Below are positions 1 to 62,202 of a stretch of DNA of 62,202 nt, one piece after another (position 1 is the stretch's first letter; each line of letters begins with the position of its first letter). The stretch is taken from positions 1-62,202 of IMG/VR virus record IMGVR_UViG_3300032516_000021; one strand, written 5' to 3'. Below the pieces are notes generated by a model that worked only from the letters and a program-made list of their open reading frames with translations, had not been told where the DNA came from and did no database searches. This DNA comes from a virus. A program made the position numbers and the translations under genes.

Positions 1-152
1 ATATGGGAAGCCGCCGTTGTGGCACTTAATCCCTTCTTTCGTAGTGCTGTTATTTCCCCCCGATAGAGTGCGGCATCTTTTGCGCTGTAGCTGTATAGCC
101 CTTGATGCCCCACAACCAAGCCGGTGTCCAAATAGATGTCATAGCCGGAGTC
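1..152. repeat. terminal direct repeat, left copy (genome circularity)
   Basis: These bases recur at 62051-62202 with one mismatch (t at 127, c at 62177). This is the usual sign of a circular or circularly permuted molecule assembled past its own start. The implied unit genome is about 62,050 bp. A true short terminal repeat of a linear virion genome is possible, but the repeat lies inside one open reading frame that continues across the joint, so an assembly overlap is more likely. Confidence 0.93.
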
Positions 153-734
153 GTGTACTAATTGACAAAAGCCGCCGTCTTCGCCCTGCCGCTCGGAGCA
201 TGGAAACAATTCTCGTTTCGGGTCTTTCGTTATGCAGTCTTTGAGTAGCTTGGTGGAAATCAATGTGAAGCCGAAGCCTAACCCGCCAACTTTCAGCACC
301 TTGTTCGGTTTGAAATCGACCAGATAACGCATCTTCTTTTTCTCTGAATATGAGAAGTTCCCAACAACGGGGAGGTGTGGCGGCCTTTTTTTATAATACA
401 ACGCCCCGATCATATCTTTGCCATGCGACATCAACCTGATCAGGGCGTCTGCTGGAATGTTGGTTGAATCGGAATCTATGAAGAGGAGATAATCTGCCTT
501 GAGCTTGAGTGCCTGCTCAACAATGCGCGCCCGATTGCTCGGGAGCGACGAATTCACCATCACGAGAAACGGGACATACCCCCTCGTGAAAACATCTATG
601 CCTTTGCCTTTTGAATAGAAGGCCAACGTGCTGATTTCATCATAAAGTTGAAAATGCAGGAATCCGTCATAAGACGGCACTCCGATCAGCACGGTCGGTC
701 TTTTCCCTTCTGTTGCTTCTGGTTTCTTTTTCAT
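1..734 (-). CDS. glycosyltransferase-like protein, GT-A type (N-terminal part, runs across the circular joint)
   Basis: The reading frame starts at ATG 734 and is open to base 1. Joined across the circular junction to 61987-62050 it gives a protein of 265 residues. It has a GT-A-like pattern: an SNRARIVEQA stretch near residues 66-75, a FIDSDS DxD-type motif near 85-90, and a GEDGGFCQLVHDSGYDIYLD region followed by VGHQG near 184-211, typical of small phage or prophage GT2-like proteins. Such enzymes transfer a sugar to a surface glycan, to virion protein or to modified DNA; the target here is unknown. It is the last gene of the tail-fibre cluster, which may favour virion or host-surface glycan modification. 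The family call is from motifs; the substrate is not inferable. Confidence 0.75.
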   Translation of the reverse strand, partial: MKKKPEATEGKRPTVLIGVPSYDGFLHFQLYDEISTLAFYSKGKGIDVFTRGYVPFLVMVNSSLPSNRARIVEQALKLKADYLLFIDSDSTNIPADALIRLMSHGKDMIGALYYKKRPPHLPVVGNFSYSEKKKMRYLVDFKPNKVLKVGGLGFGFTLISTKLLKDCITKDPKRELFPCSERQGEDGGFCQLVHDSGYDIYLDTGLVVGHQGLYSYSAKDAALYRGEITALRKKGLSATTAASH

Positions 735-815
735 GGGTTCCTTGGTGTTTTTATAGAGGGCGCGCGAGCGCGCGAACGTGGTGGTTATGCGAATGTTAGG
801 TTAGTTAAGAATGCT

Positions 816-1145
816 TCAGTCGGGATACGGAACGGGGATGTTCAGTTCCTCGTTGATGCGTGCGCTGAGTGCACTATACCAACTTCCGGCATTGACGATC
901 CGCCAACGTGCTGCCGTGTACCACTGTACGCCGTAAGCCTTGATTGCTACATCGATCTTTGCGTCAGTGGCATTGTCCGGTATGCGCAACGTCGTGGAAC
1001 AAGTGCTGTGGTCAAGCCCGACATAAGTCACGTCAATGAAGGTTTCGCCGTTCGCTTGTCGCGTCCCAGTTATGGTCGCCATGATTTCTGTGAATTGAGT
1101 TGCACAGACAAGCGTCGCCGGTGAGTCTGTAGTATAGTCAGCCAT
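816..1145 (-). CDS. hypothetical protein next to tail fibre (109 aa)
   Basis: I do not recognise this 109-residue protein. It begins MADYTTDSPATL, is rich in Thr, Ala and Ile, and has no membrane segment. It starts 12 bp after the fibre-like gene at 1157-2734 and precedes the glycosyltransferase, so it belongs to the tail-fibre module. A small virion or fibre-associated beta-sheet protein is the best guess, from context only. An AAGGAGATT ribosome site precedes the ATG. Confidence 0.7.
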   Translation of the reverse strand: MADYTTDSPATLVCATQFTEIMATITGTRQANGETFIDVTYVGLDHSTCSTTLRIPDNATDAKIDVAIKAYGVQWYTAARWRIVNAGSWYSALSARINEELNIPVPYPD

Positions 1146-1156
1146 TTATAATCTCC

Positions 1157-2734
1157 TTAGTCTACCTGAGTCCAGATCATAACTTTGCGCATGGATATGC
1201 TCGCCGTGCCCGTGCCGTTTGTACCGCGCATTGCCACAATCACATTAGCATCAGCGTTTGTCGCCAAGCTGGAAATGTCGACCACCAAATCAAAGAATGT
1301 CCCATTCCAAGTCGCCGGACAGTTGAATGTGCTCAGGGAGGGAGAGACCACCTGAGTAAGCCCCTGCACGGTCACTCCGGCATAACTATCACTCGCAGTG
1401 AGAGCCATTCCCGCTTCAAAGCGGACATGTAATTTCTTGGCGTTGGCCTTCTTGTAATAGGCTTTCCGCAATTTCGCCTTGTAAAGGTGATCGCCGTCAT
1501 CGGCAAGAGTCCACGCTGAAGCTGCCGTAGCTGCACTCCAGTTAGTAATGACATCGTTGATACCGAATGTGGCCTCAAGCGTCTGTGCATAGATTATGTC
1601 CGATATCACACTCGGATCAACGCCGTCGATTGTGACTCCGGCGGTAAGCGCAAGGTTGCCAGTTAGATTATTCGTGCCACTACTTCTAAGGAACTGTACG
1701 GCGAGTTTCGCCTCCGTGATCGTCGCATCGAAAATCTGCGTGGAAGTGATTGTCGCATTCGCAATTTGGGCGGCAGTCACAGTTAAATTGGCAATCTGTG
1801 TAGCGGTGATCGTCTGATTAGCGAGTTTGGCTCCGGTGATCGTCGCCGCATTGATTCGATCACCCGTGATGCCGTTGCCTGACGCACCAGTGGCAAGTTT
1901 AGACCCGAATAACGAGTCCGCTGTGATGTTTCCTATCGCTGCGTCGGTAGCCAGCTTTACAGCGGTCACGGCACCGCCTGCTATCTTCGTGACGGTGATA
2001 GCATCGGTCGCAATCTCCGCCCCTGTGACACCGAGGAGCGCTATCTTTCCGGTAGTGACATTGCGATCCTTAATTTTCGCGGTAGTCACTGCCTGGTCAA
2101 TAATGGCCGCCGTATTGACCGTAGCTTCGGGAGACATCTTGTACTCATGAAGCAGGTTCGTAATCGTGCCGTCGGTGATCGTCGCCGAAGCCGTGCGCGA
2201 GATTAGGGCAATGCTGACGTAGTAATGATCGGCGGGCGCCGTTGGCGGGGTGCTGTAGCCCTCGCGCTTGACAAAGGTAAAGGCAAGCCGTTGGTCGACC
2301 GCCGTCTCTCTGCCCCATTTCGGATTAACCAAAGTCACATCATCGACGGAATCAATGATCGGCAAGGTGATATCAACGTAGAGGCAATCGGTGCGCGTAC
2401 CGGCGGGCGTTGTCCAGCTGCCTACAATGGTATTGGTTGCAAGATTGCAGATTCGCGCCTTGTCGGTTTCGACCATGATGGCGGCGTCACCAGCGGAGAC
2501 GGTGACCTTGCCAAGACTATCCGTACCGAGACCGCCGGTGATAACCCAGCCAGTGCCGAAGCGGGCATTTTGCCGCTCAATCAGATTCCAGAGGTGGCGA
2601 GCAGTTCGCTGGTCGCATATCTGACCTACTTCATTGATGTCCGCATCAAGTGCTTGTGTTCCATCCTGCATGATCTTGCGCTGGACGGCCTTGGATTCAA
2701 GATATTGATCGCGAGTGACAGTATAGTCGCCCAT
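1157..2734 (-). CDS. tail fibre-like protein with Ile/Thr-rich repeats (525 aa)
   Basis: The N-terminus (MGDYTVTRDQYLESKAVQRK) resembles baseplate-attachment domains of phage fibres. Residues about 200-345 hold many short repeats of the type TITxxQIANxT, where a hydrophobic residue recurs every 5-7 positions; this pattern is typical of triple-stranded beta-helical fibre shafts. The C-terminal 180 residues look like a globular beta domain with a DGDHLYK segment. It lies directly after the gpI-like gene, the classical place for a fibre (P2 order I-H). Host-receptor contact is inferred from this context. A lectin or enzyme identity for the tip cannot be seen. Confidence 0.75.
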   Translation of the reverse strand: MGDYTVTRDQYLESKAVQRKIMQDGTQALDADINEVGQICDQRTARHLWNLIERQNARFGTGWVITGGLGTDSLGKVTVSAGDAAIMVETDKARICNLATNTIVGSWTTPAGTRTDCLYVDITLPIIDSVDDVTLVNPKWGRETAVDQRLAFTFVKREGYSTPPTAPADHYYVSIALISRTASATITDGTITNLLHEYKMSPEATVNTAAIIDQAVTTAKIKDRNVTTGKIALLGVTGAEIATDAITVTKIAGGAVTAVKLATDAAIGNITADSLFGSKLATGASGNGITGDRINAATITGAKLANQTITATQIANLTVTAAQIANATITSTQIFDATITEAKLAVQFLRSSGTNNLTGNLALTAGVTIDGVDPSVISDIIYAQTLEATFGINDVITNWSAATAASAWTLADDGDHLYKAKLRKAYYKKANAKKLHVRFEAGMALTASDSYAGVTVQGLTQVVSPSLSTFNCPATWNGTFFDLVVDISSLATNADANVIVAMRGTNGTGTASISMRKVMIWTQVD

Positions 2735-2744
2735 ATCGTCCTTC

Positions 2745-3992
2745 CTAAGTTACCCAGATAACTGCTGTGTCATACGGCGTGAAATTTGGAATTATCTTTT
2801 CGAGGTACTCTGCCTTGGCGTCCGCGTGAACAGGGGTGCCGCTCAAGGTGATGCGCAATTCCTTATCGAAAATTCCCTCGGTGAAAAACTTCGCTACCTT
2901 GTTGCGGTTGATGATGCGTAAGGCGAAATCGTCCCAGTCAACTATCGTCCGATAATCGACCCAGAGACCCTTCATAATTGGCTCGATGGCAGACGTATAG
3001 GCTTGCTCGTAAATCAGGGTGGTATTGTCCAGAATGATCGTCACTTTGCTGTCTTCGTCCCAAATGCGTAGAGTGTGTTCCCCTGTCAACCAAGTGAGGC
3101 CGGAGATATCGGCATAACCGAGAACGGTGCTGGAGCCGCCAACATATTCCACGACGGCAATGCTCTGCTCGCTGACATCTTTGTATAGTTGCACCCGCAC
3201 GAAGTTGGAGGCGTCCTGCCAGCGAACATTACAGCCGAAAACAATGTTGCCCGTTTTCAGGACGGTGAACTTAACTCTGAGAAAGTAGTCCCTATGCGTG
3301 TCATTGATATTGCAGCTCTGATATGGGCTATACCCCGCCGTGCCCTCGCCGATACCCCGGAGTTTCTGAGCCATCGGCAGGAAATGTCCATAGGCTTGGT
3401 TGACCCAACCCTGCACGGTGTTGTCATTCCAGTCATAGATTTGTTCCGAGACGACGCCAACGGAAGATGACGGATTCCAGAATGCAAATTGATTCCATAT
3501 CGCCGTGACCTGATAGTATTCCTCATACGTCGCTGTGAAGCCGAGTAACTCGATGATGCGGTTGATCGCCCAAAGCGTACCTCGACGAGCGTAGAGTTCG
3601 GGGATCGCTTCGACGAATGCCCGTCGCTCCGGCTGCGTCGCATAGGGCATGTCGATTAGCTCGAAACCGAAGTTGCCCGCAAGTAGTGACAGATATTTTT
3701 GCGGCGTGTCGGCAAAGCGAGTCAGGTAAGGTAGGCCGAATGCCCAGTCACGTATCCAATTCAGTTGATCCGAAATCGGAATGGCGAATTCAACCATGCC
3801 CGGCGAATGCTGAATCGCATCCATGAAGTCGAGCAGGTTGATCGGGCGCGGGTCAATGCGCTCTTGCGGCCACGTGCGTGATTGTCTTGGGTCCAAGTGA
3901 ACTTCCACTGGTGTCGGTTCCGGCCAGCGCGGATAGAATCTGGAATCGACCAGCGGGTCACCGCCATAGAATCGCCTGTCGCCTATTGTCAT
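2745..3992 (-). CDS. baseplate wedge/tail protein I-like (P2 gpI family), 415 aa
   Basis: Residues about 50-160 carry the P2 gpI-like pattern: YLSLLAGNFGFELI, then RRAFVEAIPELYARRGTLWA and a helix ending IIELLGF. In P2-like phages gpI connects the baseplate wedge (gpJ) to the fibre (gpH), and the gene here lies just before the fibre-like gene. The remaining 250 residues are an extra beta-rich domain (YFLRVKFTVLKTGNIVFGC through the C-terminus) that looks like a carbohydrate-binding-like or concanavalin-type sandwich; this is inference. P2 gpI itself is about 176 residues, so this protein is more than twice the usual size. Confidence 0.72.
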   Translation of the reverse strand: MTIGDRRFYGGDPLVDSRFYPRWPEPTPVEVHLDPRQSRTWPQERIDPRPINLLDFMDAIQHSPGMVEFAIPISDQLNWIRDWAFGLPYLTRFADTPQKYLSLLAGNFGFELIDMPYATQPERRAFVEAIPELYARRGTLWAINRIIELLGFTATYEEYYQVTAIWNQFAFWNPSSSVGVVSEQIYDWNDNTVQGWVNQAYGHFLPMAQKLRGIGEGTAGYSPYQSCNINDTHRDYFLRVKFTVLKTGNIVFGCNVRWQDASNFVRVQLYKDVSEQSIAVVEYVGGSSTVLGYADISGLTWLTGEHTLRIWDEDSKVTIILDNTTLIYEQAYTSAIEPIMKGLWVDYRTIVDWDDFALRIINRNKVAKFFTEGIFDKELRITLSGTPVHADAKAEYLEKIIPNFTPYDTAVIWVT

Positions 3993-3995
3993 CGC

Positions 3996-4811
3996 CTACC
4001 TGTGAGTCTTCGTGGTATCAGGAGCGTTGACCACATTTGAATACCGAGACGTCACTGTGCGGATATATGTCCATGCACCTCCCTGCCAGCAGAATATCTG
4101 CGCCGAATCTTTCACTTGGGTTTCTCCACCGGGGAAGAGTAGTTGCATCGAACTGTCGCATGGGACACCGATAAATTCCGATATCCATCTGATCCGGTTT
4201 GGCGTCGCTCGCAGCGAGTCAAGTCCTGCTTGAGTGATAATTGGCAAATCCGTCGTGAGCGGTCGCAAATTTACTGCGGCATGAATTGCTGCCAGTGAGT
4301 CAAAGAGACTATCTGGTAAAGTAGTCATGCCGCCAGTCCCGCCCGCCGACTTGATGACGCTACCAAGAGTACCCGGGGTTCCGGTAGCGGAGGCGGAGTC
4401 CCTCTTGATTGTTGAATCAGCCGCCGCCTTTGCCGCTTCAGGCAAACTCACATACGTATATGCAATGTCGCCGATAAACCAGATAGAATCGCCATGCGCA
4501 AACGCCTGCGGCACAGAATCATTGACCGTAATTGTCACATTCGGACTCGCATAGGCCACGCTGTAGATACCTACTGCAAAAGGCTTGTCCGTGCCTTGAC
4601 GAATAATGATTTTCTGATTGACAAGCGACCTGACTCTGGTCTTGCCAATGGATAAACTATCAACTACGAACTGGGTATAGGCATTGGCGCCGGCGGCATC
4701 GACGGTGTCGATGGTTTGCACTAATGGCCACTGATCGACGGGGGCACCTCTTGCCAGTTGGCAGAACCCGAGGATGATCAGCAGCAACAGAAACAGAATC
4801 AGTTTTTTCAT
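3996..4811 (-). CDS. secreted hypothetical protein in tail operon (271 aa)
   Basis: The start ATG at 4811 overlaps the stop of the upstream gene (ATGA). It begins with a clear Sec signal peptide: MKKLILFLLLLIILGFC, then QLARGAPVD with a likely cleavage after ARG. The mature part is rich in Ser, Asp and Thr and includes a Gly/Thr-rich stretch (GTPGTLGSVIKSAGGTGG). No enzymatic motif is recognised. It is the third of three adjacent genes with signal peptides inserted between gpJ and gpI. A signal peptide on a gene in a tail operon is unusual, because virion parts normally assemble in the cytoplasm. Confidence 0.75.
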   Translation of the reverse strand: MKKLILFLLLLIILGFCQLARGAPVDQWPLVQTIDTVDAAGANAYTQFVVDSLSIGKTRVRSLVNQKIIIRQGTDKPFAVGIYSVAYASPNVTITVNDSVPQAFAHGDSIWFIGDIAYTYVSLPEAAKAAADSTIKRDSASATGTPGTLGSVIKSAGGTGGMTTLPDSLFDSLAAIHAAVNLRPLTTDLPIITQAGLDSLRATPNRIRWISEFIGVPCDSSMQLLFPGGETQVKDSAQIFCWQGGAWTYIRTVTSRYSNVVNAPDTTKTHR

Positions 4812-7381
4812 GGCTTTCTCCATAGCCAGCGCATGCCGGTTGGTGGTTCTACATAACTCATAGTGGTAAATGATCTTGTCAATGACGGGTCGCTGAACGC
4901 CGTACCGTCGAAAGCGTACACGCGCCAGTAGTAAGTGCTATCATAATCTAAAACCGGGACTACTGTCCATGAAGTTGTGATCGTGCCTTCTGTGACTCCT
5001 ACCACCGAAGTCGTCAGCCATGTAAACAGTGAATCGGTACTGACTTCAAATTGGTAGGTGATAACATCTTCGTCATCGGGATCAGTTGAGTTTGTCACTG
5101 TCAATGTAGGATTGATAATAATCCCAGAGGAGTCGTCTATCGGTGTAACTAATACCGGAGCGGTTGGTACTCTATTCGTATCATTGCGCGTCGTAAATGA
5201 CCACGGGATAGGCCAGCCGCCGTAGTCTTCGCCGTCGTATGCTCGCACCTTCCACCAGTAAGTTGTCGCATAACTCAGTGGCGGATTGACCGTCCAAGAC
5301 GTTGTGGTGACGCCTGTATGCTGAAGTGGACTACTCACAACAAGAGACGTAAACGCCGAGTCAGTCGCAACTTGGAAATTGTAGGTCAGTGTATTCCCAT
5401 CTTCGTCAGTGGTATTGTTGACCAGCAAGATCGGATTGGGTGCCTGATCCGTTGCGCCCTTTATCGGACTCCCTAACACCGGTATTCCGGGTGGCGTGTT
5501 CAGAGCTTCAGGAACATCACCCTTAACGAGAATCAAACCGTCGCCCATCCAACATCGTTGCGCTGCTCCATTGATTGCCGTTGTCGTCCCGTCGTACTCC
5601 ATGCGATGCCAAGAGGTATCTGGTGGGGTCACATAGACATAGTGTTTCTCCGAGTGCAAGTAAGTCCAAGAATCTGTTTGCCGATATAGGTAGTAGAAGC
5701 GCGTATAGATGGAATCCTTGCCGTGCTTAACTCTGTAGAATGATCTCCAGAGTTTACAACTTGCACCACTGGAGTCTGTGATGGTCGTGTACTTGGCGAG
5801 AGTATCTTTATCACGTAACCCGAAGTCGAATGTCCGTGCCAATTTCGGTTGCGTAGTTATGAATGTATCGACTTCGGAGCGATCATTGCAATTAGGAGAA
5901 TAACTAAGTCCACTATAACCGCGTACGCAAGGCCAAAAGAGACCTGTGTTGCCTTCCCTGCTCCACGCCGTACCCCAAAAGGGCGGAGTGGTTGCGACGA
6001 TCCCACGATCACCCCAAAAGATTTTGTCTCGTATCCAAATTGCCTTGCCCGCCCCCGCTCTAAGTTCTCTATATACGGCTGTCGTATCCTGATAGTCGAT
6101 ATAAGCCGAGTTAATTATGAACATGTCGTTAGCTCGCATCAGGGAATCCATTGCCAAGAGCACTGCCGAAGTCCGGTGATAGTAGTTTGTAGCGTCATCT
6201 TTGGGTGTCGTAAACCAATGATGATTCATATCTGAAGTTCCGAACTCATTCATCATAATGTGTATCCCCGATGCCGCACTGAAATTAACGGTGTCACCAA
6301 ATGCCCCCCAAGCGTAACCATCGTTGCCCATGTTGCCAGCAAGGACTTTTGGTTTGTTGTTCCAAAAATTAGTTGAGTCCTCGAAATAGGAACCGAAGTA
6401 ACGCGACCCTTCTTGGAAATCTCGGTATATCTTGCGACTTGTTGAGTCCGCTCCCCAGACTCCAACACTCACGCCAGTACGACCGTGCATGATTGTACCG
6501 CCCTTTAGCAATACATCAGTTTCTCCATAATATCCCTGTGCCGTGTTGAAGTTGTCAAGATAGATACCGTCCCAAGACATACCACTGTCAGAAAGATTCC
6601 CCCATGCGTAAACATCATTTCCAGTTCCGCCAAGATTGCGATAGTTGGGAGCCGCGCCCGTTTTGCCGAGCGCACGCATCCAATAGTTTAGCAAGGCATA
6701 CCGCGCGAGGGGATTTGAGGCATCGGGGTTTGCTCTGTTAGTTGACCAGTATGTGCCATTGGTCTTGCCGCCGTATTGTCGATAAAACTTAGAACGAATT
6801 TGTCGGTAATGGCTATATGTTCCGTCACCCAAAACCGAGTATTTGTTTCGATCATAGGAATTCAAATAGACCGAGGCAGTATCGGCATCGGTTGCGGGAA
6901 TGTGGGCGCACGGCAAATGTTCTAACGTATCGCCAGTTGCGGTCAGAATCCAAGTTGTGTCCTTCCAATGGTAGAACATTGAGTTGTAACTTTGTCCTGA
7001 GTCATTGCAGACCTTTCGGTAGTGCGAGTATTCGTCTTGGTTGAAAGGCCACTCATTTGCTCCACCGATGTCGGTCGTGTCCAATCCCTGATTCGTATTG
7101 CCAAGATATGTATCTATCGACGTGTAGAGGACAATCGCCACATTCGGGAACCTACTTTTGACAATAGCGGCTTCACCAGCAGCGTCCGCCCAAACAATTA
7201 CACCGCGCCAGTTGCCACGAATAGCAAGCGTGTCAGCATCAGGCGGTTGTCCGCTATTCAGGCCACAGAGATAGGCTGACAAATCATCAAGTGTGCTTGT
7301 GGAATCGAGATAGCTATGGAGCGGGTTACGAGCGAACACAACGCTACAAAGGAATATGAGAGCAAGGAATAGGCGCTTCAC
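4808..7381 (-). CDS. secreted multidomain protein with glycoside-hydrolase-like region and two FnIII-like domains (857 aa)
   Basis: The GTG start at 7381 overlaps the previous stop and follows a GGAGGG site. The signal peptide is VKRLFLALIFLCSVVFA. Residues about 30-560 resemble putative glycoside hydrolases with a TIM-barrel-like pattern (VAIVLYTSIDTYL, MSWDGIYLDNF, IHIMMNEFGTSD, DMFIINSAYIDY). Asp residues of the DGIYLDNF strand would be candidate catalytic residues, but this is not proven. Residues about 640-840 hold two tandem FnIII/Ig-like repeats (DEDGNTLTYNFQVATDSAFT and a second copy ending TYYWRVYAFDGTAF). Such repeats are common in secreted proteins of environmental bacteria and suggest acquisition from a host. 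Confidence 0.72.
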   Translation of the reverse strand: MKRLFLALIFLCSVVFARNPLHSYLDSTSTLDDLSAYLCGLNSGQPPDADTLAIRGNWRGVIVWADAAGEAAIVKSRFPNVAIVLYTSIDTYLGNTNQGLDTTDIGGANEWPFNQDEYSHYRKVCNDSGQSYNSMFYHWKDTTWILTATGDTLEHLPCAHIPATDADTASVYLNSYDRNKYSVLGDGTYSHYRQIRSKFYRQYGGKTNGTYWSTNRANPDASNPLARYALLNYWMRALGKTGAAPNYRNLGGTGNDVYAWGNLSDSGMSWDGIYLDNFNTAQGYYGETDVLLKGGTIMHGRTGVSVGVWGADSTSRKIYRDFQEGSRYFGSYFEDSTNFWNNKPKVLAGNMGNDGYAWGAFGDTVNFSAASGIHIMMNEFGTSDMNHHWFTTPKDDATNYYHRTSAVLLAMDSLMRANDMFIINSAYIDYQDTTAVYRELRAGAGKAIWIRDKIFWGDRGIVATTPPFWGTAWSREGNTGLFWPCVRGYSGLSYSPNCNDRSEVDTFITTQPKLARTFDFGLRDKDTLAKYTTITDSSGASCKLWRSFYRVKHGKDSIYTRFYYLYRQTDSWTYLHSEKHYVYVTPPDTSWHRMEYDGTTTAINGAAQRCWMGDGLILVKGDVPEALNTPPGIPVLGSPIKGATDQAPNPILLVNNTTDEDGNTLTYNFQVATDSAFTSLVVSSPLQHTGVTTTSWTVNPPLSYATTYWWKVRAYDGEDYGGWPIPWSFTTRNDTNRVPTAPVLVTPIDDSSGIIINPTLTVTNSTDPDDEDVITYQFEVSTDSLFTWLTTSVVGVTEGTITTSWTVVPVLDYDSTYYWRVYAFDGTAFSDPSLTRSFTTMSYVEPPTGMRWLWRKP

Positions 7382-7977
7382 CTTTTGCTCACCCTCCTGA
7401 TTGCCGTATAAGCAGTAGGAGTTACTGATCCCACCACATGATAGACAGCATAGGCGCAAAGTAACTTAGCTGAATACCCTGAGTTCACCCACGGATTTGC
7501 TAATGTTCCACTACTGGTATATGCCTGATTATTGCCGGGCAGATCAAGGCGGAACACTCTGATATTGTCAGGATTCGTACACGACCCTTCGACAATGCAA
7601 ATTGTATCGCCCGCCGATACCGACAAAGAACATGCCCCCGCCAACCAACTATCACCAATAGCACCGGGAATGCTTATCGTAACCGCGATCAGGCTGTCAG
7701 TTGGCAAGTTGTTTCGCCAACGATAGATTGCCATTGATATTGAAGTTGCCGAAATACTGCGTCCACCAAAGACAATGCTGTCGATAACGATGTTCGCACT
7801 CGGAGAAAGCGTGTATGCCACTGCTGATAATGCTCTACAATAGTTCCCTGTCACATCATCAGACTTTCCAACCCATGTCGGATTCCCGAATGTCGCGCCT
7901 TCCGCCTTATTGCCGCCGAAACAGACGAAGAGAAATAGCAATGCCCCGGTGATCGCCACATTGCGAAACTTATTCAT
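7378..7977 (-). CDS. secreted hypothetical protein (199 aa)
   Basis: The ATG at 7977 overlaps the stop of gpJ (TGATG). The N-terminus MNKFRNVAITGALLFLFVCF continues to GGNKAEG-A, a good Sec signal peptide. The mature 170 residues look like one beta-sandwich domain (ANIVIDSIVFGGRS, SISMAIYRWRNN, SVSAGDTICIVEG). This organisation recalls choice-of-anchor or jelly-roll domains, which is an inference. It is the first of three signal-peptide genes in a row within the tail operon. Confidence 0.72.
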   Translation of the reverse strand: MNKFRNVAITGALLFLFVCFGGNKAEGATFGNPTWVGKSDDVTGNYCRALSAVAYTLSPSANIVIDSIVFGGRSISATSISMAIYRWRNNLPTDSLIAVTISIPGAIGDSWLAGACSLSVSAGDTICIVEGSCTNPDNIRVFRLDLPGNNQAYTSSGTLANPWVNSGYSAKLLCAYAVYHVVGSVTPTAYTAIRRVSKR

Positions 7978-9485
7978 CACAATTCCTTCCTCAGATTCAG
8001 GTAACTCGACTGCGCACTCCCCTCGTGTGTGATGATGTCGATTGAGTTGATTTCGCGGATCTGAGTGATCGCAATCGGAACATCGGTAGCAGGAGTCGTC
8101 ACTGTCGTCTTGTCCACTCCAGACACTCCCATGATTCCGACGTAGAGAAGGCCGAGGCTTATGTCCTCGCCGAATTCGTTGGGGTAAAGGCCATCCTCAT
8201 TCCGGTAGATCGGCGATCCATATTTGACGATTGCCTGACGGACTTGCTCGACAACGCCCGGAGCGAAGTAACCGGGACTGACCCAGATTGCGACGTCATA
8301 GTCGATCATGTAGTAGACCGGATCGTTCACGGCGATTTCCGTGTTGACCATTCGGCGTAAATCCAGAAAGGTTTTGACTTCAGCCTTGAAACCGGCTGAG
8401 GGTAGTCCACCGATCGCGGGCACAAAGCGTATGTCAGTCGTCAGATTATCAATACCGGCGGCAACTGACTTGGCGATAGTGCCATAAGCGGGAGAGACAT
8501 ATGAGTCAAGAAGAACCTGAACATCATCGGCAGTGACAATACGGTCATTCGCACGCAGACCGCCAGGCGCCAATTGCTTCGCGCGCGCAATTGTTTCTTG
8601 ATCTCTGCCGCCCGACGCTGCCGTGCCGTTCGTCACAGAATCGACATAGTCAACGCTCGTAAGGAGTGAAGTGATTGCGCCTGCCGCCACATTGCCAGCC
8701 GATCCGCCGCCGCGCCGGTAACTCGCCCGCACGTTGCTGACACCGATTGCCGGTATCTTGCCGTTGGTGCCGTCAGCGAAGTTGATGTAGTAGTAGCCGA
8801 GGTTGTCGACCTCGACGGTGTAGTGCAGGTCGGATGTGTCGCTGTTGTTGAAGTTTTCGACTCGCGTCCACGCGATAAAGCCCGCGCCTTCATCGACACT
8901 AACAGCCTCGCTATGCCAGACGACTGGACGGCGTGGCAGATAGAAAGCTTGGTAGGCCGTACCGTCCGACGATCCGAGGATATCATTCGTCACCGTCTCG
9001 CCCTGCTGACAGGGGATATCAACGGTCACCGTTCCGACGGTGATCAATTGCGCGCCGGTCGTTTCAAAGACGATAGTTTCTTGGTTAGTTGACCCGGACG
9101 TACCGATCTTAGTGCCTGCCGCGATTATGAATTCGGGGTGCCCGTCCGCACAAGTAAAGGTGACTGTGACAGTAGACGCCGATGCTTCTTGTAAGGTATA
9201 GCCAAGCTGGGTACAGAGCGCCCGCACGGCCTGCCGCTGATCGGCGGTTAGCAGGAAGCAATTGCGCGCCTGCTGGTTGATAGTCTGCCGCATCAGGTTT
9301 GTTAATGTGCAGACGATCCAAACGATTTGATTGCCAAGATCAGATGGAGAATCATCAGTCCAAGCTGGACAGTTTGCGTGCTTGATACTCATGGCACGCG
9401 CCATCAAGTCATAAATGCTATAATCTACGAGTTCAATTTGACTCAGCGGGAACTTGCGTACCTGATCGGGAACTAATATCGCCAT
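7977..9485 (-). CDS. baseplate protein J-like (502 aa)
   Basis: Typical baseplate J/gp47-like protein. The N-terminal region has AMSIKHANCPAWTDDSPSDLG, the centre has GNVAAGAITSLLTSVDYVDSVTN with the sequence GGRDQETIARAKQLAPGGLR, and the C-terminal part forms the conserved beta domain (VDYDVAIWVSPGYFAPG). It builds the wedge of the baseplate together with gp25 and gpI. It follows gp25 by one base, the usual order in P2-like, Mu-like and CIS clusters. Confidence 0.92.
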   Translation of the reverse strand: MAILVPDQVRKFPLSQIELVDYSIYDLMARAMSIKHANCPAWTDDSPSDLGNQIVWIVCTLTNLMRQTINQQARNCFLLTADQRQAVRALCTQLGYTLQEASASTVTVTFTCADGHPEFIIAAGTKIGTSGSTNQETIVFETTGAQLITVGTVTVDIPCQQGETVTNDILGSSDGTAYQAFYLPRRPVVWHSEAVSVDEGAGFIAWTRVENFNNSDTSDLHYTVEVDNLGYYYINFADGTNGKIPAIGVSNVRASYRRGGGSAGNVAAGAITSLLTSVDYVDSVTNGTAASGGRDQETIARAKQLAPGGLRANDRIVTADDVQVLLDSYVSPAYGTIAKSVAAGIDNLTTDIRFVPAIGGLPSAGFKAEVKTFLDLRRMVNTEIAVNDPVYYMIDYDVAIWVSPGYFAPGVVEQVRQAIVKYGSPIYRNEDGLYPNEFGEDISLGLLYVGIMGVSGVDKTTVTTPATDVPIAITQIREINSIDIITHEGSAQSSYLNLRKEL

Positions 9486-9486
9486 G

Positions 9487-9861
9487 CTATGTCCTTTGCT
9501 CTTGAATGAGTTCCTGAATCTGCTGACTCGACTTGAGTCGGTAGACGACCTTGTACCGCAAGAAACCGAACTCCGTAGTCGGCACTGACTCGACCGAAAG
9601 CAGGTCGATGCGTTTTTCCCAGATCAATAGTGCCTCTTCCGCGTCTGCACGGATCAAGGCCGATGAATTGCTTGGGTCAAATACCCGCTCGGGGATCCGG
9701 CTACCAAAAGTCGGTTTGAAAGGGAGCGAGCCACGGCGAGTCAAGAGAATTTGTTGAATCGAATGTCGGACATGTTCGTCATCCGATGATGGTCGCAACT
9801 TGCCGCGCCCGTCGAAAGTCAGCGGGAAGGCCGGGCCGGAGATGTTTAGGCTATCACTCAT
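9487..9861 (-). CDS. baseplate wedge gp25-like protein (124 aa)
   Basis: The start is ATG 9861, overlapping the stop of the spike gene. The pattern is that of the gp25/gpW lysozyme-like wedge family: HVRHSIQQILLTRRGSLPFKPTFGSRI near residues 30-55 (the IxxIL.T..G..p..p.fGs motif) and VFDPSNSS after it. In contractile machines gp25 sits at the sheath-baseplate junction and primes sheath assembly. The length agrees with the family (about 110-140). Confidence 0.9.
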   Translation of the reverse strand: MSDSLNISGPAFPLTFDGRGKLRPSSDDEHVRHSIQQILLTRRGSLPFKPTFGSRIPERVFDPSNSSALIRADAEEALLIWEKRIDLLSVESVPTTEFGFLRYKVVYRLKSSQQIQELIQEQRT

Positions 9862-10406
9862 TATGTTTCCGCTTTCACTGAACTCGATCCAAAGGGATGG
9901 TTCGCTCCCGTATAAGCGCATTTGTGTTGAGTAGTTACAACACCGCCACCACCACCATTGAGATTGATATTGCCGGTTGCGGTGATGTCAATAGTTCCAT
10001 TTCCCTTTACTTCAATGATTCCACCGTTTACGGCTTTAATCGAAATACCGCGCGATTCCGTAAATGAGATATAATGTCCAGCAAGCGTCTTGAAAATCAG
10101 CACCTCTGCTGAACCTTGACTCGGTTTTCCTTTGCGCCCGCTCCAATGGTAGCCGAGGACAACCCAGTCACCAGACTCCAAGTGAGCGACAATAGCCTCG
10201 TCACCGACTTGAGGCACAGCGAAGAAACCATATCCGGCTCCAGCAAAAGGCATACAGGCGTGACACCACGGGGTGATGTTCATTCCCGCCACGTCCTCTC
10301 GAAATCCGATTAGCTGGATGCGAACGCGCCCGCGAGCTTGCTTGTCCTCGCAACCTGTTATGGGGTTCGCATCATCGATATCGTGAACTATGCCGTGATA
10401 TATCAT
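9861..10406 (-). CDS. baseplate spike protein, gp5/gpV-like (181 aa)
   Basis: The N-terminal half is an OB-fold (KQARGRVRIQLIGFREDVAG, PWCHACMPFAGAGYGFFAVP, VGDEAIVAHLESGDWVVLGY), as in gpV, gp5 and VgrG. The second half is a small beta-helix (IEVKGNGTIDITATGNINL) followed by Gly-rich sequence and a C-terminal TTQHKCAYTGANHPFGSS segment. That last segment is probably a metal-binding or PAAR-like tip; this is inference. It forms the membrane-piercing needle and lies between the gpD-like hub and gp25. Confidence 0.88.
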   Translation of the reverse strand: MIYHGIVHDIDDANPITGCEDKQARGRVRIQLIGFREDVAGMNITPWCHACMPFAGAGYGFFAVPQVGDEAIVAHLESGDWVVLGYHWSGRKGKPSQGSAEVLIFKTLAGHYISFTESRGISIKAVNGGIIEVKGNGTIDITATGNINLNGGGGGVVTTQHKCAYTGANHPFGSSSVKAET

Positions 10407-11638
10407 TTGGGAATCTCACTGACGACGTAGCGGGCGACGTCGAACTTTGTATAGAAGCCCTTACCGGCCACGAAAGAATGCTTGACGCCGGTGATATTGT
10501 ATGACCCTGAGAATGCTTGTCCGAATGTCTTGAAAGTTCTCAGCCGGAAGTAATGCCGCTGTCCCGCGCGTAGGGGCACCCAGCCGTTCATCGTCACTTG
10601 TCCGGTTACCAGATCGCGCGCGCGGCGCTCAAGTTCCGCCTTGGCCAGAATGTTCGCCTCTTCGTCGGTCTTGGCGACTTCCCCCATGATGGTCAGTACT
10701 GGAATCGGCGACGACTCGATATAGATGCGCGTCAGGTTGCGCTCATCCTTGCGCAGTGCCATGCCGCCAAGTTGATCGGTGCCGTACCTTGCACCGGAGG
10801 CACTGGCCGAGCACCAAGACACGACCTTGACCGTCTCGCGTTGTCCTGGGGAGCGCAGTTCAGGCTCGAAACTATAGATCACCAAGCCCGATTCATCGTC
10901 GATGTCAGAGTCCAGCGGCGACAGGTAGAAATTCATGTGAAAAAACGTCCATGGGACAAAGAGGCCACCACCCGCAACGGACGTGTCGGCAAAGTAGTCG
11001 GGGTTCACAAAGTAGAAGGTATTCTCTTCCGAAGCGGCGCCGTACTTGAGGATGACCTGATAGCCTGTGCGCCCGGCGATAGTAGTCAAGACTTCGAAGT
11101 CCGTCTTGTCGGCAGCAAGCTCCGCCTCTTCGTCAGTAACCATGCGCTTCTCAAGCACATTGTCCGGATGTGAAATCACATAGTCGTCAATGATCGCTGG
11201 CAGTACCTTGCCCTTTTCGTCTTTGGGACGTTTGTTCCGCTCCAAAATATCACGCACGATTTGATTCCAGTTTTTCCCGTGTAGGAACGCCGGATTGCGC
11301 GGAGTCTTCATGCCAAAGCTGGCGTCATAGGCGGTCACTTCTACCTGTGCTGGTGAGTTAGCTTTGAATGCCGGACTGATGCTGACGATGCTCCCCTTGA
11401 AAATTGCTTCCTTCGCTCCGAACCAGCCGAGTGAGAACTTGACCGGCGTCCCGAACTTCAGGTCGTCAAAGGTGAGTGACATTTCATCACTGTCCCGGAT
11501 GATGAACCGGAAGCAGGACGTGTTGTTCATCTTCTCTTCAAAGCTGCATTCGGTGACGTCCAACTTCTGATCGTCTGTCAGTTTTATGCCACCGATTTCG
11601 ATGTCATAGTCGGCAGCGGAATTATCGATGTTAATCAT
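10403..11638 (-). CDS. baseplate hub protein, gpD/VgrG-N-like (411 aa)
   Basis: Hub protein of the gpD/gp27 class: MINIDNSAADYDIEIGGIKL at the N-terminus, then a beta domain with TSCFRFIIRD and VKFSLGWFGAKEAIFKG. The Rossmann-like part around NPAFLHGKNWNQIVRDILE matches the usual 'H.k.....i..ia...g' region of gpD. The C-terminal YNITGVKHSFVAGKGFYTKF closes the hub fold. It overlaps the LysM-like gene at its start and the spike gene at its stop, so the three are probably translationally coupled. Confidence 0.88.
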   Translation of the reverse strand: MINIDNSAADYDIEIGGIKLTDDQKLDVTECSFEEKMNNTSCFRFIIRDSDEMSLTFDDLKFGTPVKFSLGWFGAKEAIFKGSIVSISPAFKANSPAQVEVTAYDASFGMKTPRNPAFLHGKNWNQIVRDILERNKRPKDEKGKVLPAIIDDYVISHPDNVLEKRMVTDEEAELAADKTDFEVLTTIAGRTGYQVILKYGAASEENTFYFVNPDYFADTSVAGGGLFVPWTFFHMNFYLSPLDSDIDDESGLVIYSFEPELRSPGQRETVKVVSWCSASASGARYGTDQLGGMALRKDERNLTRIYIESSPIPVLTIMGEVAKTDEEANILAKAELERRARDLVTGQVTMNGWVPLRAGQRHYFRLRTFKTFGQAFSGSYNITGVKHSFVAGKGFYTKFDVARYVVSEIPK

Positions 11639-11801
11639 GCTTGATCGTCAGTATTTGATTTGGGAGTGGGTAGAAGATGTTCATATCGGGGTTAGCCTCG
11701 ATGATTTTGAGATATCCGGCAAAGGCGTCGCCGTAAGTCCGCTCGGCGATCTGGTCGATGCGTTCGGCAGGTCTTACGATTATGCGTTGATCGTTCGCCA
11801 T
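11631..11801 (-). CDS. LysM-like tail protein X (56 aa)
   Basis: A short gene: ATG at 11801, TAA at 11631-11633. The product MANDQRIIVRPAERIDQIAE continues with RTYGDAFAGYLKIIEANPDM and NIFYPLPNQILTI. This is the tail protein X/LysM pattern (R-x-YG, Y-L-x-x-I-x-x-x-N-P, L-P-x-x). In P2 gpX and in CIS particles such proteins help anchor the hub to the tube. It overlaps both neighbours by 8-22 bp. Confidence 0.85.
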   Translation of the reverse strand: MANDQRIIVRPAERIDQIAERTYGDAFAGYLKIIEANPDMNIFYPLPNQILTIKHD

Positions 11802-12319
11802 TCCTTGAATCCTATTCTGATAGTGGCGCGGCGCAGACGACCGTCAGGGAACCGATCTTCACCGCGAATGCCGATGAGTGTGATGCGTCCTTTATAAGAT
11901 GCGTCAGGGAGGTCGACCCACACCAGTGAAGGCCGGCGTTTGTCGAGTCGGATTGCCGCCCAACGCTTGATAACCGCGATCACATTCTCGATATTTATGA
12001 ATTTTCCGCCCCCTACATATTCACTGACTGGTGATAGGTTACAGTTGTTTTCAACATCCGGCGTGCCCGGGGCAACAATGAATTGCAGTGGCAACTCAAA
12101 CTGCGTTTGCCCAACGCCGAGAAACTGCGCGTGCGTCTCCGCCCTGCCGAGCCAAGCATCGTCAGCCCAGTTGTATTCGACCAGCGGTTCCGGTATCGGA
12201 TTGAATTGGAAGTGGAAATAGTGGTTATCATCGTCGTTGTAAAGCCGCCCGCGATGAACCTTCTGCGGCGTTGCCTTTGCAATGACGTTCCTGATCGGCA
12301 GGCGAATAGTGAGGGACAT
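11780..12319 (-). CDS. CIS tube/baseplate hub protein (gp53/Pvc7-like), 179 aa
   Basis: The segment YFHFQFNPIPEPLVEYNW near residues 33-50 matches the 'FqFNP' signature of the contractile-injection-system tube/hub family, and FIVAPGTPDVENN and GEDRFPDGRLRRATIRIGFKEW match its core and end. In PVC and Afp particles this family connects the tube to the spike hub, often with a LysM domain; here the LysM unit is the separate gene at 11631-11801. It sits between tape measure and gpD, as expected. Confidence 0.78.
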   Translation of the reverse strand: MSLTIRLPIRNVIAKATPQKVHRGRLYNDDDNHYFHFQFNPIPEPLVEYNWADDAWLGRAETHAQFLGVGQTQFELPLQFIVAPGTPDVENNCNLSPVSEYVGGGKFINIENVIAVIKRWAAIRLDKRRPSLVWVDLPDASYKGRITLIGIRGEDRFPDGRLRRATIRIGFKEWRTINA

Positions 12320-14721
12320 TAGCGTTTGCCTTCGGCGCCACGTTCGACCTTCTGCCGCGCCCTCTTATCGATAATCGTGGCTGCCTTTTCCGCCGTGTCC
12401 GATGTCGCTTCCAAGAAGGTGAAGTAATTCGACTGATAGATCGTGCGAACGTCGGCGGGTTCTCCTGCAAGTGATTGAGTTCTCGCCGCTGTCGATTCTG
12501 CTGGCATACCACGCAGCAAGTCCGTGCGCTTTTCGTCTGACGTTTTTGGTCGACTGAACGAGGAATCTGCGTCAAGATTTTCCATCCAAGAACTCCGCAG
12601 CAAATCCATTCCAGAGAGTTGCTCTGTCTTCATATTCAGAAGCGCGCTCACCGCTGATTGAGCCAGAGTCGCCTTGTCTGATATCTGATCCAATAGGTCG
12701 ACCTGTGACATGAGGGAGACTGACAATGGGAATGCCCCGTTCGGATACTCACGAGCGGTGCCACCAAAGACATCCGCCATCGCTAATGCGTTAGAAACTT
12801 CTGCCGTCGGCGGGCCGATGAATTGATTTTGTAATCCCAGTTCACTCAGCGACTGCTTGCCGATATCTGCTGAAGACAATATCTCTTGGGCGAACACCGC
12901 CCAAGGGTTAGAGACGAATGCACCGCCCGCTTTCAGTGCACCAAATCCGGTTCCGGCCAACTTCGCTCCGATGCTCTTACCGAATGCACCAGATTTGAAA
13001 ATCGCTCCACCGAGATTCTCGCCGAAGGCCAATTGCAAAGTCTTTTCGAGTTTTGAGGGAATTTTGCCTAAGCCACCCGTTATGATTTCGGCAGTGGATT
13101 TCATTAGGGGGCGTCCGAACTGATCGACAATAGGACTCTGTTCTCCGAGGACGGATTTCAATGTCGCCAGATCAACTTCCGAAAGCACTCCGCCTGCCAC
13201 CTGCCCACCAGTACGTCCCAGAAGACCCTTGATGGCCTTGCTGCCTTTTTTGACGCCATAGATGCTTCCGGCAGTAGCGGTGCCGATCATAGCACCGGTG
13301 CCGATCCATGAAGCGGCTGTTGCACCCTTCGGATTCTTTTCCATCCATCGTCCCAATCCACCAGCTGCATCATTGAGTGCCTTCAAAAAGAAGTTCAGTG
13401 CCGGTGTGAGTTCGTCGCCGATCTGATCTTTGAGGCCGCTAAACTGACCACCCAGTAAGGTGGCTTGGGCCGCCGCTTGTTCAACTTCTGTCTTAAAGAT
13501 GCTCTGAGTCAGGCCGGCACTGGCAACGAACTCAGCGCGAGCCTGTCGCATTTCATCGGCATGGCCGAGATACATGCCGAATGACGGCCCCAAGAGCTTC
13601 ATAATCAACCCAGCTGTCGTGACATCAATACCCAGTCCCTTTTTGGCGGCCTCTTCGGGAGTCTGCCCTTCCTTGAGCATTTGAATGTAGTCGGCTTGTT
13701 GCTGTTGACTGACACGAAGCCCGGCAGTTACCTGATCGACGATATCGGCAAGCGGTTTGAGCATACCAGCCGGAGTAGTTACCTTGAGATTGAGCAACCA
13801 TTTTGACTTTGCAGGGATTGCCTCCGTCTCTTGCGGATTCAGTCCGAGGATGTCACCCCATGTAATTGCCTGCCCTTTTTTGGCCGGTTGTTTCTTCATC
13901 TCCTTGACCAGATCGGGGTAGGCTGCAAGAGCCTCATAAGTTTGCTGAACAGCAGCCGCAGCCATTCGCGGCATAGCCGTTTGTCTCGCAATGGGAGCGA
14001 TCGCAGAGAGCATGTCATAGAAGTCAGCACCATAAATGGAGGCATTCTTAGCGGCCCTGACCAAGATGTCGCCCGTTTCACCGATATCGAGTTTGTAGCT
14101 CTTGGCTTTGGCAAAGGCGTCCGCAATCGCCCAAATCTTTTCTTCGTCTGTTTTGCCGGGCAAGGAATTGCGGAACTTATAGAGTGAAGTGGCTGCGACC
14201 TGCATAGCTTGGGCGAAATCACCCGTTTGCGTGCCGATAAATGCGAGTTTGGCTATCGGTTCGAATGCGTCAAGATACACACCTTTGAAGGCACCACGCA
14301 TGTCGCCCGCAGCCGACTCCATTTTGTCGAGCATCCCGGGCACTTGCCGGTTGACTTCGTGGATACGGCGTTGGGCTTCGGATACCTTTTCAGTTGCGAC
14401 TTCGCCGGGAAATCCCTGTGCCATTGTCACGGTCATTAGGTCACGCAATTGCCGCTCAGATTCGAGTGCCTCTTTGATAATCGCCTTCACCGGCATCAAT
14501 GCGGCCGCTCCACCAAAGGCAGCAAAACCCGCCTTGACAAGTCCGGCAAGATTGCCAGCATGAGTGCCCAGTTGCGTCACCTGAGTGCCGAAGGATTTGG
14601 TCAGGCCTTCAGTGTCCGTCCGGAGCCCCTGAATATGACCCCTGGCACTGGCAACCTCGCGCGAAGTCTGATCAGTAAATTTGAGGAGAAACCCCAGTCC
14701 GAGTTCTCTAATCATGTCCAT
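12319..14721 (-). CDS. tail tape measure protein (800 aa)
   Basis: A long helical protein between tail chaperone and hub genes. The N-terminus LGLGFLLKFTDQTSREVASA and the coiled-coil that follows, a hydrophobic glycine-rich stretch near residues 480-510 (ATAASWIGTGAMIGTATAGS) and the alanine-rich segments are typical of tape measures. 800 residues would give a tail of roughly 120 nm by the 1.5 Angstrom per residue rule. It has no peptidase or lysozyme motif that I can see. Confidence 0.88.
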   Translation of the reverse strand: MDMIRELGLGFLLKFTDQTSREVASARGHIQGLRTDTEGLTKSFGTQVTQLGTHAGNLAGLVKAGFAAFGGAAALMPVKAIIKEALESERQLRDLMTVTMAQGFPGEVATEKVSEAQRRIHEVNRQVPGMLDKMESAAGDMRGAFKGVYLDAFEPIAKLAFIGTQTGDFAQAMQVAATSLYKFRNSLPGKTDEEKIWAIADAFAKAKSYKLDIGETGDILVRAAKNASIYGADFYDMLSAIAPIARQTAMPRMAAAAVQQTYEALAAYPDLVKEMKKQPAKKGQAITWGDILGLNPQETEAIPAKSKWLLNLKVTTPAGMLKPLADIVDQVTAGLRVSQQQQADYIQMLKEGQTPEEAAKKGLGIDVTTAGLIMKLLGPSFGMYLGHADEMRQARAEFVASAGLTQSIFKTEVEQAAAQATLLGGQFSGLKDQIGDELTPALNFFLKALNDAAGGLGRWMEKNPKGATAASWIGTGAMIGTATAGSIYGVKKGSKAIKGLLGRTGGQVAGGVLSEVDLATLKSVLGEQSPIVDQFGRPLMKSTAEIITGGLGKIPSKLEKTLQLAFGENLGGAIFKSGAFGKSIGAKLAGTGFGALKAGGAFVSNPWAVFAQEILSSADIGKQSLSELGLQNQFIGPPTAEVSNALAMADVFGGTAREYPNGAFPLSVSLMSQVDLLDQISDKATLAQSAVSALLNMKTEQLSGMDLLRSSWMENLDADSSFSRPKTSDEKRTDLLRGMPAESTAARTQSLAGEPADVRTIYQSNYFTFLEATSDTAEKAATIIDKRARQKVERGAEGKR

Positions 14722-14724
14722 CTA

Positions 14725-14930
14725 TCAGCCTGCCGGTTTCCTTTTGAGCATTGCAACATGACGCATGCAACTATCATGGCGATCAGCGTGATTCATTTGT
14801 AATATCTCTGTCCGCGTAAATCCTGTGTGTTCGGCCAAGAAGGTTTCCTGTTCTTTGTAGCTTTTCCAATCATACCACGACGATGTTATCAGCTTGCCGA
14901 CTGTTCCGTCGGCGCCTGTGGTTCCCCCAA
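14725..14930 (-). CDS. tail assembly chaperone, -1 frameshift extension
   Basis: After the chaperone gene stops at 14889, the -1 frame is open from its 3' part to TGA at 14725-14727, just before the tape measure start. It encodes a protein-like sequence (TGADGTVGKLITSSWYDWKS, then TFLAEHTGFTRTEILQMNHA). No good start exists for an independent gene in that frame. Tail chaperones of many phages are made in short and -1-frameshifted long forms, like lambda G/GT. The candidate slip site is TTGGGGGAAC (14921-14930 complement). It is not a perfect X-XXY-YYZ heptamer, so the exact site is uncertain. Confidence 0.6.
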
Positions 14931-15374
14931 GGCTGCTTTGACCTTATCCGCAAACATGTCTTGCGTCTCCTGACTTACGGACATGTCAGTCATGACCTGA
15001 AGGACAACCTCAACGGGGATCAACATGGATGAACCGGTTCTGTGATAGGCGATCATCATTCCGATATCGCGTGAACTTAGTTTTAGCAACACCAGCCCCA
15101 TTAGCGGGCCGCGCTCAACCTCCCCTATCCTGTCAACAATCAACTTGAGCAGTTCTATGTGGTATTCCTGGAATTCCGTGAGTGCAAGTAATTGACCTGC
15201 TGGATTTTTCGATGATAGTGTACGAGAACTCTGTTCAAGTTTGAGAACTATGGCATTCGACTTGAGCTTTATCTGCTCTTCCATCGTCATCCGGTGCATC
15301 ACAACGGACTTGTGCACCTTCTTAGTCGCCGGATCGACGTAGCCGTCCAGCAACTCAAATGTGATCGGTTCCAT
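14889..15374 (-). CDS. tail assembly chaperone (161 aa)
   Basis: Start chosen at ATG 15374 behind an AAAGG site; an in-frame TTG lies five codons upstream. The protein begins MEPITFELLDGYVDPATKKV, a form common in tail chaperones that bind the tape measure, and continues as a helical domain (GPLMGLVLLKLSSRDIGMMI). It ends with a low-complexity PQAPTEQSAS tail. It precedes the tape measure gene, the conserved position for this function. Family assignment rests mainly on context and fold pattern. Confidence 0.75.
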   Translation of the reverse strand: MEPITFELLDGYVDPATKKVHKSVVMHRMTMEEQIKLKSNAIVLKLEQSSRTLSSKNPAGQLLALTEFQEYHIELLKLIVDRIGEVERGPLMGLVLLKLSSRDIGMMIAYHRTGSSMLIPVEVVLQVMTDMSVSQETQDMFADKVKAALGEPQAPTEQSAS

Positions 15375-15385
15375 TTCTTTGCCTT

Positions 15386-15952
15386 TCAAAACGAGAGAGT
15401 CGGGACGTCGATTGAGATAGTCGCTGTTCCCAGCGGCGCGTCCTCGATTGATTCATAGATTAGTTGAATGCGTTCGAATGCTAACCCGGACTCGTTAGAG
15501 TTCAGGTCGTCAAGTCGCCAATCAGTCGGCCAAGCGTTGTAGATATCCCAACCACGAACGGCAATGGCGGTATCGACAGAGACTCCGATACCTGCCGCGC
15601 GCGCCGTGCGCGCGACTACGTGCTCCATAAGGTAAATTGACAGGTGCTTGCGATAGTCTGGTCTGCCCGGTCGCCAACCTTCTACATCCTTGATCCACTT
15701 GAATAATGCACCGAAGAAATCGACGCCGCGGACCAGCGTCAGTGGCTTGTTTTCTACCTTGTTGGGGAACTGGAAATCATGAGCGCTGCCGGGTTCGGGG
15801 ATAGCGAAGGGTGGGATACCAACCCCAAGGCCGATGACTTCCTGAAAACCCGCCTGGGTGATTTCTTCGTGGCCGTCAAGGGATATGAGAAAGGCGAATT
15901 TCTTGATCTTAAAATTCGCCAGTTTCTCGGCGAGTCCGCTGAATGTGGGCAT
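15386..15952 (-). CDS. second tail tube-family protein (gp19/CIS-like), 188 aa
   Basis: Contains FAFLISLDGHEEITQAGFQE near residues 19-38 and a C-terminal WDIYNAWPTDWRLDDLNSNE then LAFERIQLIYESI, the pattern of the 'phage tail region protein'/CIS tube family (T4 gp19-like): F.v.idG....gF.ev..l and the P.kw....l......i..e.i.i.ye signature. It follows a first tube-like gene. PVC and Afp clusters also have several paralogous tube genes, one of which forms the tube-baseplate adaptor. Confidence 0.8.
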   Translation of the reverse strand: MPTFSGLAEKLANFKIKKFAFLISLDGHEEITQAGFQEVIGLGVGIPPFAIPEPGSAHDFQFPNKVENKPLTLVRGVDFFGALFKWIKDVEGWRPGRPDYRKHLSIYLMEHVVARTARAAGIGVSVDTAIAVRGWDIYNAWPTDWRLDDLNSNESGLAFERIQLIYESIEDAPLGTATISIDVPTLSF

Positions 15953-16398
15953 TAGACCGCTATGGAAGTGACCTTGGGCGCGGTGATAGTGAACTCAAAG
16001 CGTGCCTTGTCCTCGGCGTTGGCGTCGGTCTTGGGCGCTTTGAACTTGGAACAAATACCGTTCTCGAAGACTTCGCGGTGGAAGACGACGCCGGTCTGGT
16101 GATCCACGTAGTCAATCCGGCCACCACGCTTGTCCTGATCGCCCGCCTCGTACCAGTCGGCGAACAATTGGATCGCACTGTTGTCTTCGACGCGGGCGAC
16201 TTTGCCGATTACGATTGTCTGTGCGGCACGCAATCCCTTACTCTGTGTTTTCGTATCGTCATCCGTACCGGTACGGTTTTCGATCACGGTATAAGACGCC
16301 TCCGAGATATCGCAATCCTCAAAGGTGCCTATACTAATGCCGTCGATTTCGAGCAAGAACTTCGTCGTCAACCGGGCATTCTTAGTTACATCTGCCAT
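15952..16398 (-). CDS. tail tube protein (148 aa)
   Basis: Compact beta-sandwich protein directly downstream of the sheath gene: MADVTKNARLTTKFLLEIDG, FEDCDISEASYTVIENRTGT and ARFEFTITAPKVTSIAV. This position (sheath, then tube) and pattern identify the main tail tube protomer. It is a gp19-like fold of normal length (about 140-170). Confidence 0.85.
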   Translation of the reverse strand: MADVTKNARLTTKFLLEIDGISIGTFEDCDISEASYTVIENRTGTDDDTKTQSKGLRAAQTIVIGKVARVEDNSAIQLFADWYEAGDQDKRGGRIDYVDHQTGVVFHREVFENGICSKFKAPKTDANAEDKARFEFTITAPKVTSIAV

Positions 16399-16431
16399 TG
16401 ATCTATTCTCCTGTAAGTGAATGATTCGAAG

Positions 16432-18150
16432 TTAGGCGGCTACCGCGGTGGTGATGCCAGCCGGAGACGAAGTCACGGTAAAGACGATCTTCTCGGCCAC
16501 ACCGGCAGGCTGATACTCGATCCAGCAATTGAGATAGCCGAGTGCAACCTGTTCGCTGGGGTTATTGCTGTCATCGCATTTGATCGAGTAGGCGATGATT
16601 CCGCCCTCTTTGACCTTCTCGTTGAAGTAAGCCACAATCTTGCGTACCAGCTTCGCGCGCGTCTCGGCATTGTTCGGTTCAAACGTCACGTTGCCGATTT
16701 CGCTCTTGAGCGTCCGCGAGATATCGTTGAACTGCTCGGAGTGATTGATAAACCGGAAGTTGGTTGTGGCAGAGCGCGTGCGGCCGCCCCAAGTACGCAA
16801 GCCCTGGCTGGCGATGATCGTGTTTACACCGGCGTCGTTGGCGGTTTCTTCTTCAGTACGAAGCAAGCCGCGCTCAAGGTCGGTGCCATAGCCGATGGGC
16901 TCATTGCCGATGCTCTTGTAGATACCGCGATCTCGATCTTTCTTGGCGGCGGTTCCGAGCACCGGACCGACTGGCGGCACCCAAACGGTAGCACCATTGT
17001 CGGTGATCTTAACCCACGGATACCAGATGCAAAGACGGCGCCCTTCAAAGTTGCCGACGAACGTCACGGCCTCAGCGACGGTCTTGCCATAAGGCACGTG
17101 CGCATAGACCTCAATGTCCTGTTGCGTGTTGGCGAAATTGAGCAACGCCTGTACGACCTCGATGTACCCGGCGTCTGCCGACGTCAGAATCTTCGGATTC
17201 GGGCAACCGATGCGGAACAGGTTAGGCACGGCGGCGAAAGCATAGATGCCAGTCGCGCTGCCAGCGGAACCCGTCCAGTGCGCCTTCTCGATGTTGGCAG
17301 TATCGTCAGCACCGGCGACGGTAGTCAACGCAGTCGGGGCGGAAGTCACGGCGGGCATAGTCAGATAGTTTGTGGACAGAGCATTATAGCCCGTCGCATC
17401 CAAGTCGACTACCTCGATGTAATTGGAGTTGTCGCTAATGACTTTCTCGCAGAAAAATGAGACGCTATCGTTCATCGACAGCCCTTCCCAGCGCTCGACT
17501 TCGACTGATCCCTCGTAAACGATGATCTTGAATTCGAGTGAGGAGATAACGCCGTTGACGGTAGTGTAGGCGTAGGTCAGACCGACAACCCACTGAACGA
17601 CGTTAGTCGTATGATTGACCGCCGTCAGTTCCCGATATTCGGTATTGGTGCCGTTGTAGAACTTCAGGAACGTTCCGACTTCCATGCCGGTCGTCGACCT
17701 AAGCGTCGCACTGATTGCGGTAGTAGTCGGGATATTCACTGTCGGCGCCGTCACAATCACGTTCTGATCGAGCACTTCGACAGTCAGGTTGTTGCCCCAA
17801 GCGCCTTCGGAGCGGGCTTGAATCCTCAGCGTACTTGCCGGTGATCCGGCTTTGTCCACCACGGTCAAGTATGCCTTCGCGGCAGCCGGGCCTTTGACAT
17901 TAATTACGGCAAGCGGTGCTTCACCGACAGCGGAGTAGAAACCCTGTACGTCATAGTAAGACGTGATGCCGGTAAGCGGGAACGCGCCGAACGTGCGTTC
18001 AAACTCGGCCATGTTGTTGACCACGATAGCTTTATTGAGCACCCCTTTCCAGAAGGTGCCCATAATGCCCGTGACCGTTTGCGAGGAACCGTCCACCGGC
18101 GACAGACCCTGTCCCTCGATGATATTCACACCCTTGTTGAAGGTAGCCAT
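16432..18150 (-). CDS. contractile tail sheath protein (572 aa)
   Basis: Starts MATFNKGVNIIEGQGLSPVD and has VTGIMGTFWKGVLNKAIVVN, the standard N-terminal sheath segment, with an inserted beta domain at about residues 90-260. The C-terminal third contains GLRTWGGRTRSATTNFRFIN, EQFNDISRTLKSEIGNVTFE and the closing YLNCWIEYQPAGVAEKIVFT, which is the conserved sheath core. This gene proves a contractile tail (myovirus morphology). Confidence 0.95.
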   Translation of the reverse strand: MATFNKGVNIIEGQGLSPVDGSSQTVTGIMGTFWKGVLNKAIVVNNMAEFERTFGAFPLTGITSYYDVQGFYSAVGEAPLAVINVKGPAAAKAYLTVVDKAGSPASTLRIQARSEGAWGNNLTVEVLDQNVIVTAPTVNIPTTTAISATLRSTTGMEVGTFLKFYNGTNTEYRELTAVNHTTNVVQWVVGLTYAYTTVNGVISSLEFKIIVYEGSVEVERWEGLSMNDSVSFFCEKVISDNSNYIEVVDLDATGYNALSTNYLTMPAVTSAPTALTTVAGADDTANIEKAHWTGSAGSATGIYAFAAVPNLFRIGCPNPKILTSADAGYIEVVQALLNFANTQQDIEVYAHVPYGKTVAEAVTFVGNFEGRRLCIWYPWVKITDNGATVWVPPVGPVLGTAAKKDRDRGIYKSIGNEPIGYGTDLERGLLRTEEETANDAGVNTIIASQGLRTWGGRTRSATTNFRFINHSEQFNDISRTLKSEIGNVTFEPNNAETRAKLVRKIVAYFNEKVKEGGIIAYSIKCDDSNNPSEQVALGYLNCWIEYQPAGVAEKIVFTVTSSPAGITTAVAA

Positions 18151-18219
18151 GCTTTGCTCCTATTGTGAGATTGTTGGATTTGCAATTTTGGGGATATTGG
18201 ACTTGCGTCAGTGGCCGGA

Positions 18220-18432
18220 TTACGGTTCGACTTTGGCGGTCTTTGCCTTGGGCGCGGGCGGCTCGACTACGGCTCCGGCGACCGAGACTTCGTCTATCAT
18301 GACGGCGCCAAGTCGCTCAAGTCGCTTGAGATCGTCAGGCGCGGCGGGCACGACAAGAGATTCGCCGTGTTGCAAGAGCGTGCCATCAATCTTGATCCAC
18401 GTTGACAGCAGGTTCGTGATTTTGTAAGCCAT
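18220..18432 (-). CDS. small hypothetical protein before the sheath (70 aa)
   Basis: Not recognised as a family. It begins MAYKITNLLSTWIKIDGTLL and ends in a proline/lysine tail (PPAPKAKTAKVEP). Similar short proteins with an 'LxPGeslvv' region often precede tail sheath genes and may be assembly factors or minor virion parts. It has a good AAGGAAAT ribosome site and is one base from its upstream neighbour. Confidence 0.65.
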   Translation of the reverse strand: MAYKITNLLSTWIKIDGTLLQHGESLVVPAAPDDLKRLERLGAVMIDEVSVAGAVVEPPAPKAKTAKVEP

Positions 18433-18433
18433 A

Positions 18434-19000
18434 TTATATTTCCTTTGGGACGGTAACTGTTTCGTCGTTGATATCGAAAATGGTGTGGAGTACCAAGTAT
18501 TCAGTCTCGGCGGCGTGCGCGTCAGTCAGCCATAGCGGCACCGAGAAGCGGTAGACCTTGGCGAAACCATCGGCGGTTAGATCATCCTGATTATCGCCGC
18601 CCTCATAGCGGGGATAGTAGGTCTCCAACAGCGGCGTGATGATTTCTTTTCCCGATGCAAAGAACCGGATGATGTCTTGCTGAAGCTGCCAGTCCTCGGT
18701 ATGCGTGCGCGTGAAGGTATGTAGCTGAATGAATAGGCGGAACGGCAGCGGGGGATAGGTCAGAGTCGCCGTGTTATCGAGATTTCTCGTGACGATGTAT
18801 TTCCTGCCGGACGTGTCGTTGTCGGGATCGGGGCGCAAGTCAAGTGCCGAGATTACAACCGACAAGAGCGCGACTTCCGTGTCATCAACAAGGCGATCAT
18901 CAGGATGACCGACGACGATCTTGTCGGCGGTCAATCCCGTAATGGAAGAGGCCAAGGATGTTTTCAACCCGGCGATGAAGTCTTCTGTGCGTGAGGTCAT
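18434..19000 (-). CDS. putative tail terminator/sheath-capping protein (188 aa)
   Basis: Sits between the virion morphogenesis gene and the sheath, the usual place of the tail terminator that caps tube and sheath. The sequence (RTEDFIAGLKTSLASSITGL, then VALLSVVISALDLRPDPDND, PPLPFRLFIQLHTFTRTHTE) has an alpha-beta pattern like other tail-end proteins. The name is by position; the family signature is weak. Confidence 0.6.
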   Translation of the reverse strand: MTSRTEDFIAGLKTSLASSITGLTADKIVVGHPDDRLVDDTEVALLSVVISALDLRPDPDNDTSGRKYIVTRNLDNTATLTYPPLPFRLFIQLHTFTRTHTEDWQLQQDIIRFFASGKEIITPLLETYYPRYEGGDNQDDLTADGFAKVYRFSVPLWLTDAHAAETEYLVLHTIFDINDETVTVPKEI

Positions 19001-19497
19001 TCAGTGCAGTCGATAATTACTTGTCTAAGTGCTTCAATCCATGCTTGTCGCAAATGAGGCTCGATAGCCAGAATAGTCGGACGCAGATACGAGCGCGCGG
19101 GGATATGCAGCAGATATGATTTGCCGGTCTTGGAATTCGTCACCATGCCGTAGAATCCGAATTCATGAACGCGGGCGATGTTGACGAGTGATGATTTGTC
19201 GCTTTTCCTCTGCGCAGTCCTGAGTATGCCGACGAATACAGAGAAGGGATTGACCAGTTGATGCGTGATCGAGTTTATCAGGTCGCCATGGTCGATCAGC
19301 ATCTTGCTGCTGCCCTTGCGCTTGATCGTGGCAGCTTTTAGCGGCGGCCATTGTGGCGGCTGATTACGGATGTATTTCTTTACGGAATCAGCGGCAACAA
19401 TGCCAGCCTTTCGCGTCTGTTGCTTGGCTTCGCGCTGGAGTATCGAGGTGAACTTTGCCAGCGCCCCGACGCCCTTGCCCCAGTCGCCGGTCATCAT
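18997..19497 (-). CDS. virion morphogenesis/tail completion protein (gpG-like), 166 aa
   Basis: Pattern of Mu gpG/HK97 gp10-type proteins: QPPQWPPLKAATIKRKGSSK, LIDHGDLINSITHQ, VNIARVHEFGFYG and HIPARSYLRPT, i.e. W.pl...T...K...L...G.L..si, then H.fG and iPaR.fl. These proteins work at the head-tail joint. Length and place (between connectors and tail terminator) fit. Confidence 0.85.
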   Translation of the reverse strand: MMTGDWGKGVGALAKFTSILQREAKQQTRKAGIVAADSVKKYIRNQPPQWPPLKAATIKRKGSSKMLIDHGDLINSITHQLVNPFSVFVGILRTAQRKSDKSSLVNIARVHEFGFYGMVTNSKTGKSYLLHIPARSYLRPTILAIEPHLRQAWIEALRQVIIDCTE

Positions 19498-19501
19498 TCC
19501 C

Positions 19502-19921
19502 TTAGCGATTTCGTTTGCCTCCGACCTTGCGCGTGATAGCGACTTCGAGTGTCAGGAATTCATCGCCCGACTGTTGCGCCTGTGCAACCTTGGTGACATA
19601 GTAGGGCATGGTATCATTGATGAAGAACCGCCCCGCACTATCGACAACGGCATTCATTTGTGCGCATTCCTCTATGAGCAGCGTCAGCAGTGCGACAACA
19701 TCTTCACTCAAGCCTAACCGTTGCCGCGTCGCTTCACTCGGCGAGTATTCTATCAGCGCGTGCAGGCTTATCGACGTGGGATAGCAGGCTTCGGAGTCGA
19801 TGACTTCTTTAGTCAGTGCATTGACGTTGCCGGACGTTTCGACAAAGGGCTGATACGTGACCAGCGTGCCAATTTGCTTTAGCAATGCGGCCTGATTTGC
19901 TGCAAGGCGGGCGGTAGCCAT
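19502..19921 (-). CDS. putative head-tail joining protein (139 aa)
   Basis: Small protein with a long N-terminal helix (ARLAANQAALLKQIGTLVTY) followed by beta-rich sequence ending KVGGKRNR. Its place after a connector and before the gpG-like gene suggests a head closure role, but no signature is clear. It starts one base into the stop of the upstream membrane-protein gene. Confidence 0.55.
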   Translation of the reverse strand: MATARLAANQAALLKQIGTLVTYQPFVETSGNVNALTKEVIDSEACYPTSISLHALIEYSPSEATRQRLGLSEDVVALLTLLIEECAQMNAVVDSAGRFFINDTMPYYVTKVAQAQQSGDEFLTLEVAITRKVGGKRNR

Positions 19922-20283
19922 TAGGGCTTGATCGTCGCTTCTATCGCCGTCAAGCGATTTGAGTTGATGTCGATCTTTATGGCGATCTCTTTCATTGACA
20001 GATCGAGCTTGTCATTCAGCTTACTCAATGCTATCGCAATTGTACCGCGCTCCAGCATGGATTCCGCCTTGCTCTCCAGCGATATTTCCCTTCCAGCACT
20101 AAACGACACCACCGCAACTGACAGTATGATAGCCCCCCACTTTATCACGAGTGCCGCCTTGTTGGCCTTGTATATCTCGGCGATTTGGGATTTCATAACC
20201 CCATGTTCTTGCACCCAGTCTGAGTCAATAGGACATTCTCTCGTAGGTCCAGTACAGTCGTCGGGCATATCAATCAATTCCAA
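19921..20283 (-). CDS. single-pass membrane protein in head-tail module (120 aa)
   Basis: An N-terminal 45-residue acidic part with two Cys residues (DDCTGPTRECPIDSDWV) precedes one membrane helix (VIKWGAIILSVAVVSFSAG) and a coiled-coil C-terminal part (LNDKLDLSMKEIAIKID). Proteins of this shape, a TM helix plus coiled coil, include some phage hemolysin-XhlA-like and superinfection or lysis factors. A role in capsid assembly is unlikely despite the location. Confidence 0.6.
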   Translation of the reverse strand: MELIDMPDDCTGPTRECPIDSDWVQEHGVMKSQIAEIYKANKAALVIKWGAIILSVAVVSFSAGREISLESKAESMLERGTIAIALSKLNDKLDLSMKEIAIKIDINSNRLTAIEATIKP

Positions 20284-20286
20284 TGT

Positions 20287-20940
20287 TTAGGTTGATGCTA
20301 TACCAAGACGGCGATATCCATGAAGGATGCCGTCGATTTCAGGGTCGCCAAAGAAACCAGCCTGTGCGGCTTCGGAGAGCGTGTAGGAATATCCCTTCAG
20401 GCTCTCTTGGACAATGCGACCGGTGCCGATTGTCCCGATACGATCAACGGTCGGCGGCAGATACTTGGCGACAATGAGAACCGCCGCGCGCTTAATCATT
20501 CGCGGTGCCGAGTATGTCTCCGGGGTCGTCCCCATTGGAAACACGAAGCCGAATGAGCCGGTGATCTTGTAGTTGTTCTCGCCCTTGACCCAGTAAGCAT
20601 CGTATCGTTTCAACTTCGGATTTCGGAGAGCGACCTCGGCGAGAAGATCGCTCTCTTGGGCATAGGACGCGGAGGGAATTTCTGTTAGGACTTCTGTCCC
20701 TGTCGAATGGTCGGATTCATTCACCGATGTAATTGTAATCGGCGGATGCGGCAGCAGGAGGATATCTCTATTCCTCCCGCTGGCGTAAACGGACGTGTCC
20801 ACCTTGCGGAATAACCGCCCGGTGATCTTCTCAATGACATCTTCGGCGTCAAGGATCAACTCTTCCGCGCGCGCGCGATTGTACGTCGGACTGTTAATCC
20901 CTTCCGTCTGAAGGTCATCGAATGTGATGATGTTGCCCAT
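20287..20940 (-). CDS. head-tail connector protein (gp6-like adaptor), 217 aa
   Basis: Helical connector pattern at the N-terminus (RARAEELILDAEDVIEKITG RLF in two overlapping helices), a beta insertion (DILLLPHPPITITSVNES) of the type seen in Gp6/SPP1 gp15-like adaptors, then an Ala-rich helix (RMIKRAAVLIVAKYL). The 'PhPPIt.v' motif is characteristic of head-tail adaptors. It follows the capsid genes, as usual. Confidence 0.8.
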   Translation of the reverse strand: MGNIITFDDLQTEGINSPTYNRARAEELILDAEDVIEKITGRLFRKVDTSVYASGRNRDILLLPHPPITITSVNESDHSTGTEVLTEIPSASYAQESDLLAEVALRNPKLKRYDAYWVKGENNYKITGSFGFVFPMGTTPETYSAPRMIKRAAVLIVAKYLPPTVDRIGTIGTGRIVQESLKGYSYTLSEAAQAGFFGDPEIDGILHGYRRLGIAST

Positions 20941-20943
20941 GAA

Positions 20944-21483
20944 CTACGGGTTCTGCACCGTGGCCGGGTGCTGAAGATTGCGGACAGTGTGGTCATAAAC
21001 GAATGTCATGGTGTCAATATCGCCGGTTCTGTTGATAGTCACGTTAACCGTGCGCAAATAGACCGTACCTGTGGCGAGTGTCGCTTCGATTTGGGCGTTC
21101 GTCGGGGCAACCACGGCGGCGGTCAGTGCGACGGCGCCCGCATATATGCCCTGCCGGATCACGTTGTCAGCGAGACTGCGATAGTAGTAAATCGCATAGA
21201 CAATGGACTGACCGTTTGCCAGAATCGCGTTGCCAGTAGTTCCTGATCCGAGATTGATATCAGCGGCGGCGGCAATCTGCGAAACAAGACCGTCGAGGAT
21301 GATGATTCCCCCCGGGGCGGCAGCACCGCCCATCGGATGAAGGTTGACATGGTAGTGGTAAGCGCCGGTTCCGGTTGCCTGCACGCACACGGTAGTCGCG
21401 GTCCCGTACGCCATACCCTGAATCACACGGGTGTTGAAAAATTGGTCATGGGATAGTCCCTGACCATAAACGGACTCTTTCAT
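20944..21483 (-). CDS. putative virion structural protein (179 aa)
   Basis: Ala/Thr/Gly-rich beta-type protein (GAYHYHVNLHPMGGAAAPGG, TGTVYLRTVNVTINRTGDID) placed between the capsid and the connector genes. A capsid decoration or minor head protein is plausible, but I do not recognise a family. A ribosome site AAGGAGTT precedes the ATG. Confidence 0.6.
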   Translation of the reverse strand: MKESVYGQGLSHDQFFNTRVIQGMAYGTATTVCVQATGTGAYHYHVNLHPMGGAAAPGGIIILDGLVSQIAAAADINLGSGTTGNAILANGQSIVYAIYYYRSLADNVIRQGIYAGAVALTAAVVAPTNAQIEATLATGTVYLRTVNVTINRTGDIDTMTFVYDHTVRNLQHPATVQNP

Positions 21484-21534
21484 ATTGAACTCCTTATGAA
21501 TTGTTAATCAGATTTGAAGTGACGACTCCGGCGC

Positions 21535-21939
21535 TTACGCGGCCAGATACCCCTCACAGGCGGCGATGATCTTGTCAGCGGTCGCTTTACCGATACCGCT
21601 GATTTCGGTCAACTTCTCTTTCCCCGCCATGATGACTTCTCCGACAGTTGTATAACCGGCGTCATACAGGGATTCGAGCAGGGCAGGAGCCAACGCTTCG
21701 ACCGATGTAATGTCATCGGCCTCCGTCGGTTTCGGCGGAGGTTTGTCAGGTGCCGGGACTACAACACCAGCGGGATCGGGAATGATGCAAGGTTCAGATT
21801 TGAAGGCCACTTCACCTTTAAGCTTAAGGTAAAGTGGATCGTTCGCGGCCAGTTCGGCGACCCAACCCTTTGCGCAAGAGAAGTCCTTGCAACTAAATGA
21901 ACTGGCCAGACAAGTCATTCTAAATCCATTTGCCATCAT
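21535..21939 (-). CDS. helix-hairpin-helix domain protein (134 aa)
   Basis: The C-terminal 55 residues carry a double HhH motif (LLESLYDAGYTTVGEVIMAG and LTEISGIGKATADKIIAACE), a fold that binds DNA non-specifically or protein partners. The N-terminal half has three Cys (TCLASSFSCKDFSCAKGW) and a Pro-rich linker. In head modules, HhH proteins similar to this one occur after the capsid gene; they may be minor head proteins that touch DNA. The function is inferred from the domain only. Confidence 0.7.
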   Translation of the reverse strand: MMANGFRMTCLASSFSCKDFSCAKGWVAELAANDPLYLKLKGEVAFKSEPCIIPDPAGVVVPAPDKPPPKPTEADDITSVEALAPALLESLYDAGYTTVGEVIMAGKEKLTEISGIGKATADKIIAACEGYLAA

Positions 21940-21943
21940 TCAC

Positions 21944-23206
21944 CTACCAGGTAGCCGGCGGCGTAACCGCCACGCGCTCGTGAACGACGAAGGTTTGCGG
22001 CAAGGGTACGCAGACATCGCCATACCAGTAAGTGGTGATTTCGAAGCGGTCGAAATCCTTGTTGTAGGTACGCGAAGACCGCATCGTCTTCCATGTGATC
22101 TGGTTGATCGCCTTCGGATTGCCGAGGATGATCGACGTTTCGTCGGCGTAAGTGATCGTGTAATCAGTATTCGTCGCGCTGATCACCTGTTGGCCGAGTG
22201 ATGTCGTGGTGGTGATGGTGTTAGTCGCTCCACCCCAAACTGCCGGAAGGGTTTCGGAAATTCCGGTCAGAACGCATGTAACCTTGACCATGCGTCCGGC
22301 GATGGTGGTTGCGCAGAGCGTGGTTAGAGTGACCAAGCAGGTTGTCGCGGTTGCGGCCGAAACCGATGTCGGCGCAATCGCGGTCGGACCACCGGTCGCC
22401 GACACATACGGAGTGAGAATCTGTGGACTGCCGTCAGGCGGGACTCTCATTTGGGTCTGAATGACCTGATCGCCGAGTCCAGAACGCATACCCGCCGTCG
22501 TGCCAGCGATGTTTGTCAACGACCGGCGCCACATAATGTCCACCATGTCGTTGTAAATCCAGGCCAGCCCCGGATCGTTGCGGTACTTCTCCGGCATTTT
22601 CGTTCGCATATGTGACCAGATACCGGCACCCCAGGCAGCGCCGGCAGCATTGAAGACATTCGCACCGGTATGCAGAACCTTCAGCACGCCGTTAGTCATC
22701 CGCAACATGCGATTAAGGCGGGTGGCTGAACTGAGAGTCGTGTCGCTGTTCATGAGGATATTCGCGCGGTCGTTGCCCAGTGCAATACCGAACCCACGAG
22801 TCATCTGAGCTTCGAAGTCACCCATGCCCGCATCGGCGGCATCTTCGATTTCTTCGTAGGTTACGTACCACTCTGACTTGTATTTCTTCAGAGTGTACCC
22901 GACATTAGCGGTCGGTGGGCGAGTAGTAACGGGCGTGCCATCATTCTCGCCAACGCCTTCGGTGACCGGCTCGTTGAAGTCGATAACCGGAAAGGTGCCG
23001 ATGCGACTTCCCACGGTACGGTTCGTCACCGCACGGGAAATTTCGGATTGATCGCGGGCGGTTGAGAGTATTTCCTGCACTAACGGCCAGGGCAGGATGC
23101 CCCCGAAGTCATCGGCAGAGGTATTGATTATCCCACCTTCAGCCTTGGCGACGATGTTTTGCTTATTCGCCCACTGCTCAAACAGTTGTTTTGTTTTATC
23201 GGACAT
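21944..23206 (-). CDS. major capsid protein, HK97 fold (420 aa)
   Basis: Follows the protease/scaffold gene. The centre has the HK97-type E-loop and P-domain pattern (SEISRAVTNRTVGSRIGTFP, YEEIEDAADAGMGDFEAQMT, RTKMPEKYRNDPGLAWIYND). Residues about 265-350 are a Thr/Ala-rich insertion (TTCLVTLTTLCATTIAG) that interrupts the core, probably an Ig-like surface domain; the core resumes with NQITWKTMRSSRTYNKDFDR. The N-terminal 30 residues could be a delta domain or be removed by the protease. Confidence 0.88.
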   Translation of the reverse strand: MSDKTKQLFEQWANKQNIVAKAEGGIINTSADDFGGILPWPLVQEILSTARDQSEISRAVTNRTVGSRIGTFPVIDFNEPVTEGVGENDGTPVTTRPPTANVGYTLKKYKSEWYVTYEEIEDAADAGMGDFEAQMTRGFGIALGNDRANILMNSDTTLSSATRLNRMLRMTNGVLKVLHTGANVFNAAGAAWGAGIWSHMRTKMPEKYRNDPGLAWIYNDMVDIMWRRSLTNIAGTTAGMRSGLGDQVIQTQMRVPPDGSPQILTPYVSATGGPTAIAPTSVSAATATTCLVTLTTLCATTIAGRMVKVTCVLTGISETLPAVWGGATNTITTTTSLGQQVISATNTDYTITYADETSIILGNPKAINQITWKTMRSSRTYNKDFDRFEITTYWYGDVCVPLPQTFVVHERVAVTPPATW

Positions 23207-23274
23207 ATTGTCCTCTCCTGATTAAGATGTCGATTGAGTTGTGGCGCCAGAGCGCCGAGTGTAGGGGAAGCGAG

Positions 23275-24486
23275 TTATTTCGTCGCGAAGCTGAAGGCGG
23301 TTCCGCCCGTCTTTGCCTCTTGAGCTTGAGCGGCCTTCGCCAATTTTTCCTTCTCTGCCTTGTCTTCGGCGGAAGGCTGGTTTTCCAGGGCATTCGAACC
23401 CCAGACGCGCTTTCTGACATCAGTCATCATCGCGGTGAGTCTGTCGATGTCCTCAGATACGGATTTCCCGAACTCCGTCTCCTCGAGTTTCGTCTCTGCC
23501 GACTTCTTGACTTCACCGAGTTGGGTGGTGACTTCAGTTTTGAAGTCGTCTAGCGCCTTTTGGATAGGCGCGACGGCGTCATCAATCATCTTCTTGAGTG
23601 CTTCCTGGGTGATTTCCATTTCCAGTACTCCTTCTTTCATGGCGGCTTTACCGCCGCTCATTTTATCAATTGTGGATTTATCTGCTGATTTCGGTGCAGG
23701 GTTGAATAGACCGATGAAGGCATCGCGGCACTGATTGAATGAGTTCTCAATTTGCGTCGCCTTTTCCTCTTGGGTGGTCGTGTCATCATAGATGATTGAC
23801 CAGAGAGAATTTTCGAGCGCGTTCATCATCTCCGGCGACTCGTCATAGAATCGCTGTAGCGAATAGGTGGAGTCGAAGTCGGCTGAGTCTTTGGCAATGG
23901 GATGCTTCCCAAAGAATTCCTTGAGAGCTTCGCGCAATCGTTTTGCTTTGCCCACCGGTATCGGTTCCCGCTCGGCGAATGCGCCCATTGATACACCGGT
24001 GTAAGTGCCGTCGAGAATTCCTTTCCAGACTTCCTCACTCACAATCTGGAATTTGATCAGCCAAGCTCCGGCGACTGACTTGGCGAATCCCAGTGCCTTG
24101 CCGAGTGAGCCGTCAACGTCGATACAGGACTGGGCAATCTTGGCGATGTCTTCAAAGGTCTCATGCGAGTCGCCCGCGCCCGTACCCTTTTGTCGTTTGT
24201 CACTAAGGATCATGCCGAAGTTGTCACAAGCTTTTTCGACTTCTTCTTTAGTGACGACATCGCCTTCGCGGTCGGCGTCATCGGGGATCAGGACATAAGC
24301 ATAGACCTGCTTTTTCATTTCGTCTTTGTGCAGGAAGGTGACGGCTTTGGTCAGTCGGTCGCCAACGGCCTTAACGTCAGCTGACTTAATCAATGCGATC
24401 ACTGCCCCCGGGACCATCGGCGTCCCGCAAATCGACACCTCGACCGGCATAATGTTCTTGAGGAAATTCTTGCGCTCCAGAGTCAT
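23275..24486 (-). CDS. XkdF-like prohead protease with C-terminal scaffold domain (403 aa)
   Basis: Residues about 55-190 match the XkdF putative serine protease pattern: VYAYVLIPDDADREGDVVTK, GTGAGDSHETFEDIAKIAQS, LIKFQIVSEEVWKGILDGTY and TGVSMGAFAEREP. His in GDSHE and Ser in TGVSMG are candidate catalytic residues. The C-terminal 150 residues are a helical coiled-coil with acidic and basic blocks (MKKMIDD... DKAEKEKLAKAAQAQEAK region), typical of scaffolds. Fusion of protease and scaffold immediately upstream of the capsid gene is a known arrangement. Confidence 0.85.
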   Translation of the reverse strand: MTLERKNFLKNIMPVEVSICGTPMVPGAVIALIKSADVKAVGDRLTKAVTFLHKDEMKKQVYAYVLIPDDADREGDVVTKEEVEKACDNFGMILSDKRQKGTGAGDSHETFEDIAKIAQSCIDVDGSLGKALGFAKSVAGAWLIKFQIVSEEVWKGILDGTYTGVSMGAFAEREPIPVGKAKRLREALKEFFGKHPIAKDSADFDSTYSLQRFYDESPEMMNALENSLWSIIYDDTTTQEEKATQIENSFNQCRDAFIGLFNPAPKSADKSTIDKMSGGKAAMKEGVLEMEITQEALKKMIDDAVAPIQKALDDFKTEVTTQLGEVKKSAETKLEETEFGKSVSEDIDRLTAMMTDVRKRVWGSNALENQPSAEDKAEKEKLAKAAQAQEAKTGGTAFSFATK

Positions 24487-24508
24487 GGTTTATCCTTTGT
24501 TGGGATTG

Positions 24509-25135
24509 CTAATCTGCTTTGAACAGCATGGCGACGGTGACACCCTTGAGCGTGCCCGCTACGTAGTCGATACCGATGGTGATAGTCTTGGCCGCTTCGA
24601 TGGTCAAGTTGGCGGCAGGTACGTTATGCACCCAGCCGTAGACGGCGGCAAGTGGATAACAGCGCGCTGACCAGATTGAATCGGTTGCGAATGCCAGTGC
24701 GGCCACTCTCGATGATGCGCCCTTGAGGATGTGGATGTAAGCATCACCCGTCGCCCCGACGTACTCGGCTATGACAGTAACCTTCAGAATCTTGCCAGCA
24801 ACAGCGGTATAGAAAATGGCGTGATTTTCGTCTTCGTTGACATCGGCGCTGATCGTCCCGGTGACTTTCGACACCCAGAGTTCCGGCAGCTTCATCGCAT
24901 AGTCAGCCGTGACGTGATTCAGCGATTTGAAAAACAGTCCGCCGACATAGATGTCATACCAGCCGGTCGGTAGCGACGCGACATTCACGACGCCGAATTG
25001 GTCTGCATTGCCTGACCAGATAACGGGTGTCGTGGTAGCGGCAGCGTAAATGACGATAGGAGAATTTGGGAAAAGGCGAATCAAGTCGCTGTCAGGTTCA
25101 GTCCTGAAAATTACATCTTGGTAGTCTTGGGACAT
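24509..25135 (-). CDS. hypothetical protein of the head module (208 aa)
   Basis: Beta-rich protein (DVIFRTEPDSDLIRLFPNSP, PTGWYDIYVGGLFFKSLNHV, KGVTVAMLFKAD). The N-terminal part, with 'GWYDIYVGG', resembles small virion or fibre domains. It lies between the methyltransferase and the protease. A virion role is likely by location; no family is recognised. Confidence 0.6.
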   Translation of the reverse strand: MSQDYQDVIFRTEPDSDLIRLFPNSPIVIYAAATTTPVIWSGNADQFGVVNVASLPTGWYDIYVGGLFFKSLNHVTADYAMKLPELWVSKVTGTISADVNEDENHAIFYTAVAGKILKVTVIAEYVGATGDAYIHILKGASSRVAALAFATDSIWSARCYPLAAVYGWVHNVPAANLTIEAAKTITIGIDYVAGTLKGVTVAMLFKAD

Positions 25136-26665
25136 TTAATCCTCTTCGTTTTCCGGCATGAAGATTTCGACATTGCCGCATTCCTTAGCGGCTTTCTTGG
25201 AGTCGCCTTTCACGAATACAAGCACGTTCTGGTGAGTCTTGCCGATTTTGCGGCCACTAACAAAGTACTTGCCTGCTCGCACTGGCAACGAACCCACGGA
25301 AGTGACAAGGATCATCTCATTGAAATAACTGAACCCGCAAGTCTTGAAAGCGGCAATTGTATCGGGAACAAAACCGTTATAGTTGCCGGACTTCTTATCT
25401 CGGTATTCGCCGACAACAAAACAGGCAAAGCGGTTGTCCCGTAGCTTGTCAAAGCAGTGGCCGATGATCGTTCGGTAGTTCTTCATAAAGTCGGCGTAAT
25501 TCATGGTGCTTAAATCGGCGGGGTCATCGCTGTAGACTTCCAAATCACCGTAAGGTGGACACGAGAAAATGAAATCGGCGGCGGGTGCTTTTGCAAGTTT
25601 GTTGAGGCTGTCGCCGACAACCCATTGGGGCTTGATTGCGTCATTTTCCAATATCGGGATTGCTTGTTGCGTCGCTGTGTGTTTTGCCGCGTCGTTGTCT
25701 TTTAGCATAGCGTATTTGTAGCCACTCAGTTTTGCTGGAAAAGATTTCGCGCCCGCTTCACATTGTTTCATTATTCGTGACGCTTCTGTCTGTCCGAATA
25801 TCTGCGCGAGACTCCATGCGTGTGCCTTATATGCAGGAATCGACCCATTGCCTTTGTAACATTTGAGCAGCCGATACCTGTTTCTGACGATGAGCGTGTC
25901 GCTTGCATTAAGGGTGAACGGTGACGCTTGACAGCCAAAGGGTTTTTCGTCGCCGTGTATTCCACACAATCCTTCTTGGGTTTTGAAGGGACAAAGACCA
26001 CGCTTGTCAGCAGCGATAAATCCATCAACCACCCTCGCGCCCAATTTCTCTATTCGCTCAACTTCGCTCCGATGCACTGTGACCATAATTTTGCCAGTGC
26101 CTTGACAGCATCTTCCCTTACAGTTCTTAGTGATGTATTCCATGACGCACGGTTGAAAAGCCTGACGCAACATATCACCAGATATGTTGATCGTAACCGT
26201 GTCGGGATAATCCACCGGATTGACTAAAGGCAACTTACTCGTGCCAACGCCTCCGTTTATATCGCGCCATTGCAATTCATTCGCCGCTATCTGTTGCTTA
26301 CTCAAGTCAATGCCATGATATTTATAGCCGAGCAATCCCGCAACTATCCCGCGAACGCTACCACCGGCAAAGGGGTCAAGCACCTGTCCTCCCGGCGGAC
26401 AAAACCAACGATAAGCAAGTTCACAAAGCACCGGATCAAATATCGACGTGCCAGTTTGTTCCGAGGCATAGCCCTCGGTGCCAAAGTCTTTGGCACCGAG
26501 GGCGGGTTTTCGACCAGCCGCAAGATTCTTGCGGCTGGTCTCGTCGAGCTTGTCTTTGTCTCTATTTCCCTTAACCCAAGTGAGGTTTCTTGTCTTGTTT
26601 TTCTGCAATCCCGACTGTCGGGATTGCGATTTGAATGCTTTGGATGCTTCGGACTTATTCTTCAC
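25136..26665 (-). CDS. DNA methyltransferase with inserted YkgJ-like Cys domain (509 aa)
   Basis: GTG start at 26665, six bases after a run of nine G that could serve as ribosome site; the frame is open upstream to 26722 (TTG). Residues about 70-120 hold TSIFDPVLCELAYRWFCPPG and VLDPFAGGSVRGIV (motif I), and FIFSCPPYGDLEVYSDD near 370 is motif IV, so it is an amino-methyltransferase of the ParB-methylase type. Between them is a Cys-rich stretch (CKGRCC, then RGLCPFKTQEGLCGIHGDEK and PFGCQASPF) with the pattern of zinc/iron-chelating YkgJ-family proteins. The first 65 residues contain three palindromic segments. Confidence 0.82.
   Translation of the reverse strand: MKNKSEASKAFKSQSRQSGLQKNKTRNLTWVKGNRDKDKLDETSRKNLAAGRKPALGAKDFGTEGYASEQTGTSIFDPVLCELAYRWFCPPGGQVLDPFAGGSVRGIVAGLLGYKYHGIDLSKQQIAANELQWRDINGGVGTSKLPLVNPVDYPDTVTINISGDMLRQAFQPCVMEYITKNCKGRCCQGTGKIMVTVHRSEVERIEKLGARVVDGFIAADKRGLCPFKTQEGLCGIHGDEKPFGCQASPFTLNASDTLIVRNRYRLLKCYKGNGSIPAYKAHAWSLAQIFGQTEASRIMKQCEAGAKSFPAKLSGYKYAMLKDNDAAKHTATQQAIPILENDAIKPQWVVGDSLNKLAKAPAADFIFSCPPYGDLEVYSDDPADLSTMNYADFMKNYRTIIGHCFDKLRDNRFACFVVGEYRDKKSGNYNGFVPDTIAAFKTCGFSYFNEMILVTSVGSLPVRAGKYFVSGRKIGKTHQNVLVFVKGDSKKAAKECGNVEIFMPENEED
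26471..26503. repeat. 33-bp near-perfect palindrome inside methyltransferase gene
   Basis: Arms 26471-26486 and 26488-26503 are exact reverse complements (16 bp) around one central base at 26487. In the coding strand this encodes PALGAKDFGTEG. It is the first of three adjacent palindromes with one-base centres in the N-terminal linker of the methyltransferase. Confidence 0.95.
26512..26540. repeat. 29-bp near-perfect palindrome inside methyltransferase gene
   Basis: Arms 26512-26525 and 26527-26540 are exact reverse complements (14 bp) with one central base at 26526. Only eight bases separate it from the 33-bp palindrome. It encodes TSRKNLAAGR. Confidence 0.95.
26605..26627. repeat. 23-bp near-perfect palindrome inside methyltransferase gene
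   Basis: Arms 26605-26615 and 26617-26627 are exact reverse complements (11 bp) with one central base at 26616. It encodes QSRQSGLQ. It shares the odd length and one-base centre of the two other palindromes in this 157-bp stretch. Confidence 0.95.
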
Positions 26666-26671
26666 AGAATA

Positions 26672-26680
26672 CCCCCCCCC
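26672..26680 (-). repeat. poly-G tract (G9 on coding strand) before methyltransferase start
   Basis: Nine consecutive C on the plus strand, nine G on the coding strand, six bases upstream of the likely GTG start at 26665. A homopolymer of this length is prone to slippage and here may also act as the ribosome-binding site. Confidence 0.85.
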
Positions 26681-26736
26681 TATGCCGGAGGATATTGTCC
26701 TGATTTGAAGGGATTGCACCAAGCGTCCGTGTCAAA

Positions 26737-27492
26737 CTATCGCCCTACCCGTGCCGTCGCCGCGTTGCCGTTTTGAGTAGTCGCACGCCGGACGCGGACT
26801 TCCTCCCGGTGATACTTTTCTTTGCGCTGCATCGGGAGTTGTGCATGGCCATCTTTATCTGCCCCCCCCTGACGATTGCGATAGAAATTTAGATTTTCCG
26901 TTGTCACTTGCTCCCGGGTCATTAGTAGCCCCCCCCCCCGTCCTAATTCGCCCTTGATGCCCAGTGCCAACCATGCCCGCTTGCGTTCTTGCCAGTAGCC
27001 TTGTCGGGCGTCTAATACAGAAAACGGCGGAACGATGAATTTCTCGGCGAGGGTTGCGCGCGCTTCTTGTTGGGTTAGCTCGTCGTCTGTCGATAGCGAT
27101 GCAAGTAATTCATCGAGGTCAACCTGCGAGAACCCCGTACTCTCGAAATCGAATCCATTGCCGGACGACAACTCTTTCAACTGCGCGGCCAGTGCTTCGT
27201 CGTCCCACGTTGCTAATTCTGCTGTACGATTGTCGGCGATTGCATAGGCCGTCGCCCGCTTGCCAGCAAGTTCACTGACGACAACCTTGACCGTCTTCCA
27301 ACCAAGCTCACGCGCGGCCTCAAGGGTGGCATTGCCAGCGATCACGATGTTCTTGCTGTTGACGACAATCGGTTTCTGCTGTTTGAATTCTGCCAGCGAC
27401 CGCTTGATCGCGTCGATGTTATCGCGGTCATGCAGTCGCACGTTGGCCGGATCGGTCTTGAGCTTGCTGATCGGGAGTTCGATTATCTTCAT
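26737..27492 (-). CDS. ParB-like nuclease/methylase-associated protein (251 aa)
   Basis: Start ATG 27492 overlaps the stop of the Mu F-like gene. Residues 1-100 are a ParB/Srx-type domain (IIELPISKLKTDPANVRLHD, IVIAGNATLEAARELGWKTV, YAIADNRTAELATWD). Residues about 155-190 (EKFIVPPFSVLDARQGYWQE, RKRAWLALGIKGELGR) match the linker that in many phages leads straight into a DNA methylase within one polypeptide. Here the linker runs into a G11 tract and the gene ends at TAG 26737. The methylase half is a separate gene at 25136-26665, and the short gap has stops in all three frames. Confidence 0.8.
   Translation of the reverse strand: MKIIELPISKLKTDPANVRLHDRDNIDAIKRSLAEFKQQKPIVVNSKNIVIAGNATLEAARELGWKTVKVVVSELAGKRATAYAIADNRTAELATWDDEALAAQLKELSSGNGFDFESTGFSQVDLDELLASLSTDDELTQQEARATLAEKFIVPPFSVLDARQGYWQERKRAWLALGIKGELGRGGGLLMTREQVTTENLNFYRNRQGGADKDGHAQLPMQRKEKYHREEVRVRRATTQNGNAATARVGR
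26862..26869 (-). repeat. poly-G tract (G8 on coding strand) in ParB gene tail
   Basis: Eight consecutive C on the plus strand within the 3' part of the ParB-like gene. With the tracts at 26672 and 26929 it makes three long G-runs within 268 bp, a density not seen elsewhere in the window. Confidence 0.85.
26929..26939 (-). repeat. poly-G tract (G11 on coding strand) in ParB gene
   Basis: Eleven consecutive C on the plus strand. In the given length the ParB frame reads GRGGGLLMTREQ and continues to TAG at 26737. One G fewer would give an early stop after GRGGGY; one more would stop near 26850. Length changes would therefore switch the C-terminal tail of the protein. Confidence 0.88.
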
Positions 27493-28391
27493 GCCGCAAT
27501 AATCCCGCATCGGCATTCGAAATGGACGGGCGGCATACCTATTCCGGCTGCTTGCAGTTCCATGTTTGACCTGCTTGTGATGTCATTAAGACTTGGCCAC
27601 GGTGCGACTTGCTTCACGTCTTCGGGGTTAGAGCAGTTCATTAGCTGCTGACGTTGACCCATAGCGGAGGCAACTGAGAAGACCTTGCCATTCATTTCGT
27701 CGCAAACTTCACAGACACGTGAATCTTCCATCGAAAAAAACTCATAATCGGTAAATCCAGCATCCGAGAATCCCCCTATCGCTCCGAAGTTGCGCGAGCG
27801 GCTCATGGCGTTGGCCGCTAATCCCTGCCAGTAGTTGGCGGGCTTCATCGGCACGCCGGGATAGTCTTCGAAGAAATTGCCGAGCATCTTGCCGATGTCT
27901 TTGCGTCCTAAGCCTTGCGCCATGCCCTCGGCCACGGTATTCGCAATCGCGCCGGATAGATTCTTGTCGTAGTAGTTGCCGATCCAATACAAGTGATGAT
28001 CCGTGAGCCAATTCACTGCCGTCTTGTCCATTATGCCAAAGCTGATTTCGATTGAGGGTATGGCGTCGGCGACAATCGCCTTACCCATGACATAGGATTT
28101 GTCAAAAAGGTCAAGTAACCCAGCCCTCAGTGGCGTCGCCATGTCTGGCCCGATATGGTTGCGGAGAATGTTCAGCACGACGGCAATTTCGTCTTGCATC
28201 ATTGTGCTCTGGACGGCCTCGATATAGGCGCGGGCGGCTGCCAACCCTTTTTTCTGTGCGGTTATCCATTCTTCCCAGACGATAGTCAGCCAAGCCTCTT
28301 CGTAGGGCAGGCGGCGGCGCTTCTCGATGATCTGGTCGATCAGTTCGACGGCATAGTCGCGTTCGTCAGTAGTCAGGCAGTGGAGGCACAT
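27489..28391 (-). CDS. Mu gpF-like head morphogenesis protein (300 aa)
   Basis: The C-terminal third shows the Mu F-like minor head protein pattern: ARSRNFGAIGGFSDAGFTDY region, DSRVCEVCDEMNGKVFSV (CxxC and NGK) and MPPVHFECRCGIIAA (H..CRC). Such proteins join the portal-proximal capsid and may be ejected with DNA. It overlaps the portal stop by one base (TAATG-like coupling) and ends overlapping the ParB gene. Confidence 0.85.
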   Translation of the reverse strand: MCLHCLTTDERDYAVELIDQIIEKRRRLPYEEAWLTIVWEEWITAQKKGLAAARAYIEAVQSTMMQDEIAVVLNILRNHIGPDMATPLRAGLLDLFDKSYVMGKAIVADAIPSIEISFGIMDKTAVNWLTDHHLYWIGNYYDKNLSGAIANTVAEGMAQGLGRKDIGKMLGNFFEDYPGVPMKPANYWQGLAANAMSRSRNFGAIGGFSDAGFTDYEFFSMEDSRVCEVCDEMNGKVFSVASAMGQRQQLMNCSNPEDVKQVAPWPSLNDITSRSNMELQAAGIGMPPVHFECRCGIIAA

Positions 28392-30061
28392 TAGGCGGCC
28401 TTGTGTTTCGACAGGAAATCTCGCAGCCTCTTGAGTATGCCGACAATGGCCGACTTCTGCACTTGCTCCTGTCGCTTGCCCTTCTCCTCGGCGGTAGCGG
28501 CATTTGTGTCTGGTGGCTCTTCCTCTTGCCCGAAACTGCCGAACATCGGGGGCGGCGCATAGGTAGACTTAAATTCGCCAAGCAGCATATTGCGCACGGA
28601 CTCATCGAGCTTCGGCGGCTCCTTGCCCATAAGTTCGGAGATCCAATCGACAGCATGACCGACCGGCACGACATCCTGCATTTGCGACATGGCGGTTATG
28701 ATATTCGCATCGTCTGCCGTGGGCGTGCCACGTGACTTCATCCGCCAACGCTGGACACCCATATCGGCAATGATGGTGCGGTTAATTTTTTCGTCGAATG
28801 CCGTGCGCTCGGGCTGGAATACCTGCTGCTCTGCCACGATCTTTGCCTCTATCGCGGCGGCGTGACTATACTCTTCTGCGGCGCCGATCAGTAGCGGAGG
28901 CAAGCGGTACGACTCACGAATAGCCTTGGCATTGCTCTTGATGTATTCCTGAAAGAGCGCGTCCTGCTGTAGAAACTCGGTCATCGGCTTGACGTCGATG
29001 CGGACTGCAGGAGCCTTCTCGTCACCTAGGGGACCGCCGCCGGTTCCAACAGCCTCAAGCAGTAAGACCTTGTGGAAATTATCCGAGCCTTTGAAATGTT
29101 GGTCGAGGTAATCGGCCAATTCCTTTTCCGAATTGCCATTTAACTCACCACCAGAAACCGTGATGATGAATGGCGGAATCGTCTTGTTGTCGAAGTACAG
29201 GTAGTTGACTTTCTTCGCTTCGGTGCTGCCCATGATATTCATCAGCTCAGACAGCCACGGCGGTTCACCATAAACGGAGTTCTGCACGTCATCCGCTAAG
29301 TGGATAATCTCTGTGGCTTCAGTCCCGACAGGCCAACGGGAGCCGTCCGTCGCATATTCGCCGGTAGTCTTGTTCAGCGACCGCGGATCGCCGAATTCCT
29401 TAAACCATACCTTCTGGTCATTGACCATTTGGAGGAAGCGGCGGAACTTCGTCAGTCGTTTGATCTGAATCCACTCGGCTCCATCACGCAACCACTGAAC
29501 GTGCTCTGTGAGCGTCGTCTGTCTCGCGGTGAGCCTGATCGTGTTTGACGGGACGTAGTGCAACTCGGCTATTTCATCGCCGATATTGCGGACTACCTCA
29601 AGATCGGCATAGCCGGTGAGGCACTTGTCCGCCCGCAAATTCATCTTGATGTTGACCCAGGAGTCGTGCGCGTTCGGGTAGTCGAAGAGCAATTGCAGCC
29701 GGCGGCGTTCAGCGTCATCGGCTGTACTCGGCTCGGCGTCCGGTTGTTCGACAGTCGGCACGAATTCCACCTGCCAACCCATGCCATCGATGTTCACCTT
29801 CATGGCCTTGACGCATTGCGCCATGACATCACAGTTGATCGTGAAGCGAGAGAGAATCGCCGGATTGTATAGCGGCTGAATCAGTTGGTTGGCGTCGTAT
29901 TGCGAAGAGAACTGATCGAGAGCATTCGACAAAGGCACCGAGCTTGAGACGGTAGACATCTTGGCGAAAGACTTAATGCGCAGATGAACCGCACCCTTGT
30001 CAGCGCCTTCATCGGCAAACTCAAAACGCCGTAAGCGGGTTTTGTTATGCAGTTCGGTCAT
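28391..30061 (-). CDS. portal protein, PBSX-like (556 aa)
   Basis: Portal of the PBSX/phage_portal family: LIQPLYNPAILSRFTINCDV at the N-terminus, ELHYVPSNTIRLTAR, VYGEPPWLSELMNIMGSTEA, FDNKTIPPFIITVSGGELNG and the helical IRESYRLPPLLIGAAEEYSH. It forms the dodecameric DNA gate at one capsid vertex. It follows the terminase and precedes the Mu F-like gene, the normal order. The C-terminal tail is acidic/Pro-rich and ends with a basic KHKAA. Confidence 0.92.
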   Translation of the reverse strand: MTELHNKTRLRRFEFADEGADKGAVHLRIKSFAKMSTVSSSVPLSNALDQFSSQYDANQLIQPLYNPAILSRFTINCDVMAQCVKAMKVNIDGMGWQVEFVPTVEQPDAEPSTADDAERRRLQLLFDYPNAHDSWVNIKMNLRADKCLTGYADLEVVRNIGDEIAELHYVPSNTIRLTARQTTLTEHVQWLRDGAEWIQIKRLTKFRRFLQMVNDQKVWFKEFGDPRSLNKTTGEYATDGSRWPVGTEATEIIHLADDVQNSVYGEPPWLSELMNIMGSTEAKKVNYLYFDNKTIPPFIITVSGGELNGNSEKELADYLDQHFKGSDNFHKVLLLEAVGTGGGPLGDEKAPAVRIDVKPMTEFLQQDALFQEYIKSNAKAIRESYRLPPLLIGAAEEYSHAAAIEAKIVAEQQVFQPERTAFDEKINRTIIADMGVQRWRMKSRGTPTADDANIITAMSQMQDVVPVGHAVDWISELMGKEPPKLDESVRNMLLGEFKSTYAPPPMFGSFGQEEEPPDTNAATAEEKGKRQEQVQKSAIVGILKRLRDFLSKHKAA

Positions 30062-30194
30062 TCTTGAGTTCCTCTTTCATCGTCTCTTTGTCTTTGCATC
30101 TGGGGCAGGATGTCGGCTTCTGTTTCTCTACGGGAATGCTGGTGTTGCCAATCTTCTCATGGCAAATGGCACAGAATATCGGGTACTGTTTCAT
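30045..30194 (-). CDS. zinc-ribbon small protein (49 aa)
   Basis: Start ATG 30194, 15 bp after the large terminase stop. The product MKQYPIFCAICHEKIGNTSI continues to PTSCPRCKDKE, a CxxC...CxxC zinc ribbon, with a basic tail. It overlaps the portal start by 17 bp. Similar tiny zinc ribbons between terminase and portal are common, but no function is known. Confidence 0.65.
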   Translation of the reverse strand: MKQYPIFCAICHEKIGNTSIPVEKQKPTSCPRCKDKETMKEELKNDRTA

Positions 30195-30208
30195 CCTGCC
30201 GGCTATCC

Positions 30209-31855
30209 TCAACCGCCCCTGGAATACAGCGTACCCGCCGCCCGTATTCTTGACTTTGGTTTGTTCCCATTGCCGTTTCCGTCTCCGCCGCCTCTCAGTG
30301 TTTTCAGCTTCTCCAGTACGTCGATATGTCGCCGGGCACCGAAGTAACCGATCCATAGCGCCGATAGTCGGTCATCATGCTTGGCCTCTTCTGGGTTGTA
30401 TAGTTCGGAACAGAGGCCATCGGTGATTTGCTTGTCTGATTCTGTTTTATAGGGTAAGCGAATTTGATTGTTTTCGAAGAGGACGGAGAGTGAGGGATAA
30501 CCCTCATAGGGGTCGAACTTGTTCCGTCCGGTATGGTGGGGCACCACTGGAATGCCGGTCTCAGTTTTCAGTTTCCAGTGGATGATTTCGCCGAAACTAT
30601 TTGTCTCGGTGAATTGGAACTTAGGATTGAATAGTCTCGCCTGACTGACATAGAGGTCGTGAATCTCTTGCGGCGACAGACCGCGCGTGCGAGTTAGTCC
30701 GATTAAGTCAAAGTGGTAGTTGGGGAGAATGCCGAGTGTGATGATGACCGTGTAATCAGTGTCGCGTCGTTCGGCGTCCTTGCGGTTCATCGTCAGCGCC
30801 GGGTCGGCGCCCTGCACGATCGCGATGTAGGTCCCCGGGTTGAAGACGCCATAGGACAGGTTTAAGTCTTTGCACTGGTCAAGCCACGCCTTCTTGATAA
30901 GCGCGTTTTCGTCGTCAACAACTTCGGCCTGGAATTCGCGGTTAAACGCGATTGATCCCATGCTCTGCCGCTTGATGAGCAACTTGACCATCGGCCATTG
31001 TTGCGGGCAGAGAACCTCGCCTTGATCGCCTTCACCAATAGAGACACGCCACTTGGTGTCCTTGCCCCATTCGTCTAACTCGAAAGTATCGAGTTCGGTG
31101 ACAATATAATTTTCCGGCTCCCTGATTAATGCCGGTGAGACGATGATCCTGTAGCCCGAATTCTTGAGGAAGTAGTTGTACAGATCATCGGGATGCTTGC
31201 GGTTACCGAGAATCCAAAGAACACCCCAAGGCTCTAAGCGCGTGAGTACCGAACCCTCGATGTACTCGACAGTCTTCTGTCGGACATCGGGACTGCGAAC
31301 CGTCTGGTCGTCAACTGGATCGTCGATGATAATCAGGTCAAAGCGCGATCCGATAATGGAACTGCCAACTCCAAAAGCTTCAAAGGTGGGGTCTTTCAGT
31401 CGGGCAGTCCGAATGACTGTGAAGGATGTTTCGCCCCAAGGTTGATTCTTAGATTTGAAGTGCCCGTAGTCAGCAATGAGCTTTGGGTTTTCCAAATCGT
31501 TGCGGAGTAGTGATACATTCTTCTTGGCAAGTCGCAAACTCGCCGACACACAGCCGATGCGGATATTGCGTGGTTGTATGTCTCCAATACCGTGGAGGAT
31601 TAGATCAAGGGGCTTGTAGCGGGCTACCAGTTCAGTCTTGCCAGCCCCGGGTTGACTGATGATGCCGCCCATGCTGATCTTGTCAAGGTCTGCCGACCAT
31701 GATTCTTGACATGGCCAGAGGTCGCGGTCCAGATAGCAATTGACAAGATATCGCAGTGATTTCTTTGATAGAAACCGTCTACCGGATGATGTGGAATTGC
31801 CGAGCTTGAGTAGAAATTCAACGGGAGGACCAACGTTAGGTTTTGCCACCGCCAT
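30209..31855 (-). CDS. terL: terminase large subunit (548 aa)
   Basis: Packaging ATPase-nuclease. ATPase motifs: SQPGAGKTELVA near residues 67-78 (Walker A) and FDLIIIDDPVDD near 173-184 (Walker B), followed by RQKTVEYIEGSVLTRLEPWG and WILGNRKHPDDLYNYFLKNS (motif III region). The nuclease half holds IAIVQGADPALTMNRKDAER (first acidic site) and KHDDRLSALWIGYFGARRHI (last acidic site). The end is Gly/Asn-rich (GGGDGNGNGNKPKSR). It overlaps the small subunit by 20 bp. Confidence 0.93.
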   Translation of the reverse strand: MAVAKPNVGPPVEFLLKLGNSTSSGRRFLSKKSLRYLVNCYLDRDLWPCQESWSADLDKISMGGIISQPGAGKTELVARYKPLDLILHGIGDIQPRNIRIGCVSASLRLAKKNVSLLRNDLENPKLIADYGHFKSKNQPWGETSFTVIRTARLKDPTFEAFGVGSSIIGSRFDLIIIDDPVDDQTVRSPDVRQKTVEYIEGSVLTRLEPWGVLWILGNRKHPDDLYNYFLKNSGYRIIVSPALIREPENYIVTELDTFELDEWGKDTKWRVSIGEGDQGEVLCPQQWPMVKLLIKRQSMGSIAFNREFQAEVVDDENALIKKAWLDQCKDLNLSYGVFNPGTYIAIVQGADPALTMNRKDAERRDTDYTVIITLGILPNYHFDLIGLTRTRGLSPQEIHDLYVSQARLFNPKFQFTETNSFGEIIHWKLKTETGIPVVPHHTGRNKFDPYEGYPSLSVLFENNQIRLPYKTESDKQITDGLCSELYNPEEAKHDDRLSALWIGYFGARRHIDVLEKLKTLRGGGDGNGNGNKPKSRIRAAGTLYSRGG

Positions 31856-32330
31856 TTTCTTTCTTCAACTCAGCTACCGCAGCGGCAACCAACATCTTGG
31901 CAGTATCTTCAGTTAGCAGGTTTAGGATATCGGCGACCTTATCACTCTCTGGGGCTGTGGGGACATCAATCTCCACTTCCTTGAGCAATTCCCGCTTACC
32001 CTCGATCAGGTGCAGTAAGTTCGGGATTGTCGGTTCTATCTCGTTTTTCTTGAGTAGTTCCGCGAGACGCTTGATATGATGCTGTATGAAAACGTGGAGT
32101 GCATTAAGTTCGCTCGTCAATTTGAATGCTTGCCTGTCGTCCCCGGATTTCTGCGCCTTAACGAGAATTTCGTCCCGTCGCTTCCGCCAGCCGTCTTTTT
32201 TCATGTACTTCTTGCAGGTAACTGGAGAAACTCGACACTTGCGGGCGACTTCCAAGACAGATTGACAGTCGAACCATGCACGAAATAGTTTGTCGCGCTG
32301 TCCTGCGGACAACTCGCGTCCTGATGGCAT
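31836..32330 (-). CDS. terS: terminase small subunit-like protein (164 aa)
   Basis: N-terminal helix-turn-helix (AWFDCQSVLEVARKCRVSPV and TCKKYMKKDGWRKRRDE) of the kind that recognises packaging DNA in small terminases, then a long helical oligomerisation part (HHIKRLAELLKKNEIEPTIP) and a C-terminal helix. Location immediately before the large terminase supports the assignment. A start at ATG 32330 follows an AAAGGAT site. Confidence 0.85.
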   Translation of the reverse strand: MPSGRELSAGQRDKLFRAWFDCQSVLEVARKCRVSPVTCKKYMKKDGWRKRRDEILVKAQKSGDDRQAFKLTSELNALHVFIQHHIKRLAELLKKNEIEPTIPNLLHLIEGKRELLKEVEIDVPTAPESDKVADILNLLTEDTAKMLVAAAVAELKKENGGGKT

Positions 32331-32421
32331 AAATCCTTTGGGTTACAAATTCAACGGCGCGGCAACCGGATGTCACCGCACCGTATCGGGAGGGTCAGTT
32401 TGCCTGCTAAGGCTCTATACC

Positions 32422-32541
32422 CTATGCAGTATTTTGCATTTTGAAGTCAAGCCGTTGTCCGCCAATAACTTTGTCCAATGACGGTCTTTTTGACCCTACG
32501 CCAATTGTGAAACTTCGCGCAAAAACGGGATTGTCACCCAT
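32422..32541 (-). CDS. possible small ORF upstream of terminase (39 aa)
   Basis: In the 275-bp interval between the small gene at 32606 and terS there is one short open frame, ATG 32541 to TAG 32422, giving MGDNPVFARSFTIGVGSKRP and QRLDFKMQNTA. Its ribosome site is weak (AGGAAAG about 12 bases away). The interval could equally be a leader or a packaging (cos/pac) region. I see no clear promoter or hairpin in it. Confidence 0.25.
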   Translation of the reverse strand: MGDNPVFARSFTIGVGSKRPSLDKVIGGQRLDFKMQNTA

Positions 32542-32605
32542 GTTTGCCCACTTTCCTAAGTGATGATGCGGCAGGGGATTGCGGCGACTTAAAGTTTTAT
32601 TTCCG

Positions 32606-32788
32606 TCAGTTGTCCGATATTAGCGGACAACCTAATATGCGCCTCACGGCGTCCGCAAACATGATCCTGGCCCAGGGTTCCTGGAGCGTTTTTTTGAGCA
32701 AGGTGCAGTTCTCGCAATGTCGGCTAATACAACTATTGCAGTCGTCTTCGTGTTTCGGAGCGCAATCGAAATCATACCCTGCTTTCAC
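32606..32788 (-). CDS. small Cys-rich protein (60 aa)
   Basis: GTG start at 32788 with an excellent GAGGAGGAG ribosome site, right after the stop of the upstream gene; the frame is open further upstream inside that gene but the coupling site favours this start. The product VKAGYDFDCAPKHEDDCNSC and ISRHCENCTLLKKTL holds five Cys and several acidic residues, probably a zinc-binding fold. The function is unknown. It is the last gene before the terminase promoter-proximal gap. Confidence 0.6.
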   Translation of the reverse strand: MKAGYDFDCAPKHEDDCNSCISRHCENCTLLKKTLQEPWARIMFADAVRRILGCPLISDN

Positions 32789-32798
32789 TTCTCCTCCT

Positions 32799-33248
32799 CT
32801 ATTCGCATACTTGTCCGTCTTTCTCCTTTTTCTCCCCCTCATACCGATAATCCCACATAACCGCGAATGTACACCCTTCCTCAATGATGCCCAATTGAAA
32901 GAGTGGGAGAAGATATGTCGCTAAGACCATTTTGGTTGTGACGAGAAAGACAAAGTGTGGCGGCACACCGTCAATCGGGAATATGCCGTCTACTGCCGTC
33001 CATACGAGATTATGGCAGGGAGCCAATACCTCGGCCCCACTCACTCGCTCCTGGTAGAGCGCGATAAGGCACGGTTTTCCACCGCGCTCATACCCGTTCC
33101 CAATTGCGATCTCCTTGATATCTGTGACAGGAGCAGACGGTTGAATACGAGCATTCTCAGGGCAATCAATTCCTAATATAGCAGACCCAAGACAAGGGCC
33201 GTGATCCCGAAGTTCTGCAAATAGTTTTGACAATTTATCAGGGTTCAT
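32799..33248 (-). CDS. hypothetical protein (149 aa)
   Basis: I do not recognise this protein. It starts MNPDKLSKLFAELRDHGPCL and ends with an acidic/basic tail (EGEKKEKDGQVCE). The central GAEVLAPCHNLVWTAVDGIF and FVFLVTTKMVLATYLLPLFQ segments are hydrophobic but look like a folded core rather than membrane spans. It belongs to the run of early accessory genes between RusA and the terminase. Confidence 0.6.
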   Translation of the reverse strand: MNPDKLSKLFAELRDHGPCLGSAILGIDCPENARIQPSAPVTDIKEIAIGNGYERGGKPCLIALYQERVSGAEVLAPCHNLVWTAVDGIFPIDGVPPHFVFLVTTKMVLATYLLPLFQLGIIEEGCTFAVMWDYRYEGEKKEKDGQVCE

Positions 33249-33293
33249 AAATCCCTTTTTTACTTTTCTGACTTTGACCGATTTTATCAGTCG

Positions 33294-33503
33294 TCATAGT
33301 ACAATCTCCCAATCCCAAGCAAGCAAGTCGTCAATATGCAACAAACACTCACGGTTCAGAGGCGACCATAAATACCCTGAATCATCCAATTCTAATGGGT
33401 TCCTCGAATTAGGTCTCCTGACTGCAAGTCGGCAGAGATTCCCAGCCTCTCTGTCTTTTCTTAGTTGCTCAATCGCCCAAGTAAAGTTACGAATCTCCAT
33501 CAT
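33294..33503 (-). CDS. DUF2829/Tad2-like small protein, candidate Thoeris anti-defence (69 aa)
   Basis: Starts MMEIRNFTWAIEQLRKDREA and ends SPLNRECLLHIDDLLAWDWE IVL. The layout (N-terminal 'F.eAl..l..g..v.R..W', a tryptophan-serine-proline turn, and a C-terminal DLLA-x-DWE-I/V) matches DUF2829, the family of the Thoeris anti-defence protein Tad2, which sequesters cyclic ADP-ribose signals. The protein is slightly shorter than typical Tad2 (about 80-90). The match is by pattern and a related function is only inferred. It overlaps its upstream neighbour by an ATGA. Confidence 0.55.
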   Translation of the reverse strand: MMEIRNFTWAIEQLRKDREAGNLCRLAVRRPNSRNPLELDDSGYLWSPLNRECLLHIDDLLAWDWEIVL

Positions 33504-33892
33504 GACCTCATTGCCGTCAATTCAACCCGCATCCAGCACCACGGATGCTGAACCACCGGCGAGTAACTGACCTGCTTGCCGGTTGATCCGAGATAGATCA
33601 ATATCTTTTCGCCGTAGTTCGCGCCTGTCTTCGCTGGAGCGTACCGATCGTCAGCATAGCAGGCGGAAAATCGCATCATGCCGGGGGCGAAGAAGACGCC
33701 CGCGCCGCAAACCGTTCCGTCTTCGGTCTTGAAAACAATCTCAGTGCCCGCGGGAACGAGCACGCCGTCAAGGGTTGCCTTTGCCGCAAAATAGTCGAAC
33801 CAAATCGGGCAGGGGATCACCCCATATTTCGCTTCAAGCGCCCGCTGAATCTCCGCCGCTGTCGGCGGCTTGGTTTCTGTCTTGGTTGCCAT
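33500..33892 (-). CDS. hypothetical protein (130 aa)
   Basis: Not recognised. The N-terminus TETKPPTAAEIQRALEAKYG begins with a helix; the rest is beta-like with VVQHPWCWMRVELTAM at the end and YAPAKTGANYGEKILIYLGS in the middle. It has an AAAGGAG ribosome site and overlaps both neighbours, so it is certainly transcribed in the same operon. Confidence 0.6.
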   Translation of the reverse strand: MATKTETKPPTAAEIQRALEAKYGVIPCPIWFDYFAAKATLDGVLVPAGTEIVFKTEDGTVCGAGVFFAPGMMRFSACYADDRYAPAKTGANYGEKILIYLGSTGKQVSYSPVVQHPWCWMRVELTAMRS

Positions 33893-34464
33893 TAGTTACT
33901 CCTTTGTTTGTGTGGATTTCTTGCCTGCTTGACATCCCGCTTTGGCGGTGTGCTGCCGAGCCGTTTGAAATTGTAGAGTGCGACGGCCGTTTCGACCAGC
34001 GCGCGCACTTCTTTGTCTCGTATTGATTCCGCCGCCTTGGCCGCGCATTCGACCTGAGCATCCAGTTCATCGCCTGTGTGGTCTGTGTCAGCGATCAGGC
34101 AGTTCCGGTCGTAGCCTTGGAATATCTGTGAAAGCAAATGGCCGTAGGGTCTGGCCAGCCCTGGCAACTGACGCCACAGTTCAGGGTCTTCCGCCTGTGC
34201 AAAATAGGCTACGTATATGCGCAGGATCGCCAACGTCCGTTCATATATCGCTTCGAAGCGCCTCTCCGAACCGGTACAGACATCGAATTTTTTCATCAGT
34301 TCGGTCGTGGGCAGTCCAATCTTAAACTTGTTGACGATCAACTCCCGCTCCTCTGGAGTCAGCCGCGCGAGTGCCAGCCTGACGGCGCGCTCAATCTCCG
34401 GTGAATGCACAAGCTCACGCCCGAGCGCGCTGACGATGTCGTTATTGTTAGACGAGTTCAACAT
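33892..34464 (-). CDS. sigma-region-4-like helix-turn-helix protein (190 aa)
   Basis: Residues about 28-65 (RLALARLTPEERELIVNKFK, TTELMKKFDVCTGSERR) look like the sigma70 region 4/LuxR-type HTH ('L.p.er.l...f..g.s..ei...'). The rest is helical with acidic patches (IADTDHTGDELDAQVECAAK) and a basic end. It could be a sigma-like late-gene regulator; it lies next to the NusG-like gene and may work with it, which is an inference. A start two codons upstream (GTG) is possible. Confidence 0.6.
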   Translation of the reverse strand: MLNSSNNNDIVSALGRELVHSPEIERAVRLALARLTPEERELIVNKFKIGLPTTELMKKFDVCTGSERRFEAIYERTLAILRIYVAYFAQAEDPELWRQLPGLARPYGHLLSQIFQGYDRNCLIADTDHTGDELDAQVECAAKAAESIRDKEVRALVETAVALYNFKRLGSTPPKRDVKQARNPHKQRSN

Positions 34465-34981
34465 CACTCACACTTACCTTACATGGCGTCACCTGGTCAA
34501 AAAATGGAATCTCTACCACGATATCGTTGCCGCTGGTCCTGCCCGTGACCTGACCCAGTATGCCGCCGAGTTTGCCGGATGTTATCAGTACGATCTTGCC
34601 GACATAAGTCACCGCGAAGTCACCGGCATTGGCGCGGCACCGGCTCAGGGCGTTCATCTTTTCTACCGAAGCGCGGACTTCGCTGAGTTTCTCGTCGGTG
34701 ATGTTAGCGATCCAGTTGCCGAGGATCACGGGCGTCACCGAGACCTGGCCGATGTAGCGGATCAGTTGTATCGGGCTTAGTTCCACGTCCGTCTTCGGCA
34801 GTCTCATCGACACGAACAAGTAGTTCGGATATGCCGGTGTTGCCTGCCACTCTGTCCGACCACCGACATCCACCGGTTCATTGATCGTGGGGCAATAGCA
34901 ATCCACGGTCAGATTGCGGCGCGCAATCTGGTCGAATACCTGCTCGTACTTGCAGTGGTATGTTGTTAACAGCCAAGTCAC
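34448..34981 (-). CDS. NusG-like transcription elongation factor (177 aa)
   Basis: GTG start at 34981 overlapping the upstream stop (GTGA). The N-terminal half is an NGN-type domain: WLLTTYHCKYEQVFDQIARR at the start, VDCYCPTINEPV, and AYPNYLFVSMRL, the counterpart of the 'P.FPgYlFv' signature of NusG/RfaH. The C-terminal part (YVGKIVLITSGKLGGILGQV) is KOW-like. These factors bind RNA polymerase and alter pausing or termination. A phage-encoded copy probably steers late transcription through terminators. Length fits (about 160-180). Confidence 0.72.
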   Translation of the reverse strand: MTWLLTTYHCKYEQVFDQIARRNLTVDCYCPTINEPVDVGGRTEWQATPAYPNYLFVSMRLPKTDVELSPIQLIRYIGQVSVTPVILGNWIANITDEKLSEVRASVEKMNALSRCRANAGDFAVTYVGKIVLITSGKLGGILGQVTGRTSGNDIVVEIPFFDQVTPCKVSVSDVELV

Positions 34982-35100
34982 GCGGGTACTCCGATTGTGG
35001 TTTCAAACATGGCCGCGCCTGATGACGATAAAGCAAAAGCGCATAGTACAGGATCGTCAACTATCGCGGATTTACCTTTTGTGAGTAGAATCTTTTTCAC
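34978..35100 (-). CDS. mini-protein with HNH/AP2-type N-terminal motif (40 aa)
   Basis: GTG 35100 to TGA 34978. The product starts MKKILLTKGKSAIVDD and ends FETTIGVPA. The motif MKxIxLTxGKxAxVDD is the usual N-terminus of phage HNH/AP2 homing endonucleases, but here no endonuclease follows; only 24 more residues are present. It may be a free-standing remnant or a short functional peptide. It is translationally coupled to the NusG-like gene. A related remnant is at 47013-47084. Confidence 0.5.
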   Translation of the reverse strand: MKKILLTKGKSAIVDDPVLCAFALSSSGAAMFETTIGVPA

Positions 35101-35180
35101 GTCTTGTCCATTATCCTCATATCAAATTCCAGAGTTTATATCCCCGGTGGCCGTCCGTGGCTTGAATCCGATTCCTTTCA

Positions 35181-35684
35181 TCACCGGGGCTCCAATGTCA
35201 TTTGTTCTGCCGGTATCGATTCCACCCGGACTTCCGTCCAATCCTGCTGGTTGCCGTCACGGTTGTCGAACCGCGTGATATAGGGGTTGTCGTTTGTTAG
35301 ATTTTCTATGAACGGCAGAGCAACTGCATCCTTGTCATTCTTGAAAAAGATTCCCTGCAATGCGTCAAGAATTGCCTTGCAGATGTTATCCGCGTCGCAT
35401 ACTGAGCGGCCTTTCCAGTATTGCTTGCCGTCTTTGCGTTTGATCAGCGTGTGAGTACCAACGAGGAAGTGCAGGTATACGCGGGTTGTCGTGTGCAGTT
35501 CCGGTTGATTATAGCCGCACGCTGCCACTTTTGCCGCCAACTGAATCACTTTGCGTGAGTTGTCGTATTCTTTGTTGCGAAACGCTCGCATGACTTTCTT
35601 TTTCCTGTCATAGAACCTATCCGCCCGATGATGCCCACTAACGCGACCAATAACCGTGAAGGAGACGCTTTGCTTCTCTGTCAT
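35181..35684 (-). CDS. rusA: RusA-like Holliday junction resolvase (167 aa)
   Basis: Contains the RusA signature near residues 93-118: VCDADNICKAILDALQGIFF followed by KNDKDAV, i.e. the D-x-DN-x-x-KAxLDAL-x-G motif with the acidic residues that hold magnesium. It resolves branched DNA before packaging. The N-terminus starts MTEKQSVSFTVIGRVSGHHR, the normal beta start. Length (about 120-160 in the family) is slightly above average. Confidence 0.88.
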   Translation of the reverse strand: MTEKQSVSFTVIGRVSGHHRADRFYDRKKKVMRAFRNKEYDNSRKVIQLAAKVAACGYNQPELHTTTRVYLHFLVGTHTLIKRKDGKQYWKGRSVCDADNICKAILDALQGIFFKNDKDAVALPFIENLTNDNPYITRFDNRDGNQQDWTEVRVESIPAEQMTLEPR

Positions 35685-35702
35685 GGATTTCTCCTACTAT
35701 CC

Positions 35703-35984
35703 TTATCCCTCCGGTCTCGCCCCGGGGTTCCTTCCTATCGCATTTTGGTTGATGAAGTCGGCGGCAATTTGCAGATCAAATCCTAATCCCTTGCCGAGCA
35801 AATGTGGGTGACTTGGAAACACAACGTCCTCAATCACCTTCACCGGTAATACCACGTCGATGGTGCGCACGGGGTCAAGGTGTTTGTGGATCGTATGTCT
35901 CAAAGCGATTCTATCTGACGATCCATTATCAAAAGGAATCCAATCCTTCACTATCGCCTCAATCACTTCGTTGAACAAGTTCAT
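35703..35984 (-). CDS. hypothetical protein (93 aa)
   Basis: Start ATG 35984, eight bases after GAGGAG; a GTG two codons upstream is too close to that site. The product MNLFNEVIEAIVKDWIPFDN has one helix and then a beta part (TIDVVLPVKVIEDVVFPSHP). I do not recognise it. It lies between the CTG-start gene and RusA. Confidence 0.6.
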   Translation of the reverse strand: MNLFNEVIEAIVKDWIPFDNGSSDRIALRHTIHKHLDPVRTIDVVLPVKVIEDVVFPSHPHLLGKGLGFDLQIAADFINQNAIGRNPGARPEG

Positions 35985-35986
35985 AT

Positions 35987-36460
35987 TCACTTCTCCTCCA
36001 AATCCTCGTAGAGGTCGTCGATCTCTGTAATCTTACCCTCTGAATACATTTGATACCAATTGCCAGTATCCATGTTCAAGATGTCGAAGATGAATCTATC
36101 AGGCCAATTTTTCCGGTCTCGCCATTCCATGATTGCATCAAGCGACAAGAACCTCCCAACGATATTGCTATGCGCTCGGGCAAAGTAATAATATCGTTCC
36201 TCCCTACTCCCGATCTTTATATCCCAAGCAAAGACCAAGAATCGCTTCCCGATCGCCATGCCCAGAGTCGCGGGATCGAGATACCCCCGATGAAGCCAGT
36301 GAAAGAAGATTTCCAGCTTTCGGAATTCATCCTCGCTTACGATCTCATCAGAAGACAACCAATCGCCACAAACTTTACCCTCTAATTCTTCGTTCTGAGA
36401 CGCGGGATTTTCTGTTCTGCGATATAGGACTCTCGCTCTAAACTTCGGTATCTCACTCAG
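35987..36460 (-). CDS. hypothetical protein with likely CTG start (157 aa)
   Basis: No ATG or GTG is available near the start. The best ribosome site in the area, AAAGGAGG, lies six bases before CTG 36460, which overlaps the upstream stop as CTGA. From there the product begins with SEIPKFRARVLYRRTENP, somewhat like the 'M.EIKFRAWD' start of YopX-type phage proteins. The rest (RKLEIFFHWLHRGYLDPATL, then GKRFLVFAWDIKIGSREERY) looks like one globular domain. The alternative start, TTG 36358, lacks a ribosome site. Confidence 0.55.
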   Translation of the reverse strand: MSEIPKFRARVLYRRTENPASQNEELEGKVCGDWLSSDEIVSEDEFRKLEIFFHWLHRGYLDPATLGMAIGKRFLVFAWDIKIGSREERYYYFARAHSNIVGRFLSLDAIMEWRDRKNWPDRFIFDILNMDTGNWYQMYSEGKITEIDDLYEDLEEK

Positions 36461-36723
36461 GGCTGGCCTCCTTTAAGGGCATGGTAAGCATGTAAAATTG
36501 TTAAGGGGCAGTCTTGTTCAAGATCGTTGATCGCTCTGAACAATTCCCCCAAGTTCTCCGGGTGCTCCAGTCCGGCGCAAGCGTTGACGCGGGTGGCGAT
36601 CATCTCCAATAAGTCTCCCTCAGCATCGTCTAATACGACGTTCCCGTCAGCATCAAAAAGCAAGAAATACAACTCTTCTGGTTCAACAATCCACGGCGTC
36701 GGGTGCTTCTCGATTAGGGTCAT
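36457..36723 (-). CDS. hypothetical acidic protein (88 aa)
   Basis: ATG 36723 overlaps the stop of the zinc-binding gene (ATGA). The product, MTLIEKHPTPWIVEPEELYF, has a 'hPtPW' motif seen in many small phage proteins that precede replication genes, and a conserved-looking ATRVNACAGLEHPENLGELF region. The function is unknown. Its end contains the AAAGGAGG that serves the next gene. Confidence 0.65.
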   Translation of the reverse strand: MTLIEKHPTPWIVEPEELYFLLFDADGNVVLDDAEGDLLEMIATRVNACAGLEHPENLGELFRAINDLEQDCPLTILHAYHALKGGQP

Positions 36724-36917
36724 AGCAACCTTTCCTGCCGATTCTCTTTCGGCTTTCTGAATTCCTTTGCGGGCACGCAATCGAACCAGTGCGGTTCCTT
36801 CGTGGCAAAGTTCACTGGCATCATCTTCCCGCTCGGATGGGCGTAAAAGTAGATCATGGCGTCGCACTCCTTGCACTTGCGGACAGGTTCACCGGAGTAG
36901 GGGTAGATGGTCTTCAT
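36720..36917 (-). CDS. zinc-binding phage protein (65 aa)
   Basis: Start ATG 36917 overlaps the DnaB stop (ATGA). The product contains CKECDAMIYFYAHPSGKMMP (CxxC, then GKmmPv) and HWFDCVPAKEFRKPK, a pattern common to many phage proteins: C-x-x-C...sGK.mP....H...Cp.a..FR. It probably forms one zinc site from two CxxC-like pairs plus His. The function is not known. Confidence 0.7.
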   Translation of the reverse strand: MKTIYPYSGEPVRKCKECDAMIYFYAHPSGKMMPVNFATKEPHWFDCVPAKEFRKPKENRQERLL

Positions 36918-38299
36918 GCTTGCGTCCTCCACGGCTGTGTAATGTTCTCAAATCGCACCATGTTTTCGTGCCAATATGTCTTGGCCATGCCGGTAGGCCC
37001 CGAATTCTGTTTCCGCACGTAGATATGCGCCTCATCCGGCGGATAGGTGATCTTGCCCTTGTCGTCGATAAAGACTTTGTATGGATGCCATAACATGATA
37101 ACCCAGCGCGCATCCTGCTCAAGTGAACCGCTGTCACGTAGGTCATAGAGTTCCGGCGCCCGCTGATTCTTGACGGAGTCACGGCTGAGTTGTGAGCAGA
37201 CGACAACTGGAACATGCAACTGCCCGGCCATGAGCGATAGTTGCCGCGATATCTCGGAGAGGCGCGCATTCGCATTGTCATACCCCTTACCGACAACTTC
37301 CATGAGTTGGACGTAGTCAACTACGATCAGTCCGATATTATGCTGCTTGACCAACTGCGTAGCCCGTCGCTTCACCTCGTGCGGTGTTGGATTATCGACA
37401 ATGTTTTCAAAGTGGATCAGGCCGTCCTGCAAACGCGAGACGCTTTCGATCACTTGTCGATATTGGTGATCGGACAAATCGCCAGTCCGGATATTCCAGT
37501 GGGGAATCCCCGTCTCCCAACAGAGCATCGTTTGAAACGCTTGCGCGGGATCTTCGGTAAGAAAGAAAGCTGACGATACGCCATTGTCGCTCATGCGTCG
37601 ACAGAGTTGTAAGGCCAACGTCGTCTTGCCCTCACCTGGGCGACCGGCGAGTAGACCGACCTTGTCGCGCTCAAGGCGGAATAGAATCCTATCCAAGTCC
37701 GTCAGCCCGAAGCGTACCCAAGTTTTCATGACCTCCGGGTGCTCGTGCGAATCCATAAGTTCGTCAAGTCCGGTGATGAAGTTGACTCCCATTTCGGTCA
37801 TAGCCTGTGCGTCAGCGCGGTGATGTAGGTTCGATAATTTGAGAGTGCTTGAGTCGATGTACTGCAAGATATCATCGGCTTCGTCCTGTTGCGCGCAAGC
37901 CTTCGAATAAACCTGCTGTCCCAATTTCGACAACTTTCGCAGTAGTGATTTCTCGTGGATGATTTTGGCGTATTGTTCAGAACTTGCGGCGGAGTAAACA
38001 TCGTCAGTCAAGCCAATCACGAACCCGGAGCCGCCGAGTTTATCAAGATGACCATCACGCTTGAGCCTATCGGCAACCGTGACTATGTCAGCGGGGGAAT
38101 TTTCTGATACCAGAGAAACGATTGCCGTATACACTGGCCCGTGCTTAGGATTATAGAAATCTCCGGCAGTAATCTTGTCAGCCACACGGTCAACGTATTC
38201 GTTATTAATCAGCAACCCGCCAAGTAATGCGACCTCGGCGGCCAAGTCACACGGTTGCTTTGGCGCTGATTGATTTTCTGGCGTTGTGACACCATTCAT
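36914..38299 (-). CDS. dnaB: replicative DNA helicase, DnaB-like (461 aa)
   Basis: N-terminal DnaB domain (LAAEVALLGGLLINNEYVDR, HGPVYTAIVSLVSENSPADI) followed by a RecA-like ATPase: LAGRPGEGKTTLALQL near residues 230-245 (Walker A), IGLIVVDYVQLMEV (Walker B) and VVVCSQLSRDSVKNQRAPEL, LRDSGSLEQDARWVIMLW (motifs H3, H4). It unwinds phage DNA at the fork, loaded by the initiator encoded upstream. Start ATG 38299 lies 50 bp inside the initiator gene. Confidence 0.93.
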   Translation of the reverse strand: MNGVTTPENQSAPKQPCDLAAEVALLGGLLINNEYVDRVADKITAGDFYNPKHGPVYTAIVSLVSENSPADIVTVADRLKRDGHLDKLGGSGFVIGLTDDVYSAASSEQYAKIIHEKSLLRKLSKLGQQVYSKACAQQDEADDILQYIDSSTLKLSNLHHRADAQAMTEMGVNFITGLDELMDSHEHPEVMKTWVRFGLTDLDRILFRLERDKVGLLAGRPGEGKTTLALQLCRRMSDNGVSSAFFLTEDPAQAFQTMLCWETGIPHWNIRTGDLSDHQYRQVIESVSRLQDGLIHFENIVDNPTPHEVKRRATQLVKQHNIGLIVVDYVQLMEVVGKGYDNANARLSEISRQLSLMAGQLHVPVVVCSQLSRDSVKNQRAPELYDLRDSGSLEQDARWVIMLWHPYKVFIDDKGKITYPPDEAHIYVRKQNSGPTGMAKTYWHENMVRFENITQPWRTQA

Positions 38300-39146
38300 G
38301 CAAGTTCTGTCCGTTCCCTGGAGCGCACATTGTTTCGATATGCGCGTAAAATCGTTCTTCGGTTTGTGGACTACCAAGTCCAGCGATTAGTATCTCTTGA
38401 AAAAACTCTGCCGACTCCGGCGAGTTCTTCTCCCAGTTTTTGCCGAGTCCCTTTTTCAGAATGTGCCCGAAGGCATAACCGGCCATGCGCCCGAAATCCC
38501 CAGTCAGAATCGGATATTGTTCGGGTATCCATTTTTTCAGTGCAGCCACAACGTCACCAGACAGTAGTGGTTCCCGCCTCTTCACTCCGATCAACTTCAG
38601 GACATCAACCTTTTCTTGGTCGGTTAACTTACCGTTATTCCCCGAAGGCGACTTTGTCGCGTCCCCGTCTTCTGTTTTAACTGGTGAGGAAGGAAGGTTA
38701 GGAAGGTTAGGAAGGTTAGGAAGGTTAGGGGCATCGCTTTGGCACTCTTTTGGTGTACCAGTGGCAGTGCCACTCGCATTACCAGCCGCACTTGATCGGT
38801 ACTTGTCCCAACGTGATTTCGCATTGAGTCGGTTGCGTTGTTTTAGCGCAGATAAATGCCCTTCATGTTCTTGCCAGTTATGGAGTTTGGTGGTTCCATT
38901 ATATCTATCTATAAAGCCAGTCTGTATCAATGCTTCAATCATTTTTCCCTTCTTACCCCACCAGTGACAAATCTTTTCGAGGTCAGCATCAGAATAATTC
39001 GACAAATCGCCGTCGGCCTCGTGATATTCAGCCGCATAAGACCATAACCTGAGGGGTAAAACCTCTGAACCGCGTCCAAGTACGCCGATCAACCTACGGG
39101 TCTTAGGATGATCAAAATATCGGGTGTCAAGGTTTAGATACGACAT
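38247..39146 (-). CDS. replication initiator/replisome organiser-like protein (299 aa)
   Basis: N-terminal winged-helix of the phage replisome-organiser type: MSYLNLDTRYFDHPKTRRLI, VLPLRLWSYAAEYHEADGDL, YSDADLEKICHWWGKKGKM. A low-complexity linker (about residues 118-175) contains NLPNLPNLPNLP, encoded by 9-bp repeats. A C-terminal DnaD-like/helicase-loading helical domain follows (TGDFGRMAGYAFGHILKKGL). Order initiator-DnaB is as in lambda O/P and many siphoviruses. Start chosen at ATG 39146, behind GAGG. Confidence 0.82.
   Translation of the reverse strand: MSYLNLDTRYFDHPKTRRLIGVLGRGSEVLPLRLWSYAAEYHEADGDLSNYSDADLEKICHWWGKKGKMIEALIQTGFIDRYNGTTKLHNWQEHEGHLSALKQRNRLNAKSRWDKYRSSAAGNASGTATGTPKECQSDAPNLPNLPNLPNLPSSPVKTEDGDATKSPSGNNGKLTDQEKVDVLKLIGVKRREPLLSGDVVAALKKWIPEQYPILTGDFGRMAGYAFGHILKKGLGKNWEKNSPESAEFFQEILIAGLGSPQTEERFYAHIETMCAPGNGQNLHEWCHNARKSISAKATV
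38693..38731. repeat. 9-bp iterons inside the initiator gene (candidate origin)
   Basis: The plus strand shows about four direct copies of a 9-base unit of the form GGTTAGGAA, giving repeated Asn-Leu-Pro in the protein. The repeats lie between the initiator's DNA-binding half and its C-terminal half, which is where lambda places its origin iterons within gene O. Boundaries are approximate. Confidence 0.55.
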
Positions 39147-39318
39147 CTTCATCCTCTGGCATCAACTCGATAAATAGATCGGCTAATTGACGATATAGGT
39201 CGTTTTGGACCTCATCAACCATACAACCGTCATTATTCCAGTCGGCCCAACTCGGACTTATTTCCTTTTCGATCAATGCCTTGACCTTCTCAAAGATTTC
39301 CTTGTGAACGTTTCTCAT
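39127..39318 (-). CDS. hypothetical acidic protein (63 aa)
   Basis: Start ATG 39318, six bases after GGAG. Product MRNVHKEIFEKVKALIEKEI then WADWNNDGCMVDEVQNDLYR is helical and acidic, ending MPEDEDVVSKP. No family is recognised. It overlaps the replication initiator start by 20 bp. Confidence 0.65.
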   Translation of the reverse strand: MRNVHKEIFEKVKALIEKEISPSWADWNNDGCMVDEVQNDLYRQLADLFIELMPEDEDVVSKP

Positions 39319-39370
39319 AGGGAACTCCAATACAAAAAGCCCCCATCCGTCATTAAATAACTTTTGGACA

Positions 39371-39811
39371 TTAGGCGGCCTTCTCTTTCTTATGAAGTTG
39401 TCGATGATGCTTAGGGCAGAACCAGACGATTTCTAATGGTTTAGAATAGTCAGGATGATGCGCATGTGTTTTGTCATTACCGCAGATAACGCAGGGTTCC
39501 CGCTTTAACTTGCCCCTGAAAATTCTAACAGCAATAAGAGTGTGAGCACGAGCGCGATCAGGGTGTTTGCTGCGGTATCTCCTTGTTTGAACCGTTTGCA
39601 ATCCGGGATGGGTCTTTCTATAATTTTGCTGGTATTCAAGCTCCCGTTCTACGTGCTTCAAATAGCGAGTGTAGCGTTGTTCTTTTGATTCTTTTGGACG
39701 TTGTAGTTCTCTTCTACATTCCTTGCAGTAACAACATAGCCCAGAAGGACGACGGCGATTGCGGTGAAAGTCATCGGGAAGTTTGTCTGTCTTGCATTTA
39801 GCGCAGATCAT
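39371..39811 (-). CDS. HNH-like zinc-finger nuclease (146 aa)
   Basis: Two Cys pairs at the N-terminus (MICAKCKTDKLPDDFHRNRR, GLCCYCKECRRE) and a C-terminal HNH-like core: CVICGNDKTHAHHPDYSKPL followed by EIVWFCPKHHRQLHKKEK. This CxxC...H-x-HH-x-DY...W-x-C-P-x-HH-x-x-H pattern is that of phage HNH endonucleases and recombination-associated zinc proteins. A paralogue with the same core is at 48733-49251. It is the first gene after the promoter at 39940. Confidence 0.78.
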   Translation of the reverse strand: MICAKCKTDKLPDDFHRNRRRPSGLCCYCKECRRELQRPKESKEQRYTRYLKHVERELEYQQNYRKTHPGLQTVQTRRYRSKHPDRARAHTLIAVRIFRGKLKREPCVICGNDKTHAHHPDYSKPLEIVWFCPKHHRQLHKKEKAA

Positions 39812-39939
39812 TTGAACTCCATAACAAAAAACCCCCTTCGAGCTTCGGTGTGTATGTCAGTACCGTTAGGCAATGACCCGAAACCCTCCGGGGGTATTGT
39901 AAACTAAGAAATTGGACGATACTAACATACACAAGGGTC

Positions 39940-39968
39940 ACAGTACCACATATCATGTTTGTTGTCAA
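39940..39968 (-). promoter_or_regulatory. sigma70-type promoter upstream of HNH/replication operon
   Basis: On the minus strand TTGACA (39963-39968) and TACTGT (39940-39945) are separated by exactly 17 bases. The start point would be near 39933. It precedes a leader of about 120 bases and the operon HNH - hypothetical - initiator - dnaB. The -35 is a perfect consensus. Confidence 0.75.
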
Positions 39969-40015
39969 CAAGAATTTCCTACACGTTTTGCAAGCGCTGT
40001 TGTGAGTGGCGGGCG

Positions 40016-40342
40016 TCATAATAGCTGTCCCTGTCGTCTTTCTATTAGTTCCCGTGCAAGCCGCTTTTGCAGTGAGCAGTTTTTAAGCTGTACCAATGCG
40101 GTCTGCTCAATGTGCCGGCAGACCTTGATAATTTCCTCCGGCTCCGCAAGCCAATAGCCCTTGTCGCTGCCATTCCGTTTCGATCCGATCAATGCGAGTG
40201 AGTGCTTCTTGATATACCCGACGACCATGCGCACGTCACTATCGTCATGCCAGCCGAGTTCGGCGGCGATCTCGCGTCCCTTCATTCTGCCCCGTTGCTG
40301 TAGCAGGTCGATCAGGCGGGCGGCGAGAAGGTCGTGGGTCAT
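40016..40342 (-). CDS. winged-helix DNA-binding protein (108 aa)
   Basis: Start ATG 40342, just after the methyltransferase stop at 40347. Residues about 1-55 form a winged-helix (LLAARLIDLLQQRGRMKGRE, IAAELGWHDDSDVRMVVGYI, KKHSLALIGSKRNGSDKGYW). The rest is a basic helix (CSLQKRLARELIERRQGQ). Such small proteins commonly regulate early phage genes; the promoter at 39940 lies 50 bp downstream of its stop, so it could act there (inference). Confidence 0.7.
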   Translation of the reverse strand: MTHDLLAARLIDLLQQRGRMKGREIAAELGWHDDSDVRMVVGYIKKHSLALIGSKRNGSDKGYWLAEPEEIIKVCRHIEQTALVQLKNCSLQKRLARELIERRQGQLL

Positions 40343-40346
40343 AGGG

Positions 40347-41315
40347 TTATTCCTCTGCCTCAAATAAATTCTCCTGCTCTTTAGCGCGCTTGCCTCCGTA
40401 AGCCAATTGTACGTTTTTCTGTGCTTGTCGATAGTAGCTCGGTTTGAGCTCAATCCCGACTCCTAATCGCTCTGCACATAATGCGCAATATACTTCGGAC
40501 CCAACCCCCATGAATGGGGTCAATACTTTTTCTCCAGGATTAGACCACAAAACCATAACCCGATCAATAACGTCGAGCTGTAACGGATGTACGTGCTTCT
40601 CATCGTCCGAGTCTTTTGAAGCAATAAACGGCAGCACCCTACCAATGCGAATATCATCCCAAAACGCCGAAGCGTATTGACGCCATATCCAATGCGAGTA
40701 CCTGTTTTCAATTTGATTCCCCGACCAATTGCGGTACTTGAGAAGCTCTTTGGGCACTTCCCGCCCCCCCACGTACTCGCTCAATCCTGTTGGATGGCCG
40801 ATAGGAGTTTTGTTTTCCCCACCTTTGCGAAAGACCAAAAGATAATCAGCGGAGGCGACACTGCATCTACTGGAATCTTCGACAATGGTTTTGTGTGCAA
40901 GGTTCTTCGCCATTGTGCGGTTACGCACGGCAAGGGGTTCCTTCCATATGGCATACCTCGCTATGTATTTCCATCCATGTTTTTCGTGGAGTCTAATAAT
41001 ATCTCCTGGAAAATCAATCAAATGATCGGTTCCATGATTCCCGCTCGGAACATCCATGCAATGCACGGCGGTCATTCTCCCCTCCATCGTTAGACGAGCG
41101 ATCTCCTTGACAACAAAAGCGTAGTGTTCAAAGAATTGGTCGTAATCACTACAGTTAGACAGGTCTTTTGCACTACTTGAATAGTTGTATAATCCCCCGA
41201 ACGGCGGGGAGTAAATTGACAGGTGCATGGAAGCTGTCGGAAGTGTCGCCATGACCTCTATGCAATCGCCGTTGTATAGGGCATATTTGTTTGTGATGTC
41301 TTGGTCTATCAGCAT
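40347..41315 (-). CDS. DNA methyltransferase, N4-cytosine/N6-adenine type (322 aa)
   Basis: Motif IV is SPPFGGLYNYSSSAKDLSNC near residues 36-55; the SPP form is usual for N4-cytosine enzymes. Motif I-like VLTPFMGVGSEVYCALCAER is near the C-terminus, so the order is that of the beta class. The N-terminus YALYNGDCIEVMATLPTAS is typical ('NGDc.evl..lp..s'). No restriction enzyme is adjacent, so it is an orphan, probably for self-protection. It starts 7 bp inside the helicase gene. Confidence 0.88.
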   Translation of the reverse strand: MLIDQDITNKYALYNGDCIEVMATLPTASMHLSIYSPPFGGLYNYSSSAKDLSNCSDYDQFFEHYAFVVKEIARLTMEGRMTAVHCMDVPSGNHGTDHLIDFPGDIIRLHEKHGWKYIARYAIWKEPLAVRNRTMAKNLAHKTIVEDSSRCSVASADYLLVFRKGGENKTPIGHPTGLSEYVGGREVPKELLKYRNWSGNQIENRYSHWIWRQYASAFWDDIRIGRVLPFIASKDSDDEKHVHPLQLDVIDRVMVLWSNPGEKVLTPFMGVGSEVYCALCAERLGVGIELKPSYYRQAQKNVQLAYGGKRAKEQENLFEAEE

Positions 41316-42718
41316 GTAACCCTTTCCTGTTTCTCAGATTCTTGCAACCAGTTGGGCACTTCCTCTTTCTTGGTAAAGGCGATGTTGGTGTCGATGTGTT
41401 CCGCGTCATTCATGTATTGGCAAAGACTCGCAAACATCTTGTTCGCGGCCTCACCCTTGCGTTGAAGATTCCGCAACACGTTCGCCTCCCCTTTGGTTGT
41501 TATTATATCAACTTTCACATTTTCCTTTTGACCATACCGCCAACACCTACGTACACTCTGGTAGTATTGCTCAAACGAATGTGAGGGAAAGCAGGCAACA
41601 TGCGAACAGTGTTGGAAATTTAGTCCCCATGCTCCGATCTTCGCCTTTGTAACCAACACTCGTAAATTGCCACGTACAAAATCAAGAAACAGTTCTTCTT
41701 TTCGAGCATCCGAATCTTTCCCGCTCACTTGTTTGCTGTCTTTTATGAGTGATTCCAACTTGTCACCTTCGTCGTTAAGGTGGCACCAAAGAATAGCCTG
41801 ACGATTTGTTTCGCTCACAAGAGACGCCATTTTTTCACACCGCTCATTGATACTTCGGCGTCGTTCGGCGCGTTGTTCTTTCAGTCCGATAGCAGGTAAG
41901 TTAAATAAGAATCCATCGGCAATGGTTTCAACATCAACATGGTGTTCTTCTTCAATAAGCTCAGGAAGAATAAAGCCATCATCGTCAAATCCCAAGTCAG
42001 ACGGCTTCCGACACGACCTCGCCCATGAACTAACCCAACGCCAAAACGGAATCTCGGCGTGTCCCCTGAATCGCCATTTGCCGGATTCACTTAGTTTGTT
42101 CTGGAATCTCATCGGGCGAACTGTGTTTTGATCGTTTTTGAAAAACCTATTCAACATATCAGTATGACCAAGTTCCCCCAATGCCTCTGAACTCGTACCT
42201 AATTCGATGTAATCATTTGGGGCAGCCGTCGCGGTACACAGCAGGCGGTATCGCATCTTCTTCATAAATTCGGTTATCTCTTTTCGCCTGACCCCGTCAA
42301 ATGATTTCAAGATGCTGGATTCATCGCAAACACAACCTGCAAAGTCATTGGGATCGAAGTAGTGCAAACGCTCATAATTAACGACGTTAATCCCGGGGCG
42401 AAACTTACCATCGGCGCATCGGTATGCTTCGATTCCGAATTTATGAGCCTCCTCTATTGTCTGATGAGACACAGCGAGTGGCGTCAAAATCAGAACCGGT
42501 CTATTTTCTTTCCGCACTATATTCTCAGCCCATACAAGTTGCATCGGGGTTTTGCCTAAACCGCAGTCGGCGAAAATCGCAGACCGTCCTTTTCGTATAG
42601 CCCAAGTCGTTAATTCTTTTTGAAAATCAAAAAGGAAATCGGGTATCCATTCTGGTTCAAATCCATCCGTCTGACCTAATTGTTCCTTGCGTTGCAAAAA
42701 CTCCTCATAGTCATTCAC
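41309..42718 (-). CDS. SNF2-like helicase (469 aa)
   Basis: Start placed at GTG 42718 after a GAGGAGG site; upstream in-frame ATGs at 42763 or 42811 would overlap the previous gene more. Motifs: FDFQKELTTWAIRKGRSAIF (Q-like), FADCGLGKTPMQLVWAENIV (Walker A), LILTPLAVSHQTIEEA (Ia), FAGCVCDESSILKSFDG (motif II as DESS), RLLCTATAAPNDYIELGTSS (III), and NLRVLVTKAKIGAWGLNFQH with YQSVRRCWRYGQKENVKVDI (V and VI). It is a dsDNA translocase often found beside phage methyltransferases. Confidence 0.88.
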   Translation of the reverse strand: MNDYEEFLQRKEQLGQTDGFEPEWIPDFLFDFQKELTTWAIRKGRSAIFADCGLGKTPMQLVWAENIVRKENRPVLILTPLAVSHQTIEEAHKFGIEAYRCADGKFRPGINVVNYERLHYFDPNDFAGCVCDESSILKSFDGVRRKEITEFMKKMRYRLLCTATAAPNDYIELGTSSEALGELGHTDMLNRFFKNDQNTVRPMRFQNKLSESGKWRFRGHAEIPFWRWVSSWARSCRKPSDLGFDDDGFILPELIEEEHHVDVETIADGFLFNLPAIGLKEQRAERRRSINERCEKMASLVSETNRQAILWCHLNDEGDKLESLIKDSKQVSGKDSDARKEELFLDFVRGNLRVLVTKAKIGAWGLNFQHCSHVACFPSHSFEQYYQSVRRCWRYGQKENVKVDIITTKGEANVLRNLQRKGEAANKMFASLCQYMNDAEHIDTNIAFTKKEEVPNWLQESEKQERVTC

Positions 42719-42935
42719 TGCCTGTTTTCGCCTCCTCGTATCGTAAACAAATTTTCTCAACATCCTTTTCTTCGATGGCGTCCCATAATGACCGCAACTT
42801 GTCGGGGTCAATCCCTAATAGGTATGTATGCCGATTTGCTCGAATACAACGACAACAGCAATTTCCGACACGACAGTAATCTTCGTGATCCTCAAATGGC
42901 CGACCAATCCTGTCCTCGGACGCGGGGATAATCAT
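42711..42935 (-). CDS. small Cys-rich protein (74 aa)
   Basis: Starts MIIPASEDRIGRPFEDHEDY and has a cluster of Cys (CRVGNCCCRCIRANRHTYLL) followed by a helix ICLRYEEAKTGSE. It probably binds zinc; no family is recognised. It overlaps the methyltransferase upstream by 4 bp and the helicase downstream. Confidence 0.6.
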   Translation of the reverse strand: MIIPASEDRIGRPFEDHEDYCRVGNCCCRCIRANRHTYLLGIDPDKLRSLWDAIEEKDVEKICLRYEEAKTGSE

Positions 42936-43606
42936 AGGGCGAGTACCTCCTGCGCGAGGCGTTGCTCGGCGATCTTACAGTAATCCAGATTGATCTCAAT
43001 CCCTATCGCCCGCCGTCCGAGATTTTTAGCAGCCACCAGCGTTGTGCCGGAGCCGAGGAAGGGGTCGAGGATGGTTTTTGCATCATCGACTAAACGCAGA
43101 CACCACTCCATAAGAAGAACTGGTTTTTGTGTTGGGTGCTGTGCTCTTTGACCACTCTCGGATTCTTTGTAAGCACCTATCCAAAGATGATGGAAAACTC
43201 GGCTCCTGCCGATACAGTTTCGAGTCCATGCAATCTCAGTGTCAGCTTGTCGTATATTGACATCGTCTCGCATGGTTTTGACCCACGTTAACCATTGCTT
43301 CGATTTAGGTAGTTGGTTGGCAAAGCAATTTCCTCCCCACAAAATCAACCTACTATATTTGAGCATTGGTGTTGGGTCAAACGCGGCATTGTCACCAATG
43401 ATGTTCTGGCGTGCGATTCCGTCCTTGTACTTGGAATGGCTGGCATCGTAATCTATTCCGGATGGCGGATCAGTCAGCACCAAATCAATCGCCTTGTCGG
43501 GTATCTTTGGGAGAACAGTTCTGCAATCCGCATGAATTATCACGTGATCGCCGTACTCGCCTGCTTGGTAGGCGGCAAAAGCGAATGAGGCAGAGGGGAT
43601 AATCAT
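42932..43606 (-). CDS. DNA methyltransferase, beta class, with DPPS motif (224 aa)
   Basis: Residues about 30-50 hold VIIHADCRTVLPKIPDKAID, VLTDPPSGIDYDASHSKYKD (motif IV) and the C-terminal part has AQHPTQKPVLLMEWCLRLVD and ILDPFLGSGTTLVAAKNLGR (motif I). This is the D12-like/N6-adenine beta class. The fourth position of motif IV is Ser in place of the usual aromatic Tyr/Phe/Trp (DPPY), which may change or reduce activity; a Tyr is present five residues on. It is probably an orphan enzyme. Confidence 0.87.
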   Translation of the reverse strand: MIIPSASFAFAAYQAGEYGDHVIIHADCRTVLPKIPDKAIDLVLTDPPSGIDYDASHSKYKDGIARQNIIGDNAAFDPTPMLKYSRLILWGGNCFANQLPKSKQWLTWVKTMRDDVNIRQADTEIAWTRNCIGRSRVFHHLWIGAYKESESGQRAQHPTQKPVLLMEWCLRLVDDAKTILDPFLGSGTTLVAAKNLGRRAIGIEINLDYCKIAEQRLAQEVLAL

Positions 43607-43884
43607 CGCACTATCCTACTCCAATTGCTGATGATCTTCTCCGGTGATAGACGCTGGATGTCTACGGGGTTGAAACTCCGTACCGCCGGCCGAGCAATAG
43701 CGACCTCGCTCCATGCTTTGGGCTTCTTCTTGTAGGTCAGGTTATAGACCCGCTGGTATTCTTTCGCCTCTTCCCGATGCGCAAGATAGTAGTCCTTCTG
43801 ATACGCCTGAGTTCGTCGCTTGCGTTCGCCTTCGCTGAGTTTCGCTGTTACTGTACGGCGTCTGAGTCGTCTGTGCTTCGTCAT
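43603..43884 (-). CDS. basic hypothetical protein (93 aa)
   Basis: Strongly basic: MTKHRRLRRRTVTAKLSEGE, then RKRRTQAYQKDYYLAHREEA and YKKKPKAW. A helical Lys/Arg/Tyr region of the 'RrkaYqrdYylahreEak' type often accompanies phage HNH and zinc-finger proteins. It may bind nucleic acid. It overlaps the methyltransferase by 4 bp. Confidence 0.6.
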   Translation of the reverse strand: MTKHRRLRRRTVTAKLSEGERKRRTQAYQKDYYLAHREEAKEYQRVYNLTYKKKPKAWSEVAIARPAVRSFNPVDIQRLSPEKIISNWSRIVR

Positions 43885-43896
43885 CGTGACTCCGAG

Positions 43897-44349
43897 TTAG
43901 TTGACCGTCTCTGACAGCGTATCAATCGCCGCCTGCTTCTCCGCCTCCGTCTGCGGCTTCCTGTCGTCCAGCTTGAGGCCGATTTGTAATTCCTCAGTCG
44001 TGAGAGTGCGGCTGGCAAGTACCTTACCAGTATCGAGACGCACCGTGCTTTTTGTCTTTGCCATGTAATCGGTCACTACTTCACAATCGACCTGGCGGCT
44101 AACCGTTTTTGATCGCACCTGCTCCGAGTACAGATTTATGTCAGCTTCGCAACGCGCCGTCTGCGACTTAAACTGACTCTTCACACTCTCGAATTCATCC
44201 TTAACTCTGTTAGCTTCTGCCCAAGCCGCCGCCATTTTTGCGGCTGCGTCGGCGAGTTCATCCTTGGTCAGTTCGCATGGGAGGACTTGCTGAATGCGCT
44301 CTCTGCGCGTCGTGTCTTCTGTTGCTACTTTTGCTTTCTTGGCTGGCAT
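43897..44349 (-). CDS. hypothetical coiled-coil protein (150 aa)
   Basis: Start ATG 44349 behind AAGGA; an upstream ATG at 44358 is possible but overlaps that site. The product MPAKKAKVATEDTTRRERIQ is followed by a long helix (AAAKMAAAWAEANRVKDEFE, SVKSQFKSQTARCEADINLY) and DTGKVLASRTLTTEELQIGL. Proteins with a coiled coil and this 'v.td...g.v..Rplt..E' ending occur in many phages next to recombination genes; the function is unknown. Confidence 0.6.
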   Translation of the reverse strand: MPAKKAKVATEDTTRRERIQQVLPCELTKDELADAAAKMAAAWAEANRVKDEFESVKSQFKSQTARCEADINLYSEQVRSKTVSRQVDCEVVTDYMAKTKSTVRLDTGKVLASRTLTTEELQIGLKLDDRKPQTEAEKQAAIDTLSETVN

Positions 44350-44435
44350 TGCTTCCATCCTTGGTTATCAGTTCCTTTTAGGTGAGCCGGGGCACCCCAC
44401 GTACCCCGGCCCTGTGAGTGCCACCATGTCGGTGG

Positions 44436-44579
44436 TTACTGGGTATCGTCCCTCTTCTTCATTATGGTTAGTACCCCGTGTGTTGCTTGCTTGCGGACGT
44501 ATCTCAGACCTCGCTCAAGGCCGCAGAAGTAGCCAAGAGCGAAGGCCAGAATCGCAAGCATCACAATCAGCCAGTTCAC
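44436..44579 (-). CDS. small single-TM membrane protein (47 aa)
   Basis: GTG 44579 overlaps the upstream stop (GTGA). Product: VNWLIVMLAILAFALGYFCG, then LERGLRYVRKQATHGVLTI and a basic/acidic tail KKRDDTQ. One N-terminal membrane helix followed by a positively charged cytoplasmic part. Such proteins can be superinfection or antiholin-like factors, but this is unproved. Confidence 0.6.
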   Translation of the reverse strand: MNWLIVMLAILAFALGYFCGLERGLRYVRKQATHGVLTIMKKRDDTQ

Positions 44580-44917
44580 GGCTTCAGCGTCACCGTTAAA
44601 TTGCCGTGAGTCGCTTCCGGTGTCGCCGGTGCCATTGCCGTAAAGATTGCCTCAAGGATAATCGGCTTTACGTCAGGGCCGAACTTTGCGTCACCTGTTA
44701 CGGAGACAACAACTTGATCCCCCGGCTGGAATGCACTGGTATCAGCGATGGTTATCTTCTGACCATCACCTTCGGCCTCGACAACAATCCGCTGGTCGCT
44801 GGACTGCCAGTTCTCTGATTCAACGTACCGCTCAATTTCCTGATCGTCGAGCCAGACCGAGTCTGCCGAATACTCAAGTGATCCGACTTTAATTTCAAAA
44901 TCCACATTGCTCGCCAT
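44576..44917 (-). CDS. hypothetical protein (113 aa)
   Basis: Beta-rich and acidic: MASNVDFEIKVGSLEYSADS, GDGQKITIADTSAFQPGDQV. The 'sAFqpGDqV.vsvtg' stretch gives an all-beta look. I do not recognise a family. It precedes the GTG-start membrane gene and follows the annealing-protein gene by about 120 bp. Confidence 0.6.
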   Translation of the reverse strand: MASNVDFEIKVGSLEYSADSVWLDDQEIERYVESENWQSSDQRIVVEAEGDGQKITIADTSAFQPGDQVVVSVTGDAKFGPDVKPIILEAIFTAMAPATPEATHGNLTVTLKP

Positions 44918-44975
44918 TAACTTCTCCTTGTTCGTGTTATTTCCTATCCCCTTGCGGGGCGTGAGCTCAATTCAA

Positions 44976-45014
44976 CCGGCGGCTGTGTGGTTGCCTTCGT
45001 TCGTCAGCCGCCGG
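44976..45014. other. GC-rich inverted repeat between annealing protein and downstream gene
   Basis: CCGGCGGCTG (44976-44985) and CAGCCGCCGG (45005-45014) are exact reverse complements around 19 bases. No T-run follows on either strand, so it is a poor intrinsic terminator. It may stabilise the mRNA end or shape expression of the downstream genes. A second small hairpin CCCC...GGGG lies at about 44948-44959. Confidence 0.5.
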
Positions 45015-45035
45015 CGCCGGTTGACTGTTACCGGA

Positions 45036-45911
45036 TTATTTCTTGTCCCCAAGTTCAAGTTCGTGCCCCTGATGCGTCGTTGGATCGCCGGGGGTTAAGT
45101 CAGTCTCACCAATCTTGCTGGCCGGTTCTGTGACATCAACTTCTTTGCCAGCGAGAGGGAACAGCGTATCTGCCGACTCGGCTCCGTCGTCGAGTGCCTT
45201 GATATCGCCCTGTAAGATTACAAGGGTATCAATATCCCAAGCCCCGAACTTCTGATTCAGCCGATCTTCGACCCGTTCTTGGGTGACACTATGCTTTGCC
45301 AATACCTTCAATGCGTATTGTCTGGCTGCCGCGAGACCGTTCTTTTCGATATACTTCTCAAGTTTTTCCCGCACACCCTTCTTGGCCTGCTCAATCATCG
45401 CGTCAATCAGCCAAGCCGGAATGAAGTTCAGGATCACATTGCGGGCGGCTTTGCTCTGACCAATCTGAAAGCGAATATCCTCTTTGCGAAATTCATCGAG
45501 TTTGCCGTAGACTTGCCAGTTCTTTGACTGCCGGAATTGACGCATGATTGTGACGCCGCGCTCAAGGTCGATTGCAGCGGCGGTGAAGATGTAGGCGGTC
45601 GGCGTATCCTGCACTGGCAGCATTTCCAGCGCCGAGTTGCCCCAGTTCATCAGAGCGATCATGGCGCATTTGATGCTCGGCCCTTCAATGCGATCTTTGC
45701 CTGCCGACCAGCCGTAGTAGATTGATTCTCCGGCTAAGTTGGCCTCTTCTTGGCAACGTTTCTTCACGTCCGTTAGGTTACGCTCCTTCTGGACGGCAAC
45801 AGCCGTAGCGTAAGTCGTCTGCATTTGGCGGACAGTTGCACCTGCCGCGATCATCGCTCCAGCGGTATTAAAAGCGTCGCCGGTCTTGTCTTGTCTCTGT
45901 ACTTCGTTCAT
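45036..45911 (-). CDS. putative recombination annealing protein (291 aa)
   Basis: Start ATG 45911 behind GGAAGGA; an upstream open stretch overlaps the nuclease gene. The centre, SIYYGWSAGKDRIEGPSIKC AMIA in two steps, then NWGNSALEML, matches a phage family with the 'GkdrIeGpSi.lA......wGN' signature next to RecB-type nucleases, and FRKEDIRFQIGQSKAARNVI, LNFIPAWLIDAMIEQAKKGV are its end. A role as single-strand annealing partner of the adjacent nuclease is inferred; no RecT/Erf signature is seen. The C-terminus is acidic, as in SSB-type tails. Confidence 0.65.
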   Translation of the reverse strand: MNEVQRQDKTGDAFNTAGAMIAAGATVRQMQTTYATAVAVQKERNLTDVKKRCQEEANLAGESIYYGWSAGKDRIEGPSIKCAMIALMNWGNSALEMLPVQDTPTAYIFTAAAIDLERGVTIMRQFRQSKNWQVYGKLDEFRKEDIRFQIGQSKAARNVILNFIPAWLIDAMIEQAKKGVREKLEKYIEKNGLAAARQYALKVLAKHSVTQERVEDRLNQKFGAWDIDTLVILQGDIKALDDGAESADTLFPLAGKEVDVTEPASKIGETDLTPGDPTTHQGHELELGDKK

Positions 45912-45928
45912 TGTGTTTTCCTTCCGTG

Positions 45929-46747
45929 TTAGTCCCTCTTGCTGAAAAAACAACATGTATCTGCGAATCCACAAAAACGGCGTGAGCACATAAAATCGTC
46001 AGCCCGTGCCGGGGTAAACGCTTGATGCCCTGATTTAACTGATTCAATGATTTCGATTGCCCGCTCGATACGCTTTAGCACTGGCGGCAACCACTTGTCT
46101 TCGGGCATCGCTTCAACGGTCACCGCTTTTGGTACTTTCGTCTTGACCAGCGAGTCGATATAGACGTGCTCCGGTAGCTTGCCGTGCATCACCTTGTGAG
46201 CGAGCGAGTAGACAGCCATTTGCATTGAAGCCGCCGCGTCTTTAGTCGGTGACGTTGCCGCCGTCTTAGTGTCCCGAATCGCCGTCGCTTCTCGAATGTC
46301 AATGCGACCGGACAGGTCGTATGGTTGATTCTTGAGTGTGATAACCCACGGCTCCTCAAGTGCGACCGGCTCGATGTTCGGCGCAAGTTCAGTGTAGTGG
46401 AGCGTCGATAGCGCAACTGACATATCAACCATGTCAGCCAATGTCTGCTTGAGATCCGCCCCTTCATCTTCAGTGAACATCATCCCGCCATTAAAGCAGG
46501 CGTGGACGCTGTCTCGCGCTATGTCGGCGACGGCCTCAATTGGCAGGAGTTCTTTGTTCGTCAACTTATTGGACAGGTTCGCGTCGACGCTCTTGTGCGT
46601 CGATATACCAGTAACGAGTGCGACCCCGGGCGGAATGATTTCCTCTCGCTCCCAGACTCCGAAACGGGCGCCGTACCGCCGTTGGAATTGGACACCACAG
46701 CGTGATAGCATGTCCAACATGCTGAAATGTATTTGAGTCTTGCTCAT
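45929..46747 (-). CDS. PD-(D/E)XK nuclease, RecB/Cas4-like (272 aa)
   Basis: RecB-family nuclease: an N-terminal MLDMLSRCGVQFQRRYGARF (first Cys of a likely Fe-S site), ALVTGISTHKSVDANLSNKL (the 'G...H' start), NQPYDLSGRIDIREATAIRD followed by TKTAA (D...D.K), SMQMAVYSLAHKV (Q..Y), and a C-terminal FMCSRRFCGFADTCCFF Cys cluster. Such Cys placement suggests a 4Fe-4S cluster as in AddB/Cas4. It presumably resects DNA ends for the downstream annealing protein. It overlaps its upstream neighbour by 4 bp. Confidence 0.85.
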   Translation of the reverse strand: MSKTQIHFSMLDMLSRCGVQFQRRYGARFGVWEREEIIPPGVALVTGISTHKSVDANLSNKLTNKELLPIEAVADIARDSVHACFNGGMMFTEDEGADLKQTLADMVDMSVALSTLHYTELAPNIEPVALEEPWVITLKNQPYDLSGRIDIREATAIRDTKTAATSPTKDAAASMQMAVYSLAHKVMHGKLPEHVYIDSLVKTKVPKAVTVEAMPEDKWLPPVLKRIERAIEIIESVKSGHQAFTPARADDFMCSRRFCGFADTCCFFSKRD

Positions 46748-46992
46748 ACCGGCTGCTCCGTTGTCGCGTCTTTTAGGTCGGTGATTTCGTCGTCAAGGGC
46801 ATTGTACTTGGTCGAAAACTCATCGTATTCCGACTGCCATTTCTCTCGCTCTTCGCGGTACTCATCTATATGTCGTTGGCAATCAGCGATATTGATTTCA
46901 CACAACCGCACTCTCGCAGCCGCGTCATTACGGACGCTTTTGGCGTAATCCCGCTCGGCTTCTTTAACTGCTAATTCATTTCGTACTGACAT
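46744..46992 (-). CDS. coiled-coil protein (82 aa)
   Basis: Start ATG 46992 behind GGGAGA. Product MSVRNELAVKEAERDYAKSV, then QRHIDEYREEREKWQSEYDE: almost one continuous helix with heptads and a small acidic end (KDATTEQPV). The function is unknown. It is translated together with the nuclease (ATGA overlap). Confidence 0.6.
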   Translation of the reverse strand: MSVRNELAVKEAERDYAKSVRNDAAARVRLCEINIADCQRHIDEYREEREKWQSEYDEFSTKYNALDDEITDLKDATTEQPV

Positions 46993-47012
46993 GCGTCTCT
47001 CCCAGACGATAT

Positions 47013-47084
47013 TCAAAAGTTTAGTCGAGCAAATTCACCATCAACCATGGCAAATTCACCCCTTGTGAGTTCAATCGTTTTCAT
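47013..47084 (-). pseudogene. 23-codon ORF with HNH/AP2 N-terminal motif, probable remnant
   Basis: ATG 47084 to TGA 47013: MKTIELTRGEFAMVDGEFARL NF in 23 codons. The MKxIxLTxGxxAxVD motif is the N-terminal start of phage HNH/AP2 homing endonucleases, here without the rest of the protein. It overlaps the previous stop by one base and sits in a 67-bp gap. It may be a decayed gene or a real micropeptide; a similar 40-residue ORF is at 34978-35100. Confidence 0.4.
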
Positions 47085-47308
47085 CACAACTTCGCAATCT
47101 CAGCACTCACGGCCTTTAGGCTCGCGGTGATTTGCTCTTGCGATTTGGCCAATTCCTGAAAGGCAACCTCAACTGCCGCCTGTTTCTTTACTGACTCGAC
47201 GCGCGGCAGGTCAAGGCCAGTGAGCATCGTGATAACTTCCTCAATCAATGCCTGCTTCTTGGCGGCGCCATTCGTCAGCGTGACTTCCTGTTTGTCTACC
47301 AATTCCAT
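47084..47308 (-). CDS. hypothetical helical protein (74 aa)
   Basis: ATG 47308 behind GAAGGAGG. Product MELVDKQEVTLTNGAAKKQA, then IEEVITMLTGLDLPRVESVK and a coiled C-terminal half. No family is recognised. It overlaps a short upstream ORF at 47296-47403. Confidence 0.6.
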   Translation of the reverse strand: MELVDKQEVTLTNGAAKKQALIEEVITMLTGLDLPRVESVKKQAAVEVAFQELAKSQEQITASLKAVSAEIAKL

Positions 47309-47403
47309 TTTCCTCCTTCAAAATCCGGCCTTAGTTTCCTGATGTCCGCGATCAACCGACTCATGCCAGCGTAAGCGTAGCCGTTTGTGAGGATGAAGAT
47401 CAT
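47296..47403 (-). CDS. possible small protein (35 aa)
   Basis: ATG 47403 overlaps the stop of the repeat-bearing gene (ATGA) and ends TAG 47296. Product MIFILTNGYAYAGMSRLIAD then IRKLRPDFEGGKWNW. No ribosome site of its own, so it would depend on coupling. The good site GAAGGAGG inside it serves the next gene. Low confidence. Confidence 0.4.
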   Translation of the reverse strand: MIFILTNGYAYAGMSRLIADIRKLRPDFEGGKWNW

Positions 47404-47774
47404 GCTGGCACCGCTTTCTTCCTGCCCGACAACTCCTGCATGACCGCTTCGAGTTTCTCCTTGGCGCGCCGCACGTCAGTGTTCGCACTTGCGATCTTCT
47501 GAAAGATGTCAGCGCTATCGATGTCCGGGGCTGGCACCGCTTTCTTCCTGCCCGACAACTCCTGCATGACCGCTTCGAGTTTGTCCTTGGCGCGCCGCAC
47601 GTCAGTGTTCGCACTTGCGATCTTCTGAAAGATGTCAGCGCTATCGATGTCCGGGATTGTCTCTTTGCCGAAGGTGATCGACGAACCGATGCCGTTCAGG
47701 TTCCGTTCAACTTCGGACAGCAGGGCGCGAGTGCCCTCTGCCTTGCGAATGATGGTAGTCCTCAATTGTGCCAT
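47400..47774 (-). CDS. coiled-coil protein with internal 42-residue duplication (124 aa)
   Basis: Starts MAQLRTTIIRKAEGTRALLS. From about residue 40 onward it consists of two almost identical 42-residue units (PDIDSADIFQKIASANTDVR, RAKxKLEAVMQELSGRKKAV) that differ only at one residue (Asp/Glu). The duplication is visible at DNA level (two 126-bp units, one mismatch). The function is unknown. It overlaps neighbours on both sides. Confidence 0.65.
   Translation of the reverse strand: MAQLRTTIIRKAEGTRALLSEVERNLNGIGSSITFGKETIPDIDSADIFQKIASANTDVRRAKDKLEAVMQELSGRKKAVPAPDIDSADIFQKIASANTDVRRAKEKLEAVMQELSGRKKAVPA
47405..47656. repeat. tandem duplication of 126 bp
   Basis: Bases 47405-47530 and 47531-47656 are two copies of a 126-base unit with a mismatch at 47457 (c) against 47583 (g); the last base of each unit also differs. 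The unit is 42 codons, so the frame of the host gene is kept. The near-identity means that the duplication is recent or homogenised. Confidence 0.92.
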
Positions 47775-47971
47775 CACTCAGCCCCCGCATGAATCGTCGG
47801 GCAGTCAGTTTCGCAGCCGGATGAAACGCGCTTAACGAAAAGCCCCTGTCGCTTTGCATTCGCAAGCATGACCGTCAACTCGCGTCTTGACTGCGCAAGC
47901 TGATTGCGATCTTCCATGACGCACTGCATGGCCTTCTTGACTTGATCGTGGGTGATGAATTGATCTGGCAT
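47774..47971 (-). CDS. hypothetical protein (65 aa)
   Basis: ATG 47971 overlaps the previous stop (TAATG). Product MPDQFITHDQVKKAMQCVME, DRNQLAQSRRELTVMLANAK, then GCETDCPTIHAG. Two Cys near the end could bind metal. No family is recognised. Confidence 0.6.
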   Translation of the reverse strand: MPDQFITHDQVKKAMQCVMEDRNQLAQSRRELTVMLANAKRQGLFVKRVSSGCETDCPTIHAGAE

Positions 47972-48147
47972 TAGTTTCCTGCCTTTACCAAAATCGCGTG
48001 TCCAGCGGCGAGATTAGCATCATGGATTTGTTCGGGCGTCGCACAGTCCCCGCAGATGATTCCGACAGGATTGGCGGACGACAATGCCGCCAAAGACGAC
48101 ATCAATTCCTTGCCGCAAATCCGACAGTTGGTTTGAATGAATGCCAT
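47971..48147 (-). CDS. zinc-ribbon small protein (58 aa)
   Basis: ATG 48147 to TAA 47971. Product MAFIQTNCRICGKELMSSLA, GIICGDCATPEQIHDAN, a CxxC...CxxC zinc ribbon. It overlaps the upstream stop (TGATG) and the next start (TAATG), so it is in a tightly coupled row. The function is unknown. Confidence 0.7.
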   Translation of the reverse strand: MAFIQTNCRICGKELMSSLAALSSANPVGIICGDCATPEQIHDANLAAGHAILVKAGN

Positions 48148-48389
48148 CACATACCCCCTAACGAGCCAAGCGTCGTCTTGGCTTCAGGCACTGCCAACTT
48201 GGCTTTGAAGTAATTCATGACGTAAGCAGCGAACCCCGTAGCACAAGGGCTGCATAAATCAGCCTCGAAATCGGCGACAATGCGGTGGTCAATCTCAACC
48301 TTCACCGTTCGCTTGCATAACCCGCCTACCCTGACCTTGTGGCAGTGGTCGCACTTGATAATGGTCTTGGTTTGTGTTGATGTGGACAT
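48147..48389 (-). CDS. zinc-binding protein (80 aa)
   Basis: Starts MSTSTQTKTIIKCDHCHKVR, and a second pair lies in FEADLCSPCATGFAAYVMNY. CxxC...CxxC again suggests a small zinc fold. The middle part KVEIDHRIVADFE is beta-like, as in Lsr2/'dksA-like' small phage proteins, but no family can be fixed. Confidence 0.65.
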   Translation of the reverse strand: MSTSTQTKTIIKCDHCHKVRVGGLCKRTVKVEIDHRIVADFEADLCSPCATGFAAYVMNYFKAKLAVPEAKTTLGSLGGM

Positions 48390-48421
48390 TGATCCTCCCA
48401 GATCAAAATTTCTCTTGCTTT

Positions 48422-48736
48422 TTATCCCAGTTTCGCTATCTTGCTTTCAACCAAATCAGGATTAACGTCTGCCAAGGACGGCGAAGGAGTTACCGTATGC
48501 CGTCCATTCAACCGCTTGAAATACTGCCGAACCCACCAGTCAGACGTGATGTAGATCGGATTGCCGTCTTTGGTTTCGCCGATTATGCAAGCCTTCAGTT
48601 GACCGTCTTTAATCCGTCGGAGTATTGTGTCGCTCGAAACTCCGAGCGCTTCTGCCGCCTGACTGATTTTGACGACCTTGCCGACAATATCCGGCACAAT
48701 CCAATTCGGCGTCGGCTTGGCGTTGGCGAATATCAT
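48422..48736 (-). CDS. excisionase-family helix-turn-helix protein (104 aa)
   Basis: Residues about 18-50 (GKVVKISQAAEALGVSSDTI, LRRIKDGQLKACIIGE) form the MerR/excisionase type HTH ('vs.aA..LgvS..Ti.R.i..G.l.a'). Such proteins bind DNA and act as excisionases or repressors. There is no integrase in the window, so a regulatory role is more likely. It overlaps the HNH-like gene by 4 bp. Confidence 0.75.
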   Translation of the reverse strand: MIFANAKPTPNWIVPDIVGKVVKISQAAEALGVSSDTILRRIKDGQLKACIIGETKDGNPIYITSDWWVRQYFKRLNGRHTVTPSPSLADVNPDLVESKIAKLG

Positions 48737-49251
48737 GTACTCGGCTCCGCACCCAGCGGTTCGCCGGTTTCGGGATTGATGGGCTTCAATTTCAATAATG
48801 AAGTATGATATGCGCGATGATGCTTAGGACAAAACCAGCGAATTTGGAACGGCTCCGAATAATCGTCATGGTGGGCGTGAATCCTGACGCTTGAGCCGCA
48901 ATCTTCACACGGTTGGGCTACCAGTTGCCCTGATCGGATAGCCGACTTTACCGCCCAGTGCGCTTTGAGTTTTTCAGGATAACGCTGGCGGTACACCTTC
49001 ATGACTCTACCCTTTGAGGCGCGCGCTTTTTCGGGATTGTTTTTGATCCAAGCATCTTTGCCCGCCCTGTATTGTTCGGGATTTTGCTCGCGCCAAGTCT
49101 TTCCCAGTGCACTCTTGCATGGCTTGCAACAACAATCGACAAATCCCCTCGTGCGATAAAATTGATCTATTGGTTTGTTAAGCCTACACGTTCGACACTG
49201 CCGCGTTTGTAGAACGGTCTGGTTTGAGACTACAAATAGATCGGGGTTCAC
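48733..49251 (-). CDS. HNH-like zinc-finger protein (172 aa)
   Basis: N-terminal Cys cluster (CRTCRLNKPIDQFYRTRGFV, DCCCKPCKS) and C-terminal CEDCGSSVRIHAHHDDYSEP followed by QIRWFCPKHHRAYHTSLL. The last part is the same core as in the 146-residue protein at 39371-39811 (H-x-HH-x-DYs-P...W-x-CPKHHR), so the two are paralogues. It is a probable HNH-type nuclease. Confidence 0.75.
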   Translation of the reverse strand: MNPDLFVVSNQTVLQTRQCRTCRLNKPIDQFYRTRGFVDCCCKPCKSALGKTWREQNPEQYRAGKDAWIKNNPEKARASKGRVMKVYRQRYPEKLKAHWAVKSAIRSGQLVAQPCEDCGSSVRIHAHHDDYSEPFQIRWFCPKHHRAYHTSLLKLKPINPETGEPLGAEPST

Positions 49252-49421
49252 GATTCAAGTCCCAACTGGACGACCGTCGCCCGTATGGTTTTTCTGAGCC
49301 ACATACTGACGTTGCCCTCAGTCTCTTTATTGGCCGCCGCCTGTATCTTTGATTTCAGGTCAAGATCAACGTTGAAAGTGATCGGCTCGGTATTGTTTTC
49401 GGTTTGATTTTCTGTTGCCAT
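49248..49421 (-). CDS. ribbon-helix-helix-like protein (57 aa)
   Basis: Start ATG 49421 fits a GGAAAAAG site and the promoter whose start point is near 49434; upstream in-frame codons at 49439-49442 lie before that point. The product, MATENQTENNTEPITFNVDL then DLKSKIQAAANKETEGNVSM, has a short beta strand and two helices, typical of RHH/Arc-type repressors (residues about 16-50). It probably controls its own operon. Confidence 0.7.
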   Translation of the reverse strand: MATENQTENNTEPITFNVDLDLKSKIQAAANKETEGNVSMWLRKTIRATVVQLGLES

Positions 49422-49440
49422 ACTTTTTCCTTTTGGCATC

Positions 49441-49468
49441 AACTTACATGAACATTAGGAAAAGTCAA
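49441..49468 (-). promoter_or_regulatory. sigma70-like promoter of the RHH gene operon
   Basis: On the minus strand TTGACT (49463-49468) and TAAGTT (49441-49446) with 16 bases between. The start point falls about 13 bases before the ATG at 49421. The -10 box is only a moderate match. Confidence 0.5.
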
Positions 49469-49497
49469 GAAGTTTTTTGCAGATTTAATAAAAATAA

Positions 49498-49518
49498 TTG
49501 CGTACATCACATACGCAA
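49498..49518. promoter_or_regulatory. palindromic operator candidate
   Basis: TTGCGTA (49498-49504) and TACGCAA (49512-49518) are exact inverted arms around seven bases. The site lies 30 bp upstream of the -35 of the RHH gene promoter and downstream of the XRE gene region, a typical place for a repressor or activator operator. Which regulator binds (RHH or XRE) cannot be told. Confidence 0.55.
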
Positions 49519-49809
49519 TAGAGAGCATATATACTCAAGAAAAGAGGACGGCGGCTTTCCCTCTTGCTTAAAAAAATATGGATACAGTCTGACGTGGAAA
49601 AACTTGGTAGGAGTTTGCGGAAACGAGTCCAATCCGGCTGTATAATAGCCACAGATCGCTCTGAGGCGCGCGAGATTGAACTCGAAATACTTGCAACGAT
49701 AGATTCCATTAACAGATCGTAAGTCGTGCCATAACCATCCTATACGTTTTTCAACCGCAAATACATCGAAATCACCCACCCCGCCAGCGAGCGCGAATGG
49801 TAGGGTCAA
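49507..49809 (-). CDS. uncertain ORF between XRE and RHH genes (100 aa)
   Basis: The 383-bp interval 49443-49825 has no clear gene. One frame is open from inside the XRE gene to TGA at 49507 and gives protein-like text (DFDVFAVEKRIGWLWHDLRS, YRCKYFEFNLARLRAICGYY). The only starts after the XRE stop are TTG 49809 and similar, without ribosome site; a 74-codon frame (49485-49709) competes. I give the frame as possible only. The interval could also hold the operator region and a decayed gene. Confidence 0.3.
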   Translation of the reverse strand: MTLPFALAGGVGDFDVFAVEKRIGWLWHDLRSVNGIYRCKYFEFNLARLRAICGYYTAGLDSFPQTPTKFFHVRLYPYFFKQEGKPPSSFLEYICSLLRM

Positions 49810-49825
49810 TTCAAGCAGGCGTAGA

Positions 49826-50026
49826 TTATTCGGTTTTGTTGGGGAATAACGTCTTGACGAAGACTCCGAGCGCCCTGGCCAACTTTGCCATTGTTGAACG
49901 GTGCGGTTTCTCCACCGCACCGTTCTCAAGATTATAGAGTGATTGACTGGTGATTCTTGCTCGGCCAGCCAGTTCGCAAATCGACCAGTTCTTTTTCTCA
50001 CGGTACTTTCTGACCGTGTTCTTCAA
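49826..50026 (-). CDS. XRE-family helix-turn-helix regulator (66 aa)
   Basis: ATG 50026 overlaps the stop of the Ro60 gene. Product MKNTVRKYREKKNWSICELA, GRARITSQSLYNLENGAVEK PH, and MAKLARALGVFVKTLF form a complete Cro/C1-type HTH of normal length. It is co-transcribed with Ro60, so it may control either that operon or the RHH operon via the nearby palindrome. Confidence 0.88.
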   Translation of the reverse strand: MKNTVRKYREKKNWSICELAGRARITSQSLYNLENGAVEKPHRSTMAKLARALGVFVKTLFPNKTE

Positions 50027-51477
50027 AGTTCGACTCCCTCAATCGCGTCAATCGGGGAACCGGTGCCCTCTTCCACGGTCTTGATAAAGGACAAAACGTT
50101 CTCAGACCAACCAGCGATCAGATTGACCTTGCCCTGTAAGACCGCCGGAGTAGTTCCTGACCCATTAAGGTCAACTATATGCAACCAAGCATCGGGGGCT
50201 ATCTTCTTGTAAGCAGACCAGAACTTCTGCAAGTCGGCCGGACGATTGTATCCTTGGCGGGAATTCCACAATTGGCAATCGGTAAAGAAGATTACACGAT
50301 CAACCTTTAATCCTTGTTTCATCAGCCAATCAGGAACGAGCCAGCCGTTGGTTGATGAGCCGACTTGAGTGCTGGCAAATCGTTCGGCTATCGCAATCGG
50401 CGAAGAAATCCCGTCATCCGTGACAATGGCAAACTGTTCACCGAAGACAGAAGTGATCGCATTCTTTGACAGGCGCGCCATCAACGCGGACATCAAGTTT
50501 GCCACATCTATGTAATTTGCCTTACCCATGCTGGAAAGCGGAGATTGCATCGATCCTGAATTATCGGCAGCGATCATAGTAAGACCGCCAATCTCTGGCA
50601 AATTGGCGATTGAATAAGTCAGTGCGTCCGAGATAGCCTTCAGCGCTGGTCTTGCCGTTGGAATGCCGGACAACTCCCGATAGGCGGTGTAAAACCGAAA
50701 TGGCAACTGGCGACTGCGTTTCACGGCTTCGGGGTTAGCGATCATGGCAAGAATATCATCCAATTTAGTAGCACCGGATTCAATGATATTCCGCAAGTTC
50801 CGCAGTGCCGCCATGTAGGGGAGTTTCTTCTCGGCAATCAATGCGTCCCACACTTCGGCAGTATTCCCCTTTCCCGATACCTGAGTTTCCCAAGTGATCG
50901 GCACTTCCAACTTATCGTCGAGCAACCGTTTCCAAAGAGCCGCCTGTTCCGCATCAATCGGCTTGGCGTGCGAGATAAGCAGAATGTCGCGGAGTTTGAC
51001 CTTGCCTGCGCGGTTGTATTTTGCCAGTCGGTGTTCATCGAAAGTACCCAGTACGTCGGCCAAAGCAAGACGCACTTGCTTGATTTTCTTGGCAAGCGAG
51101 AAGGTATTCCCTTGCTCAAGAAACGCTACCAACTCCGTCAATTGATCGGGGCGAGTGCAGACCATGTTGATTGTCCGGCGTACTAATGGGCGACCCTTGG
51201 CGTCCAATGCCAACAGTCCGCACATAACAGTCGGTATCGTGCGTAATTGCATCACGTTCCGAGCATAGATTGCTGCCTTAGCGACAAACGCCGGTTCCTT
51301 GCCGATCAACTCTTTGGCGTCTCGGATTAGATCATCGGTATTGTCGCCGTAAAACTTCGGTTCCCGATAAAGACTCGTCATCAATTGTGAAACGAACCTC
51401 TCCTTGAGCGGAAGATCATAGGCGCCCCCGCCTTCTTTGTTGATGGTTTTGATTGTGGGAATGGAATTGATTTTCAT
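50023..51477 (-). CDS. Ro60/TROVE-domain RNA-binding protein (484 aa)
   Basis: N-terminal TROVE (HEAT-like ring) domain about residues 20-275: AYDLPLKERFVSQLMTSLYR, EPAFVAKAAIYARNVMQLRT, LPYMAALRNLRNIIESGATK. A C-terminal von Willebrand A domain has an intact MIDAS, MIAADNSGSMQSP near residues 301-313, and DRVIFFTDCQLWN later. Ro60 orthologues bind Y RNAs and misfolded or damaged RNA and, in Deinococcus and other bacteria, work with PNPase in RNA quality control. ATG 51477 follows AAGGAG. It is preceded by two structured RNAs on the same strand and followed by an XRE regulator. Confidence 0.92.
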   Translation of the reverse strand: MKINSIPTIKTINKEGGGAYDLPLKERFVSQLMTSLYREPKFYGDNTDDLIRDAKELIGKEPAFVAKAAIYARNVMQLRTIPTVMCGLLALDAKGRPLVRRTINMVCTRPDQLTELVAFLEQGNTFSLAKKIKQVRLALADVLGTFDEHRLAKYNRAGKVKLRDILLISHAKPIDAEQAALWKRLLDDKLEVPITWETQVSGKGNTAEVWDALIAEKKLPYMAALRNLRNIIESGATKLDDILAMIANPEAVKRSRQLPFRFYTAYRELSGIPTARPALKAISDALTYSIANLPEIGGLTMIAADNSGSMQSPLSSMGKANYIDVANLMSALMARLSKNAITSVFGEQFAIVTDDGISSPIAIAERFASTQVGSSTNGWLVPDWLMKQGLKVDRVIFFTDCQLWNSRQGYNRPADLQKFWSAYKKIAPDAWLHIVDLNGSGTTPAVLQGKVNLIAGWSENVLSFIKTVEEGTGSPIDAIEGVEL

Positions 51478-51506
51478 AACGGCTCCTTGTTAAGGGCTAA
51501 AGAAAA

Positions 51507-51569
51507 GCTCCGGCAAAAAACGATAACGGACGTTTCCAATAGAAGTAACCGTTATCTACGTCTCGGAGC
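51507..51569 (-). ncRNA. short Y-RNA-like structured RNA
   Basis: The minus strand folds as an outer helix (51564-51569 with 51507-51512, 6 bp), an internal loop and an inner helix (51549-51556 with 51522-51529, 8 bp), capped by a 19-base loop. The internal loop and flanking bases (AGACGTA on one side, TTTTGC on the other) are the same as in the longer RNA upstream. A short Y RNA without a tRNA-like module, similar in layout to Salmonella YrlB, is the best interpretation; a cis-acting leader element is an alternative. Confidence 0.6.
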
Positions 51570-51577
51570 AAATCAGT

Positions 51578-51684
51578 GGACTCGGCAAAAGGCGATTACA
51601 GGCATGACGGCCTTGAACCGTCACTCCCCTTTTCAGGGGAGTTCATCTCGACCAAGAAGTAACTGTAATCTACGTCTCGAATCC
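51578..51684 (-). ncRNA. YrlA-like Y RNA with tRNA-like module
   Basis: The outer helix (51678-51684 with 51578-51584, 7 pairs, one GT) and inner helix (51663-51670 with 51594-51601, 8 bp) repeat the layout of the short RNA. Inside is a tRNA-like module: a T-arm-like hairpin GACGG-TTCAAGG-CCGTC (51606-51622), an anticodon-like stem ACTCCCC/GGGGAGT (51623-51642) with loop TGAAAA, and a D-arm-like TTGGTCGAGAT segment. YrlA RNAs of bacteria are tRNA mimics of this kind. It has no CCA or standard anticodon loop, so it is not a tRNA. It lies 100 bp upstream of the Ro60 gene. Confidence 0.7.
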
Positions 51685-51704
51685 AAATCTTCATACGGGA
51701 CAAG

Positions 51705-51731
51705 GATATATTATTAGTAAAACTTTGTCAA
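51705..51731 (-). promoter_or_regulatory. sigma70-like promoter of the Y RNA/Ro60 unit
   Basis: Minus strand TTGACA (51726-51731) and TATATC (51705-51710) with 15 bases between, in an AT-rich stretch. The start point would be about 51698, just before the longer RNA (from 51684). This would make the RNAs and the Ro60 gene one transcript, or give processed RNAs plus an mRNA. Confidence 0.6.
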
Positions 51732-51761
51732 GTTTTAATTTCATAAATCTTTTGGGCATAG

Positions 51762-51793
51762 AAAACCCCCGTGCTTCTCATGAAACACGGGGG
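51762..51793 (-). terminator. intrinsic terminator after the lysis cassette
   Basis: CCCCCGTG (51766-51773) and CACGGGGG (51786-51793) pair as an 8-bp stem; on the minus strand it is followed by TTTT (51762-51765). It closes the operon ending at 51831 and separates it from the Ro60 promoter at 51705-51731. Confidence 0.85.
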
Positions 51794-51830
51794 CGGCCAA
51801 GAAAGGAACCAAAGAACCGCGAGAAGCGGG

Positions 51831-52268
51831 TTATGTCTTGACGATTTCGGGGAAGCTTAGGTGGTCTACCCAGTCCTGGCCGAGTTTCAGGTTCAGCCAC
51901 TCAATCAACTTGTCGATCAGCCAGCCGATAATCACGCCGTCGAAAGGCTCCAAAAAGAATGGCAGCTTGATAATCTCGTCGAGCAGTTCAACCAGTGCCT
52001 TTTTCTTCTCGCCGCCGGACGCAACGGCGCCGGCATCGCGGCAGACTTTTTCGACAACAATGCCGAGTGACTTAATTAGCTCAACGGCCATGCCGGGGGC
52101 TTTGACGATGCTATCGTCGAAACCTATCGGCTTGCCGTCGGAGTTCAGTTTGAAGGGATTCCATTCCAGATTGCCGGCCTGTCCGGCGATACTTCTGAGT
52201 TTGTCGACATCAAAGTAGTCAAAAATCTGCCCCTTGATGTCGGCGCTTTTGATTGAGACGGTTGTCAT
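51831..52268 (-). CDS. hypothetical lysis-module protein (145 aa)
   Basis: Start ATG 52268 overlaps the holin stop (ATGA). Product MTTVSIKSADIKGQIFDYFD, KSLGIVVEKVCRDAG and LPFFLEPFDGVIIGWLIDKL then EWLNLKLGQDWV. The C-terminal part has an amphipathic or membrane-surface helix. I do not recognise a family. As the last gene of the lysis cassette, it could be a lysis accessory factor, which is inferred from place only. Confidence 0.6.
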   Translation of the reverse strand: MTTVSIKSADIKGQIFDYFDVDKLRSIAGQAGNLEWNPFKLNSDGKPIGFDDSIVKAPGMAVELIKSLGIVVEKVCRDAGAVASGGEKKKALVELLDEIIKLPFFLEPFDGVIIGWLIDKLIEWLNLKLGQDWVDHLSFPEIVKT

Positions 52269-52567
52269 GGTTTTCCTCCGTTCACTCTCGCGGCCACACT
52301 CTTGATAAATTCCCAACCGATGACCGACACCAATGCGGCCAGTATCCCAACGCGGAGCCTGTCGGCAATCACAATCCCCGGGATCATCAATGCAATTCCG
52401 ATCCCGGAGATGAATGGCACAAGGAGAACCTTGTTCCCCGAGAGCCATGCAATTTTGACCTTGAGAGTTTCGGTCAAGGCAGTTATGAACGCCGCGACAA
52501 TGATAAGTGCAATCGGCTGAATCTTGAACAGGTCAGCGATTTGGTCGATGGTGATGTTCTGATCCAT
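52265..52567 (-). CDS. holin-like membrane protein (100 aa)
   Basis: Two to three hydrophobic helices: PIALIIVAAFITALTETLKV, VLLVPFISGIGIALMIPGIV, and GILAALVSVIGWEFIKSVAA, with a short charged C-terminus. Size, multiple TM helices and the position next to the endolysin fit a holin that opens the inner membrane. It overlaps the tiny upstream ORF by one base. Confidence 0.72.
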   Translation of the reverse strand: MDQNITIDQIADLFKIQPIALIIVAAFITALTETLKVKIAWLSGNKVLLVPFISGIGIALMIPGIVIADRLRVGILAALVSVIGWEFIKSVAARVNGGKP

Positions 52568-52632
52568 CAGTCTGTTCCACCTTTCTTGCCGATTTTTCCA
52601 CCCCTCTTGGTTGTTCTGGTGCCTTTGGGCAT
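52567..52632 (-). CDS. small basic peptide between endolysin and holin (21 aa)
   Basis: ATG 52632 behind AAAGGAA, stop TGA overlapping the holin ATG (TGATG). Product MPKGTRTTKRGGKIGKKGGT D. A highly basic peptide coupled to the holin may be a leader that tunes holin translation or a tiny protein; no homologue is known to me. Confidence 0.5.
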   Translation of the reverse strand: MPKGTRTTKRGGKIGKKGGTD

Positions 52633-52657
52633 AGTCAATTCCTTTCGATTGATATTG

Positions 52658-53245
52658 TTAATTTGAGTTCTTTGGCAAGAACTCGATCAGTCTATTGAGC
52701 CAGCCGCGCGCATTTTCTTCTTGATCTTGGTGCTTCTCGGCAAGGATTAAATGCCCGTAGCCACGGAGGACCGCCATTGCCGTGACGAGCAGGTTCGCGC
52801 TGGCGGCTGCCTTGTTGATCGCGGCAAGCGTAGCCTGTCCCGGTCTACCGTCGACCGCGATGTCCGCCCAAAGCTTCCCTTGCTTATTCAGCGCGTTCAG
52901 TGATCGCTGCAGATATATCACTGCCGTCGTCTCGCCGCAAAGAATTGCGGTATCAAAAACGATGTTTGCCAATTCCTGAGTCGGGAACGATTGACAATGC
53001 AACCGTCCCCAGAGGCTCCGGTAGAAAGCCACGACCAGAGAGTCAAGGACTTGATCGTTCGCAAGGCGTTGCGGGAAGTCAGGCGATGCCTTCGCCTTAT
53101 CAATAATCGGCCAGCCTAACCAGTCGGGATTGTATACCCGCGAGACGCCGCGATACGTCTCGCCGCCTCTGTCCACTGGTCGATTTGAATAACCGCCCTC
53201 GGCGCGGTCTGACTTGCTGAATGAGATTGCAAAGTCGGCTGTCAT
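52658..53245 (-). CDS. endolysin, GH108-type muramidase with peptidoglycan-binding domain (195 aa)
   Basis: ATG 53245, just after the stop at 53247. The N-terminal domain has the GH108 signature: RAEGGYSNRPVDRGGETYRG with catalytic Glu near residue 16 (EGGY), and VSRVYNPDWLGWPIIDKAKA. The C-terminal domain (VDGRPGQATLAAINKAAASA, 'DG..G..T..ai') is a PG_binding_3-type repeat. It hydrolyses N-acetylmuramic acid linkages, so the host has a peptidoglycan wall. Length is normal. Confidence 0.92.
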   Translation of the reverse strand: MTADFAISFSKSDRAEGGYSNRPVDRGGETYRGVSRVYNPDWLGWPIIDKAKASPDFPQRLANDQVLDSLVVAFYRSLWGRLHCQSFPTQELANIVFDTAILCGETTAVIYLQRSLNALNKQGKLWADIAVDGRPGQATLAAINKAAASANLLVTAMAVLRGYGHLILAEKHQDQEENARGWLNRLIEFLPKNSN

Positions 53246-53246
53246 A

Positions 53247-53684
53247 TTACACCACGACCACAGTCGGGGCAACTGTTGCGGCTACGATGGATACCGGGGT
53301 CGGCCTGACATAGGTCGGACGCATCATCTGAAGGTTTTGGATCTTAAGTTGAATTTGCTCGTTGTAGGTGATCGGCGTTGCGCCGGTGGTCACGATCTGG
53401 AATGTGGCCGCGTGGTATTCATAATCGAGGCCGGCACTGAGGGAGAGAAATACATTGTCTGCCGGCGTTAGTGGAAATGAGAATTCACCACTACTGTTGA
53501 AGTACGTGCGGACATCTACCAGTGATCGCGCATTGATGATCTGACTTGTCCCGTACAGAGTCAGCGTCATCTTAGCCGTAGCGATATTGGCGACGGGGAT
53601 CGCGGTGCCGTCCTCGTCTTTTAGCACAAATTCCAACGTGGCGGTAGCACCTTCATTGATCGGAGTTATTACTTCCAATGGCAT
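53247..53684 (-). CDS. BppU-like baseplate/fibre-associated protein (145 aa)
   Basis: The N-terminal part (EGATATLEFVLKDEDGTAIP, TAKMTLTLYGTSQIINAR) has the BppU/upper-baseplate immunoglobulin-like pattern ('eG....l.f.l.d.dG..i....i....ltl.d'). The C-terminal 15 residues, TPVSIVAATVAPTVVVV, are one copy of the repeat unit that fills the adjacent 2309-residue protein. It lies just downstream of that giant gene, so the two probably act in the same virion structure. Confidence 0.65.
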   Translation of the reverse strand: MPLEVITPINEGATATLEFVLKDEDGTAIPVANIATAKMTLTLYGTSQIINARSLVDVRTYFNSSGEFSFPLTPADNVFLSLSAGLDYEYHAATFQIVTTGATPITYNEQIQLKIQNLQMMRPTYVRPTPVSIVAATVAPTVVVV

Positions 53685-53687
53685 CGT

Positions 53688-56600
53688 CTATCCTTTGATA
53701 TCGAGATTAGTTATTGTCGGTTGCTTAATTGTGGCGCCGCTGATTGCGTTTGTCTTGACAGTTACACCGGTAAGTGAACCTGTCTTGATGGTCGGCGAGA
53801 CAATGCGGGGCGAGGTGAATGTTGGGTGCCATAAAGTGACAGTCGGAGCGACCGTCGCGCAAATCAGTGTCCCTGCTGAGGGAGTGACGGTCGCACTTGT
53901 CAGAATCAGTACGGGGTCGATGGTTGCGGCTACCAGTGTCACCGGAGCTGGAGTAAGAAATACCGCGTCGAAAAGATAAGTAGGATCAACCGTAGCGGTG
54001 ACCAAGGTGGCAGCCGCCGGGGTTATACTGAAGCTACCGAGAATCACCGTTGGCGGTATGACAGCAAGCACGGCGGTCGCCGCTGCCGGAACTATCGTTG
54101 CGCTGGTGAGTGTGAAGGTCGGGGCAACGGTAGCGGCAATCAGACTCGCCGGGGAGGGTGTGAGGGCAACACCGCCGAAAGAAAGACTGGGGTCGACTGT
54201 TGCCGTGACCAGCGTTGCTGCTGAAGGGGTAACACTGAGGCTTCCCAGTACGACGGCGGGTGTGACGGTCGCAACTACAGCAGAGACGGCTGTCGGCGTT
54301 ATCGCTCTCGATCCTAATACAACGGTCGGCGCAATGGACTGCGCAACAAGGGTTGAAACAGACGGTGTGACCGCTACCGATCCCTGCACAACCGTTGGCG
54401 CCACTGAGGCCGCAACCAATGACGCGGTCGTGGGAGTAATCGCAAGACTTCCAAGAATAACGGTAGGGGCAACCGTTGCCGTCACACAGGTAGCCGGCGT
54501 CGGGATAATCGTACCCGTCACTATGTCGACGGTCGGATCGACTGACGCGGTCACTAAGGTTGCCGCTGCCGGCGTTATGGCGAGCGATCCCAAGACCACG
54601 CTCGGCGCGATCACCGCCGTGACAAGGGAACCGACCGCCGGAGTTAGTGCCAGCGATCCAAGAATAACGGTCGGATCAACCTTGCCACAAACGAGTGTAG
54701 CCACCGGCGGCGTGATCGAAAGTGATCCGAGAATAACGGTCGGCGTGACTGAAGCTGCAATCAGAGTGACAGGATTAGGAGTAATCGTCACACTGCTCAA
54801 TAGACAAGTAGGGGCAACCGTCCCCGCCACCAAGGTAGCGGCACTCGGTGTGGCGCCGATACTTCCCAGTACCGCCGTCGGATCAACCGTGGCGACCACA
54901 CTTGTAGCCGGACTGGGCGTTATCGCTACCGAACTACCCTGTACTATGCAGCCAGTCGTGGCTGTCACGAGACTTGCTGCTGAGGGCGTTATCGCAATGG
55001 ATCCAAAAACGGCAACAGGGTCAATCGTGGCAGCGACAAGCGAACTGGCCGCCGGAGTTATGGCGAGGCTGCCGAGGACAGTAGTTGGCGCGATGCTTCC
55101 TGTTATCAGACTGCTGGCAGCCGGAGTAATTGCCAGACTGCCAAGAACCGTAATTGGGTCAACCGTGGCCGCAATCAATGTGCTTGCGGTAGGAGTAATT
55201 GCGACACTGCCAAGAACCGTAGTTGGGTCAACCGTCGACGCTATCAATGTGGCGGCGGTCGGAGTGATTCTGAGACCGACAATCGGGGTAACCGAAGAGC
55301 AAATCAGCGTCGCAGCGTTCGGCGTGATTGCAAGGGCGACGGTCGGAACTACGGAATGGCAAACAAGCGTCGCGGCAGTCGGCGTGATCGTAAGAGTGAC
55401 GCTCGGGGCGATGGATGTCGTAACTAACGTGGCGGGCGTCGGCGTAATTGCCATTGACCCCAGAATCGGAGTAGGCGCTACCGAGGCCGCTACAAGGGTT
55501 CCCGCAGCAGGGGTGACTACCACACTGCCGAGGACAACGGCAGGCGTAACTGAAGCGGTTACCAATGTCGCAACATCAGGGGTGACCGCTACACTCCCAA
55601 GAATTACAGCCGGGTCAACCGAGGCAGTTACCAGCGTACTCACCGCCGGTATGATTGAGAGACTGCCAAGAATAGCTGTCGGATCAACGGTAGCCGCTAC
55701 CAACGTCGATGCATCGGGCGTCACCGCCACGCTGGTCAGGACGATGGTCGGGGCAACTGAAGCCGCAACCAGAGTCCCAGCGGACGGCGTGATCGCTATG
55801 CTGCCGAGAATGGCGACGGGATCGACTGATGCCGCTACCAGCGTAGCCGCTGAAGTGATACCCCTGAATCCGACAGTCGGCGCAACCGAAGCTGCTACCA
55901 GAGTAGCCGGAGCCGGAGTGCAAAGGAATACGTAACCGTCGATTGTCGCGTCAATCGTCAGCAGTAACTGACGCCCGCCCAAAATGCTGGCGTCAATGTA
56001 GAATCCCTTGACCTCTTGCTCGCCGAGGATGATGACCGGATCGAGGGAGTAGCCGTAAACCTTGATCTCGTAAATCAGTGAATCGATATCTTCGTGTGGA
56101 GTCGCCTCATTACTGGCATAGAAATCGACCTTGACCGAATAGTGGCCGCCGAGTAGTCCCGTGAACGAATAGACTTCGTCAACCGGAGTACCCCAGGTTG
56201 CCAAGACCATTTGTCGGGTCTCGTCGGCTACAATGTTCAACGGGTCGTAGACAGAACCCCGCGACAGCCAGACGTGATAATCGCAGGTTTTCCCTTGTTC
56301 AGCTGCCCCGCTTTCATTTAGCGTGGTTCTGACTTTAACGTCGATGCGACCGACGCCAAGAAAGTTTACCGCGTCATCGTAGTAGATGTCATCGTACTTG
56401 CCGTCACACCATGACTCGTAGGTTGCCGAGTGATCTGTGGGATCGCCTAATAGTAAAGCGCCGTACCAGATCAGCACTTCAGGGTCAATATTGCCGTCCA
56501 GTGGACCTATAACCTGATAATCATTGACGCCGCCCGATTTGCGCAGTCGGCGGGAGACCTCGATGGAGTCGAAATAACATGCAGTGTTATATGCGTCTGA

Positions 56601-59600
56601 TCTGCATCTAACGGAATCTGCAGACGTGATGCCGGCAACTTCGGCTGCTATCAGCTTACCATTTACCCAAGCAGAGCAACCCTTATTCGTCACCTGGGCT
56701 TCAACAATATCGTAGGAGTATTTGCCGGCACGATGCGTTGCATGAGCGTGCCAAGTTCCATCATAATAACCAGCATCCCAAACGTTCGAACCTACGCTCT
56801 TGCCAGCTCCAAATTCACCCACGCCACTATTCTGGAGTGACACCCATTGACTTGGATTGCCTTGAGCTTCATTCCATATTGCTGCTTTAACGTGGATGTT
56901 TTCATAACTTGCATTCGCCAGGACTGTGGCCTCAGGAACAACCTTTGACTTGAAGACTGCTGATTGTTCTCCTCCTCCCGCTGTTGCAAAATTCTTTTTG
57001 ACATCTAACGGAGCGGAAGTGCAGATGCACTTCATCGAAGTCGCGCCAGCATGGACCTTATTCCCTTCGTGTACCGATCCCGAATAGTAAGCTGCAGCTG
57101 AGGTGCCAGCTATTAGTTCCCAATCCCGCTTACCAGCGATCACTTCACCATCAGCATAGGTCTCGAAACTTTCAAAGTAGATCAGGACTTCATTCGGATC
57201 AGATAGTGGATTCGTTGTCTCATTCGGATTGCCGTATTCAATGTAGTAGTCTTTGGCTCCCGCCGCCGCGCCTGCCGGCAGTACCTCCTGGAGTTTGAAG
57301 CGTATCTGCGTGTTCTCAAAGTTAGCGTAATCGATAATGCGATCAATCTCCGTATCCCCCCAACGGATTCGCAAGTCGCGCGCGTCATGGCGAATCAGTC
57401 CATAAGGTTCATTCGTGTAATAGAAAACGTCGTACCCGCTTGACCAGACAATCCCAAGTTGGTCATTCGAGTAGTACATCTTGCCACCCATCATCGCCAT
57501 GCCGACGGAAGAATTTTCCGATATGCGATTAGCTACCCAAGTATCGCCGTTATCTGCTGAAGCTAAGTGAACAATTTCTTGTCCCCAGAGTTCGTCGTTT
57601 GAAGCGTAGTTGACCTCAATAATCCGATTACAACGGCTGGTGCGAACAACAGTATCCTCGGTAGTATCACTCTCCGAGAAACCAAATTCCGCCGCTTCTA
57701 CTGCGGCCTTTGTCCAGGCTGCGCTCGTTGCCGGATTCGTGTCCCACCATGTCCTGTAAATAGCATAGAGACCATTGGGAACAAGAATTGCTGCTCCCTC
57801 ATAGTCCACTCCGCCGATTCGCAATAGATGCTTGTAGGTAGTCGTGCCCTGTCCAAAGGAACGACGAGTCACCGTTTCCACGCCAACCCTCAGAATCTTG
57901 ATACCATTGGGAAGTGTCTTGCTGGACGTGAACGTGCATTTTTGCACAGCTCCGGTCTTAGCCAAATAACTGGAGTCCCAATCCATATTATTACCACCGT
58001 CATCGACAAATTCGTAGAGTGCCGTACCTATGCCGTACCCCGTCGAGTCGGTATAGTTACCATTCCCCGTCGGAACATGATGCTTGATGCAACGGCTGTC
58101 CTCACCAGTGAACATATGCAGGACGCCGTCACGGTCACAGATCATCGGGTCTAAGGCGTCATGGATTGTGATGTCGTGGGCTTCAGAGATAGACGTATGA
58201 TGCCAAGCACCCGTATAGTAGCGGGAGACGCCGAAGCCATTATTTTGATAGGGATTGGCGGCCTGAAATCCGTTTGCCTCGAGGTAAGCCACAATCGGCC
58301 AGCGAACGCCGTTCGCATCGGGTGCAAGCATGGTGAGGTAGCGAATGAAATAAGTCATCGAACCGTCGGCGGCGTTTTTAATTACTGGACCGCCACTATA
58401 CTCGGCAGTCGTTCTATTTATTGGGGCAGAGTGCGTCGTACCACAGGCCACATCAGCAATCGTACACCACGAACGGAAATACGGTGCTGAGTTCGGTTCT
58501 AATGTAGAGTATGCGTACCAGACGCCTTGAGTGACATTATTCCCATCTACGAAACTGAAGGCGACGTGAACGCGCTTTGTCGTCTGGTCGTAATAGAGTG
58601 CATTGAAATAAAGCCGGAATGCAGCACCGCCATCATTTACGGCGACTTTCTGTTCACTTGACCAGGTTAATCCACCATCGGCGGAACAGAAGAAACTCCC
58701 ACCAGCCTCGCCATGCCCCCTGAAAAATACAAAGAGCAAATTACTGTCTTGGTCACAAGCAGGAATTGGATATGACGTATAGCATTGTCTCGTCCACTGC
58801 GTCGTCGAACCGACTGCATTAGGTCGAAGAACCTCTACTCCGTTTCCATGCGTAACTTCGATCCAGACTTGTAGCACAAGAATGCTCGTTGCGGTGCCCA
58901 TAGCATTTGAGTATATTCCTGCCTGCAAAGCATTCAACTCAGAATAAAGCCATGTTGCACTCGTGTCCGGGTTTGTTGTCCAGTCCGTTGAATAAGTTGC
59001 CAAGGAAGCAGTTATAGTAAATGCCGTTCCTTGTCGGTCTATCGAACTCGGGCGCAGAACTGCTTTGAGTGCTGATGTTGTTCCGCTTGCAGCTTTTGCC
59101 CTAATCTTAACAGTGACTTTCGAGATTATGTCGCCAGAACCCAATGCGGTTGCACCAAGATTGTAAGTGTCCGTCTTACCCGTAACGTAGGCAAGCAAGC
59201 CGTTATTATTAAGTTCTGTGGCCAAATCTATGTATTCGAAATTCTCTCCCCCCAATGAAATAACACCCTTCAATGTCCAACCGCTCGTTTCACCCGGCAG
59301 AGCACCTGATTGATCGGGGGCGTTCGAAACCGCATGGTAAAGAGCACCGACGTGTGCACCGTAGAACAAATGCAGGTAACCGTCGTTATCTCTAATAATA
59401 TGCGGACAGTTATGCGGGTCGGAAGACGATTGGGTGCTATCAACACGATACGGCGTGCCCCACAATTTCGTGAAGTGGTCATAGCTTTGAATGCTCACGC
59501 CGTACATGCCGTCTACGTCGGAGATATGACTTTGATAGCAGACGTGCGTCTTCCCGTGGGCGTAGAGCACCTGATTGCTTGGCTCACGGATCGCTTGATT

Positions 59601-60617
59601 GAAGCACCCGTCGTTGGCGATCTTGTACCGCGTACCCGTCGGCATATTGAACGACGCCGTATAGTCAGCGGGGATTTCCGGGTGGTCAGTCCTGAACGTG
59701 AGTTTGCGCCGGAAGGTAGTAGCCGGATTTGTCCATGCGCCTTTTCTTTTGATCAGAACCGTAGGGGTGACGGTATGAGTTACCAGCGTGGACGGACTCG
59801 GCGTCTTCGCAACGCTGGTCATAATTATGATCGGCGCGATGGTGGCGGCCACAAGAGTCGAGATAAGCGAACTGATGACGATAGCGGTAATGGGAGCCAC
59901 AGTTGCGCAGACCAACGTACTTGCATCGGGTGTGATGACCACCGATGACAATACAACTGTTGGGGCTACGATCGCGCAGACCATCGTACTCGGGGCAGGC
60001 ACCACTATCCCAACCATCGGATCAACGGTCGCACAAACACAAGTGGCGGCGGCGGGCGTGATCGCGACTGATCCTAAGGCAACGGTCGGTGTGACACTTG
60101 CGGTGACCAGCGTGGCTGCTGCCGGTGTGACCACAATCGGTTCGGCGGCGGCGGTATAGACGACTACCAGCCAGACATCGTAGACATTAATCTGTCTGCT
60201 GTTAGCACACGCCACACACTTTACGCCAAAATAGCAAGCGTTGACCCGTGCCGATGTTCCCCACGCACTCCCGTCAGGATGATTTGCAAAGGCAAAGGAT
60301 GTCTCTGCAATACTCGTAGAGGGGGCAAAAACCGGACTTTGCAGCAAGGCGGTATTCACACCATCGCTGCAAGCCAACGCTATTGTGTTTGTCCCATTCC
60401 CACTATCCTTAGCCCGCGCATAGAGAGTGACTGACGTAATCGCTGAAGCAGCTGGCATGTCTGCCATGTAGTAGAGATCAAGTCCGCCAACGTAGGTCGG
60501 ATTCGCTGCTATGGACGTACTATCAGACGCATCGTTGACGTAGCTGTAGTTATCAACTTCGGGCGACCATACAGGACTATAATCAGCACTTGGGCGTAAT
60601 GGATCAGTCGTAGCCAT
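53688..60617 (-). CDS. giant repeat protein with beta-propeller-like centre, putative receptor-binding/fibre protein (2309 aa)
   Basis: Residues about 1-150 look like a carbohydrate-binding/jelly-roll domain (SAITSVTLYARAKDSGNGTN). About 160-300 hold six copies of a 23-residue unit (ITPAAATLVTASVTPTVALG type). About 310-1000 resemble sialidase/BNR propellers with many DGxxHxxY/F and W motifs (DNDGYLHLFYGAHVGALYHA, SSDPHNCPHIIRD, FSFVDGNNVTQGVWYAYST). Then come concanavalin-like and 'DUF2341-like' parts (YIEYGNPNETTNPLSDPNEV), and from about 1550 to 2260 another 31 copies of the 23-residue repeat. The end (IVSPTIKTGSLTGVTVKTNA) is fibre-like. It is the largest gene in the genome. Confidence 0.75.
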   Translation of the reverse strand: MATTDPLRPSADYSPVWSPEVDNYSYVNDASDSTSIAANPTYVGGLDLYYMADMPAASAITSVTLYARAKDSGNGTNTIALACSDGVNTALLQSPVFAPSTSIAETSFAFANHPDGSAWGTSARVNACYFGVKCVACANSRQINVYDVWLVVVYTAAAEPIVVTPAAATLVTASVTPTVALGSVAITPAAATCVCATVDPMVGIVVPAPSTMVCAIVAPTVVLSSVVITPDASTLVCATVAPITAIVISSLISTLVAATIAPIIIMTSVAKTPSPSTLVTHTVTPTVLIKRKGAWTNPATTFRRKLTFRTDHPEIPADYTASFNMPTGTRYKIANDGCFNQAIREPSNQVLYAHGKTHVCYQSHISDVDGMYGVSIQSYDHFTKLWGTPYRVDSTQSSSDPHNCPHIIRDNDGYLHLFYGAHVGALYHAVSNAPDQSGALPGETSGWTLKGVISLGGENFEYIDLATELNNNGLLAYVTGKTDTYNLGATALGSGDIISKVTVKIRAKAASGTTSALKAVLRPSSIDRQGTAFTITASLATYSTDWTTNPDTSATWLYSELNALQAGIYSNAMGTATSILVLQVWIEVTHGNGVEVLRPNAVGSTTQWTRQCYTSYPIPACDQDSNLLFVFFRGHGEAGGSFFCSADGGLTWSSEQKVAVNDGGAAFRLYFNALYYDQTTKRVHVAFSFVDGNNVTQGVWYAYSTLEPNSAPYFRSWCTIADVACGTTHSAPINRTTAEYSGGPVIKNAADGSMTYFIRYLTMLAPDANGVRWPIVAYLEANGFQAANPYQNNGFGVSRYYTGAWHHTSISEAHDITIHDALDPMICDRDGVLHMFTGEDSRCIKHHVPTGNGNYTDSTGYGIGTALYEFVDDGGNNMDWDSSYLAKTGAVQKCTFTSSKTLPNGIKILRVGVETVTRRSFGQGTTTYKHLLRIGGVDYEGAAILVPNGLYAIYRTWWDTNPATSAAWTKAAVEAAEFGFSESDTTEDTVVRTSRCNRIIEVNYASNDELWGQEIVHLASADNGDTWVANRISENSSVGMAMMGGKMYYSNDQLGIVWSSGYDVFYYTNEPYGLIRHDARDLRIRWGDTEIDRIIDYANFENTQIRFKLQEVLPAGAAAGAKDYYIEYGNPNETTNPLSDPNEVLIYFESFETYADGEVIAGKRDWELIAGTSAAAYYSGSVHEGNKVHAGATSMKCICTSAPLDVKKNFATAGGGEQSAVFKSKVVPEATVLANASYENIHVKAAIWNEAQGNPSQWVSLQNSGVGEFGAGKSVGSNVWDAGYYDGTWHAHATHRAGKYSYDIVEAQVTNKGCSAWVNGKLIAAEVAGITSADSVRCRSDAYNTACYFDSIEVSRRLRKSGGVNDYQVIGPLDGNIDPEVLIWYGALLLGDPTDHSATYESWCDGKYDDIYYDDAVNFLGVGRIDVKVRTTLNESGAAEQGKTCDYHVWLSRGSVYDPLNIVADETRQMVLATWGTPVDEVYSFTGLLGGHYSVKVDFYASNEATPHEDIDSLIYEIKVYGYSLDPVIILGEQEVKGFYIDASILGGRQLLLTIDATIDGYVFLCTPAPATLVAASVAPTVGFRGITSAATLVAASVDPVAILGSIAITPSAGTLVAASVAPTIVLTSVAVTPDASTLVAATVDPTAILGSLSIIPAVSTLVTASVDPAVILGSVAVTPDVATLVTASVTPAVVLGSVVVTPAAGTLVAASVAPTPILGSMAITPTPATLVTTSIAPSVTLTITPTAATLVCHSVVPTVALAITPNAATLICSSVTPIVGLRITPTAATLIASTVDPTTVLGSVAITPTASTLIAATVDPITVLGSLAITPAASSLITGSIAPTTVLGSLAITPAASSLVAATIDPVAVFGSIAITPSAASLVTATTGCIVQGSSVAITPSPATSVVATVDPTAVLGSIGATPSAATLVAGTVAPTCLLSSVTITPNPVTLIAASVTPTVILGSLSITPPVATLVCGKVDPTVILGSLALTPAVGSLVTAVIAPSVVLGSLAITPAAATLVTASVDPTVDIVTGTIIPTPATCVTATVAPTVILGSLAITPTTASLVAASVAPTVVQGSVAVTPSVSTLVAQSIAPTVVLGSRAITPTAVSAVVATVTPAVVLGSLSVTPSAATLVTATVDPSLSFGGVALTPSPASLIAATVAPTFTLTSATIVPAAATAVLAVIPPTVILGSFSITPAAATLVTATVDPTYLFDAVFLTPAPVTLVAATIDPVLILTSATVTPSAGTLICATVAPTVTLWHPTFTSPRIVSPTIKTGSLTGVTVKTNAISGATIKQPTITNLDIKG
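53810..55930. repeat. block of about 31 tandem 69-bp coding repeats
   Basis: The 3' third of the giant gene consists of degenerate 69-base units, each coding 23 residues of the type I-T-P-x-A-x-T-L-V-A-A-S-V-D-P-T-V-I-L-G-S-x-A. Units differ at many third positions, so the array is old and under selection for the protein pattern. The reverse strand also stays open (a 645-codon frame at 53998-55935), an effect of codon composition. Confidence 0.85.
59690..60150. repeat. second block of about six 69-bp coding repeats
   Basis: The N-terminal part of the giant gene holds about six units of the same 23-residue repeat as the C-terminal block. The two blocks flank the propeller-like centre. Coordinates are approximate. 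Confidence 0.75.
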
Positions 60618-60619
60618 GA

Positions 60620-60985
60620 TTAGCCTTCATCCTCGATGTCAATGATCTTGCGGGTGAACAAATCGACAGCTTTCATCGTGCGGTGTCCGCCTATTCGATA
60701 GCCGATGCGGTACAACAAAAAAACGAGGGAGCCAGAACCCAGATTGTCTCTTGTTACTAATCTGTGACAAATGGGTGTAGCTCCCTCGGGAACGTTCATG
60801 CTAATTTCGGGATAGGATGGATCAAGCGGAATGAGGCTGATCCTCCGCGCCTGTCCGTACTCAGCCGGAGGACATTGCGGGTCAATGCGATCCTCACGGC
60901 TCAGTTTGCGTTGGGTCAGGTCATCGACACTTCCTTTGTCCCAGTCGATGCGCCAAGAATAAATCCGCTGCGGATCAAGTTCCAC
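60620..60985 (-). CDS. hypothetical structural-module protein (121 aa)
   Basis: Product MELDPQRIYSWRIDWDKGSV, RISLIPLDPSYPEISMNVPE, FTRKIIDIEDEG. The sequence looks globular with many Arg, Ile and Pro. No family is recognised. It is located directly before the giant fibre gene, separated by two bases. Confidence 0.55.
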   Translation of the reverse strand: MELDPQRIYSWRIDWDKGSVDDLTQRKLSREDRIDPQCPPAEYGQARRISLIPLDPSYPEISMNVPEGATPICHRLVTRDNLGSGSLVFLLYRIGYRIGGHRTMKAVDLFTRKIIDIEDEG

Positions 60986-60986
60986 A

Positions 60987-61523
60987 TCAGACCTCTTCCC
61001 AACTTATGTTCGGGACATAAGATGCAATCGCGCCCTGAGTCGCCGCTTCTTCGACCTTGAGTTGCAAGACCAGATAGTTCGTCTCTTCGTTGACCGCATT
61101 GATCTTGCTGTCCCCGGGATCAACAGGCAGAGTCAAAGCCGTGCCCGCGCTGTAGTAGTTCGTATCCTGCCGTGTCGTGGCGACACTCGATACAGTATTT
61201 ACAGGCGTCGCTCCGGTCGCAGTCGTGGCGACATTGATCGTCATCTTGTTGCCTGGCGAGTCCAAGTAATCAGGCCGATGATCCGGCCCGTAGAATTTGA
61301 AGTTCTGGCAGTAACTATCCGGCGCGGCGGTACAGCGCAACTTCAACCAGAGTTCATAGGAATAAGTCGGATTGCCGCCCGCGATTGGTGCCTTGATCGG
61401 ATAGGACGCAGTGTCGGTCGAAACGATGTCGGCGTTTAGAAAACAGGGATGGGCGCTGACATCCGTTTCCGTCTCCGCGCCCGAACCTGTACATTTGAGT
61501 GTGGCAAAAGTCGCGGTGGCCAT
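60987..61523 (-). CDS. hypothetical virion protein (178 aa)
   Basis: ATG 61523 overlaps the stop of the upstream gene. Product MATATFATLKCTGSGAETET, SYELWLKLRCTAAPDSYCQN, PVDPGDSKINAVNEETNYLV. Beta-rich, Thr/Ala-rich, typical of virion or fibre-type subunits. No family is recognised. Confidence 0.6.
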   Translation of the reverse strand: MATATFATLKCTGSGAETETDVSAHPCFLNADIVSTDTASYPIKAPIAGGNPTYSYELWLKLRCTAAPDSYCQNFKFYGPDHRPDYLDSPGNKMTINVATTATGATPVNTVSSVATTRQDTNYYSAGTALTLPVDPGDSKINAVNEETNYLVLQLKVEEAATQGAIASYVPNISWEEV

Positions 61524-61975
61524 TAACTCTCTTTGAGCTGCAGTTCGCAGTCCTGAAGAGTAAAGGTCTGTCCGGTAGTCACCGTCACCGGTCCGCCGGT
61601 CACAGTCCAATAGGCGATGACGTTCGGCGTCGCATTGTCGTCGACGAGGACGGCATAGGAAATAGAACTGATTGACCCGCCGTTGGCAGTCCAGACCAAG
61701 TCCTTGATCTTGAATGATGCGAGATCACCGGAATCGTCCTCGGTCACCGTATCGAATCCGGTAGCACTTCGCTCGACGGCAATGCCGCCGGCAGTGTAGC
61801 CATAGGCGGTTTGAGTATTGACCTGCGTTAGCTGTGAAAGGGTATTGGTGTCCTGTGTCGGAGCCGACGCAGTAGTGACAAGGGCGACCTTGAAGGCGGT
61901 CGGGATATCGGCGGCGGTGGCCAGCAAATAGACCGATCCCATGAGTTTCTTGCCGCGATTAGTAAATCCAGCCAT
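61523..61975 (-). CDS. hypothetical virion protein (150 aa)
   Basis: Starts MAGFTNRGKKLMGSVYLLAT and includes FKVALVTTASAPTQDTNTLS and ISYAVLVDDNATPNVIAYWT. This looks like the small phage protein family with 'F..rgk..l.........f.v.L.t....p..d...ls.l..i...gY..gG', which occurs beside tail-fibre or neck genes. It has a strong AAGGAGAA site and is the first gene after the glycosyltransferase. Confidence 0.7.
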   Translation of the reverse strand: MAGFTNRGKKLMGSVYLLATAADIPTAFKVALVTTASAPTQDTNTLSQLTQVNTQTAYGYTAGGIAVERSATGFDTVTEDDSGDLASFKIKDLVWTANGGSISSISYAVLVDDNATPNVIAYWTVTGGPVTVTTGQTFTLQDCELQLKES

Positions 61976-61986
61976 TGTTTTTCTCC

Positions 61987-62202
61987 TTAAGTGTGTTTTG
62001 GTTTTTTGGGTATCTTGTCAGGGTCAAGGCCAAAGGCGTACTTCATTTCGATATGGGAAGCCGCCGTTGTGGCACTTAATCCCTTCTTTCGTAGTGCTGT
62101 TATTTCCCCCCGATAGAGTGCGGCATCTTTTGCGCTGTAGCTGTATAGCCCTTGATGCCCCACAACCAAGCCGGTGCCCAAATAGATGTCATAGCCGGAG
62201 TC
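61987..62202 (-). CDS. glycosyltransferase-like protein, C-terminal part (second side of the joint)
   Basis: This segment holds the C-terminal end of the gene that starts at 734, read across the circular junction, and ends with TAA at 61987. The C-terminus is basic (KIPKKPKHT). An apparent start here (TTG at 62181) is only an artefact of where the sequence was cut. The copy carries Gly instead of Asp at residue 203. Asp is probably the original residue, because an aromatic-Leu-Asp turn before VGH is common in GT2-like proteins. Confidence 0.75.
   Translation of the reverse strand, partial: DSGYDIYLGTGLVVGHQGLYSYSAKDAALYRGEITALRKKGLSATTAASHIEMKYAFGLDPDKIPKKPKHT
62051..62202. repeat. terminal direct repeat, right copy
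   Basis: Second copy of the sequence at 1-152. The single difference (62177 c against 127 t) changes codon 203 of the glycosyltransferase from GAC (Asp) to GGC (Gly). It therefore looks like a population variant or an assembly error rather than silent drift. Confidence 0.93.

Follow-up and report, generated by a model that had tools for sequence, protein, structure and literature searches.

The Ro60 locus and its protein

The window, by which we mean the whole 62,202-nucleotide stretch of DNA that was analyzed, is recorded as a linear virus and is a tailed phage contig, in which genes for terminase, portal, head protease, and tape measure proteins were found. On its minus strand, a terminator, a promoter-like site, two small RNAs, a Shine-Dalgarno sequence, an open reading frame (ORF) for a Ro60 protein, and an HTH gene follow each other in this order. 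Ro60 is an RNA-binding ring protein, which is present in bacteria and humans too and is recognized in humans by a major autoantibody. The features are as follows.

52658-53272: glycosyl hydrolase 108 endolysin, a lysis gene upstream of the unit
51765..51794, minus strand: intrinsic terminator ending the upstream gene, its 13-bp stem having 8 GC pairs
51703..51731, minus strand: putative sigma70-type promoter, TTGACA-17-TATCCT (promoter-like site scan)
51577..51685, minus strand: Y RNA 1 (RNA1), 109-nt core (model R1, E 1e-8; fold z -4.2; finder)
51602..51655, minus strand: tRNA-like insert of Y RNA 1, 54 nt (sequence; layout recurring in phages and bacteria)
51507..51569, minus strand: Y RNA 2 (RNA2), 63-nt core, minimal (model R1, E 1.7e-10; fold z -3.3)
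50023..51477, minus strand: Ro60/Rsr-like protein, TROVE HEAT-repeat ring plus vWA, 484 amino acids (Pfam, alignment, predicted fold)
49826..50026, minus strand: Cro/C1-type HTH protein, 66 amino acids (HTH_19, E 5.8e-11)

The terminator (51794-51765) sets the Ro60/Y RNA unit apart from the lysis genes, among which there is also a small ORF with hydrophobic stretches and without a family match. The promoter call is weak by itself because five promoter-like sites were seen and 3.0 were expected; the gap upstream of Ro60 holds a single such site, and transcription would be expected to start approximately 10 to 12 nt ahead of Y RNA 1. Position 51731, which the original prediction took as the 5′ limit of the RNA part, is the first base of the TTGACA −35 box. 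The Ro60 ORF starts with ATG and is preceded by the Shine-Dalgarno sequence AAGGAG just 5′ of it. The TTG start codon of the HTH gene overlaps the Ro60 stop codon; the HTH protein is probably cotranslated with Ro60 and is possibly a regulator made along with it. Elsewhere in the window, the N-terminal domain of an ORF product (34448-34981, minus strand) resembles NusG (Pfam NusG, E 1.1e-7), which makes this protein a possible phage antitermination factor.

The 484-residue product had been predicted to be a TROVE/Ro60 protein with an intact MIDAS, and both parts of this assignment were borne out. Pfam TROVE (PF05731) matched the ORF above its cutoff (E 2.4e-32), vWA_Ro60 matched slightly below its own (E 7.8e-6; 26.3 bits against 27.7), and PHROGs assigned the ORF to the RNA-binding protein family phrog_850. 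The assignment also held against other families, since neither the Pfam profile search nor the structure comparison yielded one that fits better than TROVE. In an alignment of 14 Ro60 proteins from phages, plasmids, and the window, the MIDAS is complete, with D305, S307, S309, T376, and D400 invariant. Also invariant in 14/14 proteins are K153 and H170; in Xenopus Ro, the aligned residues are K170 and H187, which presumably bind Y RNA. Searches of the phage and plasmid collections gave 106 and 78 related records, respectively, none of which reached 60% identity. The two nearest relatives are 39% and 37% identical to the protein, and these two were the only near relatives found when viral contigs were scanned with the single protein and with a narrow alignment.

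An AlphaFold model built from 29 sequences (pLDDT 86; pTM 0.84) predicts a fold that matches only Ro60 structures over its full length, with Z 20 to 28 to all of them. The top match is the Ro60 of Thermus phage phiLo (9kop, Z 27.8; phiLo Ro60, Z 27.8 and 24.6). Xenopus Ro structures match at Z 25.8 to 26.3 (1yvp, with RNAs, at 25.8), human Ro60 with misfolded 5S RNA at Z 25.9, and Deinococcus radiodurans Rsr (2nvo) at Z 21.2. The first non-Ro60 structure stands at Z 13.7, with the vWA domain alone covered. We are nearly certain that the gene encodes a Ro60 accompanied by two Y RNAs.

Two Y RNAs and a conserved docking module

The Y RNAs lie directly 5′ of the Ro60 gene, on the same strand. RNA1 has an outer helix (UGGAUUCG/CGAGUCCA; 51685-51678/51584-51577), an internal loop (AGACGUA at 51677-51671, opposed by GCCUUUUGC), and an inner helix (GAUUACAG/CUGUAAUC; 51670-51663/51601-51594), followed by UUACUUC at 51662-51656. 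The original prediction had the 5′ strand of the internal loop right as AGACGTA and gave 6 nt for the 3′ strand, which has 9 nt instead (GCCTTTTGC; 51593-51585). RNA2 consists of the outer helix GCUCCG/CGGAGC, the internal loop AGACGUA/GUUUUUUGC, the inner helix GAUAACGG/CCGUUAUC, and a 12-nt loop; its docking module is like that of RNA1, and it is without the tRNA-like part. Both RNAs fold much better than their dinucleotide shuffles, none of 200 being as good as the native RNA1 (z -4.2) or RNA2 (z -3.3). The string ACGTAGATNACNGTTACTTCT, common to both RNAs, occurs twice in the window at up to 3 mismatches, compared to 0.00 occurrences expected. Comparison of the two RNAs shows two outer-helix pairs and two inner-helix pairs, four in all, in which both bases have changed. 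Because both carry the loop variant AGACGUA, which is found in no other of 73 nonredundant copies, RNA1 and RNA2 are most likely duplicates that arose within the lineage of the phage, in line with the common origin proposed earlier.

The insert of RNA1 begins with a D-like stretch containing GG (UUGGUCGAGAUGA; 51655-51643), continues with an 8-bp hairpin (ACUCCCCU-GAAA-AGGGGAGU; 51642-51623), and has the T-arm last (GACGG-UUCAAGG-CCGUC; 51622-51606). This T-arm, recognized at the outset as tRNA mimicry in the longer RNA, is present with five Watson-Crick pairs and a loop, UUCAAGG, that fits U54 U55 C56 R57 A58; the linker AUGC joins it to the inner helix. ARAGORN detected no tRNA in RNA1, and the Rfam tRNA model did not match it. 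This arrangement, in which GG stands shortly after UACUUC and is followed by a hairpin, a T-arm, and a short linker, was also seen in Arthrobacter phage Atuin (L133), in Bradyrhizobium (L173 and L177), and in the viral contigs L230, L234, L278, and L248. The commoner long type elsewhere has the order T-arm, capped hairpin, D-arm, matching the Rfam YrlA consensus; judged from its sequence, it is a tRNA opened at the anticodon arm.

A module of the same build was found beside phage and bacterial Ro60 genes. It is composed of a variable outer helix, an internal loop of 7 nt and 9 nt with the consensus UGGYGUA/GCYUGUUCC, an 8-bp inner helix, and UUACUUC. The original prediction had missed a docking motif, whereas a recurrent one, UGGYGUA/UUACUUC/GCYUGUUCC, is present, outside the Rfam YrlA model. 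Conservation of the module in Ro60 loci supports the proposal that the part shared by the two RNAs may act like a Ro-docking module, to which a variable insert is added. A finder for this order of elements (helix, loop, helix, U[A/G]CUUC, insert, helix, loop, helix) was run on the first 60 loci, where it returned 66 copies, compared to 1 after shuffling. Its stricter version returned 189 copies, compared to 10 when the opposite strand was searched. Of the finder copies located in genome and virus loci, 160 were upstream of Ro60 and 6 were elsewhere. The two nearest Ro60 relatives have several copies of the arrangement upstream of Ro60, and it is also found there in Caulobacter, Xanthomonas, Rhizobium, Brevundimonas, and Arthrobacter phages.

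We built a covariance model, R1, from 71 of the 73 nonredundant modules, with the two window RNAs left out and the training inserts shortened to six bases. On the whole 62-kb window, R1 found exactly the two Y-RNA-like RNAs that had been predicted upstream of the gene (RNA2, E 1.7e-10; RNA1, E 1e-8), and the next match was at E 0.49. When a 500-base stretch was searched with filters off, RNA2 was found and RNA1 was missed, and the default run found both. We take the RNA1 miss as a probable effect of insert length relative to R1 and do not count it against RNA1. Compensatory changes in related genomes, which the original prediction made a touchstone of the RNA call, proved abundant: in the 71 training modules, 16/16 pairs have double changes, and 98.5% of cells are paired, a percentage that is partly circular for the helices because the finder selected on pairing. 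Two of the 16 pairs, which lie in the internal loop and outside this selection, are paired in 70/71 sequences, with 4 and 6 double changes (one changing from G-C to A-U four times, the other to C-G or U-A six times).

R1 matched 43/61 bacterial and 51/52 phage Ro60 loci, that is, 94/113 loci, many of which also gave training copies. These 113 loci contained 145 matches, all of them on the Ro60 strand and 144 of them upstream of the gene. In viral DNA that had not been picked for TROVE (484 kb; stretches drawn by the DNA pattern ACGTAGAN6TTACTTC), searched as a control, R1 gave one weak match. Among 289 alphaproteobacterial genomes, R1 matched two, one of which had defined the sample; both were among the five with TROVE, and both matches were close to the TROVE gene and on the same strand. 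The pattern ACGTAGAN6TTACTTC, which drew at least 119 stretches from viral contigs, was rejected as evidence because 14 fixed bases are expected about as many times or more by chance.

R1 is a search tool for Y RNAs that are missed by Rfam and sometimes listed in GenBank as tRNAs. A tRNA-Gln in Caulobacter phage CcrColossus (L127:1643-1710) and a tRNA-Thr in Xanthomonas phage 10KY502B (L139:2331-2398) are probably misannotations, because these features fall on R1-type Y RNAs. A different architecture was seen in IMGVR_UViG_3300010882_000013 (L004:3720-3866, plus strand), where a tRNA acceptor stem is formed at both RNA ends (Rfam tRNA, 47.8 bits) and the Ro-docking module is in the place of the anticodon arm, with a loop closing the outer helix of the module. 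The fold of this RNA is not beyond shuffles (z -0.76), and its order suggests that the usual Y RNA layout has been circularly permuted. Upstream of a TROVE gene on the archaeal Haloplanus rubicundus plasmid pCBA1113-02, there is a Y-RNA-like element with UUGCUUC for UUACUUC (L137:2030-2175), which R1 did not reach.

Relation to YrlA and to known Ro60 particles

A search of the window with Rfam gave no relevant match at the gathering cutoff or at E 10. The YrlA model (RF02553), a search with which the original prediction had proposed as a check, matched neither RNA, even at E 10. On permuted copies in other phages, this model remained subthreshold (50 bits or less, compared to a cutoff of 69). 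The docking sequence is another one in canonical or near-threshold YrlA loci (60 to 92 bits), and R1 gave no match to these loci. Since the YrlA model misses both RNAs and YrlA loci are unmatched by R1, the docking module is without an Rfam entry, and on sequence grounds it is a class separate from Rfam's YrlA, the comparison being with Rfam models only. RNA1 resembles YrlA in its modular build, a docking stem plus a tRNA-like insert with a T-arm. However, YrlA has the permuted order T-arm, capped hairpin, D-arm, while RNA1 has the order D-like, hairpin, T-arm, and RNA2 has none of these parts. Because the insert order of RNA1 differs from that of Rfam YrlA, its effector partner may also differ from that of YrlA.

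Chen et al. 2014 (RNA 20:1715) reportedly found Y RNAs near Ro60 (Rsr) orthologs in many bacteria and phages. The window shares with those sets the adjacent small RNAs, the docking stem formed by the RNA ends, and the tRNA-like character of one RNA. The phage Y RNA finding, mycobacteriophages included, is cited in PMC12282133. Phage Ro60 and phage Y RNAs have thus already been published; the locus adds to known sets, and for this reason the finding is less new than the original prediction implied. For specialists, the main points are a docking class outside Rfam and a pair of sister RNAs, of which one has a tRNA mimic and the other does not.

The phiLo protein (9kop, 9l5y) is likewise a phage Ro60, represents the closest solved fold, and has R1-type RNA adjoining its gene. 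It differs in that it is only approximately 21% identical to the window Ro60 and in that its RNAs are downstream of the gene, directly 3′ of it (L134 4023-4086 and approximately 4211-4310). Since phiLo Ro60 has been crystallized and R1-type RNAs adjoin it, the docking module is directly testable.

In D. radiodurans RYPER, the Y RNA stem holds Rsr and the tRNA-like part binds PNPase, which is thereby specialized for structured RNA (PMC8394870). The principle that we propose for the phage, a Y RNA tethering Ro60 to an exoribonuclease, is the same. RYPER, however, is cellular and its tethering is established, whereas the viral system is known here from genes and predicted RNAs.

Possible roles of the phage particle

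The gene, the RNAs, their conserved structure, the genetic linkage, and the predicted fold were all seen here, and we infer from them the transcription, the binding, the tethering, and the target enzyme. Both Y RNAs and the Ro60 mRNA would be made from one promoter, as parts of a single transcript. The Ro60 ring, a HEAT ring closed by the vWA domain, would bind both RNAs on its outer face via the common docking module, in which the two helices, the 7x9 internal loop, and UUACUUC would take part. The tRNA-like part of RNA1 would point outward, and an RNA enzyme of the host would take it for a tRNA; by analogy with the Deinococcus RYPER, this enzyme is most likely PNPase. Ro60 would feed structured RNA to the tethered enzyme, and RNA1-Ro60 could redirect this enzyme during infection. 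RNA2 would probably be a gate or stabilizer that occupies Ro60 without tethering.

We give an even chance to this reading, in which a phage Ro60 RNP would tether a host RNA enzyme through RNA1. Beside Ro60, no gene neighbor common to the window and the two nearest relatives (L003 and L004) was found; the neighbor is the HTH gene in the window, and unrelated other ORFs are found in L003 and L004. This absence of a conserved partner gene fits a host partner, without demonstrating one. The locus is small and self-contained, with one promoter, two RNAs, and one protein, and because one RNA has a tRNA-like part and its sister does not, tethering and gating would be separable by deletion of a single RNA. 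A further-reaching idea, which we hold only tentatively and with considerable doubt, is that the R1 module is a portable plug separate from YrlA. Phages would multiply arrays of it, swap inserts, and so fit one ring with several effector heads, and RNA1 would be an unpermuted D-hairpin-T mimic aimed at a host partner other than that of YrlA.

Instead of tethering a working nuclease, the Ro60-bound tRNA-like RNA could soak up or block a host tRNA-acting enzyme, such as an anticodon nuclease of anti-phage defense or a tRNA modification enzyme. PMC7790460 suggests a decoy role for YrlA, both DusA and TruB modify YrlA (PMC8394870), and T-arms are present in approximately half of the 189 scored copies. 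However, the hairpin of RNA1, in which a GAAA tetraloop caps 8 bp, is without a 7-nt anticodon loop, many copies are without the tRNA part (RNA2, for example; 51/189 copies are short), and bacteria have such RNAs without phage. We regard a decoy or inhibitor as possible but rather unlikely. The position of 144/145 R1 matches upstream of Ro60 and on its strand, together with the single promoter-like site in the gap, would also suit a cis-regulatory leader, in which the RNAs would be protein-binding elements in the 5′ region of the Ro60 mRNA for autoregulation and not separate RNAs. Copies located 3′ of Ro60 in phiLo (L134 4023-4086) and Atuin (L133 4177-4247) speak against this reading, as do the tRNA-like modules on many copies, which a leader does not need. 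Moreover, L003 has several copies with an intervening gene, and L127 has up to approximately six copies. We consider a leader quite improbable.

It is similarly improbable that the particle is mainly a chaperone for RNA repair or quality control, with the Y RNAs controlling entry into the ring cavity, comparable to a proposal for jumbo phages with RNA ligases. Phage TROVE has been grouped with RNA repair (PMC7824862), and misfolded RNA is bound in the Ro60 cavity in structures 2i91 and 9nep, but neither an RNA ligase nor RtcB nor a polynucleotide kinase was found among the searched window proteins, a subset of the ORFs. Tethering of a host RNA enzyme through RNA1 is the reading that we prefer.

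Listeria phage CKA15 has highly transcribed RNAs and an Rsr-like protein in its virions (PMC12282133). These RNAs were rejected as R1-type Y RNAs: the likely counterpart of this protein in the related phage P100 is a DUF2828/DUF7788 protein without a TROVE match, and R1 gave no match there. This P100 protein, gp165 (L310:26571-28091, minus strand; DQ004855 121570-123090), is the likely counterpart of the CKA15 Rsr-like protein, and a PDB search with it gave no match. It may represent a Ro-like protein of a second, unrelated kind that has Y-like RNAs of its own. Within the approximately 400 bases upstream of gp165, there are three tandem short hairpins with the variable stems GGAATC/GATTCC, GAGAGC/GCTCTC, and GGAAGC/GCTTCC, which have a CAGCAA(T/A)TACTA stretch in common.
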